In this document: in pieces, positions 1 through 59,760 of the stretch | Position numbering within the stretch: position 1 is the stretch's first letter | How the letters are laid out: the number at the start of each line of letters is the position of its first letter | Assembly: GCA_013314815.1 (NCBI GenBank) | Contig: JABUEY010000006.1 | Location: forward strand, 1 to 59,760 | Source: Syntrophobacteraceae bacterium | Lineage (GTDB): Bacteria > Desulfobacterota > Syntrophobacteria > Syntrophobacterales > Syntrophobacteraceae | Direction: 5' to 3' | Length of the DNA: 59,760 bases | Made by a program: the position numbers and the translations under genes | Notes under the pieces: generated by a model | The model's input: only the letters and a program-made list of their open reading frames with translations | Databases searched by the model: none | Told to the model about the DNA's origin: nothing

Positions 1-1071
1 GTGAGGCAAAAGAAGGGCCTGGCGCTTCATCAGTTGGGGAAATACGGTGCGGACGTATGTGCCGTTCAATTTCAAACCCTTGATTTTGTACAGCATTTCC
101 TCTGGCATTGCCTCGATCCCTCCCATCCGCTGCACGACGAACGCAGGAGAATGCAAATCCTGGACACCTACTTCCGGGAACTCGATGAAGCTGTCGGTGC
201 CCTGTCGGGTCTTTTCGATCAAATGTACGGGAGCAGCCGAAGGTTGACTCTTCTCCTGTCAGACCACGGCTTCCAGCGGCTCGACAGGTATTTCAATATT
301 CAGCAATGGCTGATCAGGTCCGGATTCGCCTGCAGGAACAGGAGTGTGGCCGGTACAGCCATGGCCAGAAAGCTTTTGCAGTATCTTGTCAAGGCGGACA
401 GGTTTCGCCTGAGAAAAAGAGCTTTCTTCAACAAGCAAAAATCGCGTCTGAACAACCCCATCGCCTACCTGGACAGAGAAAGAAGTGCCGCCTGCGCCAT
501 CGGATCCTGCTGGGGAAACGTGTTTGTTTTGAATGAAGACAAGGGGCTGGTTTCCGAACTGAAGACAAGACTCGAGGAGGTGAGAGACCCTCTGACGGGC
601 AGGAAGATCGTCCGGGCAGTCTACCTGAAGAACGAGATCTACAGCGGCGGCAGGCTGGATTTACTGCCGGATATGCTGGTGGAACCCGTACCCGGTTACA
701 TCATCAAGGCCAACTTGCGGCAGGACGAGTTCGGCAGTAACGGAATGAATGATGAATCCCACGTCGCCACCCACGAAAGGCAGGGGATCATCGTCGCCTG
801 CGGAGACCGTGTGGTGGAGAGCAGCGAAAGATTTTCGGCAAACATCTGGGACGTGGCCCCCACTGTCCTGCATGCCATGGGCTTCTCCTACCCGGATTAC
901 ATGGATGGACAGGTAATCGGGGAGCTTTTCGGCGATGCGGATTTGAGGGTCGAACCCGAACGATGCGGTAGTGAGTGTGATGTTGCAGCGCGTTCGGAGA
1001 ATGAAGTTCGACTGAGCGCCGAAGAGGAGGGGGACGTGATGAAAAGCCTTAAGGATCTTGGATACCTCTGA
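1..1071 (+). CDS. Alkaline-phosphatase-superfamily phosphodiesterase, 5' end outside window
   Basis: The frame is open from the first base, so the true start lies to the left and only the C-terminal 356 residues are seen. The AlkP-fold metal site is visible as LLLSDHGF (about residue 84), SHVATHERQG (about 252) and the terminal WDVAPTVLHAMG block (about 283); the N-terminal metal/nucleophile region is missing. This fits the type I phosphodiesterase/nucleotide pyrophosphatase branch. It ends in KSLKDLGYL, an ending shared in kind with the AlkP-like genes at 5185 and 8016. It is followed by a glycosyltransferase 195 bases downstream, which suggests a role in making or modifying a surface polysaccharide; the substrate is unknown. 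Confidence 0.8.
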   Translation: MRQKKGLALHQLGKYGADVCAVQFQTLDFVQHFLWHCLDPSHPLHDERRRMQILDTYFRELDEAVGALSGLFDQMYGSSRRLTLLLSDHGFQRLDRYFNIQQWLIRSGFACRNRSVAGTAMARKLLQYLVKADRFRLRKRAFFNKQKSRLNNPIAYLDRERSAACAIGSCWGNVFVLNEDKGLVSELKTRLEEVRDPLTGRKIVRAVYLKNEIYSGGRLDLLPDMLVEPVPGYIIKANLRQDEFGSNGMNDESHVATHERQGIIVACGDRVVESSERFSANIWDVAPTVLHAMGFSYPDYMDGQVIGELFGDADLRVEPERCGSECDVAARSENEVRLSAEEEGDVMKSLKDLGYL

Positions 1072-1266
1072 GAGAGCATGCGCGGGTCTTGCCGGATTCG
1101 CTTGTGATGGCTTTAGGCTTCGGTTTGTGGTATGAATTGAACCGGTTCCCTGCGGTGTGAACCGGCGGGCCTGCGTTGCCGGATCTGCATTGTGGACTGC
1201 GGACGGGAACAGCGGGGGAGCGCGAACCGGGGTTGCACGGACGTCAGTGTCGGAAGACAGGTTGTG

Positions 1267-2241
1267 ATGATGGACCCGAAAAGCGGACATGGATACCGCA
1301 TGGATTCCTACGACGAGGCAGTAATGCATTGCAGAACCCGCAGAGACTATGTCCCGATTTCAGTTTGCATTCCCACCAAGGATCGTCCCGCGGAGTTGCT
1401 GCGTTGCATTCATTCTATATTGAATCAGTCTGTATTGCCGGAAGAGATAATTCTTATCGATGACGGAAATCTTGAAAGAAATATTTATCAAAGAACAATT
1501 GAACCATATACCCGGTTCAAATACCACAGGAAAGAAAAGCCAAGTCTTTCGGCATCAAAAAATCTTACAAAAGAATTAGCCTCGAATGATCTTATTCTGA
1601 TTCTTGATGATGATACTGTATTGGAATATAATTTTATAGAGAATATTTATAAACGATTTGAAATAGATAAAAATAGGACAATTGGTGCAGTCTGTGGACT
1701 GATAATCAATGAAAGCAGGAAAAGTTTGTTTGATAAAATGATGAGAAAGATATTTCTTCTGGACAATGGGAAAATCGGGCATATTTTGCCTTGGGCTTTT
1801 CAGACTGGATTTGATGGTTTAAAAGAAGACACTTATGTCGACTGGATACGAGGTGGAATTTCCTGCATTCGGAAGGAAGTACTTGAGGAGTTCTCGTTTT
1901 GTGAATTTCACGGAGGGCGGAATGCTCTTGAAGATGTGGAATTCGGATGGAGAGTGTCCAGGAAATACAGGCTTATGGTGACTCCTTCCGCGAGAGTCTA
2001 TCACTTTCATTCGTCGGCGGGTCGTGAGGCACTGTTCAATACGGGTTACAAACAGGCGTACAACAGGTGCTGGATTTTCAGAGAACACGCCGATAAGAAC
2101 CTGGCCAACCGGATCTGTTTCGTCTGGGCCATGATCGGCAATTGCCTCGGCATGGCGGGAAAAGGGAAGACGGCGTTTGCCATGGGAAATGTCCAAGGGG
2201 TTTTCTCCTATATCCGTAAAGAAGTGCTGGCCGTTGGCTGA
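1267..2241 (+). CDS. Glycosyltransferase family 2
   Basis: 324 aa, GT-A fold. The opening YVPISVCIPTKDRP (residues 28-41), LILDDDT (the DxD-type metal/nucleotide site, near residue 116) and NALEDVEFGWR (acidic acceptor-site motif, near 220) are typical of GT2 enzymes that move a sugar from a nucleotide sugar onto a glycan. No strong transmembrane segment, so a cytoplasmic or peripheral membrane enzyme. The start chosen is ATG 1267, preceded by GGAAGACAGG; ATG 1300 is an alternative and the longer frame to 1192 lacks a ribosome site. From about 1430 to 1850 the gene is markedly AT-rich compared with flanking genes, suggesting foreign origin. Sugar and linkage cannot be told from sequence. Confidence 0.88.
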   Translation: MMDPKSGHGYRMDSYDEAVMHCRTRRDYVPISVCIPTKDRPAELLRCIHSILNQSVLPEEIILIDDGNLERNIYQRTIEPYTRFKYHRKEKPSLSASKNLTKELASNDLILILDDDTVLEYNFIENIYKRFEIDKNRTIGAVCGLIINESRKSLFDKMMRKIFLLDNGKIGHILPWAFQTGFDGLKEDTYVDWIRGGISCIRKEVLEEFSFCEFHGGRNALEDVEFGWRVSRKYRLMVTPSARVYHFHSSAGREALFNTGYKQAYNRCWIFREHADKNLANRICFVWAMIGNCLGMAGKGKTAFAMGNVQGVFSYIRKEVLAVG

Positions 2242-2327
2242 AAAGACGATGGCAGGGTGAGAGTCTGCGAAGTATCGGGACACTGGCACCGTATCCCCGG
2301 TTCGGATCCGCTTGAGGTGGGTATGAT

Positions 2328-5207
2328 ATGATGGAAAAGACGGAAGTCCTCAAGGCAGTACCTTTTTCATTATTCATACTCTGCATTCTTCCGATTATCT
2401 GCAGACATGCACGGCTTGGAAAAACGGAACGAATCCTGATAACGACGGCATTTTCCATCAGATCCGCGCTGGCCATTCTGTTCAGCTACAAAGGATTGGA
2501 ATTTTACAGTCGAGATCCGATTAAGTATGACTATTATGCTACACTCTATTCCAGTGGAACATTCGACTTTCAAAATAGCCTAAATGTCATCTGTCACTCT
2601 ATGTTCGGCGCTGTTCTGTATTTTGTTTTTGGGCCATCGGAAGCCATATGGGCAGTGTTTAACAGCTTTGTCGGTGCATTGACCATAATTGTAGTATTCA
2701 AGATAACTGATAAAATATTTGGCAATAACGAAGCTCGAATAGCAATAATTATTTATACAATATTTCCAAGTTATGTTTTGTTTGCTGCAACCATTCAAAG
2801 GGAAGCAGTAGTTATTTTTTTTATAGCCTGCAGTGTGTGGTACTTCTTGAATTTCATGGAAAAGCAGACTCTGGGGCACTTCATTGGGTATGTAATATCT
2901 TTAATTTTTATAGGTCTCTTGAGACCCCTGGATACGGTGCTTTTGGTGGGTTCCGCGTTTCCTTTCGCAATACTAAAGGTATACTTTTCCGATACAGCAA
3001 GGAAATATCAGCTTTTGAAGCCGTTCATTATATTATTTACTCTTTTCTTCATTGGAGGTGGGATCGGAGTTGTGTTATTGACTCCATTGGGTGAAGCGAT
3101 ACTCAAGAAACTGGCAGAAGACACGCTGGTCAGCGTGGCAAATGCGAGAGCATCTGGTGAGTCATCTTATCTAAGTGATATCAAGTATACATCCTTTTGG
3201 AGTATTATTTACTATATGCCTCTCAAGTTCATCTATTTCACCTTTGGTCCTTTTTTGTGGGGTGCCAAGGGGATCGCAACATTGGCAGCCGCCATGGAGG
3301 GTATCTTCAATTTCATTCTTATCCTTTTTTCATGGCAGGGTTTTAAAGAACTCAAGACCAGGAACGCATATGCCGCCTTCTTTCTGGTTCTGTTCGGGCT
3401 GGGAAGTCTGGCCGCTCAAGGTGCCGTGGATTCTAATTTTGCCACCGCTCTCCGGCACCGGATAAGTTTCACTTTTATTTTCGTGATTTTGGCCACGTAT
3501 AAGCTGGAAAGGAGCAGAGGTTTGTTTGATCTGGTAACCAGGGTCTTGATGTTGAGGCGGCCGATTCTTGTTTCATCGGTTCTGTTGTTCGTGTTCTGCA
3601 GTTCTATGTTTTTCCCCGTTCCGGCTGTGGGCCGGGAAGTGAAGGTCGATAATCTGCCTTATGAAGATGGACAGGTGAGGATATGGAGTGTGGGGCCGGT
3701 TGCGAAGGTGGGAAGATTCGATGACGGAGAAGGCCGCGCCGGGGAAGTGAAGGGAAAGATACAGCTTCGTTCGGCCAGGAATGAATACGAATCGTTTCAG
3801 ATTGTGGTCGGTAACAGGAGCGGAAAGCCGATCGAGCTGAAGAGCTTTTCGGTGAACGAGTTCTCCCTTGAGGGTGACAAGTCTGTGAAGATAGGGAAGG
3901 ATCACGTGGAATCCTTCTATGTCGGGTATGTCAATACGGATTACCCCGACGTGCTCTTCCCCGCCCATGTCGATAAATACCGGCGGGAATTCAAGGACAT
4001 CGAAAGGAAGTGCAACCTGAACCTGTGGCTTTCGGTGTTTGTGCCAGACGAGGCCAGGATGGGGGATTACGAATCAGAGATCGGGATCGAGGTTGGCGAT
4101 ACACGCTATCTGCTGCCTTTGAAACTGAAGGTATGGGATTTCGCCCTTCCTCGGACCACCCATGTCAAAACGCATCTGTTCGCCATCGATCAGAAGGAAG
4201 TGGCCAGGAGATATAAAGTCGATCTGTTTTCCGATGAGTACGAGCGGCTTATTCTCGGTGTATTCGAGGAATACAGGAAGCATCGAATCTCCCCCGGTGC
4301 CGCGACTCCCGTAAACCTGAACCACATGCACAATGCAGGAAAAGACCCCGCATTTCTTGGACAGTACTTCGAAAAGTGGTGCAGCTACTGGGTGGATGCT
4401 GGTCTGGACTGCAACAACATCAACATGCCGCGAAAAGTCGAAAACCTGGGGGACTACAAGTACGTTTACGAGAGTGTGAAGAAGAACGGCTGGTCCGACA
4501 GGGTCTATATCAGGCTCCCCAACGATGAAGCCAAGAAGGGAGTGAAGGCGGAAGAAAACAGGATGTGGGCGAAACGGATCAGAGAATCGATGCCGGGAAT
4601 CAAGCTCCATCACACATTGGGTGGACTCGAAAGAGGCCTCAACACCACACATGTCGACTATTACAGCGGATCAGTGGACATATGGGCGTTTGTCCCGGAT
4701 GCATACCTCAGCGACCGGAACAACCGCCAGGCTTTCGACGACAGGGTGAAGAAGGGCGAGAAGGTTTCATGGTACATCCACAGAAAGGTCAACGTCTGGC
4801 AGCCATGGGATGACTTGAGGTTTTTCTTCTGGGATATGTGGAGACACGACGTGTCGATGGTCACGTTCTGGCGGACGACGTTCTGGAGTCGGCCGGCCAA
4901 GTACAAGAATTTTGCGGGAATTGAGATACCTCGGGTAGCCGAAAAGAAGACATGGAGGGAGAATCGCGGGTTTGTGTCCACGAAGAGTTCGGGCGTGGGC
5001 AACGGCACGCTCTTCTGGCCCGACGACGACAGGATCCTCACCTCCATCCGCCTCGAAGTCATACGAGACGGGATCGAAGACTATGAATACCTGGTACTCG
5101 CCGGAAAGAACGGAATAAAGGTGCAGGCCGGAGACGACATGAAAGGGGATTTTCTTACACAAAGAAATCGGCTGGGAGAGCAGATTGAAAAAAGCGGCAG
5201 GAAATAG
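2328..5207 (+). CDS. Polytopic membrane protein fused to GH123/DUF4091-like glycoside hydrolase domain
   Basis: 959 aa in one frame. Residues 1 to about 432 hold roughly ten hydrophobic segments with the look of a GT39/PMT- or polymerase-type glycan membrane enzyme (early acidic-aromatic stretch SRDPIKYDYY near residue 62). From about residue 440 a soluble domain begins, and its C-terminal third (IWAFVPDAYLSD, FFWDMWRHDVSMVTFWRTTFW, then SIRLEVIRDGIEDYEYL) is the hallmark of DUF4091/GH123-like proteins. The hydrolase part would lie outside the inner membrane. The last membrane segment begins with an in-frame Met (residue 408) and looks like a signal peptide, so this may be two genes joined. 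ATG 2328 follows GAGGTGG; the adjacent ATG 2331 is equally possible. Its end overlaps the next gene by 23 bases. Confidence 0.8.
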   Translation: MMEKTEVLKAVPFSLFILCILPIICRHARLGKTERILITTAFSIRSALAILFSYKGLEFYSRDPIKYDYYATLYSSGTFDFQNSLNVICHSMFGAVLYFVFGPSEAIWAVFNSFVGALTIIVVFKITDKIFGNNEARIAIIIYTIFPSYVLFAATIQREAVVIFFIACSVWYFLNFMEKQTLGHFIGYVISLIFIGLLRPLDTVLLVGSAFPFAILKVYFSDTARKYQLLKPFIILFTLFFIGGGIGVVLLTPLGEAILKKLAEDTLVSVANARASGESSYLSDIKYTSFWSIIYYMPLKFIYFTFGPFLWGAKGIATLAAAMEGIFNFILILFSWQGFKELKTRNAYAAFFLVLFGLGSLAAQGAVDSNFATALRHRISFTFIFVILATYKLERSRGLFDLVTRVLMLRRPILVSSVLLFVFCSSMFFPVPAVGREVKVDNLPYEDGQVRIWSVGPVAKVGRFDDGEGRAGEVKGKIQLRSARNEYESFQIVVGNRSGKPIELKSFSVNEFSLEGDKSVKIGKDHVESFYVGYVNTDYPDVLFPAHVDKYRREFKDIERKCNLNLWLSVFVPDEARMGDYESEIGIEVGDTRYLLPLKLKVWDFALPRTTHVKTHLFAIDQKEVARRYKVDLFSDEYERLILGVFEEYRKHRISPGAATPVNLNHMHNAGKDPAFLGQYFEKWCSYWVDAGLDCNNINMPRKVENLGDYKYVYESVKKNGWSDRVYIRLPNDEAKKGVKAEENRMWAKRIRESMPGIKLHHTLGGLERGLNTTHVDYYSGSVDIWAFVPDAYLSDRNNRQAFDDRVKKGEKVSWYIHRKVNVWQPWDDLRFFFWDMWRHDVSMVTFWRTTFWSRPAKYKNFAGIEIPRVAEKKTWRENRGFVSTKSSGVGNGTLFWPDDDRILTSIRLEVIRDGIEDYEYLVLAGKNGIKVQAGDDMKGDFLTQRNRLGEQIEKSGRK
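3538..3551 (+). promoter_or_regulatory. Possible internal ribosome site and start for the DUF4091 half
   Basis: AGGGTCTTG directly precedes an in-frame ATG at 3549 inside the fused gene. The peptide starting there (MLRRPILVSSVLLFVFC, then FFPVPAVG) has the basic-hydrophobic-cleavage layout of a Sec signal peptide. It could let the hydrolase half be made alone as a secreted protein, or be a relic of the original separate gene. Weak evidence. Confidence 0.25.
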
Positions 5208-6648
5208 ACCGAATGTCGTTGTGATCGTACTCGATACTGCGCGGGCCTTCAACTTTTCCTGCTACGGATACGGCAGGGAGACATCTCCTCACATCGATGC
5301 CGTCGCAAAGGAAGGCGTGCTTTTTCAAAACGCCGTGTCTCCGTCGCCTTGGACGCTTCCTGCTCATGCGTCCCTGTTTACCGGCATGTATCCTTGCTCC
5401 CACGGCTGTACCGAAAAACATAAGATGCTCGGTGACGGAACCACTGTGCTTCCTGAAGTGCTGAAGGGAATCGGGTACAGGACGGTGGGGATTTCCAACA
5501 ACAGTTGGATAAGCAGGAGTTTCGGGTTCGACAGAGGTTTTGACATTTTCATCAACCTCTGGCAATTGGTGCAGTGCGAAACGGACTTCGCGGATCCTTC
5601 CGCAAAGGGCATGGACAAGTACAGAAAGGCCGCGGGGCTTCTCATGCGTGGAAATCCGCTCGTGAACCTTCTGAACGGGATCTATGGGCGCTTTTTCTGG
5701 AGGCGCTACGACTACGGGGCCAGAAGAATCAACAGGATCGTCGGCAGGCTCCTGAAAAATGACCTGGGCAAAGGCCAGCCTTTCTTTCTCTTCATCAACT
5801 ATCTTGAACCGCACCTGGAATATAAGGCTCCCGAGCCTTATTGGGGGCGGTTTCTGCCGGAAGGGGTAGCGAAGAGGGACGCTTTGAGCGTCAATCAGGA
5901 TGCGTGGGCTTATATGGGGGGGCTGGTTCCCATGGGAGAAGCCGACAGGCAGATCCTCACTGCGCTCTACGACGGCGAGATCGCGTACCTGGATCACAGG
6001 ATAGGGGAGCTTTGCGGGATGCTGAGGCGCGGCGGGATGCTGGACGATACACTGCTGATTCTGACCAGCGACCATGGGGAAAATATCCTTGATCACGGTC
6101 TGATGGATCATCAGTACTGTCTTTACGACACTCTCCTCAAGGTTCCCCTGGTACTCCGGCTTCCATCGTACTTCGAAGGGGGAAAATCTGCAGAAGCGGT
6201 TGTACAGACGACGGACATCTTCCCTACTGTCATGGAGGTGCTTGGCATCGAGACGGAGGTGAATGTGCAGGGCAGAAGTCTCTTGCGCGCCAATACCGGC
6301 CGGCTTGCATACTCGGAGTACGCCGCGCCCCAGCCCGGCATGGAAGCCATTTACAGGAAGTACCCTGCCGGGAATTTCCATAGATTCGACAGGAGCCTTT
6401 TATCCGTGAGAAGGGACAACTGGAAGTTCATTTCGGCCTCGGACGGCAAAGAGGAACTGTACGATCTCGGGCAGGATCCATTCGAAGAAAACGATGTGGC
6501 GGGCAGTGTTCCCGAGGTGGAATCGGCATTGCGGGCCGCGTGCGCGGAATGGAAAGAACGATACTGGTCTGAGGATGCGGCCGGCACCGAGGCTTCCATG
6601 TCCGGCGAGATCCGGAAAAGACTCGAAGCCCTGGGTTATTTCAACTAG
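5185..6648 (+). CDS. Sulfatase-fold (AlkP superfamily) hydrolase or transferase
   Basis: 487 aa. Metal-site motifs are present: VVIVLDTAR near residue 13 and LILTSDHGENILDHG near 290. The usual formylglycine motif C/S-x-P-x-R is replaced by T-L-P-A-H (Thr57), so it should not be a formylglycine sulfatase; Thr at this place is used by phosphoethanolamine-type transferases and phosphodiesterases of the superfamily (family knowledge; activity here is inferred). Start is TTG 5185 with GGGAGAG at 5174-5180, inside the end of the preceding gene, which implies translational coupling. It ends in LEALGYFN. No signal peptide was recognised. The likely substrate is a cell-surface glycan or its lipid carrier. 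Confidence 0.85.
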   Translation: MKKAAGNRPNVVVIVLDTARAFNFSCYGYGRETSPHIDAVAKEGVLFQNAVSPSPWTLPAHASLFTGMYPCSHGCTEKHKMLGDGTTVLPEVLKGIGYRTVGISNNSWISRSFGFDRGFDIFINLWQLVQCETDFADPSAKGMDKYRKAAGLLMRGNPLVNLLNGIYGRFFWRRYDYGARRINRIVGRLLKNDLGKGQPFFLFINYLEPHLEYKAPEPYWGRFLPEGVAKRDALSVNQDAWAYMGGLVPMGEADRQILTALYDGEIAYLDHRIGELCGMLRRGGMLDDTLLILTSDHGENILDHGLMDHQYCLYDTLLKVPLVLRLPSYFEGGKSAEAVVQTTDIFPTVMEVLGIETEVNVQGRSLLRANTGRLAYSEYAAPQPGMEAIYRKYPAGNFHRFDRSLLSVRRDNWKFISASDGKEELYDLGQDPFEENDVAGSVPEVESALRAACAEWKERYWSEDAAGTEASMSGEIRKRLEALGYFN

Positions 6649-6784
6649 GCGAGATCGCCTGTGAATGCAACACGTTCCGCGCCCGACTGCCGCGCAGACA
6701 GTAACTCAGACGGTCTGTTGCCCGCGTTCAAGAGAACGCCGTTTGTCTTGGAGCGGTCATCGGTCGAGGTTCGATTCCAACAGG

Positions 6785-7993
6785 ATGAGACTTTTGAATT
6801 CAGGTAATATCAAGCCGAAGATACTCTTCGTTGTTACGGAAGACTGGTTTTTCCTCACTCACCGCCTGGCCCTGGCAAAATATGTCAGGGACCTGGGTTT
6901 CGACGTTTTTGTGGCGACCTCCCCCGGCAGGCTGAGGCAATCCATCGAAAAGGAAGGCCTCATCTTCGTCCCTTTGCTGCTCAGACGAAACAGCAAGAAC
7001 CCTTTCCATGAACTGATGTCCATTCTCCAACTCACCGCGCTGTACAGGCGGATCCGCCCTGACCTGGTGCACCATGTCGCTTTGAAGCCTGTAATGTACG
7101 GGTCCATTGCCGCAAAGTTCGCCCGGCGTCCGGGGGTTGTGAATGCTGTTACGGGGCTCGGCTACACCTTTGTGGGTGGCAGCCTTCGCAAGAGGCTCAT
7201 GAGGAAGTTTCTCGAATTCGGCTGCATATTCGCTCTCTCGGGTTCGAGATCCCGGGTCATCTTTCAGAATCCTGACGACCGTGACCTGTTTATGAGAAAG
7301 GGGCTGGTGGAGTCTTTCCGGTGCAGCCTTATACTGGGGGCGGGAGTAGACACTCGCCGCTTTTCGCCGTCCCCGGAACCTCCGGGGACGCCTGTTATCC
7401 TCTTCCCGTCCCGAATGATCTGGGAGAAAGGGCCTGGAGAAGTGGCTGCCGCCGCGAGGATTCTAAAGCGGCGCGGGATCGATTTCAGGGTTGTGCTTGC
7501 GGGGCGCATAGACTTCGGGAACCCTTCGTCCATTTCCGAGGCCCAGTTGAACAGGTGGCGGGATGAGGGCGTTGCCGACTGGCTGGGCCACGTGGACGAC
7601 ATGCCCGGCCTTTATGCGTCGTCTCACATCGTCTGTCTGCCGACGTACTACCGCGAGGGCATTCCGCTGGCACTGATCGAGGCGGCATCGAGCGGGCGCC
7701 CGGTGGTCACTACGGACAGTCCGGGATGCAGGGAAATCGTCAGGCACAATGTGAACGGACTGCTGATTCCGCCAAGGGACACTCAGGCACTGGCGGATGC
7801 TCTGCAGATGCTCCTGGAAAACGCTTCCCTGCGGAAAGAAATGGGCCGCAGCGGGCGTGAGATCTGCTGCCGGAGCTTTGCCAAGGAGACGGTAATCCGC
7901 CAGACGGTTGAGGTGTACAAAGCGGCTCTCGATGGCAAGTGGCCGGCATCCTTTGTCTCGCCGCGTCGACTTCATTCTGTCCCGAACATCTGA
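6785..7993 (+). CDS. Glycosyltransferase family 4/1
   Basis: 402 aa, GT-B fold. The N-terminal acceptor domain starts KILFVVTEDWFFLTHR; the C-terminal nucleotide-sugar domain has REGIPLALIEAASSGRPVV (the E-x7-E type motif) and NVNGLLIPPRD. Such enzymes add sugars to undecaprenyl-linked oligosaccharides on the cytoplasmic face of the membrane. The frame is open from 6665, but residues before ATG 6785 are not family-like, so 6785 is preferred; its ribosome site (ACAGG) is weak. It lies between two AlkP-superfamily genes in the polysaccharide cluster. Confidence 0.87.
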   Translation: MRLLNSGNIKPKILFVVTEDWFFLTHRLALAKYVRDLGFDVFVATSPGRLRQSIEKEGLIFVPLLLRRNSKNPFHELMSILQLTALYRRIRPDLVHHVALKPVMYGSIAAKFARRPGVVNAVTGLGYTFVGGSLRKRLMRKFLEFGCIFALSGSRSRVIFQNPDDRDLFMRKGLVESFRCSLILGAGVDTRRFSPSPEPPGTPVILFPSRMIWEKGPGEVAAAARILKRRGIDFRVVLAGRIDFGNPSSISEAQLNRWRDEGVADWLGHVDDMPGLYASSHIVCLPTYYREGIPLALIEAASSGRPVVTTDSPGCREIVRHNVNGLLIPPRDTQALADALQMLLENASLRKEMGRSGREICCRSFAKETVIRQTVEVYKAALDGKWPASFVSPRRLHSVPNI

Positions 7994-8015
7994 CCGGGCG
8001 ACGGAAAGGAAAAAC

Positions 8016-9539
8016 ATGAATAAACTGCTGTTCATAGGACTGGATTGCGCGACTCCTCAGCTCGTGTTCGATGCCTGGAGGGATGAACTTCCTCACCTGG
8101 ATTTTCTCATGAAACATGGAGTCCACGGGGAGTTGCAGAGCTGCATTCCTCCGATCACCGTTCCGGCGTGGACGGCAATGATGTCGAGCAAGGACCCCGG
8201 CGAACTGGGGTTCTATGGATTCAGAAACAGAAAAAGTCACCGCTATGAAGAACTCTATTTTGCCAATGCGTCCTACAACAACGAAACGATGCTCTGGAAC
8301 TACCTGGAAAAGGCAGGGAAGCGGTCCGTATTGATCGGTGTGCCTCAGACCTACCCGCCCAGGCAACTGAACGGAATCGTCGTCGGGTGTTTTCTTACTC
8401 CGGATAAATCAGCCGACTACACGTACCCCGCCGGGATAAAAGAGGATCTCGATGCCATCGCCGACGGCGATTACATCATCGATGTGAAAGATTTCAGGAC
8501 CGACAACAAGGACTGGCTTCTCGATCAGATCTACCGGATGACAGAGAGACGCTTCAAAGTTGTCCGGCATTACCTTCACAGTGAAGCCTGGGATTTCTTC
8601 ATGTTTGTCGAAATGGGCATCGACAGAATGCACCACGCCTTCTGGCGTTACCAGGATGCGGGACACAGGCTCTACGAACCCGACAGCCCTTATTCCAATG
8701 CCATCAGGTCCTACTACCGGTACGTCGACAGGCAGATCGGCAATCTCCTGGACGGTTTGGAACCGGGCACCACCGTTGTCGTCGCGTCGGATCACGGGGC
8801 CAAGAAGATGGTCGGCGCCATCTGTGTCAATGAATGGCTTATGCAGAAGGGGTACCTGCGCCTGAACAAGCCGCTCGACGGACCCGTCAAACTCACGCCT
8901 GATATGATCGACTGGAAGAAGACACGGGCATGGGGGGAAGGGGGATATTATTCCAGGGTCTTTTTCAATGTGAAGGGCCGGGAACCCGAGGGTGTCGTCT
9001 CGGCGGAGGAATATGAAGCCTTTCGAAACAGGCTGAAGGAAGAGATCGAATCTCTGGGCGACGAACAAGGCCGGCCCATCGGGACCAGGGTGTTCAAGCC
9101 GGAGGACGTCTATCGAACCGTAAGAAATATAGCACCGGATCTGATCGTCTACTTCGGAGATCTCGACTGGAGGGCGGCCGGGAAGGTTGGAACCGGCAGA
9201 ATCCATGTCTACGAAAATGATACAGGACCCGATGACAGCAACCACGCCGAGAAGGGGATCTTCATATTGAAAACGGATCCTTCGAGGCTGACGAAGGCGG
9301 GCCTGTCCGAAGGGCAGCGACTCGACGGACTCAGCCTTTATGACGTGGCTCCCACCATCCTCGACTGTTTCCGGCTGCCCACGCCGTCCGGGATGATCGG
9401 CAAGTCGATATTGAACGGGGTTTCGAGATCGGCTGACTACCTGGCGTGGTCGATCGATCCATCGGAAACGGAAAAAGGCTATTCTCTGGAGGATGAGGAA
9501 AAGATCAAGAAGCACCTCGAGGAACTTGGATATATATGA
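8016..9539 (+). CDS. Type I phosphodiesterase/nucleotide pyrophosphatase family protein
   Basis: 507 aa, complete. It begins MNKLLFIGLDCATP (metal Asp9) and carries PITVPAWTAM with the probable Thr nucleophile near residue 53, VVVASDHGAKKM, DDSNHAEKGIFI and the terminal DVAPTILDCF block. This is the AlkP-superfamily phosphodiesterase pattern. The start is firm: ATG 8016 follows GGAAAGGA at 8003-8010. It ends KKHLEELGYI, like the other two AlkP proteins of this cluster. Substrate unknown; a surface-glycan or nucleotide-sugar phosphodiester is inferred from neighbours. Confidence 0.88.
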   Translation: MNKLLFIGLDCATPQLVFDAWRDELPHLDFLMKHGVHGELQSCIPPITVPAWTAMMSSKDPGELGFYGFRNRKSHRYEELYFANASYNNETMLWNYLEKAGKRSVLIGVPQTYPPRQLNGIVVGCFLTPDKSADYTYPAGIKEDLDAIADGDYIIDVKDFRTDNKDWLLDQIYRMTERRFKVVRHYLHSEAWDFFMFVEMGIDRMHHAFWRYQDAGHRLYEPDSPYSNAIRSYYRYVDRQIGNLLDGLEPGTTVVVASDHGAKKMVGAICVNEWLMQKGYLRLNKPLDGPVKLTPDMIDWKKTRAWGEGGYYSRVFFNVKGREPEGVVSAEEYEAFRNRLKEEIESLGDEQGRPIGTRVFKPEDVYRTVRNIAPDLIVYFGDLDWRAAGKVGTGRIHVYENDTGPDDSNHAEKGIFILKTDPSRLTKAGLSEGQRLDGLSLYDVAPTILDCFRLPTPSGMIGKSILNGVSRSADYLAWSIDPSETEKGYSLEDEEKIKKHLEELGYI

Positions 9540-9619
9540 TTTGTGGAAACCTCGACCGGCATCCGACATATTTATCTGAAATTATACTATTGTGTTGATG
9601 AACAATGAAGGGTGTGCAT

Positions 9620-10822
9620 ATGGAAAGGCAGCAACAGCCGCCGACAGAGCCTCAGGAAGTAAATCTCTTCGAATATTTTCTGATACTTGCAAAACGGAAA
9701 CGTCTTATTGCCGCCGGCGCCTTCGGGTTTGCCGTTCTTGCGCTCGTTGTCTGTCTCGTGATGTCTCCGATCTTTGAAGCGACCACCAGGCTCATGCCTC
9801 CCCAGGAGAGTGGCGGCAGTGCCGCCGGCCAGCTGCTCGCTCAACTTGGAGGTGCGGCGGGTATCGTACTGGGGGGAGGCGGTTCATCTTCCACGGGGGA
9901 ATTGTTCGCCGGATTGTTGCAGACCGACCCAGTTGTTGACGCGATCATAGATCGGTTCGATCTGATGAAGTTGTTCGATGTATCCACTCGGGACGAAGCC
10001 AGGATGGCCGTGCTGCTCAATGTGTTGAGAGTCGAGGTGGACCCGAAGAACGGCATTCTGTCGGTTACCGCGGCAGACACGGATCCCAGGAAGGCTGCGG
10101 ATATGGCGAACGCCTTCGTGGAGGAACTGAAGAAGCTTCTCGGCAGAATCGCCGTGACCGAATCGAGCAAGAAGCGGGTGTTTTTCGAAACTCAACTGAA
10201 ACAGGCTCACGAAGCGCTCAGCAAGGCGGAGGAGGCCATACAGGGGTTTCAGGAGAGCACGGGAGCCATCAAGATCGACGATCAGGCCGCTGCTCTTCTG
10301 CAGCAGTACATCAGCCTGAGGGCTGCTGTGGTTTCCAAGGAGGTGCAGCTCCAGGTCATGAAGACCTATGCAACGGCAAACAACCCGGATCTGAAGAGGG
10401 CTGAACAGGAGTTGCGAGCTCTCAAGGAGCAGCTTTCGAGGCTGGAGGAAAGTGGAGGAGGCCAGGATCCGAATCTCATCATCCCCACCGACCAGATCCC
10501 GACCCTGGGAAAGGAATTCATCCGAAAAATGAGGGATTTCAAATACCAGGAAATGCTGTACGAACTCCTGGTGAAACAATACGAGGCGGCGCGACTCGAG
10601 GAGGCTCGGGATGCGATCATCGTCCAGGTGATCAACCAGGCGGTGCCACCCGAAAGAAAGGCCAGGCCGAAGACACGTCTTGTTGTCCTCATTGCCGGGG
10701 CCACCGGGTTTTTCCTCTTCATTCTGGCAGCCCTTTTCCTGGAATTCTTTGAAAGAGCGTCGGCCGATCCCGAAAACAGGAACCGCATGACCGAAATACG
10801 AAAATACCTGCGAAGGTTCTGA
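9620..10822 (+). CDS. Wzz/GNVR-type polysaccharide chain-length determinant
   Basis: 400 aa inner-membrane protein with the Wzz layout: N-terminal cytoplasmic stub NLFEYFLILAKRKRL, first membrane segment at about 27-47, a large periplasmic middle rich in heptad-like Leu/Ala/Glu (coiled coil about 170-300), and a second membrane segment (LVVLIAGATGFFLFILAAL) near the C-terminus. It is expected to set the length of the chain made by the Wzy-type polymerase. No tyrosine-kinase domain is attached. Start ATG 9620 is chosen because AAGGG at 9608-9612 sits 7 bases before it; ATG 9605 is an alternative adding five residues. Confidence 0.88.
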   Translation: MERQQQPPTEPQEVNLFEYFLILAKRKRLIAAGAFGFAVLALVVCLVMSPIFEATTRLMPPQESGGSAAGQLLAQLGGAAGIVLGGGGSSSTGELFAGLLQTDPVVDAIIDRFDLMKLFDVSTRDEARMAVLLNVLRVEVDPKNGILSVTAADTDPRKAADMANAFVEELKKLLGRIAVTESSKKRVFFETQLKQAHEALSKAEEAIQGFQESTGAIKIDDQAAALLQQYISLRAAVVSKEVQLQVMKTYATANNPDLKRAEQELRALKEQLSRLEESGGGQDPNLIIPTDQIPTLGKEFIRKMRDFKYQEMLYELLVKQYEAARLEEARDAIIVQVINQAVPPERKARPKTRLVVLIAGATGFFLFILAALFLEFFERASADPENRNRMTEIRKYLRRF

Positions 10823-11462
10823 GCCGGCTTGACCTTGAAAGCATTCGGGTACCGGGAACCCGCTGTGCTGAACCTCTTCGCAGGCACGGAGATTTTTTGT
10901 ATTCCAAGAGTTTCTTGTACAAATGATAAAAAGGTGGTAGTGTCGTTCGACAGCTTTTTCAGATCAGATATGCCGCTTCCAGGTATCATGCAGTGATAAG
11001 GGGGGACAGGATATACGCATCCTTCGAAAGTCGGCAGTTCTTGATGTCTTACAAGTCAGTTCCGGTGCCGCCGGAAATAGGATGCCGACTGTCTTCAGCA
11101 GGAAGTAGGGGAGGGCTTGCAATCCTGGGTGGGGAGGCCTGCTCGGAGGTTGCGCGCACAGGTGACATCTCCTGAACCTGCAAGAGTGACCGGATGAACC
11201 TTTTGCATGGCCGTCGAAAGCATTTCGTGGAACGATCCGGGTTTGCAGGCTGTCCTGCGAGAAGGGTTTTTTTATTTGTACGGCAGGGTACCGGTTGGCT
11301 GCATGGGATTCGACAGCCTGCATCGCGAGTCGCTGTGCATGTATCGATGGTCCGATCGATGGCGTCGTTTTGGCGGCAACAAGAGGGTTGTGAGGCAATT
11401 GAGCCGGTACCCGTTTTCAGGCAGATCCGGCTGATATCCTGATCACCAAGAGCTTACCAGGC
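10823..11462. other. 640-base stretch without a supported gene
   Basis: Between the Wzz-like gene and the WecA-like gene. Short open frames exist on both strands (for example 11207-11434 plus) but lack ribosome sites and family-like sequence. The stretch 10890-10935 is AT-rich and could hold a promoter, but no good -35/-10 pair was found. Probably a regulatory leader or a decayed gene. Confidence 0.4.
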
Positions 11463-12968
11463 ATGACGATAAAGATACTTTCCATCTTTTTCATCAGTTT
11501 GACTTTGGCACTGATCTTCGGGCCTTTTGTAAAACATTTTGCCTTCAGTCGCAACCTCATGGACCGGCCTTCATCCCGAAAAGTCCATGCCGAGCCTGTT
11601 CCCCGCGTCGGCGGCATCATTCTCTACCTGGCATGCCTGATCCCCTTCGTAATCGGCATCGTGGTCACTCCCGCCGTAGCGACGGATCGCTTTCCCATGC
11701 ATTCGGTCTACTGGATGCTCAGCGGCGCAACCCTGGTGTTCCTCCTGGGGCTTGTGGATGATGTCCATGGGCTCAGGCCTGGAATCAAGTTCGTATTTCA
11801 AGGTGTGGCGGCATTCCTTGCCTATCACGGAGGCATCTACTTCGAGTTTGTGGAGCTGCCCTGGGGACCGTCTTTCTCGCTCGGCGTGTTCTCCATGCCC
11901 TTCACCATCTTCTGGTTTCTCCTCGTCATCAACGCCATCAACCTGATCGACGGCCTCGACGGGCTCGCTGCGGGAGTCAGCCTCTTTGTGGCGCTGGTAT
12001 TGCTCACCATGAGTCTCCTGGGAGGCAAGTACCTGGTATCCCTGGGGCTCGCCGCTCTTGCCGGCGCCTGCCTGGGCTTTCTGCGTTACAATTTCAATCC
12101 CGCTTCTATCTTCATGGGGGATTCGGGAAGTTATTTTCTCGGTTTCATGCTGGCGTCCCTCAGCGTCCTTGGATCCATGAAAAGCCAGGCGACGGTGGCC
12201 ATCATCATTCCCATTGTTGCCCTGGGAGTGCCTCTCATGGACACGCTGCTCGCCCCCATAAGACGGTTCATCATCGGTCAGGACCTCTTCCAGCCGGACA
12301 AAAGACACATTCACCACCAGCTCCTGAGAAAGGGCCTGACGCATCGCAAAGCCGTGTTATGGATGTACGGCGCCACGATTTTTCTCGGTATTTTTGCACT
12401 GCTCATCGTCAACACAAGGGACGAAAGGGCGGGCTTCATTCTCATAATCCTGGCGGCCCTGGTCATCGTGGGCATCCGCAAGCTCGGGTACCTCGAATAT
12501 TTCGCCGTGGACAAGATGATCGGCTATTTCAGGGACGTCACGGATGAAATGGGCATCAAGAGGGACCGAAGAACCTTCTTGAACAGGCAGATTGAAATCA
12601 AGCAGGCAAAGACGACCGACGAACTGTGGGATCGAGTGATTGAAGCTCTCGAACAACTGCGCATCGACGATGCCCGGATGCACTTCAACGGGTTGTCCGA
12701 AAAGCTGGACGCAAACGGCCCGTACACGTGGAAGGCAAGAGAAATCAGCGTGGAACCGTCCGAATGTGAGTACTGCGTTCTTTCCCTGGATCTGCCCCTC
12801 CTGAACAACGGTAAGAGTTATGGAGTGCTGCATCTGAGAAAAGACCTTGTTCGAGATCCCATCACTCCTTACACCCTGAGGCGGATCGAGCATTTGAGAA
12901 GAAGCGTGGTGAACAAGATACAGGAACTCGAGGAAGAAGCGGAAGCCAACCTGCACATGAACACCTGA
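11463..12968 (+). CDS. Polyprenyl-phosphate sugar-1-phosphate transferase (WecA/TagO family) with C-terminal extension
   Basis: 501 aa. It transfers a sugar-1-phosphate from a UDP-sugar to undecaprenyl phosphate, the first membrane step of glycan assembly. Family motifs: RKVHAEPVPRVGG (about 39), LGLVDDVHGL (about 95, the DD site), NAINLIDGLDGLAAG (about 157), MGDSGSYFLG (about 218) and DKRHIHHQLLRKG (about 279). About ten membrane segments fill residues 1-345. Residues 350-501 form a soluble cytoplasmic extension ending in a helical stretch; it is GAF-like in feel but not recognised with certainty. Typical WecA/TagO proteins are about 350 aa, so the tail is an addition. ATG 11463 starts directly before the family-like N-terminus. 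Confidence 0.9.
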   Translation: MTIKILSIFFISLTLALIFGPFVKHFAFSRNLMDRPSSRKVHAEPVPRVGGIILYLACLIPFVIGIVVTPAVATDRFPMHSVYWMLSGATLVFLLGLVDDVHGLRPGIKFVFQGVAAFLAYHGGIYFEFVELPWGPSFSLGVFSMPFTIFWFLLVINAINLIDGLDGLAAGVSLFVALVLLTMSLLGGKYLVSLGLAALAGACLGFLRYNFNPASIFMGDSGSYFLGFMLASLSVLGSMKSQATVAIIIPIVALGVPLMDTLLAPIRRFIIGQDLFQPDKRHIHHQLLRKGLTHRKAVLWMYGATIFLGIFALLIVNTRDERAGFILIILAALVIVGIRKLGYLEYFAVDKMIGYFRDVTDEMGIKRDRRTFLNRQIEIKQAKTTDELWDRVIEALEQLRIDDARMHFNGLSEKLDANGPYTWKAREISVEPSECEYCVLSLDLPLLNNGKSYGVLHLRKDLVRDPITPYTLRRIEHLRRSVVNKIQELEEEAEANLHMNT

Positions 12969-13046
12969 CGGATTTCCCCCTTCGACCCTGTCGCTGCAAC
13001 TCCTGCCTGTATTCGCAGGAATTCGCAGGGCCGAATGTCGATTCCT

Positions 13047-13922
13047 TCATTTCCCCAGCCCAGCCAAACCATGTGAACCGTTTCGGATGAACTCCAGCGC
13101 GAGCTTTGCCGTGGGGCGATGGTGGAGCATGGCGATATGGCTTATCGGTGACGTTTCATGCAGCGTCCATTCGAGGCGATCGGTGAGGGAGGCTTCAGCG
13201 GGCAGGACCATGTTGTCGAGCGGGCTGTAAACGGCGAGGCGGGGAATGCCCGGCGCGGCTGGCAGTCGTTCGATTTCTGCAATGAGGGGTCCCTTGTATC
13301 GAAGACTTTGAGCCAGTGTGCCGAGCCCCAGGACGGCAAGTTTCGACCCCTGGTGGGGTGTGCCCAGAGTCACAACGGCTGCAACCGGGCTTCGGCGATT
13401 CGGGTCGTCCACATAGGCGCGGATCAGGAGCCCTCCCAGGCTGTGGCCCACAAAGACCGGGGGTCTTCCAGCAGAGAGCTCCGTCACCTGTCGGGCCAGC
13501 CGGTCCAGCTGTTCGAGGATTTCGTGGAAAGAACAATTCCAGCTGCTGTAGTTGAGCGCATGGATGTTCCTGAAGCCTTCGGCTCTGAACCAGCGGCGGA
13601 AGAGAATCCAGGCGCCGGCGTTGTGATACAGACCATGAACGAAAATCACGGGAGGCGAGGGGCAGGGTGGATCCGTCTTCGAATACCGTACGGATCTTGA
13701 GAAGCCCAGAGGATAGGTCAGCAAGACAAAGGCAAGGCTCAGGGAGCTGGCGAGGATTCCACGAGCCATCATTCTCCCGATTCTTCCTTTCGAAAGGTCC
13801 CGCAGGTGATCGAGGTGCCTGCTGTTTGCGGCTTCAAACCAGAAGAATGCGTAGGAGAGGCTGGAGAAGACGAGAACAACAAAGGCGAAGCAGGATGCGA
13901 GAACAAGAATGAATGCAGTCAA
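13047..13922 (-). CDS. Membrane-anchored alpha/beta hydrolase (lipase-like)
   Basis: 291 aa. Two hydrophobic N-terminal segments (about 3-27 and 54-72) anchor the protein; the hydrolase domain follows. VIFVHGLYHN marks the oxyanion region, GHSLGG gives nucleophile Ser161, YSPLDNMV gives Asp236 and SHIAMLHH the His. It resembles PGAP1/LipA-type lipases or esterases. The start is TTG 13922, with AAAGGG upstream; it begins 2 bases after the stop of the HAD gene, so the two are translationally coupled. Substrate unknown. Confidence 0.82.
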   Translation of the reverse strand: MTAFILVLASCFAFVVLVFSSLSYAFFWFEAANSRHLDHLRDLSKGRIGRMMARGILASSLSLAFVLLTYPLGFSRSVRYSKTDPPCPSPPVIFVHGLYHNAGAWILFRRWFRAEGFRNIHALNYSSWNCSFHEILEQLDRLARQVTELSAGRPPVFVGHSLGGLLIRAYVDDPNRRSPVAAVVTLGTPHQGSKLAVLGLGTLAQSLRYKGPLIAEIERLPAAPGIPRLAVYSPLDNMVLPAEASLTDRLEWTLHETSPISHIAMLHHRPTAKLALEFIRNGSHGLAGLGK

Positions 13923-13924
13923 GT

Positions 13925-14614
13925 CTACAAGCCCTTTCTTTTCAACAGGGTATCGATTTGGTTCAAGTCCTCGACGAGCAAATCCGGAGGGGTTTGTTCT
14001 CCCCTGAGGATCTTCACCAGAACGCCTCTTTCCTTTTCAGGCCGCTGCAATACCCAGAGCGTGCGCATGCCCACGTTCCGTGCAGGTTCGATATCCTGTT
14101 CGTAACTGTCTCCGACCATCCAGCAGCGGTCGGCCTTTTCACCGGAAATGGACACTGCACGGGTGTAGATGTCAGGAGACGGCTTCTTGCAGCCGACCCT
14201 GTAGCTCAATACTGAGTAGTCTATCAACTCGATCAGACGGGGGTATGCCGCACAAAAGCCGCGGTACAGAGGGTGCCATGTGTTGGAGATCACCCCGATT
14301 CGATGGCCCCGGGACTTCAAAGCTTCCAGCAGAGCCGAAGCCCCCGGCACCTCCCTGACTGCCTGGTACTGCTCAGCCCAGACCCGTTCGAGTACGCACC
14401 TGATCGTCTCTGCATCGTGTCGCCTCAAGACGCCTGAAAGAGCCGAGGCCAGCTGGGATGGGTCTGTAGCCGGGTGCGTCATGATGAGTCTTCCCGCCAG
14501 TTTCGTTTCCTTTTCGGTAAGTGCGAGTTGGTGCGCGAGAAGTCTGCGGGGTGATAATTCTCCGGAGACAGTCAGTGTGTTGCCGATATCGAAAAAGACG
14601 ACGTTCGATTTCAA
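13925..14614 (-). CDS. HAD-superfamily hydrolase
   Basis: 229 aa from TTG 14614, which has AAAGGCGG just upstream; the ATG at 14722 would add 36 residues without family likeness. Motif I is VFFDIGNTLT: Asp9 is the nucleophile, but the second Asp of the usual DxDxT is Gly, as in some HAD branches, which would weaken the general acid. Motif II is VISNT, motif III the Lys of KKPSPDIY and motif IV MVGDSYEQDIEPA. The cap between motifs I and II is helical. The target phosphate ester is unknown. Coupled to the downstream lipase-like gene. Confidence 0.82.
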   Translation of the reverse strand: MKSNVVFFDIGNTLTVSGELSPRRLLAHQLALTEKETKLAGRLIMTHPATDPSQLASALSGVLRRHDAETIRCVLERVWAEQYQAVREVPGASALLEALKSRGHRIGVISNTWHPLYRGFCAAYPRLIELIDYSVLSYRVGCKKPSPDIYTRAVSISGEKADRCWMVGDSYEQDIEPARNVGMRTLWVLQRPEKERGVLVKILRGEQTPPDLLVEDLNQIDTLLKRKGL

Positions 14615-14737
14615 GCGACCGCCTTTCTCATTGCGTCGATCCCCAACGGTTCGATGAAACCCCCGGATTGACGTGTTGTACGTGCCGAAGTTTTCGCTGC
14701 GGGCTCCAGGCCTTCGATCCAACGGCCGATCGCCGGC

Positions 14738-16675
14738 TCATTTCAAGGCGTTCAACACGGAAGGAAACAGTTCGATTTGAGTATGAGGAAGAAACAGGGC
14801 TGCCACGAACTCGTTCATAAAGTCCGGATGAACGGACAATTCCAAATAGGTCATGCGCCCGGCAATCTCCCGAGTTTTTCGAAAGGCAACATCGGACAGT
14901 GTGGCAAAACGGGCTCCCGCGAGCGAGCTGTTGCCGACAAAGTGAATGCGTTCTCGGGCAATATCGGGAAGAAGTCCGATGAAAACAGCCCTGTCGATGT
15001 CGAGATGAGCTCCAAAGCCGCCGGCGACAAAGATGCGGTCGAGGTCCCTGAATGACATTTCCATGTTTTCGAGCAGGACCTTCACGGCCGCCAGCACCGC
15101 TCCCTTGCTTTTCATGAGATTCCCGATATCGTCCTCGGTGATGACCACAGGACTTCCGGTGTCGGTGTCCTTCGCGTGTACGAGAACGAATTCAGGAACA
15201 TCGTCCGTGATTCGCACCAGCGGGTGACTGAACCGGACGAACCTTCCCCGCTGGTCAATGATGTGCTCCCGGAAGAGTTCAGCTACAGTGTCGATCAACC
15301 CAGATCCACAGATTCCGACAGGTTTCTTTCGCAAAACCGTCTCATAGAAGACCTCTTCTCCATCGATTCTCACTTTTTCGATGGCTCCTGCACCCGCCCG
15401 CATACCGCACTGGATACCCCCGCCTTCAAACGCGGGTCCCGCCGACGATGAACAGCAGACCAGCCAGTCCCTGTTGCCGATCACGATTTCACCATTGGTG
15501 CCCACGTCGATCAGAGCGCTGACCTGAGAGCTTTCACTCATGCCACAGGCCAGGACTCCAGCCGTTATGTCACCTCCCACGTAGCTGCTTACGCAGGGGA
15601 TGCAATGCAGCAGGGCATTCGGATGCCCCGTCAGGCCTATATCGGCCGTTTGAATAGGAGGGAACCTGTTTGCAGCGGGGATGTAGGGTTCAACCCGGAT
15701 ATGGCATGGTTCCAGGTTGAGGAGGAGATGAGTCATCACGGTATTACCGGCGGCAACGTAACAGGTGATGTCTTCCGTGGAAATGCCGGCGGCTTCGGCC
15801 AGTTCGTCCACCAGGGAATTGATGGTGGATATGACAGCGTCATGCAGGGGAATGAGACCTCCGTGGCCGCATGCGAAGATCATCCGTGAAACGACATCTT
15901 CTCCGTAGCGAGCCTGCCTGTTATGACTTGCCTCGACTCCCGCCACCGTCCCTTCGCACAGGTTGATGAGCTGAGCGACGATGGTCGTGGTGCCGACATC
16001 GACCGCGACGCCGTAATTGAAGCGGCTCCTGTCTCCCTGTTCCACGATTCGAAGTTGAGGGCAATCCTGGTCGCTGGAATGTACGGTAACCGTGACTTCC
16101 CAGTTGCTTTGGCGAACCACCCTCGAAAGCCCTTGAAGGCATGCGAAGTGGATTTGAGGAGGGGGATGTGGAAAGTATCTACGCAGTTCCCTGCTGATGC
16201 GGTCCAAATCCGAAAGGTTGTCCGACAGTGTCGGTTTGGGAAGCTGGAGATGGAATTTCCTGGAAAGCGGGCGAAGTGACGCAATTTCGGGCAAGTCCGG
16301 GCCGGCCTCGAGGGGAGTCGGAAATTCGTCATATTGGACGATCTCGTCGACATGATCCATCACAAGAATCTGCTGCCCCTCTTTTCGGGACTCGGGAGGT
16401 ATCCAGACGATCACGTCTTCTGCAAGCAGTTCTGCCTGGCATGCCAGTGTATATCCCTGTTCGAGTTCTCGCTTGTCCAGGAGAGCGATGGCCCGGCCCG
16501 AAGACCTGACCCTTCCCCCGAGAAGCTTGACACGGCATTTTCCGCAGACACCCTGGCCTCCGCACAGGTTGTTGATATCGATCTCCGCGTAAGAAGCCAC
16601 ATCGATGAGACGCTCACCCGGCCGGGCATCTGTTGTGGTGCCCTCCGGCTGAAACGTCACTTTGACAGACGTCAT
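14738..16675 (-). CDS. RACo-like corrinoid activation protein: 2Fe-2S ferredoxin plus ASKHA (DUF4445) domain
   Basis: 645 aa. The N-terminal plant-type ferredoxin has C38-x5-C44-x2-C47-x31-C79. The C-terminal half is an actin-like ATPase: NYGVAVDVGTTTIVAQL (phosphate 1), SALIDVGTNGEIVIG (phosphate 2) and IFVAGGFGAHLDIDRA near the end. Known RACo proteins use ATP to drive reduction of Co(II) corrinoid proteins to Co(I), reactivating methyl transfer. The start is ATG 16675, preceded by GAGGAG; the frame upstream is not conserved in kind. No corrinoid protein or methyltransferase lies beside it, so its partner must be elsewhere. Confidence 0.88.
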   Translation of the reverse strand: MTSVKVTFQPEGTTTDARPGERLIDVASYAEIDINNLCGGQGVCGKCRVKLLGGRVRSSGRAIALLDKRELEQGYTLACQAELLAEDVIVWIPPESRKEGQQILVMDHVDEIVQYDEFPTPLEAGPDLPEIASLRPLSRKFHLQLPKPTLSDNLSDLDRISRELRRYFPHPPPQIHFACLQGLSRVVRQSNWEVTVTVHSSDQDCPQLRIVEQGDRSRFNYGVAVDVGTTTIVAQLINLCEGTVAGVEASHNRQARYGEDVVSRMIFACGHGGLIPLHDAVISTINSLVDELAEAAGISTEDITCYVAAGNTVMTHLLLNLEPCHIRVEPYIPAANRFPPIQTADIGLTGHPNALLHCIPCVSSYVGGDITAGVLACGMSESSQVSALIDVGTNGEIVIGNRDWLVCCSSSAGPAFEGGGIQCGMRAGAGAIEKVRIDGEEVFYETVLRKKPVGICGSGLIDTVAELFREHIIDQRGRFVRFSHPLVRITDDVPEFVLVHAKDTDTGSPVVITEDDIGNLMKSKGAVLAAVKVLLENMEMSFRDLDRIFVAGGFGAHLDIDRAVFIGLLPDIARERIHFVGNSSLAGARFATLSDVAFRKTREIAGRMTYLELSVHPDFMNEFVAALFLPHTQIELFPSVLNALK

Positions 16676-16934
16676 TCTCCAATCTCCTCGATGCCCACGA
16701 AAGCCCCCGGCAAGGGGCGCGTGCATTGCAAATTCAGAAACATTTACAACATTTCTCATGCCTTGACCACAGGATGTTGGCGGGTTAGTTTGCTTCAATA
16801 AACGAGGCGGTGCAGGCCGGAATCGTTCCACCGGGAGGATCCGTTCCGGGAGGCTCCCCCGGGCGTGGCATAAGCCATCGCCACAAATGCTGTCACCATA
16901 GCAACCGATGTCCCGGAGTCGCGCAGGAAGTCTC

Positions 16935-18044
16935 ATGAGCAGGAACAAGCCCGCTGTTGCCTATTATATTACTCCTCACGGGTTCGGACATGCCGTGCGT
17001 TCCCTCGAGGTCATTCATCGGTTCCTGGCGATTGAGCCCGACTATCGAGTGATACCGGTTTCCGATATTCCGGAATTTCTGGTGGAGGAAAATGTCGGCA
17101 GGCGGCTGCCGATGAGGAGAAGACGCCTGGATGTCGGCCTGGTTCAACTGGACAGCATCCGTTTCGACCTCGACGCCACTCTTTCTTCTCTTGAACGCCT
17201 GTACTCAAAGAAGTCTGCCCTCATCGAGGAGGAAATCCGCTTTTTGAAGGAAAACGGGGTCGAGGCGGTCGTTTGCGATATCCCCTTCATTCCTTTCCCT
17301 GCTGCGGCTGAATGCGGCATTCCCGCAACCGGAATCGGGAATTTTACATGGGATTGGATCTACACGGCCTATATCGCGAAGGAGCTCCGCTGGCAGACGA
17401 TCATATCGTGGATCAGGGAATGCTACCGGCTGTGCACGCTTTTTCTGCAACTGCCGATGCATGGGGACTGCTCAGTGTGTCCGAATATCGAACATGTCCC
17501 TCTCATTGCCCGGCACTCGACTCGGGATCCCGGCGATGTTCGAAGAATCCTCGGAATCCCCGCGGACCGCAAGGCAATTCTGGTTTCCTTCACCACGCTG
17601 GATCTCAGCCGGGAGGCCCAGAAGCTCATCGAAAGGATCGAGGATGTCCTGTTCTATTTCCGCCGACCGTTGAGCCTCCGTTTTTCCAATGCACGCTGTC
17701 TCGACAAATGGGATCTGGCCTATGTCGACATTGTCGCCTCCATGGATGCGGTACTGACCAAGCCCGGCTATGGCATCGTTTCGGACTGCCTGGCTCACGG
17801 AATTCCGATGATATACACGGACCGGGGAGTCTTTCCGGAATACGAAATCCTGGTTCGAGAGATGTCCCGGTCACTTGCGGTCACATACCTGCCCTCTGAA
17901 GACCTGTATGCCGGAAGATGGGAGCCATCCATTCGTCGCATCGGCTGCCAAGTCCAAAGCCGGACCGTGGTCCGCACCGACGGCGCAGAAGTCTGTGCCG
18001 AATTCATATCGAAGCAGTTGACGAAACATGGATGCCGGAAGTAA
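16935..18044 (+). CDS. GT28/MurG-like glycosyltransferase-fold protein
   Basis: 369 aa. It starts KPAVAYYITPHGFGHAVRSLEVI, the glycine-histidine loop of GT-B transferases, and the C-terminal half has VDIVASMDAVLTKPGYGIVSDCLAHGIPMIYTD-type features (TKPGYGIVSD, then the Pro-Glu pair) of GT28 donor-binding sites. Related proteins form the N-terminal half of plant arabinokinase-like proteins. No membrane segments. ATG 16935 follows AGGAAG at 16925-16930; the ATG at 16908 lacks one. It is followed after 7 bases by an Smr-domain gene, likely co-transcribed. Acceptor unknown. Confidence 0.75.
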   Translation: MSRNKPAVAYYITPHGFGHAVRSLEVIHRFLAIEPDYRVIPVSDIPEFLVEENVGRRLPMRRRRLDVGLVQLDSIRFDLDATLSSLERLYSKKSALIEEEIRFLKENGVEAVVCDIPFIPFPAAAECGIPATGIGNFTWDWIYTAYIAKELRWQTIISWIRECYRLCTLFLQLPMHGDCSVCPNIEHVPLIARHSTRDPGDVRRILGIPADRKAILVSFTTLDLSREAQKLIERIEDVLFYFRRPLSLRFSNARCLDKWDLAYVDIVASMDAVLTKPGYGIVSDCLAHGIPMIYTDRGVFPEYEILVREMSRSLAVTYLPSEDLYAGRWEPSIRRIGCQVQSRTVVRTDGAEVCAEFISKQLTKHGCRK

Positions 18045-18051
18045 GGAGTAG

Positions 18052-18387
18052 ATGTTGGAAAAAGATTCAAAAGGCTATCCCGGGGAATCCTCGATCCCTC
18101 GGGAAGATGAAGAACCGGTTGTCGTTCCCGTCGAGGACTCCCTCGATCTTCATACCTTCAGGCCTTCCGAAGTCAAGGATCTGCTCGACGACTACCTGGA
18201 AGCCGCTGTCGAAAAGGGATTGTCGGAAGTCCGGATCATACACGGGAAAGGGACGGGGGTGCTCCGCCGTACGGTTCTAAGTCTCCTGGCAAAGCACCCG
18301 CTGGTGTTGACCGTCAGGCAGGCCGGTGAAGCTTCGGGCGGGTGGGGAGCCACCGTCGCAACGTTGAAATCGGAAGCCGAAAATTAA
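18052..18387 (+). CDS. Smr-domain protein
   Basis: 111 aa. An acidic 30-residue lead is followed by a single Smr domain: LDLHTFRPSEV (the LDLHG-like motif), then VRIIHGKGTGVLRRTV (the HGKGxGxLR motif), ending in a glycine-rich GEASGGWGATV loop. Stand-alone Smr proteins are small nucleases or RNA-binding proteins related to the MutS2 C-terminus. ATG 18052 follows AAGGAG. Its stop overlaps the stop of the convergent gene 18384-19136 by 3-4 bases. Confidence 0.87.
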   Translation: MLEKDSKGYPGESSIPREDEEPVVVPVEDSLDLHTFRPSEVKDLLDDYLEAAVEKGLSEVRIIHGKGTGVLRRTVLSLLAKHPLVLTVRQAGEASGGWGATVATLKSEAEN

Positions 18388-19136
18388 TCGAGACCGGGCG
18401 ACTCCGCAGTGATCTCATACCGCTTGATTCTGGGATCCGGCTTTACCTCCGCCTTGACGATATAGAGGCTGCCGCGGATGTTGAGCTTCTTCAGGGCTGC
18501 CTGGTCCACATCGAGTTCATGCAGTTCGCAGGTCTTTTGCTGAAGGACATTCCCTTCGGCATCAAACAGTCTGAGTATAAAGCTCCGATTTTTCAAGTCG
18601 ACCCTGCTGCTGAGCAGGTTTTGCATGATGACTTGGGTACCCTCTCGTTCTACACACACCGCGGGCAGGTTCTTCTCGATGACGAATTGCTCGCCGCGCA
18701 CCAGGGTGCCCTGTCGAGAGGGTTTCTCTTTTCTCTCCGTGGACTTTCTGATTAAAGGGTGGTCCTGCCGCGGATCGATCCGTTGGTTACCCGGCAGCGA
18801 GATCTTTGCCTCGATCGCTTCCCGCAGAATTGTGAATGGATCCTGGTTTGACTCTTCCAATGGAGCGCGAAATAATGTATCAGGGTCGAATTCGCGGGAT
18901 TCCAGGACCTCCTGGATCGAGGAGATTTGATCCCTGGGGACGCCGGCCACTCCGCCCGGTACATCGAATTTGATTTCGCCATGCAGTTCCCAGTAGTAGG
19001 GGACCTCCACGGATGTTCCATCCCGCATCGTGATGCGCAGGGCTCCCGCAGATGCTGTGGAGACAGACCAGAAGGCACATGCCAGGAAGCAGACGACCAG
19101 AATGGGCATGGGTTTTTGGATGCCTGACGTATTCAT
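18384..19136 (-). CDS. Secreted or periplasmic protein of unknown function
   Basis: 250 aa from ATG 19136 (GGAG three bases upstream; ATG 19145 is an alternative). The N-terminus MNTSGIQKPMPILVVCFLACAFWSVSTASA-type region is a clear signal peptide with cleavage after a SASA-like site near residue 30 (AGALRITMRDG follows). The mature part has a small beta-rich start (ITMRDGTSVEVPYYWE) reminiscent of the short domains that read 'dgt.v.v' in secreted delta-proteobacterial proteins, then charged stretches. No catalytic motif was recognised. It diverges from the sugar kinase at 19239, with a 100-base promoter space between. Confidence 0.65.
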   Translation of the reverse strand: MNTSGIQKPMPILVVCFLACAFWSVSTASAGALRITMRDGTSVEVPYYWELHGEIKFDVPGGVAGVPRDQISSIQEVLESREFDPDTLFRAPLEESNQDPFTILREAIEAKISLPGNQRIDPRQDHPLIRKSTERKEKPSRQGTLVRGEQFVIEKNLPAVCVEREGTQVIMQNLLSSRVDLKNRSFILRLFDAEGNVLQQKTCELHELDVDQAALKKLNIRGSLYIVKAEVKPDPRIKRYEITAESPGLD

Positions 19137-19238
19137 CTTCTCCATCCTTTGTTGGCTTTGCCGGTTTCTGTGCAATACCGCATAGAGATTTAATCGTAAG
19201 AACCTGTGGAATACTGAAACACTAAGGGAGAAGTACTG

Positions 19239-20177
19239 ATGGATATTTTCATCTCGGGTTCCCTGGCATACGACAGAATCATGGATTTCCCGGGGCATTT
19301 CGCCGATCACATCCTGCCTGACAAGATCCATGTGTTGAACGTCTGCTTCAACATCAACGGCCTGGTGGAAAAGTTCGGAGGCACAGCGGGAAACATAGCC
19401 TATACGCTGGCGTGCCTAGGAGAGAGGCCGTACATTGTGGCCACATCGGGTGAGGATTTTGACCGCTATGAAAAGAGGCTTCTGGATCACCTGCTGCCTA
19501 CTCAATGGATCAGGCGGATCCCCGGTGTACTCACCGCCGGCGCATACATCACCACGGATCTGGACGACAACCAGATCACGGCCTTCAATCCGGGAGCCAT
19601 GGCTCACGAGGCGGATCTGCCTTCTCTGAACTCGAGTGCCGGGGATGGCGTGGTTTTCATCGGTCCGGGAAACAAGAACGATATGGCCGGATTTGCCGCG
19701 GCAGCGAGGGAGGCGTCAGTTGATTTCTTTTTCGATCCGGGCCAAAGCCTCAATATCTGGCAGAAGGACGAACTCAGGAAAGCTGTTGCCGGTGCTCTCT
19801 GTTTCATCTCCAACGACTATGAACTTTCCCTCTTTCTCCAGATCACCAAGTGGTCCATGGATGATTTGTACAGGAACGTCCAGGTGGTGATCACCACTCG
19901 AGGGCCCGAAGGGGCCATCCTGGACATGCATCGCGACAAGGTGCTGATTCCGGCAGTTCCGGCCGGGAATGTTCTCGATCCGACAGGGGCAGGGGATGCC
20001 TTCAGGGCGGGTCTGCTGAAGGGGTGGAGCCTGAAACTGCCGTGGGACATCTGTTGCCAGATGGGTGCCACGGCCGCCACTTATGCCGTTGAACATTACG
20101 GAACCCAGGAGCACGTTCTAGACTGGGATACCTTCTGCCGAAGATACGATGAACACTTCGGCCCGCTGCTGTGCTGA
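19239..20177 (+). CDS. PfkB-family carbohydrate or nucleoside kinase
   Basis: 312 aa ribokinase-fold kinase. The N-terminal substrate side has GGTAGNIAYTLACLG (residues 47-61) and the C-terminal signature is DPTGAGDAFRAGLLKGW with the catalytic Asp near residue 251. The spacing resembles the adenosine kinase-like subgroup more than fructokinases, but the substrate cannot be fixed. ATG 19239 follows AAGGGAG. It is a single gene, convergent with uvrB. Confidence 0.87.
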   Translation: MDIFISGSLAYDRIMDFPGHFADHILPDKIHVLNVCFNINGLVEKFGGTAGNIAYTLACLGERPYIVATSGEDFDRYEKRLLDHLLPTQWIRRIPGVLTAGAYITTDLDDNQITAFNPGAMAHEADLPSLNSSAGDGVVFIGPGNKNDMAGFAAAAREASVDFFFDPGQSLNIWQKDELRKAVAGALCFISNDYELSLFLQITKWSMDDLYRNVQVVITTRGPEGAILDMHRDKVLIPAVPAGNVLDPTGAGDAFRAGLLKGWSLKLPWDICCQMGATAATYAVEHYGTQEHVLDWDTFCRRYDEHFGPLLC

Positions 20178-20204
20178 TCCACCGCGTCGATGAAGCTGTG
20201 CGGA

Positions 20205-22214
20205 TCAGGACTGGATCAGAAGCTGCCGCCGGCGCAGCAGCTTGATCCGATCCCTGAGAGATGCCGCCCTTTCGAACTCGAGTTCCGAAGCGGCTTCCTT
20301 CATCTCCTTTTCAAGGGCCCTGATCCGTTCATCCACGGCTGCTTCATCAGTAGACGCTTCCAAGACCTCCTGCGGTTCGAAGAAGGAATCCTCGTCAAAT
20401 GTCATGGTCTCTCCCCTGTATTCAGCCAGGATGTCCGTGATGTCCTTACGAATGCTCCGAGGCTCGATGTGGTGCCTTTCATTGTGGTCGAGCTGAATCC
20501 TGCGCCGTCGCTCCGTTTCCTCGATGGCTCTTCTCATGGATTCCGTCACTTGATTGGCATAAAGGATCACGCAGCCGTCGACGTTGCGTGCCGCTCGACC
20601 GGATGTCTGGATCAGTGAACGTTCAGAACGGAGAAAACCTTCGTTGTCTGCATCGAGCACCGCGACCAGCGAAACCTCCGGGATGTCGAGTCCCTCGCGG
20701 AGCAGATTGATGCCCACGAGGACATCGTATTCTCCGAGCCGCAGATCTCGAACGAGTTCTATCCTTTCAATCGTGTTGATGTCCGAGTGCATGTAGCGCA
20801 CCCTGATGTTCAGGTCGGCGAGGTAATCGGTGAGATCCTCTGCCATGCGTTTGGTGAGGGTAGTGACGAGCACCCTGTGGCCCGCCGCGGTCTGCGTGCG
20901 GATTTCCCCTATCAGGTCATCCACCTGCAGGTCCGCGGGGCGAACCTCTATCCTGGGATCCACGAGGCCGGTGGGCCTGATGATCTGTTCCACCACGTGT
21001 GCGGGAGTCCGGGCCAGTTCGTGGGGGCCTGGAGTGGCCGAAACATAGATGAGTTGACGGACCTTTCCGTCGAATTCCTCGAATGACAGGGGCCGGTTGT
21101 CCAGGGCCGACGGCAGCCTGAAGCCGTACCGCACCAGGGTCTCCTTCCTCGACCTGTCTCCCCTGTACATTCCACGAACCTGGGGTACGGTGATGTGGCT
21201 CTCGTCTATGAACAGGAGCCAGTCGTCCGGAAAATAGTCCAGCAGGGTGAACGGAGGTTCTCCTGGAGACCTTCCGTCCAGGTGCCTTGAGTAGTTTTCG
21301 ATCCCATTGCAGAAGCCCAGTTCGGCAAGCATTTCGAGATCCAGGCGCGTACGCTCTTCCAGGCGCTGAGCCTCAACCAGTTTTCCTTCCCGGTGCAGTA
21401 TTTCCAGGGTCTGGGACAGTTCGGTGCGGATCGATTGAAGCGCTCTTTCGAGATTATCCCGGTTGGTGACATAGTGGGTGCCCGGGTAGATGTCCACCCC
21501 ATCAAGATGGCGCAAAGTTCTGCCCGTGAGAGGATCCACCTCGCGCAGCACGTCGATTTCGTCTCCGAAAAACTCGATCCGTATGGCGCGGTCTTCCTCG
21601 TAAGCCGGAAATACTTCCACCACGTCCCCCCGAACACGAAAGACTCCCCGGTGAAAATCATCGTCGTTACGCTTGTACTGTATCTCCACCAGCTTTCGGA
21701 GTACATCCTCCCTCGATATCTCCATGTTCGTTTTCAGCCGGAGCAGCATGTGGCGGTAGGAATCCGGGGAGCCGAGTCCGTAGATGCACGAAACGCTCGC
21801 GACAATGACGACATCCCTTCGGTCCAGAAGAGACCGCGTAGCGGAATGCCGCATCTTGTCAATGGTTTCGTTGATGGATGAATCCTTGGCGATGTAGGTG
21901 TCCGTTTGAGGAAGGTAGGCCTCCGGCTGATAATAGTCATAGTAGGATACAAAGTATTCGACGGCATTCTCGGGGAAGAACGCTTTGAATTCACCGTACA
22001 ACTGTGCGGCAAGCGTTTTGTTGGGCGCCATGACAAGAGCGGGCTTTTGCACCCTTGCAATGACATGGGCCATGGTAAACGTCTTGCCGGATCCCGTTAC
22101 ACCGAGAAGTGTCTGCTCGTGCACGCCACGAAGCACCGAGTCGCTGAGTTTTTCGATGGCTTGCGGCTGATCGCCCATGGGAGGCCAGTCGCTTTTCAAG
22201 ATAAAAGATTTCAT
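20205..22214 (-). CDS. uvrB: Excinuclease ABC subunit B
   Basis: 669 aa, the normal length. UvrB is the damage-verifying helicase of UvrABC nucleotide excision repair. Walker A is GVTGSGKT (about 39), the beta-hairpin is [15 protein letters not shown] (about 90), the helicase DEAD-like box is LLFIDESH, motif VI is QTSGRAARN, and the C-terminal UVR domain ([20 protein letters not shown]) that contacts UvrC is present. ATG 22214 gives the family N-terminus [17 protein letters not shown]; the frame runs 22 residues further but without likeness. Single gene. Confidence 0.97.
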
Positions 22215-22474
22215 GCCCGATCCGTATCGAACCTCCCCAAACAGCTTCCGATTCCAGGCTCCACGCCGCCACTCGATCATCCGATGTTCACCGGATATGG
22301 GGGGACATCACCGTCTCATTATAAGGCAGGTCCAACAGCCGGGGAAGGTGGGGGGCCACCTTCTTTTTTCGACCCGGTCCTTGACTATTTCTGATGCAAT
22401 AAGCGAACATTACAAGCTTTGCGTTGATGAGATGGTCGGCTCGGCAATGGAGAATGTAAACCAAAAGGATAAAT

Positions 22475-24259
22475 ATGCAGCAACCTCAAGACCTTCGTAA
22501 CCTGGCCATAATAGCGCACGTGGACCACGGCAAGACGACCCTGGTAGATGCCATGCTCTGGCAGAGCGGCGTCTTCCGGGAAAACGAACAGGTGGCGGAA
22601 CGAGTCATGGACAGCCTTGACCTCGAGCGCGAGAAGGGCATCACCATCATGGCAAAAAACACCGCCATCGTGTACAAGAATACAAAGATCAACATCGTGG
22701 ATACTCCAGGCCATGCCGACTTCGGTGGTGAAGTGGAACGGACACTCAACATGGTCGACGGCGTGATGCTCCTCGTTGATGCGACGGAAGGCCCGCTTCC
22801 TCAGACACGCTTCGTGCTTGGGAAAGCCCTGGCCCGGGGGCTTCCTCCCATTGTCGTGATCAACAAGATCGATCGTCCCGACAGGCGTATTCATGAAGTG
22901 CTGGACGAGATCTACGATCTGTTCATCGATCTGGACGCCACCGAAGATCAGCTGGATTTTCCTGTTCTTTACACCAATGCCAAGGCGGGGATAGCCCTTG
23001 CCGATCCCGATGCCCAGGGCCGCGATCTTGTCCCGCTCTTCGAGGCCATACTCGAATTTATCCCTCCTCCAACCTGTGATCCCGAAGCACCGCTCCAGTT
23101 TCTGGTGATCACTCTTCATCACAGCGACTATGTCGGGAGAATCGGAGTGGGCAAGGTGGTCAACGGTTCTTTGCACAGGGGCAGGGAGGTTGCCCTTCTC
23201 AAGGGGACCGGAACAGTGACCAGGGGAACGCTTTCCGTTGTCTACTCCTACGAGGGGCTCAACCGCGTGGAAAGAGACGAGGTCCGCGCAGGAGACATTG
23301 CTGCTGTTGCAGGGCTCGAGGACATATTCATAGGAGACACCCTGGGCGACCCCTCCGACCCGAGACCTCTGCCCGTCATTACCGTGGAGGAACCGACCAT
23401 CTCCATGGTCTTTTCTGTCAACACCTCTCCTCTCGCCGGCAAGGAGGGCACCCAGCTGACATCCCGCCACATCAAGGAACGCCTCGACAAGGAACTCCTG
23501 TATAACGTGAGCATCCGGGTCGAGCAGGCGGAAAACCGGGATTCATTCCAAGTGAGCGCTCGAGGCGAACTCCAGCTGGCGGTGCTCGTGGAAACCATGC
23601 GCCGGGAGGGCTTCGAGCTGTCCCTCGGCAAACCCAGAATCATTACCCGGAATGTGGACGGGCAGCTGGTGGAGCCACTGGAACTTGTCGTTATCGATGT
23701 GCCTGAAAAGTTCATCGGCATAGTGACTGAAATGTTGAATTCGCGGCGTGGCAGGATGATCCGGATGATCAACAACGGCTTCGGAAGAGTGCGCCTCGAG
23801 TTCGAAATCCCATCGAGGGGCCTGATCGGATTTCGAGGCCAGTTTCTGACAGATACCCGCGGAACCGGGATCATCAATACCCTGCTGATCGGTCATACTC
23901 CTTTGGCTGGAGACATCGCGGGCCGCCCGAATGGAGTCCTCGTTTCCGACCGAAGTGGAAGAGCCGTTGCCTACGCGATACATCATCTGCAGCCCCGAGG
24001 CACCATATTCGTCAATCCCGGAGACCCGGTCTATGAAGGTATGATTGTGGGTGAGAACTCCCGTTCGGATGATCTCCGGGTCAACATCACCAAGGAGAAG
24101 AAGCTGACCAACATCCGGGCTTCCGGCTCCGATGAAGCCCTGCGAATCATACCACCTCGCCGGTTTACTCTCGAACAGGCCATGGAATTCGTCAACGAAG
24201 ATGAACTGGTGGAAGTGACCCCCGATTCCATCCGCCTTCGCAAGGCGGGGCCCAGGTAA
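22475..24259 (+). CDS. typA: Translational GTPase TypA/BipA
   Basis: 594 aa. A ribosome-associated GTPase involved in stress adaptation and large-subunit assembly. G motifs: [10 protein letters not shown] (G1), EREKGITI (G2), [11 protein letters not shown] (G3), NKIDRPDRR (G4). The domain III and V regions and the BipA-specific C-terminal domain ([25 protein letters not shown], ending in [12 protein letters not shown] and ELVEVTP) are all present. ATG 22475 follows AAAGGATAAAT. Its 3' end is followed at once by a copy of the dispersed repeat. Confidence 0.97.
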
Positions 24260-24264
24260 GACAA

Positions 24265-24305
24265 GGTTCTTCTCATGATCGCGTACCCGGACAGTTGTCA
24301 CACAG
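24265..24305 (+). repeat. Dispersed repeat, single arm
   Basis: Starts GGTTCTTC and contains GCGTACCCGGACAGTTGTC, then ACACA. It matches the arms found at 34378-34427, 43424-43473, 54812-54863 and 54969-55025. It lies between the stop of typA and the convergent 3D-domain gene. Confidence 0.7.
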
Positions 24306-24341
24306 ATTTCTTCTAGTTACAAAGACGCGGAATCGAACCGA

Positions 24342-24764
24342 TCATGTCCTGTCCAGCGGTATCAGGATGCCGGGGTTCCTCCCGAACTGCCTGCAGGATT
24401 GAATGGAGGGCAGAAGGAGATCCACCTTCATCCGGTGTTTCCTGGGCATCCTGTCCTGGAAAGAGACCACGTGAAGGCGCCCTTTCACCCACAGACTGAA
24501 CTGGTCGCCAAGTTCATAGTCACTGGCCAGATCCCGGCTGAGGGCTATGACTTTGCCGTGATGCTCGGGCGTTATTCGTTGTCCGGAGGCCATCACACCG
24601 CCGTTGGGTCCGGTGCATTTGGAATGGTTTGCGTAGGCTGAAACGGTGACATGGTGAAGGGAGGAGTTGCTCTTGAGCAAGTGAGGCGGGACGCCTAGAG
24701 ATGCTTGCTCGCACAAAGTCGCGGCAAGGAAATACAGGCTCATCATCTTGACAATTTTTAACAT
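24342..24764 (-). CDS. Secreted 3D-domain (possible murein-acting) protein
   Basis: 140 aa from ATG 24764 (AGGAG upstream). A hydrophobic N-terminus (residues 5-18) forms a signal peptide or anchor. The rest resembles the double-psi barrel 3D domain: VTVSAYANHSKCTGPNGG, then three aspartates in order at ALSRD, FQDRM and KVDLLL, the residues that name the family and line the site of MltA/YabE-type murein enzymes. It is therefore a candidate cell-wall-acting protein, but has no separate substrate-binding domain. Single gene, convergent with typA. Confidence 0.65.
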   Translation of the reverse strand: MLKIVKMMSLYFLAATLCEQASLGVPPHLLKSNSSLHHVTVSAYANHSKCTGPNGGVMASGQRITPEHHGKVIALSRDLASDYELGDQFSLWVKGRLHVVSFQDRMPRKHRMKVDLLLPSIQSCRQFGRNPGILIPLDRT

Positions 24765-25579
24765 CTCTGTTTCTCCTGCTGTGGTTTTCCGCTCATCCTG
24801 CAAATGAACGAAAACTTTACGGACTCTCACTCTCGGAGTGTCACTCTGTTAAAAATCGATCAACGGTGATCCCTCGTAGTTTTCAAAGGTCGCACAGGCT
24901 GAAGCCATGTTGATCATGAGGCGAATCCGGGTTGGTCACGGGATCCCACCCCTGTTAAATGCAAACGGCCCGTGTCCGTTCAATCCATTACGATCGGACC
25001 ACAGGCCGCAAAATCAAGCGACGTCAACCACGGATCTTCGAGGCCGAAAGACCCTTTTGCCTATCCCCGATAAAAGCTTCAGCAGCAGCATCCGGCGGGG
25101 ATAAAAAAGAATATTTCTTGACCATAGTCACCTTACTATTTACTGAGTTATTAAGCACTTAGCCGATCTTTTGCCGCGAACACGGCTGGAGCTCGACCTG
25201 CAACCAGTCCGGGACATACTAGATTTACAGAAAATAGATGTCAAGCATTTAGAGATGTTCTGCGCTGCCCTGTGGTGGGCAAAGCCCGTCTGCATTTCTT
25301 CGAGTCAGGTTTCCCGGTACGCTTTCGACAGTTTGTGCGCGAGCAGCAGGACAGTCCAACGTACACGCGGGATCGAACCGTTGTGAAGACCAGCGGAAAG
25401 AGAGAAGGCTGCCGCATGGGGAACATTTACTCTTTTTGGGCGAATACCTTGAAAGAATTGCGCAAAGGAAGTAAAAACAAAAAAAGATTTTGGAGAATAG
25501 ATGTGGGCCGGCTTCTTCATGGCCCCTGCGTTAACGGGTATGGATCGCTGGTTCCTTTTTGGAGACCCAGGTTGAGACA
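24765..25579. other. 815-base stretch without a supported gene, upstream of the hyd operon
   Basis: Several short frames occur (for example 25171-25386) but none has a ribosome site with family-like sequence. The stretch 25100-25160 is AT-rich. The only element with some support is the promoter-like pair at 25449-25477. The left part may hold control sequences for the hyd operon. Confidence 0.4.
25449..25477 (+). promoter_or_regulatory. Candidate sigma-70-type promoter for the hyd operon
   Basis: TTGAAA (25449-25454), a 17-base spacer, and TAAAAA (25472-25477); five and four matches to the two consensus boxes. It is the best pair in the 130 bases before hydG. Not proven. Confidence 0.35.
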
Positions 25580-26983
25580 ATGAATGATTCCTTGACACAC
25601 ACTGTGCTGATTGACGAGCCGGCGATTGCCCGCACACTCGATGGCCTGAAGCGGGAAAATGATCCCGTTCTTCTGCGGGAGGTTCTGGCGAAAGCGCGTG
25701 AGCTCAAAGGACTCGATATGGATGATGTGTCGGTGCTCATGTCCGTCACTGACACGGATCTTCTCGAGGAGCTTTTCTCGGCTGCTCGATGCGTAAAGGA
25801 ATCTATATACGGACCAAGGATCGTTCTGTTTGCTCCCCTGTACATTTCCAACCTGTGCGAAAATGAGTGTCTTTATTGTGCTTTCCGGGCCGGCAACAGG
25901 GATATACACCGGCGTGCGCTGAGCCAGGAGGAAATCGCCCGCGAGGTGCAGTTCATCATCGATCAGGGCCACAAACGTGTGCTCCTGGTGTCGGGTGAAG
26001 GTTATCCGGGTGAAGGTTTCTCCTACATCCTGAGATCCATCGAAACTGTATATGCAACTCGAAGTGGAAAGGGGGAAATCCGAAGAGTAAACGTAAACAT
26101 CGCCCCGCTTTCCCTTGACGAATTCAAGCAGTTGAAAGCTTCAGGCATCGGCACATACCAGTTGTTCCAGGAAACCTATCACCGGCAGACATACGCGTAC
26201 ATGCATCCGGGCGGCAGGAAAAGGAACTTCGACCTGCGTATCACTGCCTTTGACCGGGCCATGCAGGCGGGTATCGACGATGTGGGTGTCGGAGTCCTGT
26301 TCGGATTGTATGACTGGCGTTTCGAGATCCTGGCCCTGTTGCAGCATGTGGGGCACCTCGAGAGGAAGTTCGGAGTCGGCCCGCATACGATCAGTGTGCC
26401 CAGGCTGGAACCGGCTGCGGGTTCCCGGGTGGCCGCAAGCCCTCCCCACCCCGTCAGCGACGGCGATTTCATGAAGATTGTGGCCATATTGCGTATGGCC
26501 GTTCCGTATACGGGCATGATCATGTCGACGCGTGAAACACCTCGCATCCGCAGGGCTACTTTCGCTTTGGGTATATCGCAGATCTCGGCAGGAAGCCGGA
26601 CAAACCCCGGCGGGTATTCCGAAGGCATCGATGAACAGGATGCGCAGTTCCAGCTTGGCGATCATCGCCCTCTGGACGAAGTGATCCGAGACCTGGCGCA
26701 GATGGGGTACATACCGTCTTTCTGCACGGCCTGCTACCGCCTCGGACGCACCGGCAACGATTTCATGGAACTGGCTCGTCCCGGCGATATCAAGTATCGC
26801 TGTGATCCGAACGCCCTGTCAACGTTTCTCGAATACCTGCTCGACTACGCTTCCCCGGAAACCGCGCAGGCGGGCGAGGAATTGATCCGGGTTCATCTGG
26901 ACCGCATGGACGACCGACAGCGGAAAGTGGCCTCGGGAATGTTGAAACGAGTGCGTGCCGGGCATCGTGACGTCTACATCTGA
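25580..26983 (+). CDS. hydG: [FeFe]-hydrogenase maturase HydG (radical SAM tyrosine lyase)
   Basis: 468 aa. HydG cleaves tyrosine to make the CO and CN ligands carried on an Fe-Cys synthon for the H-cluster. The radical SAM cluster is C93-x3-C97-x2-C100 (NLCENECLYC), and the second, HydG-specific cluster is C383-x2-C386-x22-C409 (FCTACYRLG then KYRCDPN), both intact. ATG 25580 is preferred; a TTG at 25559 would add seven residues. First gene of a run of seven co-directional genes with overlaps or short gaps. Confidence 0.96.
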   Translation: MNDSLTHTVLIDEPAIARTLDGLKRENDPVLLREVLAKARELKGLDMDDVSVLMSVTDTDLLEELFSAARCVKESIYGPRIVLFAPLYISNLCENECLYCAFRAGNRDIHRRALSQEEIAREVQFIIDQGHKRVLLVSGEGYPGEGFSYILRSIETVYATRSGKGEIRRVNVNIAPLSLDEFKQLKASGIGTYQLFQETYHRQTYAYMHPGGRKRNFDLRITAFDRAMQAGIDDVGVGVLFGLYDWRFEILALLQHVGHLERKFGVGPHTISVPRLEPAAGSRVAASPPHPVSDGDFMKIVAILRMAVPYTGMIMSTRETPRIRRATFALGISQISAGSRTNPGGYSEGIDEQDAQFQLGDHRPLDEVIRDLAQMGYIPSFCTACYRLGRTGNDFMELARPGDIKYRCDPNALSTFLEYLLDYASPETAQAGEELIRVHLDRMDDRQRKVASGMLKRVRAGHRDVYI

Positions 26984-26998
26984 TTGCCGAACTGGATA

Positions 26999-28429
26999 AT
27001 GCATATGGCAGGCCGACTTCGAACCGAAAGAGACCTGATCGGGGAATTGTCGATTCCGGAAGAGGCTCTTTACGGAATCCACACTGCCCGTGCGCTGGAC
27101 AATTTCCCCCTGGCTCGGCGGCCGGTTCACCCGGCCCTCGCATGTGCATACGGGGATGTGAAGCTTGCATGTGCACAGACCAACCGTGCTCTGGGAGCCT
27201 GGAAAGACAGGCCTGAAAAGGCGGATGCCGTCGAACGTGCCTGCCTTGAAATGGCGGCGGGCCTTCTGACGGGCCATATCGTGGTGGACGCGCTGCAGGG
27301 GGGAGCCGGCACCAGCACCAACATGAACGTCAACGAGGTGCTCGCCAATCGAGCCCTGGAATTCCTGGGAGAAAGACATGGCAGTTATGCCGTCGTCTCT
27401 CCTCTTGAGGATATCAACCTTCACCAATCCACAAACGACACGTACCCCACTGCGCTTAAGCTCGCTGCAATACGCGGGCTGAGAACACTCGAAGCAGCCG
27501 TCGTTTTTCTCCAGGAACGGTTCCAGGATCTCGAGAGGCGCCTGGCCCATGTGGTCAAGGTGGGAAGAACCCAGTTGCAGGATGCCGTCCTGACGACTCT
27601 GGGCCGCGAGATGGGGGCCTATGCCGAAGCCTTCAGCCGTGACCGCTGGCGTATCTACAAGTGCGAGGAGAGGCTTCGGGTTGTCAATCTTGGAGGCACG
27701 GCGATCGGGACCGGGCTCACGGCCCATCGAGACTTCATATTCCGCGTCACCGACACGCTGCGAGCCAACACCGGAATCGGATTCGCCCGCGCTGAAAACC
27801 TGGTCGATGCTACCCAGAATACAGATGTCTACGTCGAGGTGTCGGGTATTCTGAAGGCATGTGCGTCCACCCTGTTGAAAGTTTGCGGCGACCTGCGCTT
27901 TCTGTCCTGTGGCCCGGAGGGCGGCCCCGCCGAGATCATCCTGCCTCCGCGCCAGTCGGGTTCATCCGTCATGCCCGGCAAGGTAAATCCGGTCATCCCC
28001 GAGGCCGCCAGCCAGGTGGCCATGCTCGTGTTCGGTCATGATGCGGCACTTACCCTGGCATGCTCCTCGGGCAGCCTGGAACTGAACCCCTTTCTGCCCC
28101 TTGTGGCCATGTGCCTGCTTGAAAGCATCGATCTTTTGACAAGTGCCTGCGACATGCTCGGTCGCCTCTGTGTGGCGGGGATCGAGGCCGACGAGGAGCG
28201 ATGCAGGAGGCATGTGAACAGTTCGACGGCTTCGGCTACGGCTTTGCTTCCGGTCCTGGGCTACGACGGCATGTGCGATGTTATCAGAGCGGCCCGAAGC
28301 GAGAAAAAGACTGTCCGCGACGTGGTGGTGAGTCGCAGCCTGCTCACCGCCGATCAGTTCGATGAGCTGATCAGCCCCGAAGCCGTGTGCAGGCTGGGAA
28401 CGTCCCATAAGAAATTGCAGGAACGATGA
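26999..28429 (+). CDS. Aspartase/fumarase-superfamily lyase, aspartate ammonia-lyase-like
   Basis: About 476 aa. The superfamily signature GSSVMPGKVNPVIPE (about 328) with the catalytic serine loop is intact, and the first conserved block GGAGTSTNMNVNEV and the second HLHQSTND-like LHQSTNDTYP are present. This pattern fits aspartate ammonia-lyase, giving fumarate and ammonia. It lies between hydG and hydF and overlaps hydF by 4 bases, so it is embedded in the maturation operon. An ammonia supply for the bridging amine of the H-cluster is a reasonable inference. The start is unclear: TTG 26984, ATG 26999 and ATG 27005 are all possible, none with a good ribosome site. Confidence 0.85.
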   Translation: MHMAGRLRTERDLIGELSIPEEALYGIHTARALDNFPLARRPVHPALACAYGDVKLACAQTNRALGAWKDRPEKADAVERACLEMAAGLLTGHIVVDALQGGAGTSTNMNVNEVLANRALEFLGERHGSYAVVSPLEDINLHQSTNDTYPTALKLAAIRGLRTLEAAVVFLQERFQDLERRLAHVVKVGRTQLQDAVLTTLGREMGAYAEAFSRDRWRIYKCEERLRVVNLGGTAIGTGLTAHRDFIFRVTDTLRANTGIGFARAENLVDATQNTDVYVEVSGILKACASTLLKVCGDLRFLSCGPEGGPAEIILPPRQSGSSVMPGKVNPVIPEAASQVAMLVFGHDAALTLACSSGSLELNPFLPLVAMCLLESIDLLTSACDMLGRLCVAGIEADEERCRRHVNSSTASATALLPVLGYDGMCDVIRAARSEKKTVRDVVVSRSLLTADQFDELISPEAVCRLGTSHKKLQER

Positions 28430-29694
28430 TGCAGAAAACACCTCGGAGCATGCGGGTTCATATCGGGTTCTTCGGACGGCGCAACGTCGGAAAATCGAGT
28501 CTGCTCAATTCCATCACGCGTCAGCAGGTGGCCATCGTTTCCGACATTGCAGGGACAACGACAGACCCGGTGGAAAAGCCCATGGAACTGCTTCCGCTGG
28601 GCCCGGTGCTCTTTATCGATACGGCCGGCATCGACGACGAGGGGGCCCTTGGCGAGCTCCGAGTGCAAAAGACCCGCCAGGTGATCGATCGCACAGATTT
28701 GGGAGTCCTCGTCACGGAGGCCGGTTGCTGGGGAGATTTCGAGAACGGGCTGCTCGATGAACTGCGGGCGCGTGAGATCCCCGCAGTGGTCGTTTTCAAC
28801 AAGTGCGACGTCTCCACCCCTGATCCGCGGCTTCTCCTTTCCCTTGCGGATCGCAGGATCTCTACGGTTCAAGTCAGCGCCCTGACGGGGGAAGGTATAC
28901 CCCTGGTGCGCCGTGCACTGCTCGAAAACACCCCCGCAGGGTTGATCGACCATCCCGCCATAGCAGGCGACCTCGTGAGTCCGGGCGAACTGGTGCTCCT
29001 CGTCATTCCCATAGACAAGGAGGCACCCAGGGGACGCCTGATCCTGCCTCAGGTACAGACGATCAGGGACCTGCTGGACAGCGACGTCGTGTGCATGATG
29101 GTCAAGGAAAGAGAACTGCGCAGGGGGCTCGAATCGCTCAAATCCCCCCCGGCCCTGGTGATCACCGATTCCCAGGTCTTCTTGAAAGTCGTGGGTGATG
29201 TGCCCGAAACCACTCCCCTGACCAGTTTTTCCATTCTTTTCTCCCGGTATAAAGGCGATCTGCCGACCCAGGTGGAGGGTGTCCTGGCTATCGACAGCCT
29301 GCAGCCGAACGATGCGATTCTGGTCGCCGAGGCGTGCAGCCACCATCCCATCGCCGACGACATCGGCCGGGTGAAAATCCCCCGCTGGCTTACGCAGTAC
29401 GTCGGGGGTAAACTGAACTTCGTTCATGTGCAGGGCCACGATTTCCCCGACGACCTCCGTCTGTACAAGCTCGTGATTCACTGTGGAGCGTGCATGTGGA
29501 ACCGCCGCGAGATGCTCAGCCGAATCCTTTACTGTCGCCAGGCGGGAGTTCCCATTACCAATTACGGGCTTGCAATCGCGCACAGCCTGGGGATACTCGA
29601 TCGCGCACTTCAGCCCTTTCCGGCGGCACTCGATGTTTACCGGAACGGGCGTTCGGCGCACGCTTTTGCAGGAGGCGACCGTGGACAGCCGTAA
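28426..29694 (+). CDS. hydF: [FeFe]-hydrogenase maturation GTPase/scaffold HydF
   Basis: 422 aa. HydF is the scaffold on which the two-iron subcluster is built before transfer to the hydrogenase. The N-terminal GTPase has GRRNVGKSS (P-loop, 17-25), TTTDPV and DTAGIDDEG; the C-terminal cluster site is C304-x-H306-x45-H352-C353-x2-C356 (CSHH, then HCGAC), intact. It starts at ATG 28426, overlapping the stop of the lyase gene by 4 bases, and its own end overlaps the hydE start by 14 bases. Confidence 0.96.
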   Translation: MMQKTPRSMRVHIGFFGRRNVGKSSLLNSITRQQVAIVSDIAGTTTDPVEKPMELLPLGPVLFIDTAGIDDEGALGELRVQKTRQVIDRTDLGVLVTEAGCWGDFENGLLDELRAREIPAVVVFNKCDVSTPDPRLLLSLADRRISTVQVSALTGEGIPLVRRALLENTPAGLIDHPAIAGDLVSPGELVLLVIPIDKEAPRGRLILPQVQTIRDLLDSDVVCMMVKERELRRGLESLKSPPALVITDSQVFLKVVGDVPETTPLTSFSILFSRYKGDLPTQVEGVLAIDSLQPNDAILVAEACSHHPIADDIGRVKIPRWLTQYVGGKLNFVHVQGHDFPDDLRLYKLVIHCGACMWNRREMLSRILYCRQAGVPITNYGLAIAHSLGILDRALQPFPAALDVYRNGRSAHAFAGGDRGQP

Positions 29695-30763
29695 TGGATG
29701 CGAAGATATCCTCTCCTGGTTGAAGGAAGAAAACACGGATCGTCTCGAAATCCTCTGGAAGAAGGCCGATGCGACTCGAAGGCAGTACGTGGGAGACGAA
29801 GTCCACCTTCGCGGCCTGGTCGAAATATCCAATACTTGTGTGCATCAATGCGCCTACTGCGGCCTGCGCGCCGGCAACACGGCCCTGGAACGCTACCGGA
29901 TGACGGCCGACGAGGTAATGGAGTGCGTTCGTGAGGCTCAGCGCCTGGGATACGGTACCGTTGTGCTCCAGGGCGGTGAAGACCGGCAGCTCTCGACTCG
30001 ATGGGTGGAATCTCTCGTCCGGCGCATACGGAACGAAACCATCCTTACTGTGACACTCAGCCTGGGCGAACGCTCCGAGAGTGAACTCAGATCCTGGCGC
30101 AGGGCCGGTGCAGATCGGTATTTTCTGCGTTTTGAAACCTCGGATGCGCAGCTGTTCGACAGGATTCATCCTTCCCTTCCCGGGCGGCGCTCGGACCGGC
30201 CTGCGATTCTGTGCGTTCTGAAGGACCTGGGATACGAGATCGGCAGTGGGGTGATGGTCGGGATTCCAGGGCAGACCTATGAAAGCCTGGCCGGAGATAT
30301 CCTGCTGTTCCGCAGGCTCGACCTGGATATGATCGGTGTCGGACCGTTTCTGCCCCATCCGGCAACCCCTCTGGGCAGCGCCGGCTGGATATCGGGGATT
30401 CCGGCTTCGGAGCAGGTTCCGAACTCGGAAATCATGGTCTGCAAGGTCCTGGCGTTGAGCAGGGTGTACTGTCCTGAAGCGAACATTCCCAGTACGACCG
30501 CACTGGCCACGTTGAACAAATCCAAAGGGTTCGAACTGGGGCTCGAAAGGGGGGCCAACGTCATCATGCCCAACCTCACACCGCTTCGATACCGCAGGAT
30601 GTATGAAATCTATCCGGATAAGGCATGTTATTCTCAGACATTATCGAGTCCGGAGGCTATTCACGAGCGTATCAGGTCCATGGGCCGCATCATCGGGAAA
30701 GGCCCCGGCGGGCGCCGCAGGCGCCATGGGGAGAATTGTTCCCCGAAGGTGTCTATTCGATAA
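29681..30763 (+). CDS. hydE: [FeFe]-hydrogenase maturase HydE (radical SAM)
   Basis: 360 aa. HydE acts on the HydG product on the way to the dinuclear subcluster. The radical SAM motif is C53-x3-C57-x2-C60 (TCVHQCAYC), followed by the family's VVLQGGED and GVGPFLPHP motifs. The start is GTG 29681, with AGGAGG at 29670-29675; the frame runs open from 29483 but that part lies inside hydF. The resulting length equals that of known HydE proteins. A second C-terminal CxxC-type cluster site, variable in the family, was not seen. Confidence 0.95.
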   Translation: MDSRNGCEDILSWLKEENTDRLEILWKKADATRRQYVGDEVHLRGLVEISNTCVHQCAYCGLRAGNTALERYRMTADEVMECVREAQRLGYGTVVLQGGEDRQLSTRWVESLVRRIRNETILTVTLSLGERSESELRSWRRAGADRYFLRFETSDAQLFDRIHPSLPGRRSDRPAILCVLKDLGYEIGSGVMVGIPGQTYESLAGDILLFRRLDLDMIGVGPFLPHPATPLGSAGWISGIPASEQVPNSEIMVCKVLALSRVYCPEANIPSTTALATLNKSKGFELGLERGANVIMPNLTPLRYRRMYEIYPDKACYSQTLSSPEAIHERIRSMGRIIGKGPGGRRRRHGENCSPKVSIR

Positions 30764-30780
30764 CCAGGTGGAGAGCAGCA

Positions 30781-31044
30781 ATGAGCAGTAGCAGGGAACC
30801 GGTGGAAGTAGCCGTATGTATGGGAAGTTCGTGTTTTTCCAGGGGCAACAAGAACAACATCAAGGTGATCAAGGACTTTATCGAGCGGCATGGACTCTGC
30901 GACAAGGTAAAGTTGAAGGGGCACCTGTGCGAAGGTCTATGCAAAGACGGTCCCAATGTATCTCTGGACGGCCAGGTCTTTCACTGCATCGATGCCGCTT
31001 CCATCAGTGTATTGCTTGAGCAGGAAGTTAAAATGCAGGAATAG
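30781..31044 (+). CDS. Small thioredoxin-like [2Fe-2S] ferredoxin
   Basis: 87 aa, related to the NuoE/HydC C-terminal domain. Cluster ligands are C13-x4-C18 (VCMGSSCFSRG) and C50-x3-C54 (HLCEGLCKDGP). Such proteins carry electrons to or from hydrogenases and their partners. ATG 30781 follows GGTGGAGAG. It starts 17 bases after hydE and ends 9 bases before the sensor gene, so it probably serves this operon, for instance as electron link to the sensor. Confidence 0.88.
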   Translation: MSSSREPVEVAVCMGSSCFSRGNKNNIKVIKDFIERHGLCDKVKLKGHLCEGLCKDGPNVSLDGQVFHCIDAASISVLLEQEVKMQE

Positions 31045-31053
31045 AGAGGGAAG

Positions 31054-32769
31054 ATGAACAGTCCAGCCCCCATCATTTTCACGGAAAGGACGGAATGCCA
31101 GGACTGCTTTAAGTGCATCCGGGAGTGTCCCGTCAAGGCCATAAAAGTTGAAAATGCCTGTGCGGCCGTCATACCCGAGTTTTGCGTCCTGTGCGGCCAC
31201 TGCGTCGAGGTCTGTCCAAATGGTGCCAAGCATGTCCGGGACGACCTGGAACAGGCTCGAAAGCTGCTCAAGGACAAGGAAAAGGTTTTCGTCTCGCTGG
31301 CTCCATCTTTTATCAGCGAATTCCCCGGAGTTTCGGCTTCTTCGATTATCAGGGCATTGAAGAAACTCGGATTTCATGGTGTATCGGAGACCGCGCTGGG
31401 TGCGGAAAGAGTCTCGGGCAGTGTGGCTGCCCTGCTGCAGGACAGGACTCCCCGCGTGATGATCTCGACGGCCTGCCCCGTTGTGGTGAATTACCTGACC
31501 AGGTACTACCCTCACTACGCGAACTTCCTGACTCCCTACGTTTCGCCGGTGCTGGCCCATTGTGCGATGCTTCGAGAAACCTACGGTCCATCCATCGGTA
31601 TTGTGTTCTTCAGTCCATGCATAGCAAAAAAAGGGGAAGCCGATAGGAACTCGTCGCTCCTCGATATCGCCCTCACCTTCGAGGACCTGAGGCGCTGGCT
31701 GATGATCGAGCGCGTTACCTTCGAAACCGGAGATGACGTGGTGGAGAACTTTGTTCCCCATGCAGCCCAGGAAGGAGCTCTGTATCCCATCGACGGTGGT
31801 ATGGTGGCGGGAGTCAAGGCCGGTTGCAGTGTGATGGAGGCGGAATGCATGTCTTTTTCGGGTATACGCAACATCCAGAAAGCCATTGCAGGCTTGAACG
31901 AGATTCAGCTTTCCCACCCTGTCTTTCTTGAGTTGCTCGCATGCGAAGGGGGGTGCGTCAACGGGCCCAAGGCCGGCCTGCGCAGCGCCACGGCCCTGAA
32001 GCGGACTCAGATCATTCAATACGCCAGGTATCCCCGGTCTGAAATTCCCCGCAGATTGTCTGCGCCTTCCTGGGAGGGATTACGAGCCGATCCTGTGCCC
32101 GTGATGGGATACAGTGACAAGATACTTCGCCAGACTCTCCAAACCATCGGGAAATACTCGACGGAAGATGAATTCAACTGCGGCGGCTGCGGGTATGACA
32201 ACTGCCGGGAATTCGCCAAGGCTCTGATCGACGGCAAGGCGGAGAGAGTAATGTGCGTGGCCTACATGCGCAAACTCGCCCAGAAGAAAACCAATGCCCT
32301 GATGGAAAAGAGCCCGAGCGCGATCGTCCTTGTAGACGAAGAATTGCAGATCATAGAATGCAATCAAAATTTTGCGAAGATTCTCGGGCCGGACGTGGAA
32401 AAGGCTTTCAAGGCCCGGCCCGGCCTCGAAGGGGTTCCTCTTCAGGAGATCGCGCCGTTCTATTCGCTCTTCAAGACGGTGCTCGACAAGGGAGAGGATA
32501 TACTCAACAGGGATTTAAGGCACAAAAAGACCGTGCTGCACATCGACATATTTTCCGTGGAGAAGAACCACGTCGTGTGCGGAATCTTTCAGGACATCAC
32601 CAAGCCCACCATTCATAAGGAAGCCATGATTCATAAGGCCCAGGACGTTATCAAGAAGAACCTGGAGACGGTACAGCAGATTGCGTACCTGCTGGGAGAG
32701 AATGCAGCCGAATCCGAAGTGATTCTGAACTCCATAATCCAGTCCATTACCAAGCCGGAGTTGGAATGA
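31054..32769 (+). CDS. Sensory-type [FeFe]-hydrogenase-like protein (group C, phosphatase-linked) with PAS domain
   Basis: 571 aa. Domains in order: two 4Fe-4S sites (C15, C18, C21, C25 and C44, C47, C50, C54); an H-cluster domain with shortened motifs ISTACPVVVN (Cys141), FFSPCIAKKGEAD (Cys189) and LLACEGGCVNG (Cys297, Cys301); a further 4Fe-4S domain CGGCGYDNC with Cys401; and a PAS domain (about 415-520). All four cysteines needed to hold the H-cluster are kept, but the second cysteine of catalytic TSCCP, used in proton transfer, is absent and the Met residues near the cluster are replaced. That is the pattern of putative H2/redox sensors rather than working hydrogenases. ATG 31054; overlaps the phosphatase gene by 4 bases. 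Confidence 0.88.
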   Translation: MNSPAPIIFTERTECQDCFKCIRECPVKAIKVENACAAVIPEFCVLCGHCVEVCPNGAKHVRDDLEQARKLLKDKEKVFVSLAPSFISEFPGVSASSIIRALKKLGFHGVSETALGAERVSGSVAALLQDRTPRVMISTACPVVVNYLTRYYPHYANFLTPYVSPVLAHCAMLRETYGPSIGIVFFSPCIAKKGEADRNSSLLDIALTFEDLRRWLMIERVTFETGDDVVENFVPHAAQEGALYPIDGGMVAGVKAGCSVMEAECMSFSGIRNIQKAIAGLNEIQLSHPVFLELLACEGGCVNGPKAGLRSATALKRTQIIQYARYPRSEIPRRLSAPSWEGLRADPVPVMGYSDKILRQTLQTIGKYSTEDEFNCGGCGYDNCREFAKALIDGKAERVMCVAYMRKLAQKKTNALMEKSPSAIVLVDEELQIIECNQNFAKILGPDVEKAFKARPGLEGVPLQEIAPFYSLFKTVLDKGEDILNRDLRHKKTVLHIDIFSVEKNHVVCGIFQDITKPTIHKEAMIHKAQDVIKKNLETVQQIAYLLGENAAESEVILNSIIQSITKPELE

Positions 32770-33953
32770 TCAAGACCACGAGGGATTTCTTCCTGGACAT
32801 CGATCACTATCAGTTCTGCAAGCACAGGCAATACGTGGCCGGGGACGTGTTCCTGACCCACAAGATCAAGGAAGAGAACCGGGTAATCGCCGTTCTGTCC
32901 GATGGCCTGGGAAGCGGCATCAAGGCCAGCGTCCTGGCCACGCTGACGGCCACCATGGCTCTCAAGTATACCTCCGCCTATGCAGATGTGCGCGAGACCG
33001 CCGAGGTCATCATGGATACGCTGCCGGTCTGCAAGGTGAGAAAGATCAGCTATTCCACCTTCACTATCGTCGATATCAACAGCACAGGCCATGCACGGGT
33101 CATCGAACACGGCAACCCAGAATATATACTCCTCAGGGGATCCGAACCGGTAGCGGTCACGAAGACCCCGATCCAGCTCGAAAAATGGCACGATCGAGAA
33201 GTGCATTTTTCAGAATTCGACGTTCACATAGGCGATCGTATTCTCTACTTCTCCGACGGGGTCAGCCAGGCAGGAATGGGCCGCCCCGACTTCCCCCTGG
33301 GCTGGGGTTCAAGAAAAGTGATCCAGCAGGTTCAGAAGTGGCTCGAATGGCAGGATTCGATCTCTTCGCGGCAACTGGCCATGAAAACCGTTATTCGCGC
33401 AAGGCAGATCGACGGCTATGAACCCAAGGACGACATCACCTGCGGTGTAACCTACCTGCGGCATCCCCGATTGCTCCTGGTGGTAACCGGGCCGCCGTTT
33501 TCCGAAGCCAGGGATTCCGAACTCGGAGAAACCGTCGCATCTTTCAAAGGGCGGAAGGTCATCTGTGGAGGCACCACCGCCGCCATCATCGGGAGGGAAC
33601 TGGATCGGGAGATCAATATGAACCTCGATAATCTGGATCCCGAAGTCCCGCCGCCTTCAGAAATGGAGGGAATCGACCTGATTACCGAGGGAACCCTTAC
33701 TCTCAGCAAGGTGGCTGAGATCCTGGAGCGCGGACGGAAGCCCGAATTGATGCGAGCCAATGCAGCCACATCCCTGGCGTCTATTCTTCTCGACAGCGAC
33801 ATAATCTATTTTATTGTGGGAACCCGCATCAACGAGGCTCACCAGGACCCCAACCTCCCCATTGAACTGGATATCCGCCGCAATATCATCAAAAAGATAT
33901 CGTCGCTGCTTGAAGAGAAATACCTCAAGGAGACCTACAAACGCTTCATCTGA
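32766..33953 (+). CDS. SpoIIE/PP2C-type serine phosphatase, output partner of the sensor
   Basis: 395 aa. PP2C-fold metal sites: VAGDVF (Asp27), AVLSDGLGSG (Asp46), YFSDGVSQAG and PKDDITCGV. Residues to about 235 are the phosphatase domain; the remaining 160 form a conserved-looking tail (HPRLLLVVTGPP, then GRKVICGGTTAAI) that I do not recognise. SpoIIE-type enzymes dephosphorylate anti-anti-sigma or similar proteins. The 4-base ATGA overlap with the H-cluster sensor, seen also in group C3 [FeFe] loci, indicates a sensor-output pair. Its target protein is not in the window. Confidence 0.88.
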   Translation: MIKTTRDFFLDIDHYQFCKHRQYVAGDVFLTHKIKEENRVIAVLSDGLGSGIKASVLATLTATMALKYTSAYADVRETAEVIMDTLPVCKVRKISYSTFTIVDINSTGHARVIEHGNPEYILLRGSEPVAVTKTPIQLEKWHDREVHFSEFDVHIGDRILYFSDGVSQAGMGRPDFPLGWGSRKVIQQVQKWLEWQDSISSRQLAMKTVIRARQIDGYEPKDDITCGVTYLRHPRLLLVVTGPPFSEARDSELGETVASFKGRKVICGGTTAAIIGRELDREINMNLDNLDPEVPPPSEMEGIDLITEGTLTLSKVAEILERGRKPELMRANAATSLASILLDSDIIYFIVGTRINEAHQDPNLPIELDIRRNIIKKISSLLEEKYLKETYKRFI

Positions 33954-34044
33954 TTCACTCGTCCCGGAAGATTCGGACTATCAGAGATGGATGCGGAATC
34001 GGCATCAGACCGCTTCAGAAGGTGTTCTAAGGTGTTCTGTTGAG

Positions 34045-34118
34045 GGTGAGTGATGGGACTCGAACCCACAGCCTCTGGGGCCACAACCCAGTGCTCTAAC
34101 CGTTGAGCTACACCCACC
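34045..34118 (-). tRNA. tRNA-His (anticodon GTG)
   Basis: Read on the minus strand it folds into a full cloverleaf: acceptor GTGGGTG with CACTCAC (one G-U pair), the extra G at -1 opposite C73 that is special to histidine tRNA, anticodon stem-loop CTGGGTTGTGGCCCCAG, and T-loop GGTTCGAGTCC. The CCA tail is not encoded. It stands alone in an 850-base gap. Confidence 0.95.
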
Positions 34119-34377
34119 ATTTTCGGGCATCAAAGCCATCGACAGCGGTTCAAATATCATGCTCCCGATAAAACATCAAGAGAGATCTTGGCACTCCGAT
34201 AAACTCATACGATTTTTATATGCAATTTCAATAAAATATCGTAAGCCACGGCGGCTGCACTCCGGCATGGGTGACGACCCGCAGGCATCCGGGTCTTTCG
34301 AATGTCGTAAAATCCGACAGGGAATCCCCATGTACGGTCAGGTCGGTATGGCGAACCCAATGCCCGGCGTGGTATTG

Positions 34378-34735
34378 GGATTCTTGCGGCTGAAGCGTAT
34401 CCGGACACTTGTCGCACAAGGGTGAAACACATTCGCGGCGCACGTTGGCAACAACGTCGTTTACGCAACAACGTCGTTCCCGCAACAACGTCGTTCGGCA
34501 TCACAACGTCATTCCCGCGAACGGGAATCCAGGAAAAGTAACCGTGCATGGCGAAACAGTCTCAAGAAATGGCGAAGAAATGGCTGAGAGCCTGGAGGAT
34601 AAGATGGATAGAGCAGGGCAATCCCGGGTAAAGACATCTCTATGGCTCGATCCGCGCTTGGGCTGAATTCCGGCCTTCGCGGGAATGGCCTTGTGATACC
34701 CGATGTCGTTGTGATACCCAATGTCGTTATGAGGC
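34378..34735. repeat. Composite dispersed repeat region
   Basis: Left arm 34378-34427 (GAAGCGTATCCGGACACTTG, then TCGCACAAGGGTG) matches the family core. A tandem repeat and the palindrome ATTCCCG-CGAA-CGGGAAT (34511-34528) follow. At 34668-34735 lies a mirrored block with GCGGGAATGGCC and repeated GTGATACCCRATGTCGTTRT units. The closing inverted arm seen at 55 kb is not found, so this copy is altered. No supported gene in 34119-34804. Confidence 0.6.
34448..34516 (+). repeat. 17-bp tandem repeat, three exact-start copies and one decayed
   Basis: Units GCAACAACGTCGTTTAC (34448), GCAACAACGTCGTTCCC (34465) and GCAACAACGTCGTTCGG (34482), then a looser CATCACAACGTCATTCCC. The same unit reappears as GCAACAACGTAATTCCC at 54899. 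Units have no spacers, so it is not a CRISPR array. Confidence 0.75.
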
Positions 34736-34804
34736 CATCGATCCATTGCGTATAAAGTACCTCGTGCATGAAAAACAATGGAGATCATCAAGGAGTGTTG
34801 ATCC

Positions 34805-35791
34805 ATGGGATTGTTTGACGACGTCATGGCAGTGGGAAACAGTTTCATGAAGAGCCGCGTGGTCTTGACGGCTGCAGAACTGGATCTTTTTACACTTATC
34901 GATGAATCGCCCCGGACGGGGGAGGAGGTTGCCGGGCAGTTGGGGCTACACGTGCGAGCCCTCACGCGCCTGCTGGATGCTCTCGTAACCCTTGATCTGC
35001 TGAAGAAGGACAAAGATGTTTACCGGGTCACGTCCGTCGGCGCCCTCTATTCGTCCAGGCATCCTGAAACGATGCTGCCGATGGCCCTTCACATGAAGAG
35101 CTTATGGCACGGCTGGACCGGGTTGACAGATGTCGTCCGACGAGGGCCGAACCCGTCTTCACAGCCCGGGAAAGGCATGGATGAGAGGGATCGAAAGGCG
35201 TTTATAGGGGCTATGCACGTTGTCGGTCGGAAGCTGTCGGCAGAGATAGCGGAAAGCATCGATCTTGGCAGGTTCCGATGCCTGCTGGACATTGGAGCGG
35301 GTTCAGGCACGTACACCATGGCCTTCTTGAACAGGAATCCGAACATGACCGCCGTACTGTTCGATCTTGCGTCCGTAATCCCCATGGCCAAAGAAAGGAT
35401 GGAGGCGGCGGGACTTGCGCAACGGGTGAAATTCGTCGCAGGAGATTTTCACGATGACGAACTTCCCGGCGGCTGTGACCTGGCCCTGCTGTCCGCGATC
35501 ATCCATCAGAACAGCCCTGAAGAAAACATTTCCCTCTATTCGAAGATCCTCAAGGCCCTGCAGCCCGGCGGAACTTTGCTCATCCGGGACCACATCATGG
35601 ATGAATCGCGCACCTGGCCGCCCTTGGGGGCCATGTTCGCACTGAACATGCTGATCAATACTCCCGGGGGCGACACGTACACCTGGAGTGAAGTGGAAGA
35701 GTCGCTGAAGCAGGCAGGATTTATCGATATTCAGCGAATGAGAAAGGGTGAACGGATGGACTGCCTGGCGGCCGCGGTCAAGCCCGCATAG
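34805..35791 (+). CDS. SAM-dependent O-methyltransferase-like protein
   Basis: 328 aa with the two-part layout of the acetylserotonin/COMT family. An N-terminal winged-helix dimerisation domain (TAAELDLFTLID, VAGQLGLHVRALTRLLDAL) precedes a class I SAM-binding domain: LLDIGAGSGTYTMAFL (motif I, about 162), AVLFDLASVI, VKFVAGDFHDDELP and a late LLIRDHIMDE. In delta-proteobacteria similar proteins methylate small aromatic or tetrapyrrole compounds; the substrate here is unknown. ATG 34805 follows GGAGTG. Single gene, convergent with the stress protein. Confidence 0.85.
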   Translation: MGLFDDVMAVGNSFMKSRVVLTAAELDLFTLIDESPRTGEEVAGQLGLHVRALTRLLDALVTLDLLKKDKDVYRVTSVGALYSSRHPETMLPMALHMKSLWHGWTGLTDVVRRGPNPSSQPGKGMDERDRKAFIGAMHVVGRKLSAEIAESIDLGRFRCLLDIGAGSGTYTMAFLNRNPNMTAVLFDLASVIPMAKERMEAAGLAQRVKFVAGDFHDDELPGGCDLALLSAIIHQNSPEENISLYSKILKALQPGGTLLIRDHIMDESRTWPPLGAMFALNMLINTPGGDTYTWSEVEESLKQAGFIDIQRMRKGERMDCLAAAVKPA

Positions 35792-35792
35792 A

Positions 35793-35838
35793 CCGCCGCA
35801 CGGCCGGATGTCTACAGTCCGTATGTTTTGTGCGGCGG
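35793..35838. terminator. Possible shared hairpin between convergent genes
   Basis: CCGCCGCAC (35793-35801) and GTGCGGCGG (35830-35838) are perfect 9-base inverted arms with a 28-base loop, starting two bases after the methyltransferase stop. There is no T-run after it, so it is not a classic terminator. Confidence 0.3.
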
Positions 35839-35851
35839 GAACGTTCGGGAA

Positions 35852-36781
35852 TCAGGCGACGATCCAGAGCGCCACTTCGCGCGAAATCTGAGTCAGCTTT
35901 GCGGCGACTCGGCCCATCTGGAATTCCGGAACTTCGGACACACCCCTTCGGCCGACCACGATGGTTCCGTATCTTCCATGTTTTGCCTCGTCAAGAAGAG
36001 CCAAAGCTCGGCTGCCGGCTCCCTTGATCACCTTTGCCGTGATCCTGTCCGGGTTTACTCCCGCCGCCACAAGGGATTTCCTTATTTTCGTGAATACCGG
36101 CTTGATGGCATTTTCGGCACTTTCCAGGATTTCCTGGGCATGATCTTCCGATATGAGCTGCTCATATTCGATGGGAAGCCTCAGAATATTGGCGAGCGTG
36201 ATGGAAGGATTGGATGCGGCGAGCATCTTTGCCGTAAAATCGGCGGCCTTAAGTCCGCCGGCTGAGTTGTCCAGCCCGATGAGAATCCGCCCCAATCTCG
36301 GTTTGCCTCCAACCAGACAAAGCGGGATGTGAGTGAGGGTGAACAGGATCTTGCTCGCAACGCTTCCCAGCAGGGACTCATCAACGGCGCCAAGTCCCCT
36401 TCGTCCAAGTGCGACGGCATCGTATCCTTTCTGAGCCTCACTGAGGATATCTCTTGCGATGCCTTCTTTCCTTTTCACAACAGTGGTCTTGACGGCATCG
36501 TCGGGAACACCGGCATTGGCAAGCACCAAGCATGCGCGGTCCATGAATTCCCTGATCTGGGATTCCTTTTGAGTCTCCCAGTTCTTCATGTGCTCCAGGG
36601 CAAGAGGACTCGTGGGGTCCTTCTCCCAATCCCAAAAGGTCTCGGGAACCCGGTCCATCACGTGAAACAATACCACTTCGGTTTGCCAGAGATTTACTGC
36701 CTTGCTGACATAGTTGACCACTTCGAACGCCTGGTCTGAACCATCCACAACCAGAAGGATGCGCTTTCGCCGATTCGCCAT
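35852..36781 (-). CDS. Tandem-domain universal stress protein
   Basis: 309 aa made of two UspA folds (about 1-145 and 155-309). The first begins RKRILLVVDGSDQAFEVVNYV and ends with GLGAVDESLLGSVASKIL; the second begins with RILIGLDNSAGG and ends GVSEVPEFQMGRVAAKL, with ATP-binding type G-x2-G-x9-G(S) loops partly kept. Such proteins are cytoplasmic and respond to starvation or redox stress. ATG 36781 follows AGGAG; the longer frame to 36886 lacks likeness. Confidence 0.88.
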   Translation of the reverse strand: MANRRKRILLVVDGSDQAFEVVNYVSKAVNLWQTEVVLFHVMDRVPETFWDWEKDPTSPLALEHMKNWETQKESQIREFMDRACLVLANAGVPDDAVKTTVVKRKEGIARDILSEAQKGYDAVALGRRGLGAVDESLLGSVASKILFTLTHIPLCLVGGKPRLGRILIGLDNSAGGLKAADFTAKMLAASNPSITLANILRLPIEYEQLISEDHAQEILESAENAIKPVFTKIRKSLVAAGVNPDRITAKVIKGAGSRALALLDEAKHGRYGTIVVGRRGVSEVPEFQMGRVAAKLTQISREVALWIVA

Positions 36782-36949
36782 CTGCCATAACTCCTGCTCG
36801 ACCGTCGAATAATACCCAAAACAACGAGAACCCGCCACCGATAAGACCGGCAGCGGGTTCGGACAAACCAGGCAAAACAGCCTCACCGATACACCACTCC
36901 CGAGAGGTGAATATTTTGCCTCAGACCCGGATTGAAAGTCCAGAAAAAC

Positions 36950-37774
36950 TCACGATTTCTTGGGCTTTGGAAGGAATATCTCCTCCTTGTCCAGGACTTC
37001 GTGGATGATGTGAAGCTCATCGTAGTTCGGCGGGGCCGTCTCTCCTTTCACCCTCGATATGTCGAGATCGAACTGGCAGAGTCCCTTTATTTCCTCGGGT
37101 GTCTTCCCGGGATGATAGGTGTCCAGGTACATCCTGCCCGTATCCTCGTCGAACCTGAAAACTCCCGCAGTGCTGATCACTGCCGAAGGGCCGCCCCGAA
37201 AGGCACTTCCGTACAATTCCCTTCTGTGAACGAATTCTCCCGACGGCCACTTCTTCACGCGCCAGCCCGGGCTGGTAATGTAGCTTACGTTCCTGGTGAA
37301 GCGGCGGGCCTCGTGGACCATGATAAAAACCGTGCGCCTGGCGAAGGAATTGATGTCGGGGTTTCCTCCGCTTCCCGTCAGGCGAAGGTTGGGATCCAGG
37401 TAGTTCCCGATGGCCGTCGTGTTGACATTGCCGTACTCGTCGACCTCGGCACCGCCAAGGAAGCCCAGATCCACATAGCCGCGCTGAGCGATGGAGAACG
37501 CCTCACAAAGACCGGAAGCCCTCGACGCGCCACCTTCACACCTGGGATCTCCTACGGATGTGGGTATCACGTTGGGTCGTCCATCGAATGTACCTGCCTC
37601 GAATATGAGTTTGAGATTCGGTGCGTGTGTACGTTGGGCCAGCATAATGGCAATCATCGGCATACCTGTGCCCGCGAAAACGACCTCATTGTCGTTGACT
37701 TCTCGACTGGCAGCAACGGTCATCAGGTCCGCCAGGGTATATTCGCCGGGTTTTGCAAAATCGTGTCGTTCCAT
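36950..37774 (-). CDS. CoA-transferase, glutaconate CoA-transferase subunit B-like (pair 1)
   Basis: 274 aa, class I CoA-transferase beta subunit. It has VVFAGTGMPMIAIML, then LIFEAG, where Glu59 fits the catalytic glutamate that forms the CoA thioester, and FLGGAEVDEYGNVNTT. It pairs with the subunit A gene directly upstream; the two overlap by one base (TAATG). The acid moved between CoA esters (glutaconate, acrylate, propionate or other) cannot be told from sequence. Paralogous to 40978-41745. Confidence 0.87.
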   Translation of the reverse strand: MERHDFAKPGEYTLADLMTVAASREVNDNEVVFAGTGMPMIAIMLAQRTHAPNLKLIFEAGTFDGRPNVIPTSVGDPRCEGGASRASGLCEAFSIAQRGYVDLGFLGGAEVDEYGNVNTTAIGNYLDPNLRLTGSGGNPDINSFARRTVFIMVHEARRFTRNVSYITSPGWRVKKWPSGEFVHRRELYGSAFRGGPSAVISTAGVFRFDEDTGRMYLDTYHPGKTPEEIKGLCQFDLDISRVKGETAPPNYDELHIIHEVLDKEEIFLPKPKKS

Positions 37775-38751
37775 TATTTTTGTCCTCTCTTCACTCTGGT
37801 GCTGAAGTTCAGAGCCCTGCTGGCCTGAAGGTTGACCAGTCGATCAACTCCCAGTTTGTTGATGTAAGCCGTGTGATCCATGCCGAAAATCCACTCCCTG
37901 GCGAATTCGTCAAAACCTTCCTGAGTGCGCGTCTGCATGTAAAAGTTGCGGATGAAGTCGCCGTCCACATCGTAATACCCGAACATCCCCGTGGGATGCG
38001 CGCCATAGGGGCATTCCACGATGTAGTCCACCTGGAAGCTGGGGATAGTGTTGAGTCGCGGTTCGGTGCGCAGGCATTCTTCCGGGACAATCTCCTCGGC
38101 CACCACGATGGTCGTGTCGGCGGCTCTGCACACTTCAGGATCGGTGAAAAACTGCCCGCCAATCCTGACGGTCCCTTCTTCACCCACCTGCTGGACGGAG
38201 AGAACAGCAACATCCACCTTGGCCGCGGGCAGAAGGATCTGAAGACCATCGCCGTAGAATGGATCCTGCATGGTTTCGTATTTCTTCCTGGCAATCTTGG
38301 GGTTTTTCCCGTTTCTGAGCCCGGCGCGTCTGAGCATGTCGTACTCGGGATTATGGATGTCCGTACCGAGGGAGGTCTGAGTCGCGATGAAGGGCATTCC
38401 CGCCGATGCGGCAAGAAAACGGAACCCCATTTCCGCATGGCTGTAATCTTCGAAGATGATCTCCTTGTTCTTAACCTTCCGGGATAGATTGGCGCCGTAC
38501 TTGCCATAGAGTTCGTGGCCGATCCAGCAGGATTCCCAAATCTTGACGCACCCGGCACCGATGAGAAATTCCGAATGCGGCCCGCTGTTGACCTCCACGA
38601 GGTGCAGGTCCCGCCGCTTCTGACGGATAAGTTCGAAAATCAGGGCACAAGGCCGCCGCCAGATGGTGAATCCCGAAAAGGTGAGCATCGTGCCGTCCTT
38701 AATGATTTCGGCTGCTTCCGATAAAGTAATGCGTTTTGACTGACTGCTCAT
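37774..38751 (-). CDS. CoA-transferase, glutaconate CoA-transferase subunit A-like (pair 1)
   Basis: 325 aa alpha subunit. It starts with the family's KRITLSEAAEIIKDGTMLTFSG block and has VDVAVLSVQQVGEEGTVRI and VECPYGAHPTGMFGYYDVD, typical of GctA-like proteins. Together with the B gene it makes the heteromeric enzyme. ATG 38751 follows AGGAGA. A perfect TATAAT on the minus strand at 38977-38972 lies about 220 bases upstream but without a good -35 box. Confidence 0.87.
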   Translation of the reverse strand: MSSQSKRITLSEAAEIIKDGTMLTFSGFTIWRRPCALIFELIRQKRRDLHLVEVNSGPHSEFLIGAGCVKIWESCWIGHELYGKYGANLSRKVKNKEIIFEDYSHAEMGFRFLAASAGMPFIATQTSLGTDIHNPEYDMLRRAGLRNGKNPKIARKKYETMQDPFYGDGLQILLPAAKVDVAVLSVQQVGEEGTVRIGGQFFTDPEVCRAADTTIVVAEEIVPEECLRTEPRLNTIPSFQVDYIVECPYGAHPTGMFGYYDVDGDFIRNFYMQTRTQEGFDEFAREWIFGMDHTAYINKLGVDRLVNLQASRALNFSTRVKRGQK

Positions 38752-39667
38752 TCTCCTGTCCTCTCACAGTAATTCGCCTCGATTGAACCTACATGCTACC
38801 CACCGTCCGAAATGACATTGCTACCCTGATTCATGGCACCGAACATAGAGGAACCGCCGGACGCACTTCACTTTCAGGGGATTGTCCCGGCCAACCGACC
38901 GAAAGACGAGTCGCGGGGAAAAGGGAATTGAACCTGATGTTCGAACTCGATCATGGTCGAGAATTGATACTATTATAAGAAATCTTTGACAAGACAAAAC
39001 TTATTTTGAAAATGGTGAAAGACAGAGGGTGCCGGAAAGGAGACTCGATGCAGGCAGACCGGAGATCCGGATTTGCCCCCGGATTTGCATCGAATCGCCG
39101 GCAATGCGGGGCGGGAAGGGAGTAGACGGGACGAACCGCGGGAGAGGATAATGGCCGTCCCTATACTGCGGACAGCTGAAGACCGTTCTGTCTTGCAATC
39201 GTCTGCAAAATCATATGATAACATGATTTAAAAATCAAAATGTAAGATCATATATACACACCTTTCACAATGAAGAATACTGGGCAGCCCGGGAAATTTA
39301 TCGCTTGACATCAGGCTCAAGAACGAAGAATAATTACATGCGGGGAATCATAAAAACCATGAAAAGTAACTCGGATAGGCAAGAGATTTGATGCTTTTCG
39401 CATTCCGAGCGCTCCTTGTTGCAAGGCTCCATCGGCTGACTCGCTCACTGGACTATTCCTGCTCGATTCCTGCTCGACCGAATCCTGTTCGAACCCTGTA
39501 ACTACCGCCTATCATTACCCCGGATTCCAACTGCTCCTGCCGGTTCCGGCACGTCGTGCTTCATTGCGTTCCCGTTCGATCCGCGGGGGAGTGTCTCCAT
39601 GCGGGGAGCGAGGCGGGCATCCGGGCACATTGTGCTGCGCGGGCGCAGGCACGAGAAAGGAGAAACC
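38752..39667. other. 916-base divergent control region between the two CoA-transferase loci
   Basis: No supported gene except that the small Cys-rich gene starts at its right edge. It contains a minus-strand TATAAT (38977-38972), a strong plus-strand promoter (39305-39334), AT-rich tracts at 38965-39000 and 39200-39270, and three copies of TCCTGYTCGA at 39457, 39468 and 39483 in the leader. Confidence 0.5.
39305..39334 (+). promoter_or_regulatory. Strong sigma-70-type promoter
   Basis: TTGACA (39305-39310), an 18-base spacer, AATAAT (39329-39334): full and five-of-six matches. It would give a leader of about 325 bases before the small Cys-rich gene and the second CoA-transferase pair. Confidence 0.6.
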
Positions 39668-39874
39668 ATGAACACGTCATCCCGACACTGTGATCAGTGT
39701 GGCCGGTCCGAGGATGACTTCTCGTTCTGCGAGGATCGCTGCATGCTGCAGAGTTGCTCGGAGTGCACGTTCCTTCTTCAATTATATGGCACAGGCTGTG
39801 GGAATGTTCACGTCTATTATCTCTGCCGTGACTGTTACGATAACCTTATCGAGAGGGGTTTTGTGGAACCCTAG
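39668..39874 (+). CDS. Small cysteine-rich (zinc-ribbon-like) protein, unknown function
   Basis: 68 aa. ATG 39668 follows AAAGGAG, a good ribosome site. Ten cysteines occur: HCDQCG, FCEDRC, CSEC, TGCG and LCRDC, a layout of paired CxxC or CxxxC knuckles that suggests metal binding. Aromatic and acidic residues fill the spaces. I do not recognise the family. It lies 72 bases before the second CoA-transferase pair and after the same promoter, so it is likely co-transcribed and could be a regulator or metal chaperone for it (inference). Ends at TAG 39872. Confidence 0.65.
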   Translation: MNTSSRHCDQCGRSEDDFSFCEDRCMLQSCSECTFLLQLYGTGCGNVHVYYLCRDCYDNLIERGFVEP

Positions 39875-39875
39875 C

Positions 39876-39885
39876 AAGGAGGTGA
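39876..39885 (+). promoter_or_regulatory. Orphan perfect Shine-Dalgarno sequence
   Basis: AAGGAGGTGA, fully complementary to the 16S anti-SD, lies directly after the small gene's stop but no ATG, GTG or TTG follows at proper distance. An in-frame CTG at 39896 would extend the next gene by 17 residues. The next gene has its own site at 39937-39943. Confidence 0.4.
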
Positions 39886-39946
39886 ACGCTTCAACCTGGA
39901 TTTCCGGCATCGGTGTTTTTCATTATCAACTAGACAGGAGGGTAAA

Positions 39947-40942
39947 ATGGCAGTTAGCGACAAGAGGATGACGCTCAAAGAGGCAGTATCGAAATTCATC
40001 AACGATGGGGATACTGTTTACTACGGTGGCTTCCAGATCCATGTTCCCATGGCTCTAACCCACGAGATCATCAGACAGAAAAAGAAGAATCTGCACATTA
40101 TCAATGCCTCCACCGACGTCGGTGGCCTGGACTTGCTGGTGGCCGCAGGATGCGTCAGTGAAATGCATCTGGCCTGGGCCATGAACTGGTATGTAAAAGC
40201 TCCATACGCCATCCGTCGCGCTTTTCAATCCGGTGAACTCCAAAGATTCGATCTTTCCAACTTCGGTGCCACCAGTGCATTGATTGCAGGATTTCTTGGC
40301 ATTCCTTTTATCCCTGTCCGGGGAAATATAGGCACTGATATACTCAAATACAATCAACACGATGCAAAGGTTATCGATGATCCGTTCACCGGTGCCAAGA
40401 TCACCGTGGTGCGGGCATGGCGCGCCGACGTGGCAATTATTCATGCTCAGAGGGTCGATACGCTGGGGAACGTGGTAACCTGGGGTACCCGCGGAGTGAC
40501 CGACGAATTCGGTACCATGGGCACAAAACGCGGCGTTATCGTGACCGCGGAAGAGGTCGTCGAACCTGAACTGGTCAGAAGCGACCCCGACCGGACCCTG
40601 GTGCCTTATTTCAAGACCCTGGCCGTTGTGCACTGCCCGTGGGGAGCGCATCCCTCGGCATGCCGGGGTTACTATGGCCTCGATATCCGTTTCTGCCAGT
40701 ATCAGGGCAAGTACGAGAGAAACAAGGACCTGCTCCCCCACTTCATGAACGAATGGATCTACGGCTGCGAGGACCACGCCGCATATATCAACAAATACAT
40801 CCAGAAATTCGGTCAGGAAGGCCTCGACCGGCTCAAGCCTGTACTCGGCTTCAAGCCGAAGATGGACATTGACTACGGCTATCACGACCCCGGAGTCTGG
40901 AAGGGTGTGCCGCAGTATACCGATGAACACATCAAGGCTTAG
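39947..40942 (+). CDS. CoA-transferase, glutaconate CoA-transferase subunit A-like (pair 2)
   Basis: 331 aa. It has the same order of blocks as 37774-38751: KRMTLKEAVSKFINDGDTVYYGG, VDVAIIHAQRVDTLGNV and VHCPWGAHPSACRGYYGLD. ATG 39947 follows AGGAGGG. A subunit B gene follows after 35 bases. The sequence differs enough from pair 1 to be an old duplication, so the two enzymes may act on different acids. Confidence 0.87.
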   Translation: MAVSDKRMTLKEAVSKFINDGDTVYYGGFQIHVPMALTHEIIRQKKKNLHIINASTDVGGLDLLVAAGCVSEMHLAWAMNWYVKAPYAIRRAFQSGELQRFDLSNFGATSALIAGFLGIPFIPVRGNIGTDILKYNQHDAKVIDDPFTGAKITVVRAWRADVAIIHAQRVDTLGNVVTWGTRGVTDEFGTMGTKRGVIVTAEEVVEPELVRSDPDRTLVPYFKTLAVVHCPWGAHPSACRGYYGLDIRFCQYQGKYERNKDLLPHFMNEWIYGCEDHAAYINKYIQKFGQEGLDRLKPVLGFKPKMDIDYGYHDPGVWKGVPQYTDEHIKA

Positions 40943-40977
40943 GGCTTATTCGATATACACGTTCAAAGGAGGTTATG

Positions 40978-41745
40978 ATGTCTGCAAATTACAAGCTGAC
41001 CGAACTTATGGTAGTCCGTTGTGCTAAGGAAATTGCTGATGGAGAAGTGGTTTTTGCAGGGGTGGGTCTGCCGCTGGTCGTCGTGGGCTTTGCCATGGTC
41101 ACCCATGCACCGAATATGATTCTTTTTACCGAAGGCGGTTCCATCCGCGCGACCGCACCTCCCGGGCTCGCCATTACGGTGGATGACCCCGCCCTCTTTG
41201 CCAACGGGGACGCCACATTCGGAATGCTCGCCACCATGGCCGCTCTTCAGCGCGGTGAAGTTGATGTTGCCTTCATCGGTGGCGCCCAGATCGACAAGTA
41301 CGGCAATATCAATTCGACCGGTGTAGGCGACTGGAGCAAGCCCGATTCCTTCACTTACTTTGCGGGAAGCGGCGGCGCCAATGACATGGCGACCTCGGGC
41401 AAACGCGTTCTGGCCATTATGCCTCAAGATCCCAAGAAGTTCGTCGAGAAAGTGGACTATCTCACCACGCCTGGATATCTCGATGGACCGGGCAGCCGCG
41501 AGAAGCTGGGCATGATCGGCGGCGGACCCTCATGTGTCGTCAGCACCATGGGCGTATACAGGTTCGACGAAAACAAGGAAATGATGCTCGTCGAGTATTT
41601 CCCCGGGCAGAGTGTGGAGAAGGTCAAGGCCAACTGTTCGTTTGATCTCAAGGTGGCTCCCGATGTGAAGGAAACCGTGCCGCCCACCGAAGACGAACTC
41701 GTCATTCTCAGAAACATCGATCCTACCGGTTTCTATCTCGGGTAA
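40978..41745 (+). CDS. CoA-transferase, glutaconate CoA-transferase subunit B-like (pair 2)
   Basis: 255 aa from ATG 40978, 5 bases after AAAGGAGG; ATG 40975 is too close to the ribosome site. VVFAGVGLPLVVVGF is followed by ILFTEGG, with the catalytic glutamate (Glu52), and FIGGAQIDKYGNINST. Forms the active enzyme with the gene before it. The operon ends here at a strong hairpin 17 bases after the stop. Confidence 0.87.
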   Translation: MSANYKLTELMVVRCAKEIADGEVVFAGVGLPLVVVGFAMVTHAPNMILFTEGGSIRATAPPGLAITVDDPALFANGDATFGMLATMAALQRGEVDVAFIGGAQIDKYGNINSTGVGDWSKPDSFTYFAGSGGANDMATSGKRVLAIMPQDPKKFVEKVDYLTTPGYLDGPGSREKLGMIGGGPSCVVSTMGVYRFDENKEMMLVEYFPGQSVEKVKANCSFDLKVAPDVKETVPPTEDELVILRNIDPTGFYLG

Positions 41746-41761
41746 TCAGGCAGAAGAACGA

Positions 41762-41794
41762 AAGGAGGACGCCGGCTTCGCCGGCGTCCTCCTT
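41762..41794. terminator. Bidirectional rho-independent terminator
   Basis: AAGGAGGACGCCGGC pairs perfectly with GCCGGCGTCCTCCTT over 15 bases around a TTC loop, with T-rich sequence after it on the plus strand and A-rich before it. It lies between convergent genes and can serve both. Confidence 0.85.
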
Positions 41795-41823
41795 CTATTC
41801 TCTGGAAGGCCCCCGTCATTTTC

Positions 41824-43197
41824 TCACGCCCCTTTCATCTCGTACAATAAGGCTGCAACAGCGCGGATGCCGCGGTGAAAATCATCAAGATGGAAACGTT
41901 CGTTGGGCGAATGGGTTCCGTCATCCGGACTGCCCCATCCCAGCATAAGAATGCTTTCCGGTTCCAGCAGTTCCTCGAACAGGTTCACCACGGGAATGGA
42001 AATACCCTCCCGTACGTGGACGGGAGTTCTCCCAAATCCGATCTCGATGGCCCGCGATGCGGCTTTCATAACGGCGTGGTCTCTTTGTATCAGCACTGGA
42101 GTCGCACCGTGAAGTTCGGTGATTTCCAGCTTGATTCCACGAGGTGTCATCGAATGCACGAAATCGGAGAACAGGCGATTGATCTTCTCGGGCTTCTGGT
42201 TCGGCACCAGGCGCATGCTTACCTTTGCGCCGGCCCTTGCCGGGATGATGGTCTTGGCTCCCTCCCCGGAGAAGCCACCCCAAATGCCGTTCACATCGAG
42301 GGTCGGTCGGGCCGTTTTGCGCTCGAAGGGCGAATAGCCGGGTTCCCCGGTGAGTTCGTCGACGCCCAGGTACTCCTTGAGCGCATCTTCATCGAGTTTC
42401 AAAGCATCCATCATCTCTCTTTCCTGCTGATCGAGGTCCACGACGTCGTCGTAAAAGCCGGGAATGGCGACCCGGCCGTCGAGGGTTTTCAGACCGGCCA
42501 GGATTTCGGCCAGGACTTGGACGGGATTGGCGACGAGACCGCCGAAGGAACCGGAGTGCAGGTCGAAACGAGGTCCCTGCAAGTCAACCTGGAGGTAGCA
42601 CAGGCCGCGCAGAGCGTATGTGATGGCCGGGATTCCCTGGCCGAATTGGGAACTGTCGGATATGGCTATCGCATCGCACTGCAGTTCGTCTCGATGTTCC
42701 ACCAGAAACCTGCCAAGACTCGGACTTCCAATCTCTTCTTCTCCCTCCACCAGCAGTTTCACATTGATGGGCAGGTTGCCCGCGACGGCAAGCACGGCTT
42801 CCATGGCTTTCAGATAGGTAAACAGCTGGCCTTTGTCGTCACTGGCCCCCCGTGCATAAACACAGCCGTCTCGTATGGAAGGCGAGAAGGGAGGAGATAT
42901 CCACTCCTCAAGAGGTTCCGGAGGCTGGACATCATAATGACCGTAAATAAGCAGAGTAGGTGCATCGGGATGGACGAGTGAGTGAGCCAAAACGACAGGG
43001 TGCCGTTCGGTCCGGCAGATCTTGGCCTGAAAACCGATGCGCTTCAAATGGTGAAGCACCCAGTCCGCGGCTCTCCTCACATCGGCGGCATGATGCGAAT
43101 AGGTGCTGATGCTTGGAATCCGCAGAAACCCCAGGAGTTCTTCCACGTAACGAGTGCGATTTTCATCGATTTTATCCAGTATTTCTCGAGGAATCAT
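41824..43197 (-). CDS. M20-family metallopeptidase (dipeptidase/ArgE/DapE-like)
   Basis: 457 aa cytoplasmic di-zinc peptidase. Ligands in order: YGHYDVQP (His87), GASDDKG (Asp120), EGEEEIGS (catalytic Glu and ligand, 152-154), ISDSS (Asp, about 180) and DGTHSPNERFH near the C-terminus. A lid/dimerisation domain lies between. The pattern fits the broad dipeptidase branch; exact substrate unknown. ATG 43197 follows AGGAGA. Confidence 0.9.
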   Translation of the reverse strand: MIPREILDKIDENRTRYVEELLGFLRIPSISTYSHHAADVRRAADWVLHHLKRIGFQAKICRTERHPVVLAHSLVHPDAPTLLIYGHYDVQPPEPLEEWISPPFSPSIRDGCVYARGASDDKGQLFTYLKAMEAVLAVAGNLPINVKLLVEGEEEIGSPSLGRFLVEHRDELQCDAIAISDSSQFGQGIPAITYALRGLCYLQVDLQGPRFDLHSGSFGGLVANPVQVLAEILAGLKTLDGRVAIPGFYDDVVDLDQQEREMMDALKLDEDALKEYLGVDELTGEPGYSPFERKTARPTLDVNGIWGGFSGEGAKTIIPARAGAKVSMRLVPNQKPEKINRLFSDFVHSMTPRGIKLEITELHGATPVLIQRDHAVMKAASRAIEIGFGRTPVHVREGISIPVVNLFEELLEPESILMLGWGSPDDGTHSPNERFHLDDFHRGIRAVAALLYEMKGA

Positions 43198-43367
43198 GAG
43201 AGCTCTCCTTGTTCGATGCGAGACTTGACCAGCTGTTCCAGTTCGGTGAACCGATTTCGAAGTGTCCCCTCGGGCAGCGGCAAGCCCGCTTCGGGGGCAG
43301 TTCGAGTTCCGGTTTATCCGGTAGACGAGTACCTTCGTTGCATTTCACTCATCCGGTGTTTTCCATG

Positions 43368-43473
43368 CAAATGACGTTGTGATGCCGGATGACCTTGCTG
43401 TGGAAATAGCGTTGTGGCGGGTGTCTTCCGTTTTCGTGCGACAACTGGCCGGGTGCGCCTGCCGGAAGAACCT
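43368..43473 (-). repeat. Dispersed repeat, inverted partial copy
   Basis: CGTGCGACAACTGGCCGGG, then TGCGCC and CCGGAAGAACC (43434-43471), is the reverse complement of the family arm. Left of it, GACGTTGTGATGCC and ATAGCGTTGTGG match the reversed tandem units of the 34-kb copy. The whole gap 43198-43840 has no other supported gene; TATGATAAT at 43776 looks like a -10 box for the next gene. Confidence 0.6.
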
Positions 43474-43840
43474 GGATTCTTTCAGCTGAACCGGCTGTCT
43501 GTTTGCTGCCCGGGGCAGTGCGGGTGGCAGGTCATTCGCTCCCGTGCTGTCCGGAGAGGCTGCGGCTGACATCCAGCTGAGTGTACTTCGTTCTTGAGTC
43601 AAATCCATGACATTTCGGGCTCATTCAGATGGCTTTTCCGTGGGAGCGGATAGCTTTCCGGTATGACCCGCCTCCGTACCCTGACGGACGGGCTTGTTGG
43701 TGGCAATGGGGAAACGCAGGGGGTGAGTGGTTTGCAAGGGGAGGGAAGGAATCGTCATCCTTCCGTTTCCCTGGTATGATAATATGAGTGCGCACGGCCG
43801 GAATGAACAGGACCAACCGGCGGGAGTCTTTCTTTATTCC

Positions 43841-44989
43841 ATGGACAGACAATGGGGCAGCCCGGATATGGCTATTCATTTCAAAACCTTCCCTGGATGC
43901 GAGGCTGTTAACAAACAATTGTGGAATGAATTGGCCTCAAATGCAAGCCCCATGATGGAATGGGAGTATTTCCATGCGCTTGAGACATCCGGTGCGGTCT
44001 GTCCCGAGAGGGGCTACAGGGCATGCCATCTGGTCGCCTTCGCGGGCGAGGAACCGTTTGCGATCATCCCTCTTTACGAAAGGGACCGGGCATGGGTGGA
44101 ATTCGGCGACGGCGGGCTGATCGAATTCTTGAGTGAACTTACGGGAATTCCCTACCGGGCGGGACTGGTGGGAGCGATTCCCTTCACCCCGGTGCCCGGA
44201 TATCGTGTTCTCTGCAGACCGGGATTCGACAATCCGGAAACGACACGGTTGCTGCTCAACCATATCGACACACTGTGTACGGATCGAGGACTGTGGAGCT
44301 GTCGCCTCTATTTCGTGTCTCCTCATTTTTCGCATCTGCATTCACTTCTGCTCCAACACGGATACGTGGCCTTAAGAACGACCTATCGATTGTGGCACAA
44401 TCACGATTACAGGACTTTCGACGACTATCTTCTCTCATTCAAGTCCAGCCGCAGAACAAAGATCAAACGGGAGATCAGGGCGATCCGCGACCGGGGAATC
44501 CGGCTGGAGATGGTCCGGGGCGAGGACGCGCCTGCCTACTACTACAAAGAAATGTGCGAGCTCTACGAACGTACGTGGATCAAGCACATGGGTGTGGGGA
44601 TGCGCCCGTTCCTCAACCAGCTTTTTTTCGAGGAACTGCAGTCATCCTTTCGACATAGAAGCAGCTTTGCGGTGGCGTCGATGGCGGACCGCAGGCTTGC
44701 CATGGCTCTTTTCTATGAAAAAGCAGACGTGTTGTACGGAAGGTACTGGGGGTGCTACGAAGAAGTTCCATTCCTTCATTTTGCAGCGTGTTATTATCAC
44801 CCCATTGATTACGCGATCCGCAAGGGAATAAGGACCATGGATCCGGGATTTGGAGGAGAGCACAAGCCGATAAGAGGCTATGAAATGGAACCTGTGTATC
44901 ATTACATCAAGTTTCACGGCGAGGAGGAGAGCCGTATTGCCAAGTCGATCCTGCAGCGGCTGAGGGATTATTCTCATTACCGGACCTGA
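43841..44989 (+). CDS. FemAB/GNAT-like acyltransferase family protein (COG3146-like)
   Basis: 382 aa. It resembles the COG3146 family, predicted acyl- or aminoacyltransferases of the GNAT fold: ASPMMEWEYFHALETSG near the start, SRRTKIKRE in the middle, and the terminal DPGFGGEHKPIRGYEM block typical of the family. The biochemical role is not settled in the family; peptidoglycan or lipid modification has been suggested. The start is uncertain: ATG 43784, 43841 and 43868 are possible, none with a good ribosome site; 43841 is a compromise because a -10-like box lies at 43776. Confidence 0.72.
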   Translation: MDRQWGSPDMAIHFKTFPGCEAVNKQLWNELASNASPMMEWEYFHALETSGAVCPERGYRACHLVAFAGEEPFAIIPLYERDRAWVEFGDGGLIEFLSELTGIPYRAGLVGAIPFTPVPGYRVLCRPGFDNPETTRLLLNHIDTLCTDRGLWSCRLYFVSPHFSHLHSLLLQHGYVALRTTYRLWHNHDYRTFDDYLLSFKSSRRTKIKREIRAIRDRGIRLEMVRGEDAPAYYYKEMCELYERTWIKHMGVGMRPFLNQLFFEELQSSFRHRSSFAVASMADRRLAMALFYEKADVLYGRYWGCYEEVPFLHFAACYYHPIDYAIRKGIRTMDPGFGGEHKPIRGYEMEPVYHYIKFHGEEESRIAKSILQRLRDYSHYRT

Positions 44990-45028
44990 CCGGTTTGTCG
45001 GGATCGCCCTTGAAATAGGCGACGGAAC

Positions 45029-47386
45029 ATGAAGATCATAAGAAACAGAACTCTAAGGCGTTCAAAATCTTCGGTCAACAGGCGAAGCGGGTCGGGCGGT
45101 ATTCAGCGTCGGCTTCTCCTGCTTGTGCTCGCCGTCCTCCTGCCGATCCTGTTTCTGCAGACGAGTATATACTATGAACGTTTTCAGACGATGCGCGAAA
45201 GCGAATTCCAGTCCAACCTGGAGATTTGCAGGGCCATGGCCGGGGTATTCGAGGAACTTATCCATGATATCGTGCGCCAGGAGAATACACTCGGCTTTGT
45301 TTTCAAGAACCCCCAAATCCTTTCCAGGGAACAGAAGAAGAGGATCCTCGAAACGGTTCGGGACGAATACTCCGCAATACAGGATCTGCACTGGGTCGGC
45401 CCCGATGGCCTGGTCACCTTCTCCACACGCGACCATACCGTCGGTCTCAACTTCGGGGACAGGAAACACCTGCGAGAAATCATGGCCGGCAGGGAATGGA
45501 CTCTCAGCGAACTCATCATATCGCGGGCAACCGGCCTGCCGGTTTTTGCCGTGAGCCGAGGCATACGGGATGACAGCGGCAGACTGGTCGGCATAGTTGT
45601 TGCCGGAATAAACCCGGAGAAGCTGGAACGGCTCATGGCGGTGAAGAGGGAAGGGGGCGGAGAAATTCTGCTCATTGACAGAGAGGGCAGGACGGTAACG
45701 CGCTATCCACACGTTCAATGGACATGGGAAAAGCGAGAATGGTTTAGGGATTCCGGATACCTGCAGGATTTGGCAGCAGGGAGGGAAGTGGAGGCGGTCA
45801 TGAACGGGCCCGATGGGAGAAGGCGCGTTTTTGCGCTGACTCCTGTCGGTTCTACCGGCTGGGCTGCGGGAGCCAGCCGTCCCGAGGAGGAGGTCATGGC
45901 TCCGGTTGTGTCCAGCCTGGTCCGGCGAAGCCTGTTCGTGACAGGCTTCTGGGTCCTGTCCATCCTGCTGGCTGTGTTCGTTTCCAGAACCATATCCACG
46001 CCCGTTCGAAAACTGCGGCAGTTTGCCATCCGGCTGGGGCAGGGGAGGTACGGGGAAGAGGCTGAGGTCAAAGGGCCCAGTGAGGTGCAGGATCTTGTGC
46101 ACACCTTCAACATGGTGTCCAGGGAAATCCGTGCACGGGAGGCGGCGCTGAACAGGGCGCAGGAAGAGCTCGAATCTCGCGTCCGGGAAAGGACTGAAGA
46201 GCTCGAATCAGCCAACGAAAGCCTAAAACGGGAGATAGAAGAAAGACGCCGCACCGAGCGGTCACTCCTGGAAAAGAACGAACTGCTCGAAAGCATCTTC
46301 TCGAATATCCATTTCCTTGTGGCCTACATGGACACGGACTTTAATTTCATTCGTGTTAACCACGCCTACGCGTGCGCCGATGGGAATCCACCTGAATATT
46401 ACGTCGGCAGGAACCATTTTCATCTGTATCCCAACGAAGAAAACGAAATCATCTTCAGAAACGTGATGTCGACGGGGATTCCTTATTCGGTATATGAGAA
46501 ACCTTTCCAATATGCTGCAAATCCAGAAAGGGGAATCACCTATTGGGACTGGAGCGTCCACCCGGTGAAGGGGGAGGACGGCATATGCACCGGCCTCGTA
46601 CTGACCCTGGTGAACGTGACGGACCGCCGGCTTGCACAGGACAAGCTGAAGCGCTACGCCCAACGGCTGGAACAAAGCAACAAGGAATTACAGGAATTTG
46701 CCTTTGTCGCCTCCCATGACCTGCAGGAACCTCTGCGCAAGATACAGGCTTTCAGCAGCCGGATCACCGCCCGGTACACCGACGGCCTTGACTCTGACGC
46801 ACAGGACTACTTCGAACGTATTCAAAAGGCTGCCAGCCGGATGCAATCCCTTATCAGGGCTCTGCTCAACTACTCGAGAGTCACCTCCTCGGACATCCGT
46901 TTCCATACCCTGGATCTGAATCGGGTGGTCGCCGAGGTCTTGAACGACCTTGAACTGTTGATTGAACGCAGCCGGGCGGTTATCGAGGTCGGGACTTTGC
47001 CGGCCATCGAGGGGAACGATCATCTCCTGAGCAGGCTCTTTCAGAACCTGGTCGAAAACGCCCTGAAATTCTCCGGCGGTCGAGATCCGGTCGTGAGGAT
47101 CAGGGCGCAACTGCAAGATGGATCCTGCACGATCCTGGTGGAAGACAACGGGATCGGATTCGACGAAAAATACCTCGATCGAATCTTCTCCCCTTTTCAA
47201 CGGCTTCACAGCCGAAGCACCTATGATGGAACAGGCATGGGACTGGCCATCTGCCGCAAGATCGTGGAGCGTCACGGTGGAAGTATCACGGCGAAAAGCA
47301 CCTCCGGGCAGGGCTCCGTATTCATAATCACTCTGCCGGAAAAGCAGCGGGTACACGAAGAGCGAGGAAAACCGGAACCGCTTTGA
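45029..47386 (+). CDS. Membrane sensor histidine kinase (Cache-HAMP-PAS-HisKA-HATPase)
   Basis: 785 aa. A basic N-terminus and membrane segment (about 28-46), a periplasmic Cache-type sensing domain (about 50-295), a second membrane segment (about 300-320), HAMP (VSRTISTPVRKLRQF), a coiled coil, a PAS domain (about 425-540), then HisKA with the phospho-His in FVASHDLQEPLRKI and HATPase boxes NLVENALKFS (N), VEDNGIGFD (G1) and GTGMGLAICRKIVERHGG (G2). No response regulator lies nearby, so the partner is elsewhere. The signal is probably a small molecule outside the membrane. Confidence 0.9.
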   Translation: MKIIRNRTLRRSKSSVNRRSGSGGIQRRLLLLVLAVLLPILFLQTSIYYERFQTMRESEFQSNLEICRAMAGVFEELIHDIVRQENTLGFVFKNPQILSREQKKRILETVRDEYSAIQDLHWVGPDGLVTFSTRDHTVGLNFGDRKHLREIMAGREWTLSELIISRATGLPVFAVSRGIRDDSGRLVGIVVAGINPEKLERLMAVKREGGGEILLIDREGRTVTRYPHVQWTWEKREWFRDSGYLQDLAAGREVEAVMNGPDGRRRVFALTPVGSTGWAAGASRPEEEVMAPVVSSLVRRSLFVTGFWVLSILLAVFVSRTISTPVRKLRQFAIRLGQGRYGEEAEVKGPSEVQDLVHTFNMVSREIRAREAALNRAQEELESRVRERTEELESANESLKREIEERRRTERSLLEKNELLESIFSNIHFLVAYMDTDFNFIRVNHAYACADGNPPEYYVGRNHFHLYPNEENEIIFRNVMSTGIPYSVYEKPFQYAANPERGITYWDWSVHPVKGEDGICTGLVLTLVNVTDRRLAQDKLKRYAQRLEQSNKELQEFAFVASHDLQEPLRKIQAFSSRITARYTDGLDSDAQDYFERIQKAASRMQSLIRALLNYSRVTSSDIRFHTLDLNRVVAEVLNDLELLIERSRAVIEVGTLPAIEGNDHLLSRLFQNLVENALKFSGGRDPVVRIRAQLQDGSCTILVEDNGIGFDEKYLDRIFSPFQRLHSRSTYDGTGMGLAICRKIVERHGGSITAKSTSGQGSVFIITLPEKQRVHEERGKPEPL

Positions 47387-47589
47387 GTAACCGTGCTGAT
47401 AACGACTTCCTCCATGCGCAAAGAAGTCCTTTACGAATCAGGGTAATTGTGCGATGGATTCCCGAGTCGGCCGATCAGGGGGGAGAGATCATCGCTCCAC
47501 GGCTCCGGGAATGGGGATGAATTATGTCTATTCGGGCAAAGCAGATGGTTCCACAGGATTCCGAACGGTGAACGGTCCGAGGTGAGACG

Positions 47590-48312
47590 ATGAAATACCT
47601 ACTTGCGGCTTTCGTGTTGAGTTTTCTCATTATGGTTCACGAACTGGGTCATTTTATTGCGGGCAGACTGGCAGGCATCCCTGTTGACCGCTTTTCCGTC
47701 GGATTCGGCCCCAGGCTGTGGGGATTTGTGTGGAGGGATACCGAGATACGGTTGTCGGCCATTCCGCTGGGTGGCTACGTTCTGCCCCGACTGCAGGACG
47801 AAATGGAATACTTCAGGCTCGGCCTCGGGAAACGCCTGTTCTTTGCCATGGGCGGCCCCGCCGCCAACATCCTGATCGCCGGCATGCTTTTTGCGGCAAT
47901 GAACGCTGCCAAAGGAGATATCACCGTGTACAGCGTGACCGTCGCTCCCCTGCTGCAGCTTTTCGACATGACCGGCCAAATCCTCGCTTCTCTCCTTTCC
48001 GTCTTCTCGGGTGATGGCCGGATCTCCTCCGTTCTCGGCATCGTGGCGGCAGGCGGCCGGTTCATCGAGAACGGTTTCATCCAGGCGTGCACCTTCACCG
48101 CCCTCATGAGCCTCAATCTCGCCGTCTTCAACCTGCTCCCCCTGCCACCCCTCGACGGCGCGAAGATGGTCATGGACCTCCTCTCCAGTCTCCAGCCGAG
48201 ATTGGCCCGAGCCTACATCCCCGCCTGCGTGTGCGGCTGGATCCTGTTCATAGGAATCTTTCTCTACGCGACCATCCTCGACCTGCAGCGACTTGGATCC
48301 GGCATGGCATGA
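47590..48312 (+). CDS. Site-2-protease-like M50 membrane metalloprotease
   Basis: 240 aa, about five membrane segments. The zinc motif is H17-E-L-G-H21 in the first segment, and the third ligand motif is NLLPLPPLDGAKM (about residue 183). No PDZ domain lies between, so this is a short form unlike RseP (about 450 aa). M50 enzymes cut membrane-spanning regulators. ATG 47590 follows GAGGTGAGACG. Its nearest neighbour is the orphan histidine kinase 200 bases upstream; a link is possible but unproven. Confidence 0.85.
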   Translation: MKYLLAAFVLSFLIMVHELGHFIAGRLAGIPVDRFSVGFGPRLWGFVWRDTEIRLSAIPLGGYVLPRLQDEMEYFRLGLGKRLFFAMGGPAANILIAGMLFAAMNAAKGDITVYSVTVAPLLQLFDMTGQILASLLSVFSGDGRISSVLGIVAAGGRFIENGFIQACTFTALMSLNLAVFNLLPLPPLDGAKMVMDLLSSLQPRLARAYIPACVCGWILFIGIFLYATILDLQRLGSGMA

Positions 48313-48527
48313 TACTTGCCGATTATTTCTGAAAAACCGGATTTTTCTCGTGGTCCATGGGGCCTCTGACTGTAGATGCCACGTGGCGAAATTGCAGCCA
48401 TAGGGGACTGGACCTTGATGTTCGGGAGGCTGCCCGTGTTTCCTGGTTCCTGTTGCCCTCCAGGATGAGCTTTCTTTTTGCCGGCTTGTGATGCTTCTTC
48501 CGCATTCGTGCGCAGCCAAAAAACAAG

Positions 48528-48546
48528 AGGCCCCTCATCGGGGCCT
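48528..48546. terminator. Rho-independent terminator of tRNA-Sec (works in both directions)
   Basis: AGGCCCC-TCATC-GGGGCCT, a 7-base-pair hairpin. On the minus strand it is followed by CTTGTTTTTT just downstream of tRNA-Sec, and on the plus strand by GTTTTTCT. Confidence 0.8.
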
Positions 48547-48558
48547 GTTTTTCTAACC

Positions 48559-48657
48559 TGGCGGAAGCGCATGGGAATCGAACCCACCCAGGAACGCCTT
48601 CACGCCCCTGCACCGGATTTGAAGTCCGGGAGCCCCACCAGTGAGCTTGGCGCTTCC
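48559..48657 (-). tRNA. selC: tRNA-Sec (anticodon TCA)
   Basis: 99 bases on the minus strand. Acceptor stem GGAAGCGC pairs with GCGCTTCC over 8 bases, followed by G73 and an encoded CCA. The anticodon loop CTTCAAA holds TCA on the stem CCGGA/TCCGG, the variable arm is long, and the T-loop is GGTTCGATTCC. These are the marks of selenocysteine tRNA, so the organism reads UGA as Sec at selected sites. No selA, selB or selD lies in the window. Confidence 0.95.
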
Positions 48658-48799
48658 GTGGCACAATGTAAACAATGAAAAGTCTTTTTACAAGCCTCTT
48701 TTGAGACAGTCAAGTTCCAGATCGAATCCTCGTCCCGAGAAGATCTGCAGCCCGCTGGCTTCTCGAAGCCAAGACCTGGACGCGGTCGGCAACCGCCTG

Positions 48800-49945
48800 T
48801 CAGAGTCTTACCAGGTCGTAGGACATGCTTCCGAGGCCGATCGCCTGTGCGTAGGCCAACTGATGGCGCCAGTCGATGTTGGGGTAAACGGCCCGGATCT
48901 TGTCCGATTTTGCGTCGGGACACCCTTTGACACAGGATGAGTCGAGGGGCGGCTGGGCATTGACGAGATCGATGGATGCCTGGTCGACGGCAACCGGGTC
49001 CCGGGACGCCACGATGCCGATATCGGCCACTATGGGAGCATCGGCAAAGGGATAGCAGTCGCAGGCCGGTGAGATCTGAGTGAGGAAGTTCACGAACAGG
49101 CAACGTTTTTCTTTGCCCTTGACGGCCCCCGCCGTGTATTCGACCATCCTTTCCATAAAACGGGGAAGGTCTTTTTCCCAGTCTATGGCCAGGGCACCCT
49201 GCGGGCACGCATGAATGCAGCCGGCACATCCCACGCACAAGACCTGGTCGATGTATGCAATTTTGGCGGCGTCTTCCCGGGGCCGGGGAACGTCGGGGGG
49301 ACGATCCTCGAGCCGGATGGCTCCATGAGCACACTGATCTCGGCAGATCCCGCATCCGATGCACTTGTTCTGCATGACGGCAGGGGCCACTTCCGAATGC
49401 TGCGCCATCTTGCCCCTGCGGGAGGCGGCTCCCATGCCCACGTTCTTGATGGCTCCACCGAATCCCGCAGCCTCATGGAGCTTGAAGTGAGCCAGGGAGA
49501 CGAGGGAGTCCGCTCTCACCACAGCCGAAGCAATGTAGGCTTCCCGGCAGAGCTTGAGGTCGATGGGAACTGCGACTTCATCGCGGCCGTCCAGGCCGTC
49601 GGCGATGATGAGCGGTGCTTGAAGGGTTGAATATGCAAAACCGTTCAAAATCGCTGTGGTCAGGTGGTCCACGGCGTTTCCCCGCGTGCCCACGTAAAGC
49701 GTACTGGCATCCGTCAGAAAAGGCTTGCCTCCGGCTTTCGCAATGACATCGATGACGGGTCGTACAAGCACGGGACGAATAAACGCGGTGTTGCCCCTCT
49801 CGCCGAAGTGGATCTTGATCGCCGTCAATCCGCGCTTCTTGACCACCTTCTGAATTCCAGCTGCTTCTACGAGGTTTGAGATCTTGTCGAGCAGGCTCTG
49901 GTCGTTCGCCGCTCGAAGATCTGTAAAGAACACCGGGCTTGACAT
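48800..49945 (-). CDS. DUF362 protein with two 4Fe-4S clusters
   Basis: 381 aa. The DUF362 part (about 1-190: AIKIHFGERGNTAFIRP, PFLTDASTLYVGTRGN, FKLHEAAGFGGAIKNVGMG) is followed by a dicluster ferredoxin: CIGCGICRDQC and CVGCAGCIHAC (about 198-250), then a DUF362-type tail. The role of this widespread anaerobe family is not established; electron transfer is implied. ATG 49945 follows AGGAGG. Stands alone next to tRNA-Sec. Confidence 0.88.
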   Translation of the reverse strand: MSSPVFFTDLRAANDQSLLDKISNLVEAAGIQKVVKKRGLTAIKIHFGERGNTAFIRPVLVRPVIDVIAKAGGKPFLTDASTLYVGTRGNAVDHLTTAILNGFAYSTLQAPLIIADGLDGRDEVAVPIDLKLCREAYIASAVVRADSLVSLAHFKLHEAAGFGGAIKNVGMGAASRRGKMAQHSEVAPAVMQNKCIGCGICRDQCAHGAIRLEDRPPDVPRPREDAAKIAYIDQVLCVGCAGCIHACPQGALAIDWEKDLPRFMERMVEYTAGAVKGKEKRCLFVNFLTQISPACDCYPFADAPIVADIGIVASRDPVAVDQASIDLVNAQPPLDSSCVKGCPDAKSDKIRAVYPNIDWRHQLAYAQAIGLGSMSYDLVRL

Positions 49946-50067
49946 GGTTTACCTCCTGCTGAAAGATTTTTCTGTCAGCGGTTTGTGCCACGACGGGCAA
50001 GCCTGAAAGCCGGGCGTTGCACCGCGGCCGTTGTGCAAGATTTTTCCCGGACCCTCGTACGCCGGAG

Positions 50068-50739
50068 TCAGGCCAGGAGCACGGCCAGGATCCCTGTGAG
50101 AAAGATGCCGTCAAAGGTGCCGGCACCTCCTATGGAAGCCACGGGAGCCCTTAGATTCTTCAGCTTATCCAGGTGCAGGATGTCCGCACCGATCAATGTC
50201 CCGAGCGTTCCGGCGACATAGGCGGTGGGAGCGGCCCAGTCGTAATTCAGAACCATGGCCGCAAGCGCCGCGACGATCGGCGGGACGAACATCGGGGTTG
50301 CAATGCCGACGCCGGGGATGGGACGGGCAAGATGATAAACTGCAAAGGCTACCACGGCCAGTGCGAGAACAATCCGGACCGGGTTTTCGGCCTGACTGAG
50401 AAGATAGAGGGATAAACATGCCGGAATGATCGCACCTCCCACGTTCACTGCCAGAACGGTCTCCCTCTTGTGGTGGGATCGAGGAGGCCGAAAGCGCATA
50501 CCGAAGAAAGACACCATTTCGATTTCGGTGGGCTCGGCGTCCAGTTGGATTCTGCGGATGGGAATGTTGATCATGCTCCCCAGAATGCAGAGAAAGAAGA
50601 GGGAAAACAGGTATTCGGGGGAAATTCCCAGCCTGAGGAACGCCCAGGTGAAAAGACCGAATTGCACCAGGGCGAACGCCAGAAGGAGAATGAAGACAAA
50701 CACGAAAAGAAAGAAAACCAGAAACGGAGGGAAAAACAT
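50068..50739 (-). CDS. DUF1614 integral membrane protein
   Basis: 223 aa with about six membrane segments. It starts MFFPPFLVFFLFVFVFILLL and has IPIRRIQLD, AVNVGGAIIPACLSLYLL, and the terminal GTLIGADILHLDKLKNLRAPVASIGGAGTFDGIFLTG-type block, split here as GADILHL and SIGGAGTFDGIF, which is typical of DUF1614. Function unknown. ATG 50739 follows AAAGGACAG. Confidence 0.83.
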   Translation of the reverse strand: MFFPPFLVFFLFVFVFILLLAFALVQFGLFTWAFLRLGISPEYLFSLFFLCILGSMINIPIRRIQLDAEPTEIEMVSFFGMRFRPPRSHHKRETVLAVNVGGAIIPACLSLYLLSQAENPVRIVLALAVVAFAVYHLARPIPGVGIATPMFVPPIVAALAAMVLNYDWAAPTAYVAGTLGTLIGADILHLDKLKNLRAPVASIGGAGTFDGIFLTGILAVLLA

Positions 50740-50842
50740 TCTCTGTCCTTTCAGACCTGGTTGGCGGAAGGGCAGAGCATCGGTCCGGACAGACTCTACC
50801 GGACATGCCCTGTATGGAAAACACGATCTGCCCAGCCGGGGT

Positions 50843-51421
50843 TCAAAGATCACCGAAGATTCCCTTGACCGCTGACGCCAGATCGGGAAAGCCTCGCACT
50901 TCGATACCCTCCGGACCATCCTGCCGCCGGCCGCACCCCCACTGCTGTCGTGCCACGAGAATCCCCCGGCATCCGGCCGATTCCGCGGCCTTCAGGTCGG
51001 AGACTCTGTCCCCGATGAACCACGTGGCTTCCATGCGGATCGAAAACAATGCACCTGCGGCAAGAATCATCCCCGGTGCAGGCTTGCGGCACGTACACTC
51101 TTCATCGGGCCGGTGAGGGCAATAGAACGCGGCGAGAATATCCCCGCCTGCCTGGTGAATCCCTTGAACCATCCGCAGGTGAATATCCCAGAAGTCGGGC
51201 CAGGAGATGATTCCACGGTTCAACCCCGACTGGTTGCTGATCAATATGACGTTTATGCCGTGCTGTTTCAACCGGCGCAAAGCCTCCGGAGCATCCGGGC
51301 AGAATCTGTACTCGCTCCAGTTCTTGATGAAATCCTCCCGATCCGCGTTGATGACTCCGTCCCTGTCCACAAACAGGAACTTGTCGCTTCGGGGTCGTGG
51401 AGACTGGATCCAGGTAAGCAA
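50843..51421 (-). CDS. gmhB: HAD phosphatase, D-glycero-D-manno-heptose-1,7-bisphosphate 7-phosphatase (GmhB)-like
   Basis: 192 aa, the usual GmhB length. Motif I is LFVDRDGVIN with both aspartates, motif II ISNQSGLNRG, the zinc loop C-P-H-x5-C-x-C (CPHRPDEECTC), Lys in RKPAPGM, and motif IV FIGDRVSDLKAAESAG. It would remove the 7-phosphate in ADP-heptose synthesis for LPS. The start is TTG 51421, with GAGGAA 7 bases upstream; the frame further up is unlike the family. Histidinol-phosphate phosphatase is a less likely reading. Confidence 0.85.
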   Translation of the reverse strand: MLTWIQSPRPRSDKFLFVDRDGVINADREDFIKNWSEYRFCPDAPEALRRLKQHGINVILISNQSGLNRGIISWPDFWDIHLRMVQGIHQAGGDILAAFYCPHRPDEECTCRKPAPGMILAAGALFSIRMEATWFIGDRVSDLKAAESAGCRGILVARQQWGCGRRQDGPEGIEVRGFPDLASAVKGIFGDL

Positions 51422-51714
51422 TAGTCGATTCCTCGAAATAGTTGTTCGCACAAAACTCTTTCCAGGCAAACTGTCCGGGCTGTCTGCTCGGCCGGAGAGG
51501 AATGCACAGCAGGCCGCGATGCTCCAACCCTGCATTTCGCTCCCGTTCTCAGTGGATGAGATGCATATCAGTCATCAGACTATCACCCGGACAGAGTTCT
51601 GACAATATCCCCGGCAATATTCTTGGCTCTTGACATCCGGGTGGGATCGCGAAAAAATCAATACTATGCATCAGGCAGGACATAAACTTTTTCCCTTGTG
51701 CAGGATATCAAGAC

Positions 51715-52446
51715 GTGGCCGAACAGGAAACGCATCTCGACGGACTCCAGCAGGTCCTGGATTACCGGTTCAAGAAGCCGGGCCTGCTTCAGCAGGCCCT
51801 GATTCATCGATCCTTTCTCCATGAGAATCCCCAGGTCAACGAAGCAGACAACGAAACTCTCGAGTTCCTCGGCGACGCCGTTCTCGGGCTTGCCATCAGC
51901 CATCTGCTCCTTAGACAGTACCCGGAATGCAATGAGGGCGATCTCTCGCGCCTCAGATCGGCGATTGTCAATGAACGCGAACTGGCAAGGATCGCCCAGG
52001 ATCTCGGTTTCGGCGACTACCTCATGCTGGGCAAGGGTGAAGAACTGACCGGAGGCAGGCAGAAGACCTCGCTGCTTGCCGATACTCTTGAAGCGGTCCT
52101 GGCGGCGATCTACCTCGACGGAGGCCTCGATGCGGCCATCGATGTCATCAAGCGTCTTTTTCACGCATACCTGGATATCGAGCAGGAACAGCACCCGTTG
52201 AGGACCCTCGACAAGGACTACAAGACCCAGTTGCAGGAGTTGACCCAGGCCAGGTTCAAACTCACACCCGTCTATTCCCTCGATGCGGAGGAAGGGCCGG
52301 ACCACGACAAGACTTTTCATATGAGTGTCGCGCTTGAAAATCGAGTCCTGGCTACGGGTTCCGGGAAGAGCAAGAAAGAAGCGCAACAGGAGGCGGCCTG
52401 CAAGGCACTTGACGTGATCGGAAGGCAGCCTGACCCGGATGACTGA
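51715..52446 (+). CDS. rnc: Ribonuclease III
   Basis: 243 aa. Double-strand RNA endonuclease for rRNA and mRNA processing. Catalytic domain signature NETLEFLGDAVLGL (about 44-57) with the acidic pair, and LLADTLEAVLAAIYLDGG (about 120) with the second Asp/Glu; a C-terminal dsRNA-binding domain (DYKTQLQELTQ, then GSGKSKKEAQQEAACKAL). Start is GTG 51715 with AGGA upstream. Three bases before the next gene, in the order rnc - radical SAM - era. Confidence 0.96.
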   Translation: MAEQETHLDGLQQVLDYRFKKPGLLQQALIHRSFLHENPQVNEADNETLEFLGDAVLGLAISHLLLRQYPECNEGDLSRLRSAIVNERELARIAQDLGFGDYLMLGKGEELTGGRQKTSLLADTLEAVLAAIYLDGGLDAAIDVIKRLFHAYLDIEQEQHPLRTLDKDYKTQLQELTQARFKLTPVYSLDAEEGPDHDKTFHMSVALENRVLATGSGKSKKEAQQEAACKALDVIGRQPDPDD

Positions 52447-52449
52447 TAC

Positions 52450-53547
52450 ATGACTGCCAGGACTCGGATCTATCCCGTCTTCCTTCCCCATGCCGGATGC
52501 CCCTTTCAATGCGTGTACTGCAACCAGGACAGGGTGGTGTCGCCAAACCCGGCGGGTTCTTCTCAAAAGGAATTGCTGGGCAGAGGGATCGAAGACATGC
52601 GGGCACTCGCCCGGCAGTCACGGTTGAGTGGGATGCCGGGCGAACTCGCGTTTTACGGCGGCACTTTCACCTCGCTGCCCGAGCAGAGCCTGCGCAGAAT
52701 TCTCTGTTTTGCTCTACCGCTGATCCGTGAAGGGATCTTTTCGGGAATCCGATTTTCCACTCGACCGGATTCCATGACATCTTCCACCTGCAGGATTCTT
52801 GACGAGTATCCGGTCCAGACTGTCGAACTGGGCGTTCAAAGCATGTCCCGCGAGGTTCTGGAAAAGAGCCTGCGCGGGTACGGTGTGGATGCGGTTTTGG
52901 AGTCGGCGTCGACGGTGAAAAGACATGGATGGCGCCTGGGCATCCAGATGATGGCCGGGCTTCCCGGCGACAGTCGGGGGACCTTTCTGGATTCCATTGC
53001 CCAGGTCGTCCGGCTGAAACCCGACTTTGTGCGCATCTACCCGACTCTTGTCCTTTCCGGAACGGCACTCGCACAATGGTACCGCGGAGGCACCTACCGG
53101 CCGCTCAAAATCGAGGAAGCCCTGGACTGGTGCGCCGCGGCTCATCAGATGCTCACCGCCGCCTCCATACCCGTCGCGCGCATGGGCCTTCACGGAGACC
53201 CGGAACTGGAAAAACCGGGCGGAATTCTTGCCGGTCCCTACCACCCGGCATTCGGATACCTGGTGAAGTGCCGCCTTTGGCGCAATCGTGTGGATGAGCT
53301 TCTTCAGGCAGTGCATCCGCTGGACGGCCTTGCCGATCTTACAATCCGGGTGCCCGCGAGATTTATCAGCGAGGCCGCTGGACCCGGCCGCTCCAATATT
53401 GCCTGGTGGCAGCAGAAATGGGGAATCGAAAAAATCAGACTGCTCCAGGATGCGACACTCGAGCCACTGCGGTTCGAACCACGCCTCGAACCATCTCCAC
53501 AATTCCAGCCTGCCGCGTGCAGGAACTCGATGCATGAACAATCGTGA
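52450..53547 (+). CDS. Radical SAM protein, Elp3/COG1243-like
   Basis: 365 aa. The radical SAM motif is GCPFQCVYCNQD (C17-x3-C21-x2-C24), with GELAFYGGTFTSLP and VELGVQSMSREVLEKSLRGY following, the pattern of the Elp3 N-terminal half and its bacterial relatives. No C-terminal acetyltransferase domain. Its place between rnc and era suggests a part in RNA modification, as does the family, but this is inference. ATG 52450. Confidence 0.85.
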   Translation: MTARTRIYPVFLPHAGCPFQCVYCNQDRVVSPNPAGSSQKELLGRGIEDMRALARQSRLSGMPGELAFYGGTFTSLPEQSLRRILCFALPLIREGIFSGIRFSTRPDSMTSSTCRILDEYPVQTVELGVQSMSREVLEKSLRGYGVDAVLESASTVKRHGWRLGIQMMAGLPGDSRGTFLDSIAQVVRLKPDFVRIYPTLVLSGTALAQWYRGGTYRPLKIEEALDWCAAAHQMLTAASIPVARMGLHGDPELEKPGGILAGPYHPAFGYLVKCRLWRNRVDELLQAVHPLDGLADLTIRVPARFISEAAGPGRSNIAWWQQKWGIEKIRLLQDATLEPLRFEPRLEPSPQFQPAACRNSMHEQS

Positions 53548-53589
53548 ATGACCTGCAACGGAAATTCGAAGGGAGGCCTGCTGAAGCTT

Positions 53590-54516
53590 ATGTCATCTCT
53601 TGCTGCACCCGGTTTCAAATCCGGCTATGTTGCCCTTATCGGAGCCCCCAACGTTGGGAAGTCCACCCTGCTCAACAGGTTGTTGAACCAGAAGATCTCG
53701 ATTACCGCCGAGAAGCCTCAGAGCACCAGGAACCGCATCCCGGGAATCCTCAACGGACCCGGATTTCAAATCATTTTCGTGGATACCCCCGGTATTCACA
53801 GGGCGCGCGACGAATTCAACCGGGTACTTGTAGATACTGCGCTCTCCACCCTGGGAGAGGCGGACGTCATCTGTCTTCTTATCGAAGCAACGGATCCCGA
53901 CCGGGATATCAACGGATACATCCTGGACAACCTGAGAAATGTCGATACACCGGTCATTCTTGCGATCAACAAGGTGGACCGCCTGCGAAGCAAAAGCGAC
54001 CTGCTTCCCGTTATGGAACGCTATGCCCGGATTCGAGATTTTCACTCCATCGTGCCCGTCTCGGCCTTGACCGGAGACGGAGTGGGAAGGCTTCTCGATG
54101 AAATCACCGGGCTTCTGTCCGAAGGCCCCCGGTATTATCCGGAGGATTATGTGACGGATCAGCCTGAGAGGTTCCTGGTGGCTGAAATCATTCGTGAAAA
54201 GGTGTTCCATCTGGCTCACCAGGAAATCCCTTACGCCGTGGCCGTAACGATCGAGAAATTTACCGAGATTCCAGAGAGTATGCGAATCGACATAGAGGCC
54301 ACCATCCACGTGGAACGCGATTCGCAAAAGGGCATCCTGATAGGCAGAAAAGGACAGATGCTGAAGGAAATCGGCACACAGGCGCGGCGGGACATCGAAA
54401 GCCTGCTCGGCTGCCGGATCTTTCTCGGCCTTTTCGTTCGAGTCTGGAAGAACTGGAGAAAGGATCCGAGGGCTTTGGCCGAGTTCGGTTACCGAACCCC
54501 GGGGGGGAATCGCTAG
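53590..54516 (+). CDS. era: GTPase Era
   Basis: 308 aa. Assembly factor of the 30S subunit. G1 GAPNVGKST, G2 KPQSTRNRIPG, G3 DTPGIHRARD, G4 NKVDRL, and the C-terminal KH domain with IEATIHVERDSQKGILIGRKG and MLKEIGTQARRDIE. The start is best taken as ATG 53590 just before the GTPase fold; ATG 53548 overlapping the upstream stop has no ribosome site, and the GGGAGG at 53568 is 13 bases away. Confidence 0.95.
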   Translation: MSSLAAPGFKSGYVALIGAPNVGKSTLLNRLLNQKISITAEKPQSTRNRIPGILNGPGFQIIFVDTPGIHRARDEFNRVLVDTALSTLGEADVICLLIEATDPDRDINGYILDNLRNVDTPVILAINKVDRLRSKSDLLPVMERYARIRDFHSIVPVSALTGDGVGRLLDEITGLLSEGPRYYPEDYVTDQPERFLVAEIIREKVFHLAHQEIPYAVAVTIEKFTEIPESMRIDIEATIHVERDSQKGILIGRKGQMLKEIGTQARRDIESLLGCRIFLGLFVRVWKNWRKDPRALAEFGYRTPGGNR

Positions 54517-54544
54517 CTGCGGCAAGATAACACACCGCAAAGCT

Positions 54545-54811
54545 GACGTACGATTCTACAGGGATTGTTTGCAGCTGCCTGTCATTTTCTCGACAAACTG
54601 GTTTGTGGAATTCCGACTAACCGATGAATCGAGATTGAGCATCGCCGACCAAGCGCGTACGTCTGGGAAAAGCAGCGGGAAGGCCGGCGTCACCCTGGCG
54701 CTGCAGGTCGCGGATATTAAAGCTGCCCGGGAGCATGCACAAAGGATGGGACTTGAGCCGACGGCAATCAGGAAGCACCCGTGGATGGAGAAAGTGCTGT
54801 TTCTTCATAAA
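54545..54811 (+). pseudogene. Glyoxalase-fold (VOC) gene remnant cut by a repeat element
   Basis: In-frame text DVRFYRDCLQLPVIF, NWFVEFRL, VTLALQVADIKAAREHAQR and EKVLFLH matches one half of a vicinal-oxygen-chelate domain. It has no start codon after the era stop, and the 3' end runs into the repeat at 54812, which replaces the last strand. The remains are thus truncated at both ends; a TTG at 54569 would give a 113-aa frame ending inside the repeat. Confidence 0.6.
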
Positions 54812-55010
54812 GACGCGTATCCGGACCGTTACGGACTGTTGTCGCACAAAAGTGGAATCCACCCGCAGCAAGGTCATTGCCTCCACATCGTCATTCTCGC
54901 AACAACGTAATTCCCTCCACAACGTCCTTCCCGCAAAGGCGGGAATCCAGTCCAAGCGCAGATCTCGCGGTGTATTCCACCTTTGTGCGACAACTGTCCG
55001 GGTACGCGTC
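54812..55010. repeat. About 200-bp composite element with inverted terminal repeats
   Basis: Left arm 54812-54863 reads GACGCGTATCCGGAC, then TGTTGTCGCACAAAAGTGG; the right arm 54969-55010, reversed, reads GACGCGTACCCGGACAGTTG, then TCGCACAAAGGTGG. Between lie CAACAACG units and the palindrome TTCCCGC-AAAG-GCGGGAA (54928-54945). It carries no gene and looks like a MITE or BIME-like element. Outer similarity continues to about 55025 (CCGGAAGAACC). Confidence 0.7.
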
Positions 55011-55143
55011 TAACCGGAAGAACCATTAAACCGGAAAAACAGTGAAGATTGACTCGATCCACAAGACCGGTTGACCCGCAAATACACGCCGCAGGTGCGA
55101 GACCCTTGCGACTCCCGCATTCGCGAAGGGCACAAAATGTCTC

Positions 55144-55162
55144 GCCCCTTTGGCAAAGGGGC
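55144..55162. repeat. Short palindromic intergenic repeat
   Basis: GCCCCTTT-GGC-AAAGGGGC, followed by AGAGGGGATTTGCCCC. It resembles short palindromes common between genes in many bacteria. The remainder of 55011-55330 shows no supported gene. Confidence 0.5.
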
Positions 55163-55330
55163 AGAGGGGATTTGCCCCATCGACACCAGATTTTCCCGCG
55201 AAAGTCACCTGCTGTTCACCCATCCTTCACCGTTTTCATCTAGCCTGGAACTCGGGATAGGTCGGCAATCTCCGGCAGTCTGTGGAACTTGTATAGAGTT
55301 GATCATACAGAACAGAAAGGAAATGTATTG

Positions 55331-57781
55331 ATGAAGGAAATGGGCTTTTGCTTCCGGAAATCATCGAACCTTAAACTCGTGCGGCCTTCAACTCTCGACG
55401 CGGTCATCGATCGTCTCGGGATACGCGTGGGGACATCAGATCGTTTTGTGGAAACCCTTCCTTTTTCGGAAAACGACACCACGGCGGGTTCGGAAAACGA
55501 ACTTCAAACCGTGGTGTTGGGATCAAGGTGGAACGTGGATTTGCCTATAACGATCGAAGCATCCAGCTACTTCTCCAATGTTGTCAGACGAATCGGCAGA
55601 GGTGAAACGTCGCCGAAAGCTGCGGTGGATCTCGATCGGTTTTTGAATGAGAATCCGCGAAATGTCTGGGAGAACAGTTGGGTCCGGTTGCCGCTGCATG
55701 TGCTCGGGCCGCGTACTCGGGATGTCCTGAGCGTCGATCTTCTTGCCGACAGAAGGAGCCCCGACGGAGGTCTTCGTGCCGACAAGGAACGCTTCTTCTT
55801 TATTCGGAAAGGAGATCCATGGATTCGCATTCCGGTAAGCTACCTTCTCAAGCTGAGCCTGGCCGATGCCGTCTACTCGGAAGACAGTCTTCCCGCCTCC
55901 ATCGTACGGACCGGCGAAAGACTTTTCGATCATTTCCTTAATGATAACACGTCACCCGAGACTTTCTCCTTTCACGTCATCGTTCCACGACCGGGCCTGC
56001 GATTGGGCAGATCGATCGCGCGGGAGGCGTCCAAGCGTTTTCTGCTCACTCAGGTCCTTGCCATGTATGCAAACGAACGTTTCCTGCTCCGTCAATCAGG
56101 GCAGCGTGTGATCATCTATTTTGCCCCTCACCCGCCTGTTCGTCAGAAGGAATTGAACGACTGCATATCGGATGCGTTCTACAGGGAACTGTTCATGAGT
56201 CCCTGTCTATCGGGTTGGGCCAGGGGTGAGACAAAGCACGATTACATGTGCCTCTGTCACCAGGTTCTCAGCCGCAGCCAACTGAACGCCGTGGCAAAGC
56301 TTCGAGAGGCCGGAATCATCACTCGCAACCTCGTGACTCTGCCGAACATCTCGAACACGAGCCTGGCCAATAATGGCACTCACCTGAGCCTCGGCAGTCT
56401 GAAGCTGACCCGCCTGCTGTCCGACGAACACTCCCCGTTGAATGCGACGGATGAAAAGCTGGCAGGCGACCTCGTCATCAAAATCGTCGAACATTTTCTG
56501 CCTCTTTTTGTGGGTACGTACAGTGCGGCTCCATACCGCATCGATTTTTCCGATTTCCATCCCGAGAAGCTTCTCGGGTTCCTGCCTCATGAACTCGACT
56601 ATACCCACCTCAGAATGGTCTGGCGACGATGGAAAGGGAAAAGCCGGTCGAAAATCCTCGGGCGACCGCTCACCCCGTTCGGTCCCAAATGGATGGATCG
56701 ATTTATGACCACCCTGTTTCGTCTCCAGGGAGACTTCGTGCCGGATTTTCGGCTCCTGGACTATTTCGTATCCCTGATGAGTACGGAGCGCAGTCCGGCT
56801 CTCGATGGGAAACCGGGAAACGGTGAAAGGCTGAAAAAGGACCTGGCAGATTTGGGGATCTTCGACTCAAGGATGGCGCTCTATCTGCTCTACAGGCTCA
56901 GAGAATGTGAAGTCATGGGGTACAGCGGATTCGAGGGGCGTATGTATAGCCTGTTCGAAAGCATGGAATCGGATTTCGGAAGCGCGGGAGAGGTTCAAAA
57001 CCTCCTGAACGCACTTGCATTCAAATACATCGCCAGGGGCAGAGTAACGCACTCGCACATTCCCGACAGTCCGTTCTCTGAAAGCGAAAGAAGGCAGATC
57101 ATTTTCGGGACCGCCATAGGTCTGCCCACCTTTTTTGTACGTGCGGATTCCCGGAATGCTTTTCTGCAGGGAATCGTCAGGCGGTGCCGGCGCGTGAGGT
57201 TGAGCAGGAGGTACCCGGGTTATCTCAGAGTGTACAATATCGAGTACAGAAGGGCTCTTGTGCAGACGCTTTTCGAAGATGCGGAGGATCTCATTGAAAT
57301 GTTCCATATGAAAGATACCCTGGAGGAACTGCTGTCGAGAATCGAATACCCGGCTACCCGTTCAGTGGCGGGCAGGCTGACTGCAGCCATCCTGGAGGAA
57401 ACGGGAGCAAAGAGTGCGTTCGATCTGAACGGGAAGGAATTTAACATGGCCGCGGAGAATCATTACAGGAGTGCCTTGAGAGAAAAGAACATCGAAGAGG
57501 CCGTCCACTTTCTAGTGGATGACCTTCGGGCCTTGAAGGATGAAGAATTCAACGAAGAGCTTCGCGCAATGGCCCTGGACCAGTTCAATCTCACCGAATT
57601 CCTGATGAATGCGAACAGCAGCCTGGCCGACGAATGTCTGCACGCGGCCGACTTGAGAAGGCTGATCCATTTGCTGCTCCTGACCATCCACAGGGACATG
57701 GAGGAATCCGAGGCTGCGATCCAGGCACGAAGAAAGGCATCGTCCCATGAAACACCAGTATATCGAGCGGTACACGAATAG
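55331..57781 (+). CDS. Unrecognised large protein, first gene of a lipid-like operon
   Basis: 816 aa from ATG 55331, with AAAGGAA 10 bases upstream. I do not recognise the family. No signal peptide and no membrane segment of convincing length were seen; the protein is rich in Arg, Leu and charged helices, and the last 200 residues are strongly helical. Possible landmarks are VIVPRPGLRLGRSIAREASKRF (about 220, written here as parts), IIYFAPHPPVRQKEL (about 260) and WARGETKHDYMCLCHQVLSRS (about 295). Its stop overlaps the start of a phosphatidylserine-decarboxylase-like gene by 35 bases, so it is part of one translation unit with it. A cytoplasmic enzyme or scaffold acting on lipids is only an inference from neighbours. 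Confidence 0.75.
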   Translation: MKEMGFCFRKSSNLKLVRPSTLDAVIDRLGIRVGTSDRFVETLPFSENDTTAGSENELQTVVLGSRWNVDLPITIEASSYFSNVVRRIGRGETSPKAAVDLDRFLNENPRNVWENSWVRLPLHVLGPRTRDVLSVDLLADRRSPDGGLRADKERFFFIRKGDPWIRIPVSYLLKLSLADAVYSEDSLPASIVRTGERLFDHFLNDNTSPETFSFHVIVPRPGLRLGRSIAREASKRFLLTQVLAMYANERFLLRQSGQRVIIYFAPHPPVRQKELNDCISDAFYRELFMSPCLSGWARGETKHDYMCLCHQVLSRSQLNAVAKLREAGIITRNLVTLPNISNTSLANNGTHLSLGSLKLTRLLSDEHSPLNATDEKLAGDLVIKIVEHFLPLFVGTYSAAPYRIDFSDFHPEKLLGFLPHELDYTHLRMVWRRWKGKSRSKILGRPLTPFGPKWMDRFMTTLFRLQGDFVPDFRLLDYFVSLMSTERSPALDGKPGNGERLKKDLADLGIFDSRMALYLLYRLRECEVMGYSGFEGRMYSLFESMESDFGSAGEVQNLLNALAFKYIARGRVTHSHIPDSPFSESERRQIIFGTAIGLPTFFVRADSRNAFLQGIVRRCRRVRLSRRYPGYLRVYNIEYRRALVQTLFEDAEDLIEMFHMKDTLEELLSRIEYPATRSVAGRLTAAILEETGAKSAFDLNGKEFNMAAENHYRSALREKNIEEAVHFLVDDLRALKDEEFNEELRAMALDQFNLTEFLMNANSSLADECLHAADLRRLIHLLLLTIHRDMEESEAAIQARRKASSHETPVYRAVHE

Positions 57782-58775
57782 GGTATGGACCGAAAGACTC
57801 TTCGCAGACCCTTGGGTCAAACTTATCTACTCGAAGGCTGAGGCAAACCCCGGCTTGCTGCTCAGGATGCTGACCAGCGGATGGTTTTCCAGGGCACTTG
57901 CCAGCCTTCTCTACGACTCAAGACTCGGCTCACCGTTCAACAGAAACCGGCACTTTTTCGACTCCACGCACGTTGACTTAACGGAGTGCGCCGATGAACC
58001 GGGAAGGTGGAAGACTTCGCGGGAGGTGTTTGAGCGAAAGATCCGTTACTGGGAATGCAGACCCATGTGTCGGGAGCCTTCGGCCGTCGTGTCCCCCGCG
58101 GATGCACGTATCCTTGTCGGTTCTTTGCTCCGTCGTTCATCCATCTTCATCAAAGGCAAGTTCTTCGAACTCGATGAACTCCTGGGAAGGAAAAAGGAAT
58201 TCGTCGATGCATTCCGTGACGGCGACTTCGCCGTTCTAAGGTTGACCCCGGAAAAGTACCATTACAACCATACCCCGGTTGCAGGAGAAGTGGTCGACAT
58301 CTATGAAGTGCAGGGGATGTACCACTCGTGCAATCCTGGAGCGATTGTGCGAACGGCGGCCTCGTTGTCGAAGAACAGAAGAGTAGTCACGATCATCGAT
58401 ACGGATGTGTATCGAGGCAGCCGAGTCGGGCTGGTGGCCATGATAGAAATTGTGGCACTCATGATAGGTGATGTAGTGCAGTGTTACAGTACCCGAAGGT
58501 ATGATTCTCCTGCTCCTGTCGGCAAGGGGATGTTCCTGGAGAAGGGAGTGCCCAAGAGCCGGTACCGGCCTGGAAGCAGTACGGATGTCCTTTTGTTTGA
58601 AAGGGAGCGAATCGACTTTGCGCGGGACATCCTGTTCAACATGCATCGGCCGGGAATCGAGAGCCGTTATTCCGAGGGGTTCGGCAGGCCGCTTGTCGAG
58701 ACGGATATTCGAGTACGTTCCCTGATCGCGTCCCGTAAGAATGCGTCTGCCGCGAAATGTGAGTTACCTCGATGA
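57747..58775 (+). CDS. Divergent phosphatidylserine-decarboxylase-like protein
   Basis: 342 aa. Family landmarks: VSPADARIL (the PADG-like site with Asp119), YHYNHTPVAGEV (active-site His region, about 171-182) and RPGSSTDVLLFE (about 274-285), at the place of the usual LGST self-cleavage motif. Cleavage before Ser277 would give the pyruvoyl group; G-S-S-T instead of G-S-T is unusual. The family makes phosphatidylethanolamine or decarboxylates related substrates. ATG 57747 lies inside the upstream gene. Confidence 0.8.
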   Translation: MKHQYIERYTNRVWTERLFADPWVKLIYSKAEANPGLLLRMLTSGWFSRALASLLYDSRLGSPFNRNRHFFDSTHVDLTECADEPGRWKTSREVFERKIRYWECRPMCREPSAVVSPADARILVGSLLRRSSIFIKGKFFELDELLGRKKEFVDAFRDGDFAVLRLTPEKYHYNHTPVAGEVVDIYEVQGMYHSCNPGAIVRTAASLSKNRRVVTIIDTDVYRGSRVGLVAMIEIVALMIGDVVQCYSTRRYDSPAPVGKGMFLEKGVPKSRYRPGSSTDVLLFERERIDFARDILFNMHRPGIESRYSEGFGRPLVETDIRVRSLIASRKNASAAKCELPR

Positions 58776-58790
58776 AGGAGAAAAGGAAAG

Positions 58791-59651
58791 ATGGAAAATG
58801 TCCTGTTCATCCTGTTTCTGGCTGTCATGATCAGCCTCCTGTTCCAATGGGCTTTCAGAAACCTGCCCAATGAACAATGGCAGATTCTGGCCGCTGTCCC
58901 TGTTTCCAGAATGGGCCCTGAGCGGTGGAAAAGCATCAACTTGACCTACTATGGCGTATTCAGCGCAAACGCGACCGTGGCTGCAACGGCCCTGTTCTTC
59001 TTTCTTTGCGGAGCCGCAAAGGTGCCCTTCGCCGGGTCCGCCGGCGTTGCAGGGATTCTGTTTCTGTGTTGCATGCCTGCGTCAAAAATCATAGCAAGGC
59101 TCATCGAAGGAAGGCCTTATACATTCACGGCAGGAGGAAGCTTCTTTGTCGGCACGCTGCTCAGTCCCTGGGTCACAGCACTGGTCAACCGTGTGGGGGA
59201 AAGCCTGGGCGGCGCATCGATACCGGCAGAGCCCTGCCTGGCAGCCCTGGCGATCGCATGTCCGATGGGAGAGGGATTGGGGCGCCTCGCGTGCATCAGC
59301 TTCGGGTGCTGCTATGGAAAGCCGCTATCCCAGGTTTCTCCCCGGGTTCGAAGAATTTTCGAGTCTCACTGCTTCGTCTTCGTGGGAAGAACGAAAAAGA
59401 TCGCCTATGAAAGTGGACTGGAAGGAGAAAAGGTGGTGCCCATTCAGGCGGTGACTGCCGTTCTTCTTGTTCTGACAGCTCTTTCGAGTGCCTTCCTGTT
59501 CCTGCGCACTTCTTATCTGGCGGCTTTCATCGTGTCCAGCGTGGCAGCGCAGGGATGGAGGTTCGTGTCGGAGACATTGAGAGCGGACTACAGGGGGGAG
59601 GGAAAGGTATCCGATTACCAGATCATGGGAATGATCGAGACTGTGTCGTAA
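58791..59651 (+). CDS. Divergent Lgt-like (prolipoprotein diacylglyceryl transferase family) membrane protein
   Basis: 286 aa with about seven membrane segments. The Lgt signature is visible as GEGLGRLACISFGCCYGKP (about 160-178) and a late ETLRADYRG that fits the region with the second essential Arg. At the place of the Lgt HGG loop, which carries a needed His, the sequence reads FTAGGSFFVG without His. It may therefore not transfer diacylglyceryl groups to lipoproteins but act on another lipid. ATG 58791 follows AAGGAGAAAAGGAAAG, 15 bases after the decarboxylase-like gene. Confidence 0.78.
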   Translation: MENVLFILFLAVMISLLFQWAFRNLPNEQWQILAAVPVSRMGPERWKSINLTYYGVFSANATVAATALFFFLCGAAKVPFAGSAGVAGILFLCCMPASKIIARLIEGRPYTFTAGGSFFVGTLLSPWVTALVNRVGESLGGASIPAEPCLAALAIACPMGEGLGRLACISFGCCYGKPLSQVSPRVRRIFESHCFVFVGRTKKIAYESGLEGEKVVPIQAVTAVLLVLTALSSAFLFLRTSYLAAFIVSSVAAQGWRFVSETLRADYRGEGKVSDYQIMGMIETVS

Positions 59652-59719
59652 TTGTAGGGCCTGGGAGTGGATTTTTATGGTTTAATAGGAATAAAAAATA
59701 GGCAAATCGGAAGGTTATG

Positions 59720-59748
59720 TGGTATAGTGTAGCCCTGAGAGCAGGAGG
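59720..59748 (+). promoter_or_regulatory. Extended -10 promoter and ribosome site for a gene leaving the window
   Basis: TGG-TATAGT (59720-59728) is an extended -10 with no clear -35. AGGAGG (59743-59748) follows, and the last three bases of the window (59758-59760) are ATG, 9 bases further on. The next gene therefore starts at the right edge; nothing of its product can be seen. Confidence 0.55.
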
Positions 59749-59760
59749 AAAAGGGCTATG

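Follow-up and report, generated by a model that had tools for sequence, protein, structure and literature searches.

Phosphorus-free lipids serve as a readout of phosphate stress in anoxic sediments, and many lipids of sulfate reducers and syntrophs are, to our knowledge, only partly assigned. Among the pathways that remodel membranes under phosphate limitation, namely OlsF for ornithine lipids, PlcP/Agt for glycolipids and BtaAB for betaine lipids, we know of none that uses an Lgt-fold transferase, a phosphatidylserine decarboxylase (PSD) or a ligase of the glutamine synthetase (GS) fold. GshA-type ligases and Lgt share cysteine as a substrate. When phosphate limits Desulfovibrio alaskensis, more than 90% of its phospholipids give way to glycolipids and ornithine lipids (PMC5193443). 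The active site of Lgt lies on the periplasmic face (PMC4728403). In the E. coli enzyme, R143 and R239 have been assigned to the phospholipid donor and His103, whose mutants are inactive, to the acceptor side (PMC4728403, PMC8689077). Features of the carboxylate-amine ligase superfamily were listed by Iyer et al. and include GhExE or Ex[EH] on core strand 1, [HD]x[NH] on core strand 4 and Ex[RK]x2D on core strand 6 (PMC2588565). Here we describe a trio of genes from Desulfobacterota that combines relatives of these enzymes. As the trio is always linked and its phosphate-starvation neighbours occur above chance, it probably builds an undescribed membrane lipid at low phosphate.

The window (the whole stretch of DNA analysed, 59,760 nucleotides from a Syntrophobacteraceae bacterium) carries the three genes on the forward strand, on which all features given below also lie. 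Gene A (55331..57781) encodes 816 aa from the ATG at 55331, or 830 aa from an alternative TTG start at 55289, and its product is a predicted carboxylate-amine ligase belonging to no named sequence family. Gene B (57747..58775) encodes a PSD-type (pyruvoyl) enzyme of 342 aa, and gene C (58791..59651) an Lgt-fold membrane protein of 286 aa in the window. A and B have 35 bases in common, and C begins 15 bases past B; the list of open reading frames thus bears out the sequence-only reading, which had described three genes overlapping or 15 bases apart. That reading proposed a search for the set in other genomes, and all 54 Desulfobacterota loci with all three genes keep them as a unit, arranged A>B>C and read in a single direction; the genes mostly overlap or nearly touch.

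Co-occurrence was scored in 395 genomes sampled from the phylum, counting A when its match was strong (43 genomes) and the C family above 90 bits (44 genomes). Both were present in 43 genomes, A alone in none and C alone in one (P = 6e-57); in this last genome the contig ends within B, and A falls beyond it. Ordinary Lgts scored with the C profile reach at most 44 bits, so the two groups lie well apart. Mean pairwise identities are 51% for A, 55% for B and 44% for C, and the correlated pairwise distance matrices of the three proteins (r 0.67–0.79) indicate that they evolve together. A-B-C is one conserved unit, with linkage far beyond chance. No constant fourth gene was found across the loci: DksA-like, HAD-like, GT4 and OlsF-like genes each accompany the trio in some lineages only.

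The trio is present in ~11% of the sampled Desulfobacterota genomes. A was found in 17 of the 148 relatives searched (as fragments only in two of the 17), and a relic of A was seen in a complete genome from the same genus as a carrier. An all-phyla pattern scan of low sensitivity returned deltaproteobacterial loci only, and a plasmid search gave no match for A. A literature search, with most subscription journals outside its reach, found no paper on the trio.

Neighbouring genes were clustered over the loci, and phosphate genes were then confirmed with curated models. Genes for PstS, PstC, PstB, PhoU, PhoH2, alkaline phosphatase, phosphonoacetate hydrolase (PhnA), PhnD and phosphonatase were identified beside the operon. 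PhoU was mapped in 44 carriers: its distance from A is at most 10 kb in 12 of them and at most 30 kb in 16, against 0.5 and 1.6 expected from position alone. With the ordinary lgt of the carriers as a matched control, PhoU was within 10 kb in 0/42 and within 30 kb in 2/42 (A versus lgt, P = 1e-4 and 3e-4, respectively). The 16 genomes with PhoU within 30 kb of A span 13 families. Known lipid genes are also close. Nine carriers have an OlsF-like ornithine-lipid synthase, which covers nearly all of NF052615 at a score below its cut-off; in five of them its gene lies within 20 kb of the trio, where 0.1 would be expected. A GT4 glycosyltransferase gene, whose best family is GlcN-phosphatidylglycerol synthase, adjoins the operon in seven loci and lies inside it in one. 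The A-B-C neighbourhood is linked to phosphate-starvation genes, far above chance. At about half of the 54 loci, the window included, no phosphate-related genes were found in the 15–20 kb read. Upstream of A, the best matches to the Pho box CTGTCAT-N4-CTGTCAT were barely above those of random windows, and the window had none; this is the E. coli consensus, from which PhoB sites in these bacteria may deviate. Anti-correlation with ornithine-lipid genes was also considered and not seen (12/43 carriers versus 67/352 other genomes, P = 0.22).

The Lgt-like protein C falls into PF01790 at the borderline (25.2 bits, Pfam cut-off 24.9). Alignment to two Lgts with hhalign was not significant, so its identity rests on PF01790 at the cut-off, on the fold and on residue matches. 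The model, made from a full-length homologue (pLDDT 89.7), matched E. coli Lgt (5azb) at Z 12.8 over 232 residues, with the next PDB match at Z 5.0. Residues 111–116, T-F-T-A-G-G (59121..59138), occupy the site of the Lgt H103-G-G loop. The His of this loop had been reported missing, and indeed its position holds V, I or A in 54/54 homologues. The equivalent of the Lgt signature, residues 164–176 (GRLACISFGCCYG, 59280..59318), contains R165, the counterpart of E. coli R143 (kept in 53/54). Further downstream, residues 257–264 (59559..59582) contain R257, E261 and R264, which correspond to R239, E243 and R246 (each 54/54), and Y54 corresponds to Y26 (53/54). In E. coli Lgt, R143, R239, E243 and R246 sit in the pocket for the donor phospholipid. 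With the donor-side residues kept and His103 lost, the simplest reading is that C keeps the donor chemistry of Lgt and uses an acceptor other than a lipobox protein.

The copy of C in the window is short: its 286 aa compare with 342–387 aa in all 53 relatives, and about 64 C-terminal residues are missing. It stops at 59651, and in the 109 bases left before the contig ends no sequence resembling the absent tail is encoded. The shortening is either a real truncation or an assembly artefact, and the truncated protein may be non-functional.

B matches PF02666 at 121 bits. Its self-cleavage site, P-G-S-S-T (residues 275–279, 58569..58583), had been taken as odd for its G-S-S-T; we found that the second serine, Ser278, aligns with Ser254 of E. 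coli Psd, so that this is the usual G-(x)-S-T site. Asp90, His144, His147 and Ser254 of the E. coli enzyme align with D119, H172, H175 and S278 of B, all four invariant in 54/54 homologues. These matches suggest that B is a self-processing pyruvoyl enzyme whose decarboxylation target is a serine-like or cysteine-like head group. Against NCBIfam, B scores far below the best equivalog cut-offs. Together with a conserved N-terminal part, this suggests that its substrate may be other than phosphatidylserine (PS).

A had been described as large and of no recognisable kind, and its 816 aa had no hit in Pfam or NCBIfam up to E = 1. Twenty-nine A members likewise had no meaningful match in these databases, and a PDB-sequence search returned nothing. 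Structure prediction, which the sequence-only reading had recommended, was more informative: an AlphaFold2 model from a 29-sequence alignment (pLDDT 86, pTM 0.90) displays the fold of GS and gamma-glutamylcysteine synthetase (GCS). Foldseek matches to the model were weak, with gamma-glutamylcysteine synthetase first and PafA third. VIA-align placed GshA first (Z 17.6 over 413 residues), followed by YbdK (Z 16.8), the Pup ligase PafA (Z 14.7) and the depupylase Dop (Z 14.5); glutamine synthetases scored Z about 8 (GS 8.4) and the next unrelated chain 4.3.

Three motifs of A are invariant and are placed in predicted strands of the model. The putative metal/ATP motif G-x-E-x-E (residues 53–57, 55487..55501; G53, E55 and E57 invariant in 54/54) falls in predicted strand 50–63, and the residue after its G is sometimes non-hydrophobic. 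G-x-H (residues 349–351, 56375..56383; G349 and H351 invariant, predicted strand 350–356) and the invariant E-x-R (residues 535–537, 56933..56941; predicted strand 533–539) have counterparts in E. coli GshA, GVH150 and E328-x-R330, respectively. The superfamily motifs of core strands 4 and 6 are partly matched: H351 is followed by Ser353 at the second position (HxS rather than [HD]x[NH]), and E535-x-R537 by an invariant Ser540 at the Asp position. In an hhalign comparison with 11 GCS2 sequences the GxExE strand alone aligned (P = 0.058). Profile comparison is not significant beyond this strand, so the assignment of A rests on predicted fold and motifs. We therefore predict that A is a carboxylate-amine ligase with the GS/gamma-glutamylcysteine synthetase/Pup ligase fold. 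Given the fold match and the invariant motifs, two of which follow the superfamily pattern in part, the most fitting place for A is as a new, distant branch of this superfamily. Ligation is its presumed activity, in place of the hydrolysis carried out by Dop.

On balance, we favour the view that A, B and C together form a single pathway for membrane-lipid remodelling under phosphate scarcity, and that its product is likely a phosphorus-free, amide-bearing diacylglyceryl aminolipid that replaces PE. C would bind a phospholipid donor as Lgt does and pass the diacylglyceryl group to a small amino-acid-like acceptor, with no lipobox protein involved, thereby freeing the phosphorylated head group. 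B would decarboxylate the head group in the way that PSD acts on PS. A, with ATP, would join a carboxylate to an amine, either forming an amide on the head group or making the acceptor; a Dop-like reverse reaction is an alternative. As cysteine is a substrate of both GshA-type ligases and Lgt, this amino acid is a reasonable first guess for the acceptor of C, by analogy with these enzymes. Sidedness is a difficulty for this view: A should be located in the cytosol and the Lgt active site is periplasmic, which would require passage of an intermediate across the membrane. A more specific scheme, which we put forward tentatively and rate as rather unlikely, would yield a new class of phosphorus-free membrane lipid. 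It has C transfer diacylglyceryl from a phospholipid to the thiol, hydroxyl or amine of a small amino-acid acceptor and B convert the product to a PE-like amine without phosphate (e.g. S-diacylglyceryl-cysteamine). A would join an amino acid to this amine, or would have made a gamma-glutamyl-cysteine-like acceptor beforehand, and phosphate would be recovered directly from the membrane.

The trio might instead retain the phospholipid. B would then make a dedicated pool of PE or a PE analogue from PS, A would amidate its amine with an acyl group or amino acid, and C would modify or move the product, as an adaptation to stress. The complete set of PSD catalytic residues in B and the fold of A, which suits amide formation on a primary amine, are both consistent with this scheme. 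However, spending phosphate during starvation fits poorly with the Pho neighbourhood, and the type of reaction expected of C takes off the phosphorylated head group; we regard this explanation as possible, at a low probability.

Less probable again is a secreted, lipidated small molecule resembling a lipopeptide-like natural product, for which A, B and C would serve as stand-alone ligase, decarboxylase and lipid transferase and the link to phosphate would reflect regulation only. Patchy distribution (11% of the sampled genomes) and a relic of A are common in accessory metabolism and would suit such a product. Yet the loci show no conserved exporter, NRPS or tailoring gene, and the preferred neighbours of the trio are genes for phosphate uptake and for known phosphorus-free lipids.

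The resemblance of A to PafA and Dop also raises a pupylation-like lipidation of proteins, in which A would ligate a protein carboxylate, from a side chain or the C-terminus, to an amine of PE that B has produced, and C would add or remove diacylglyceryl. GshA and YbdK match A equally well or better, though, and no conserved small ORF that could encode a Pup-like modifier was found beside the operon. The Pup_ligase family (PF03136) was absent from 25 carrier genomes, and A itself has no Pfam match. We consider this explanation improbable.

Housekeeping copies of both lipid enzymes were located elsewhere in the genome of the window, as the sequence-only reading had asked to be checked. A standard psd (225 aa) is directly followed by a putative phosphatidylserine synthase gene, recognised by eye, and the standard lgt, which has the HGG loop, scores 264.6 bits. 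Another PSD was present in 44/44 carriers checked and another strong Lgt in 42/44, and on these counts a housekeeping role for B and C was rejected. Very improbable, then, is the idea that B and C, although both recognised by family models, are spare or divergent psd and lgt copies with ordinary reactions beside an unrelated A, because the ordinary genes are present in these carriers, C lacks the His that Lgt needs, and C occurs without A and B nowhere except at a contig end. The earlier reading would have been undermined by a lack of other psd and lgt genes or by a set that is not conserved together; separate copies exist and the set is conserved. Its proposal of a lipid pathway not described before and separate from ordinary PE and lipoprotein synthesis is thereby supported, with a lipid as the presumed product.

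If the preferred reading of phosphate-saving remodelling is true, the trio would add a new route in which a membrane lipid is made from a phospholipid and its phosphate is freed, assembled from a ligase outside known families, a PSD-type enzyme and a transferase of the Lgt type. It would also give Lgt-fold enzymes a role beyond lipoprotein maturation.

Each protein can be set against its closest described relatives. By its predicted model, A shares the fold of GshA, YbdK/GCS2 and PafA/Dop over 338–413 aligned residues, with invariant GxExE, GxH and ExR motifs. It differs from them in its length of ~820 aa with large extra segments, in having no detectable sequence family, in its HxS motif and in lacking the Asp after ExR. 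B shares PF02666, the Asp, the two His and the pyruvoyl Ser with Psd, whereas at its N-terminus it carries about 90 additional, conserved residues (HQYIER...), and it is always accompanied by A and C. C has the fold of Lgt and equivalents of the donor-side R143, R239, E243, R246 and Y26. In contrast to Lgt, it lacks His103, has Cys in place of N146 and mostly Thr in place of Y235, and bears an extra N-terminal helix and a C-terminal segment. With the OlsF, PlcP/Agt and BtaAB systems of phosphate-limitation remodelling, A-B-C probably shares the physiological setting, and OlsF-like and GT4 genes adjoin it.

The trio comprises a predicted carboxylate-amine ligase (A), a PSD-type enzyme (B) and an Lgt-fold protein (C). 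The complete genome G015, congeneric with the carrier G007, retains A solely as a 37-residue relic interrupted by a stop codon (G015:C1:3048036-3048146, loci L039 / L054) and contains no C, a combination that we regard as a sign of recent operon loss. Only one locus, that of genome G111, has A and B more than 100 bases apart; there, the pair is split by two ORFs on the minus strand, one of which reads by eye as CapA-like (L045:11357-13657). Three carriers of family f1 encode a third PSD gene 6 to 20 kb from the trio (G006:C47:102753-103370, G009:C89:35036-35653 and G016:C46:22266-22883).

Past the early stop of C in the window, the sequence up to the contig end (59652-59760) is AT-richer and bears no likeness to any relative's C-terminal extension of C. 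Upstream of the trio (51715-54516), genes for ribonuclease III, a radical SAM protein and GTPase Era were read by eye, with no phosphate-related genes among them.

Additional genes accompany the trio elsewhere. Smithella-like loci carry a DksA/TraR-type zinc-finger protein gene (PF21157, PF01258) between B and C (L009:11032-11451; also L011, L015, L017, L018 and L021), and in L043 such a gene lies directly 3' of C (8931-9392). Two loci encode a 470-aa protein between B and C (L005:11142-12557 and L007:11547-12959), whose likeness to HAD acid phosphatases is weak (PF03767, score below cut-off). A GT4 glycosyltransferase of ~810 aa, in which an HxH stretch that by eye resembles a metal-binding site opens the N-terminal half, repeatedly adjoins the operon (L008:5110-7542; L013, L014, L019, L041 and L114; between B and C in L097), and is possibly a phosphate-starvation glycolipid synthase.
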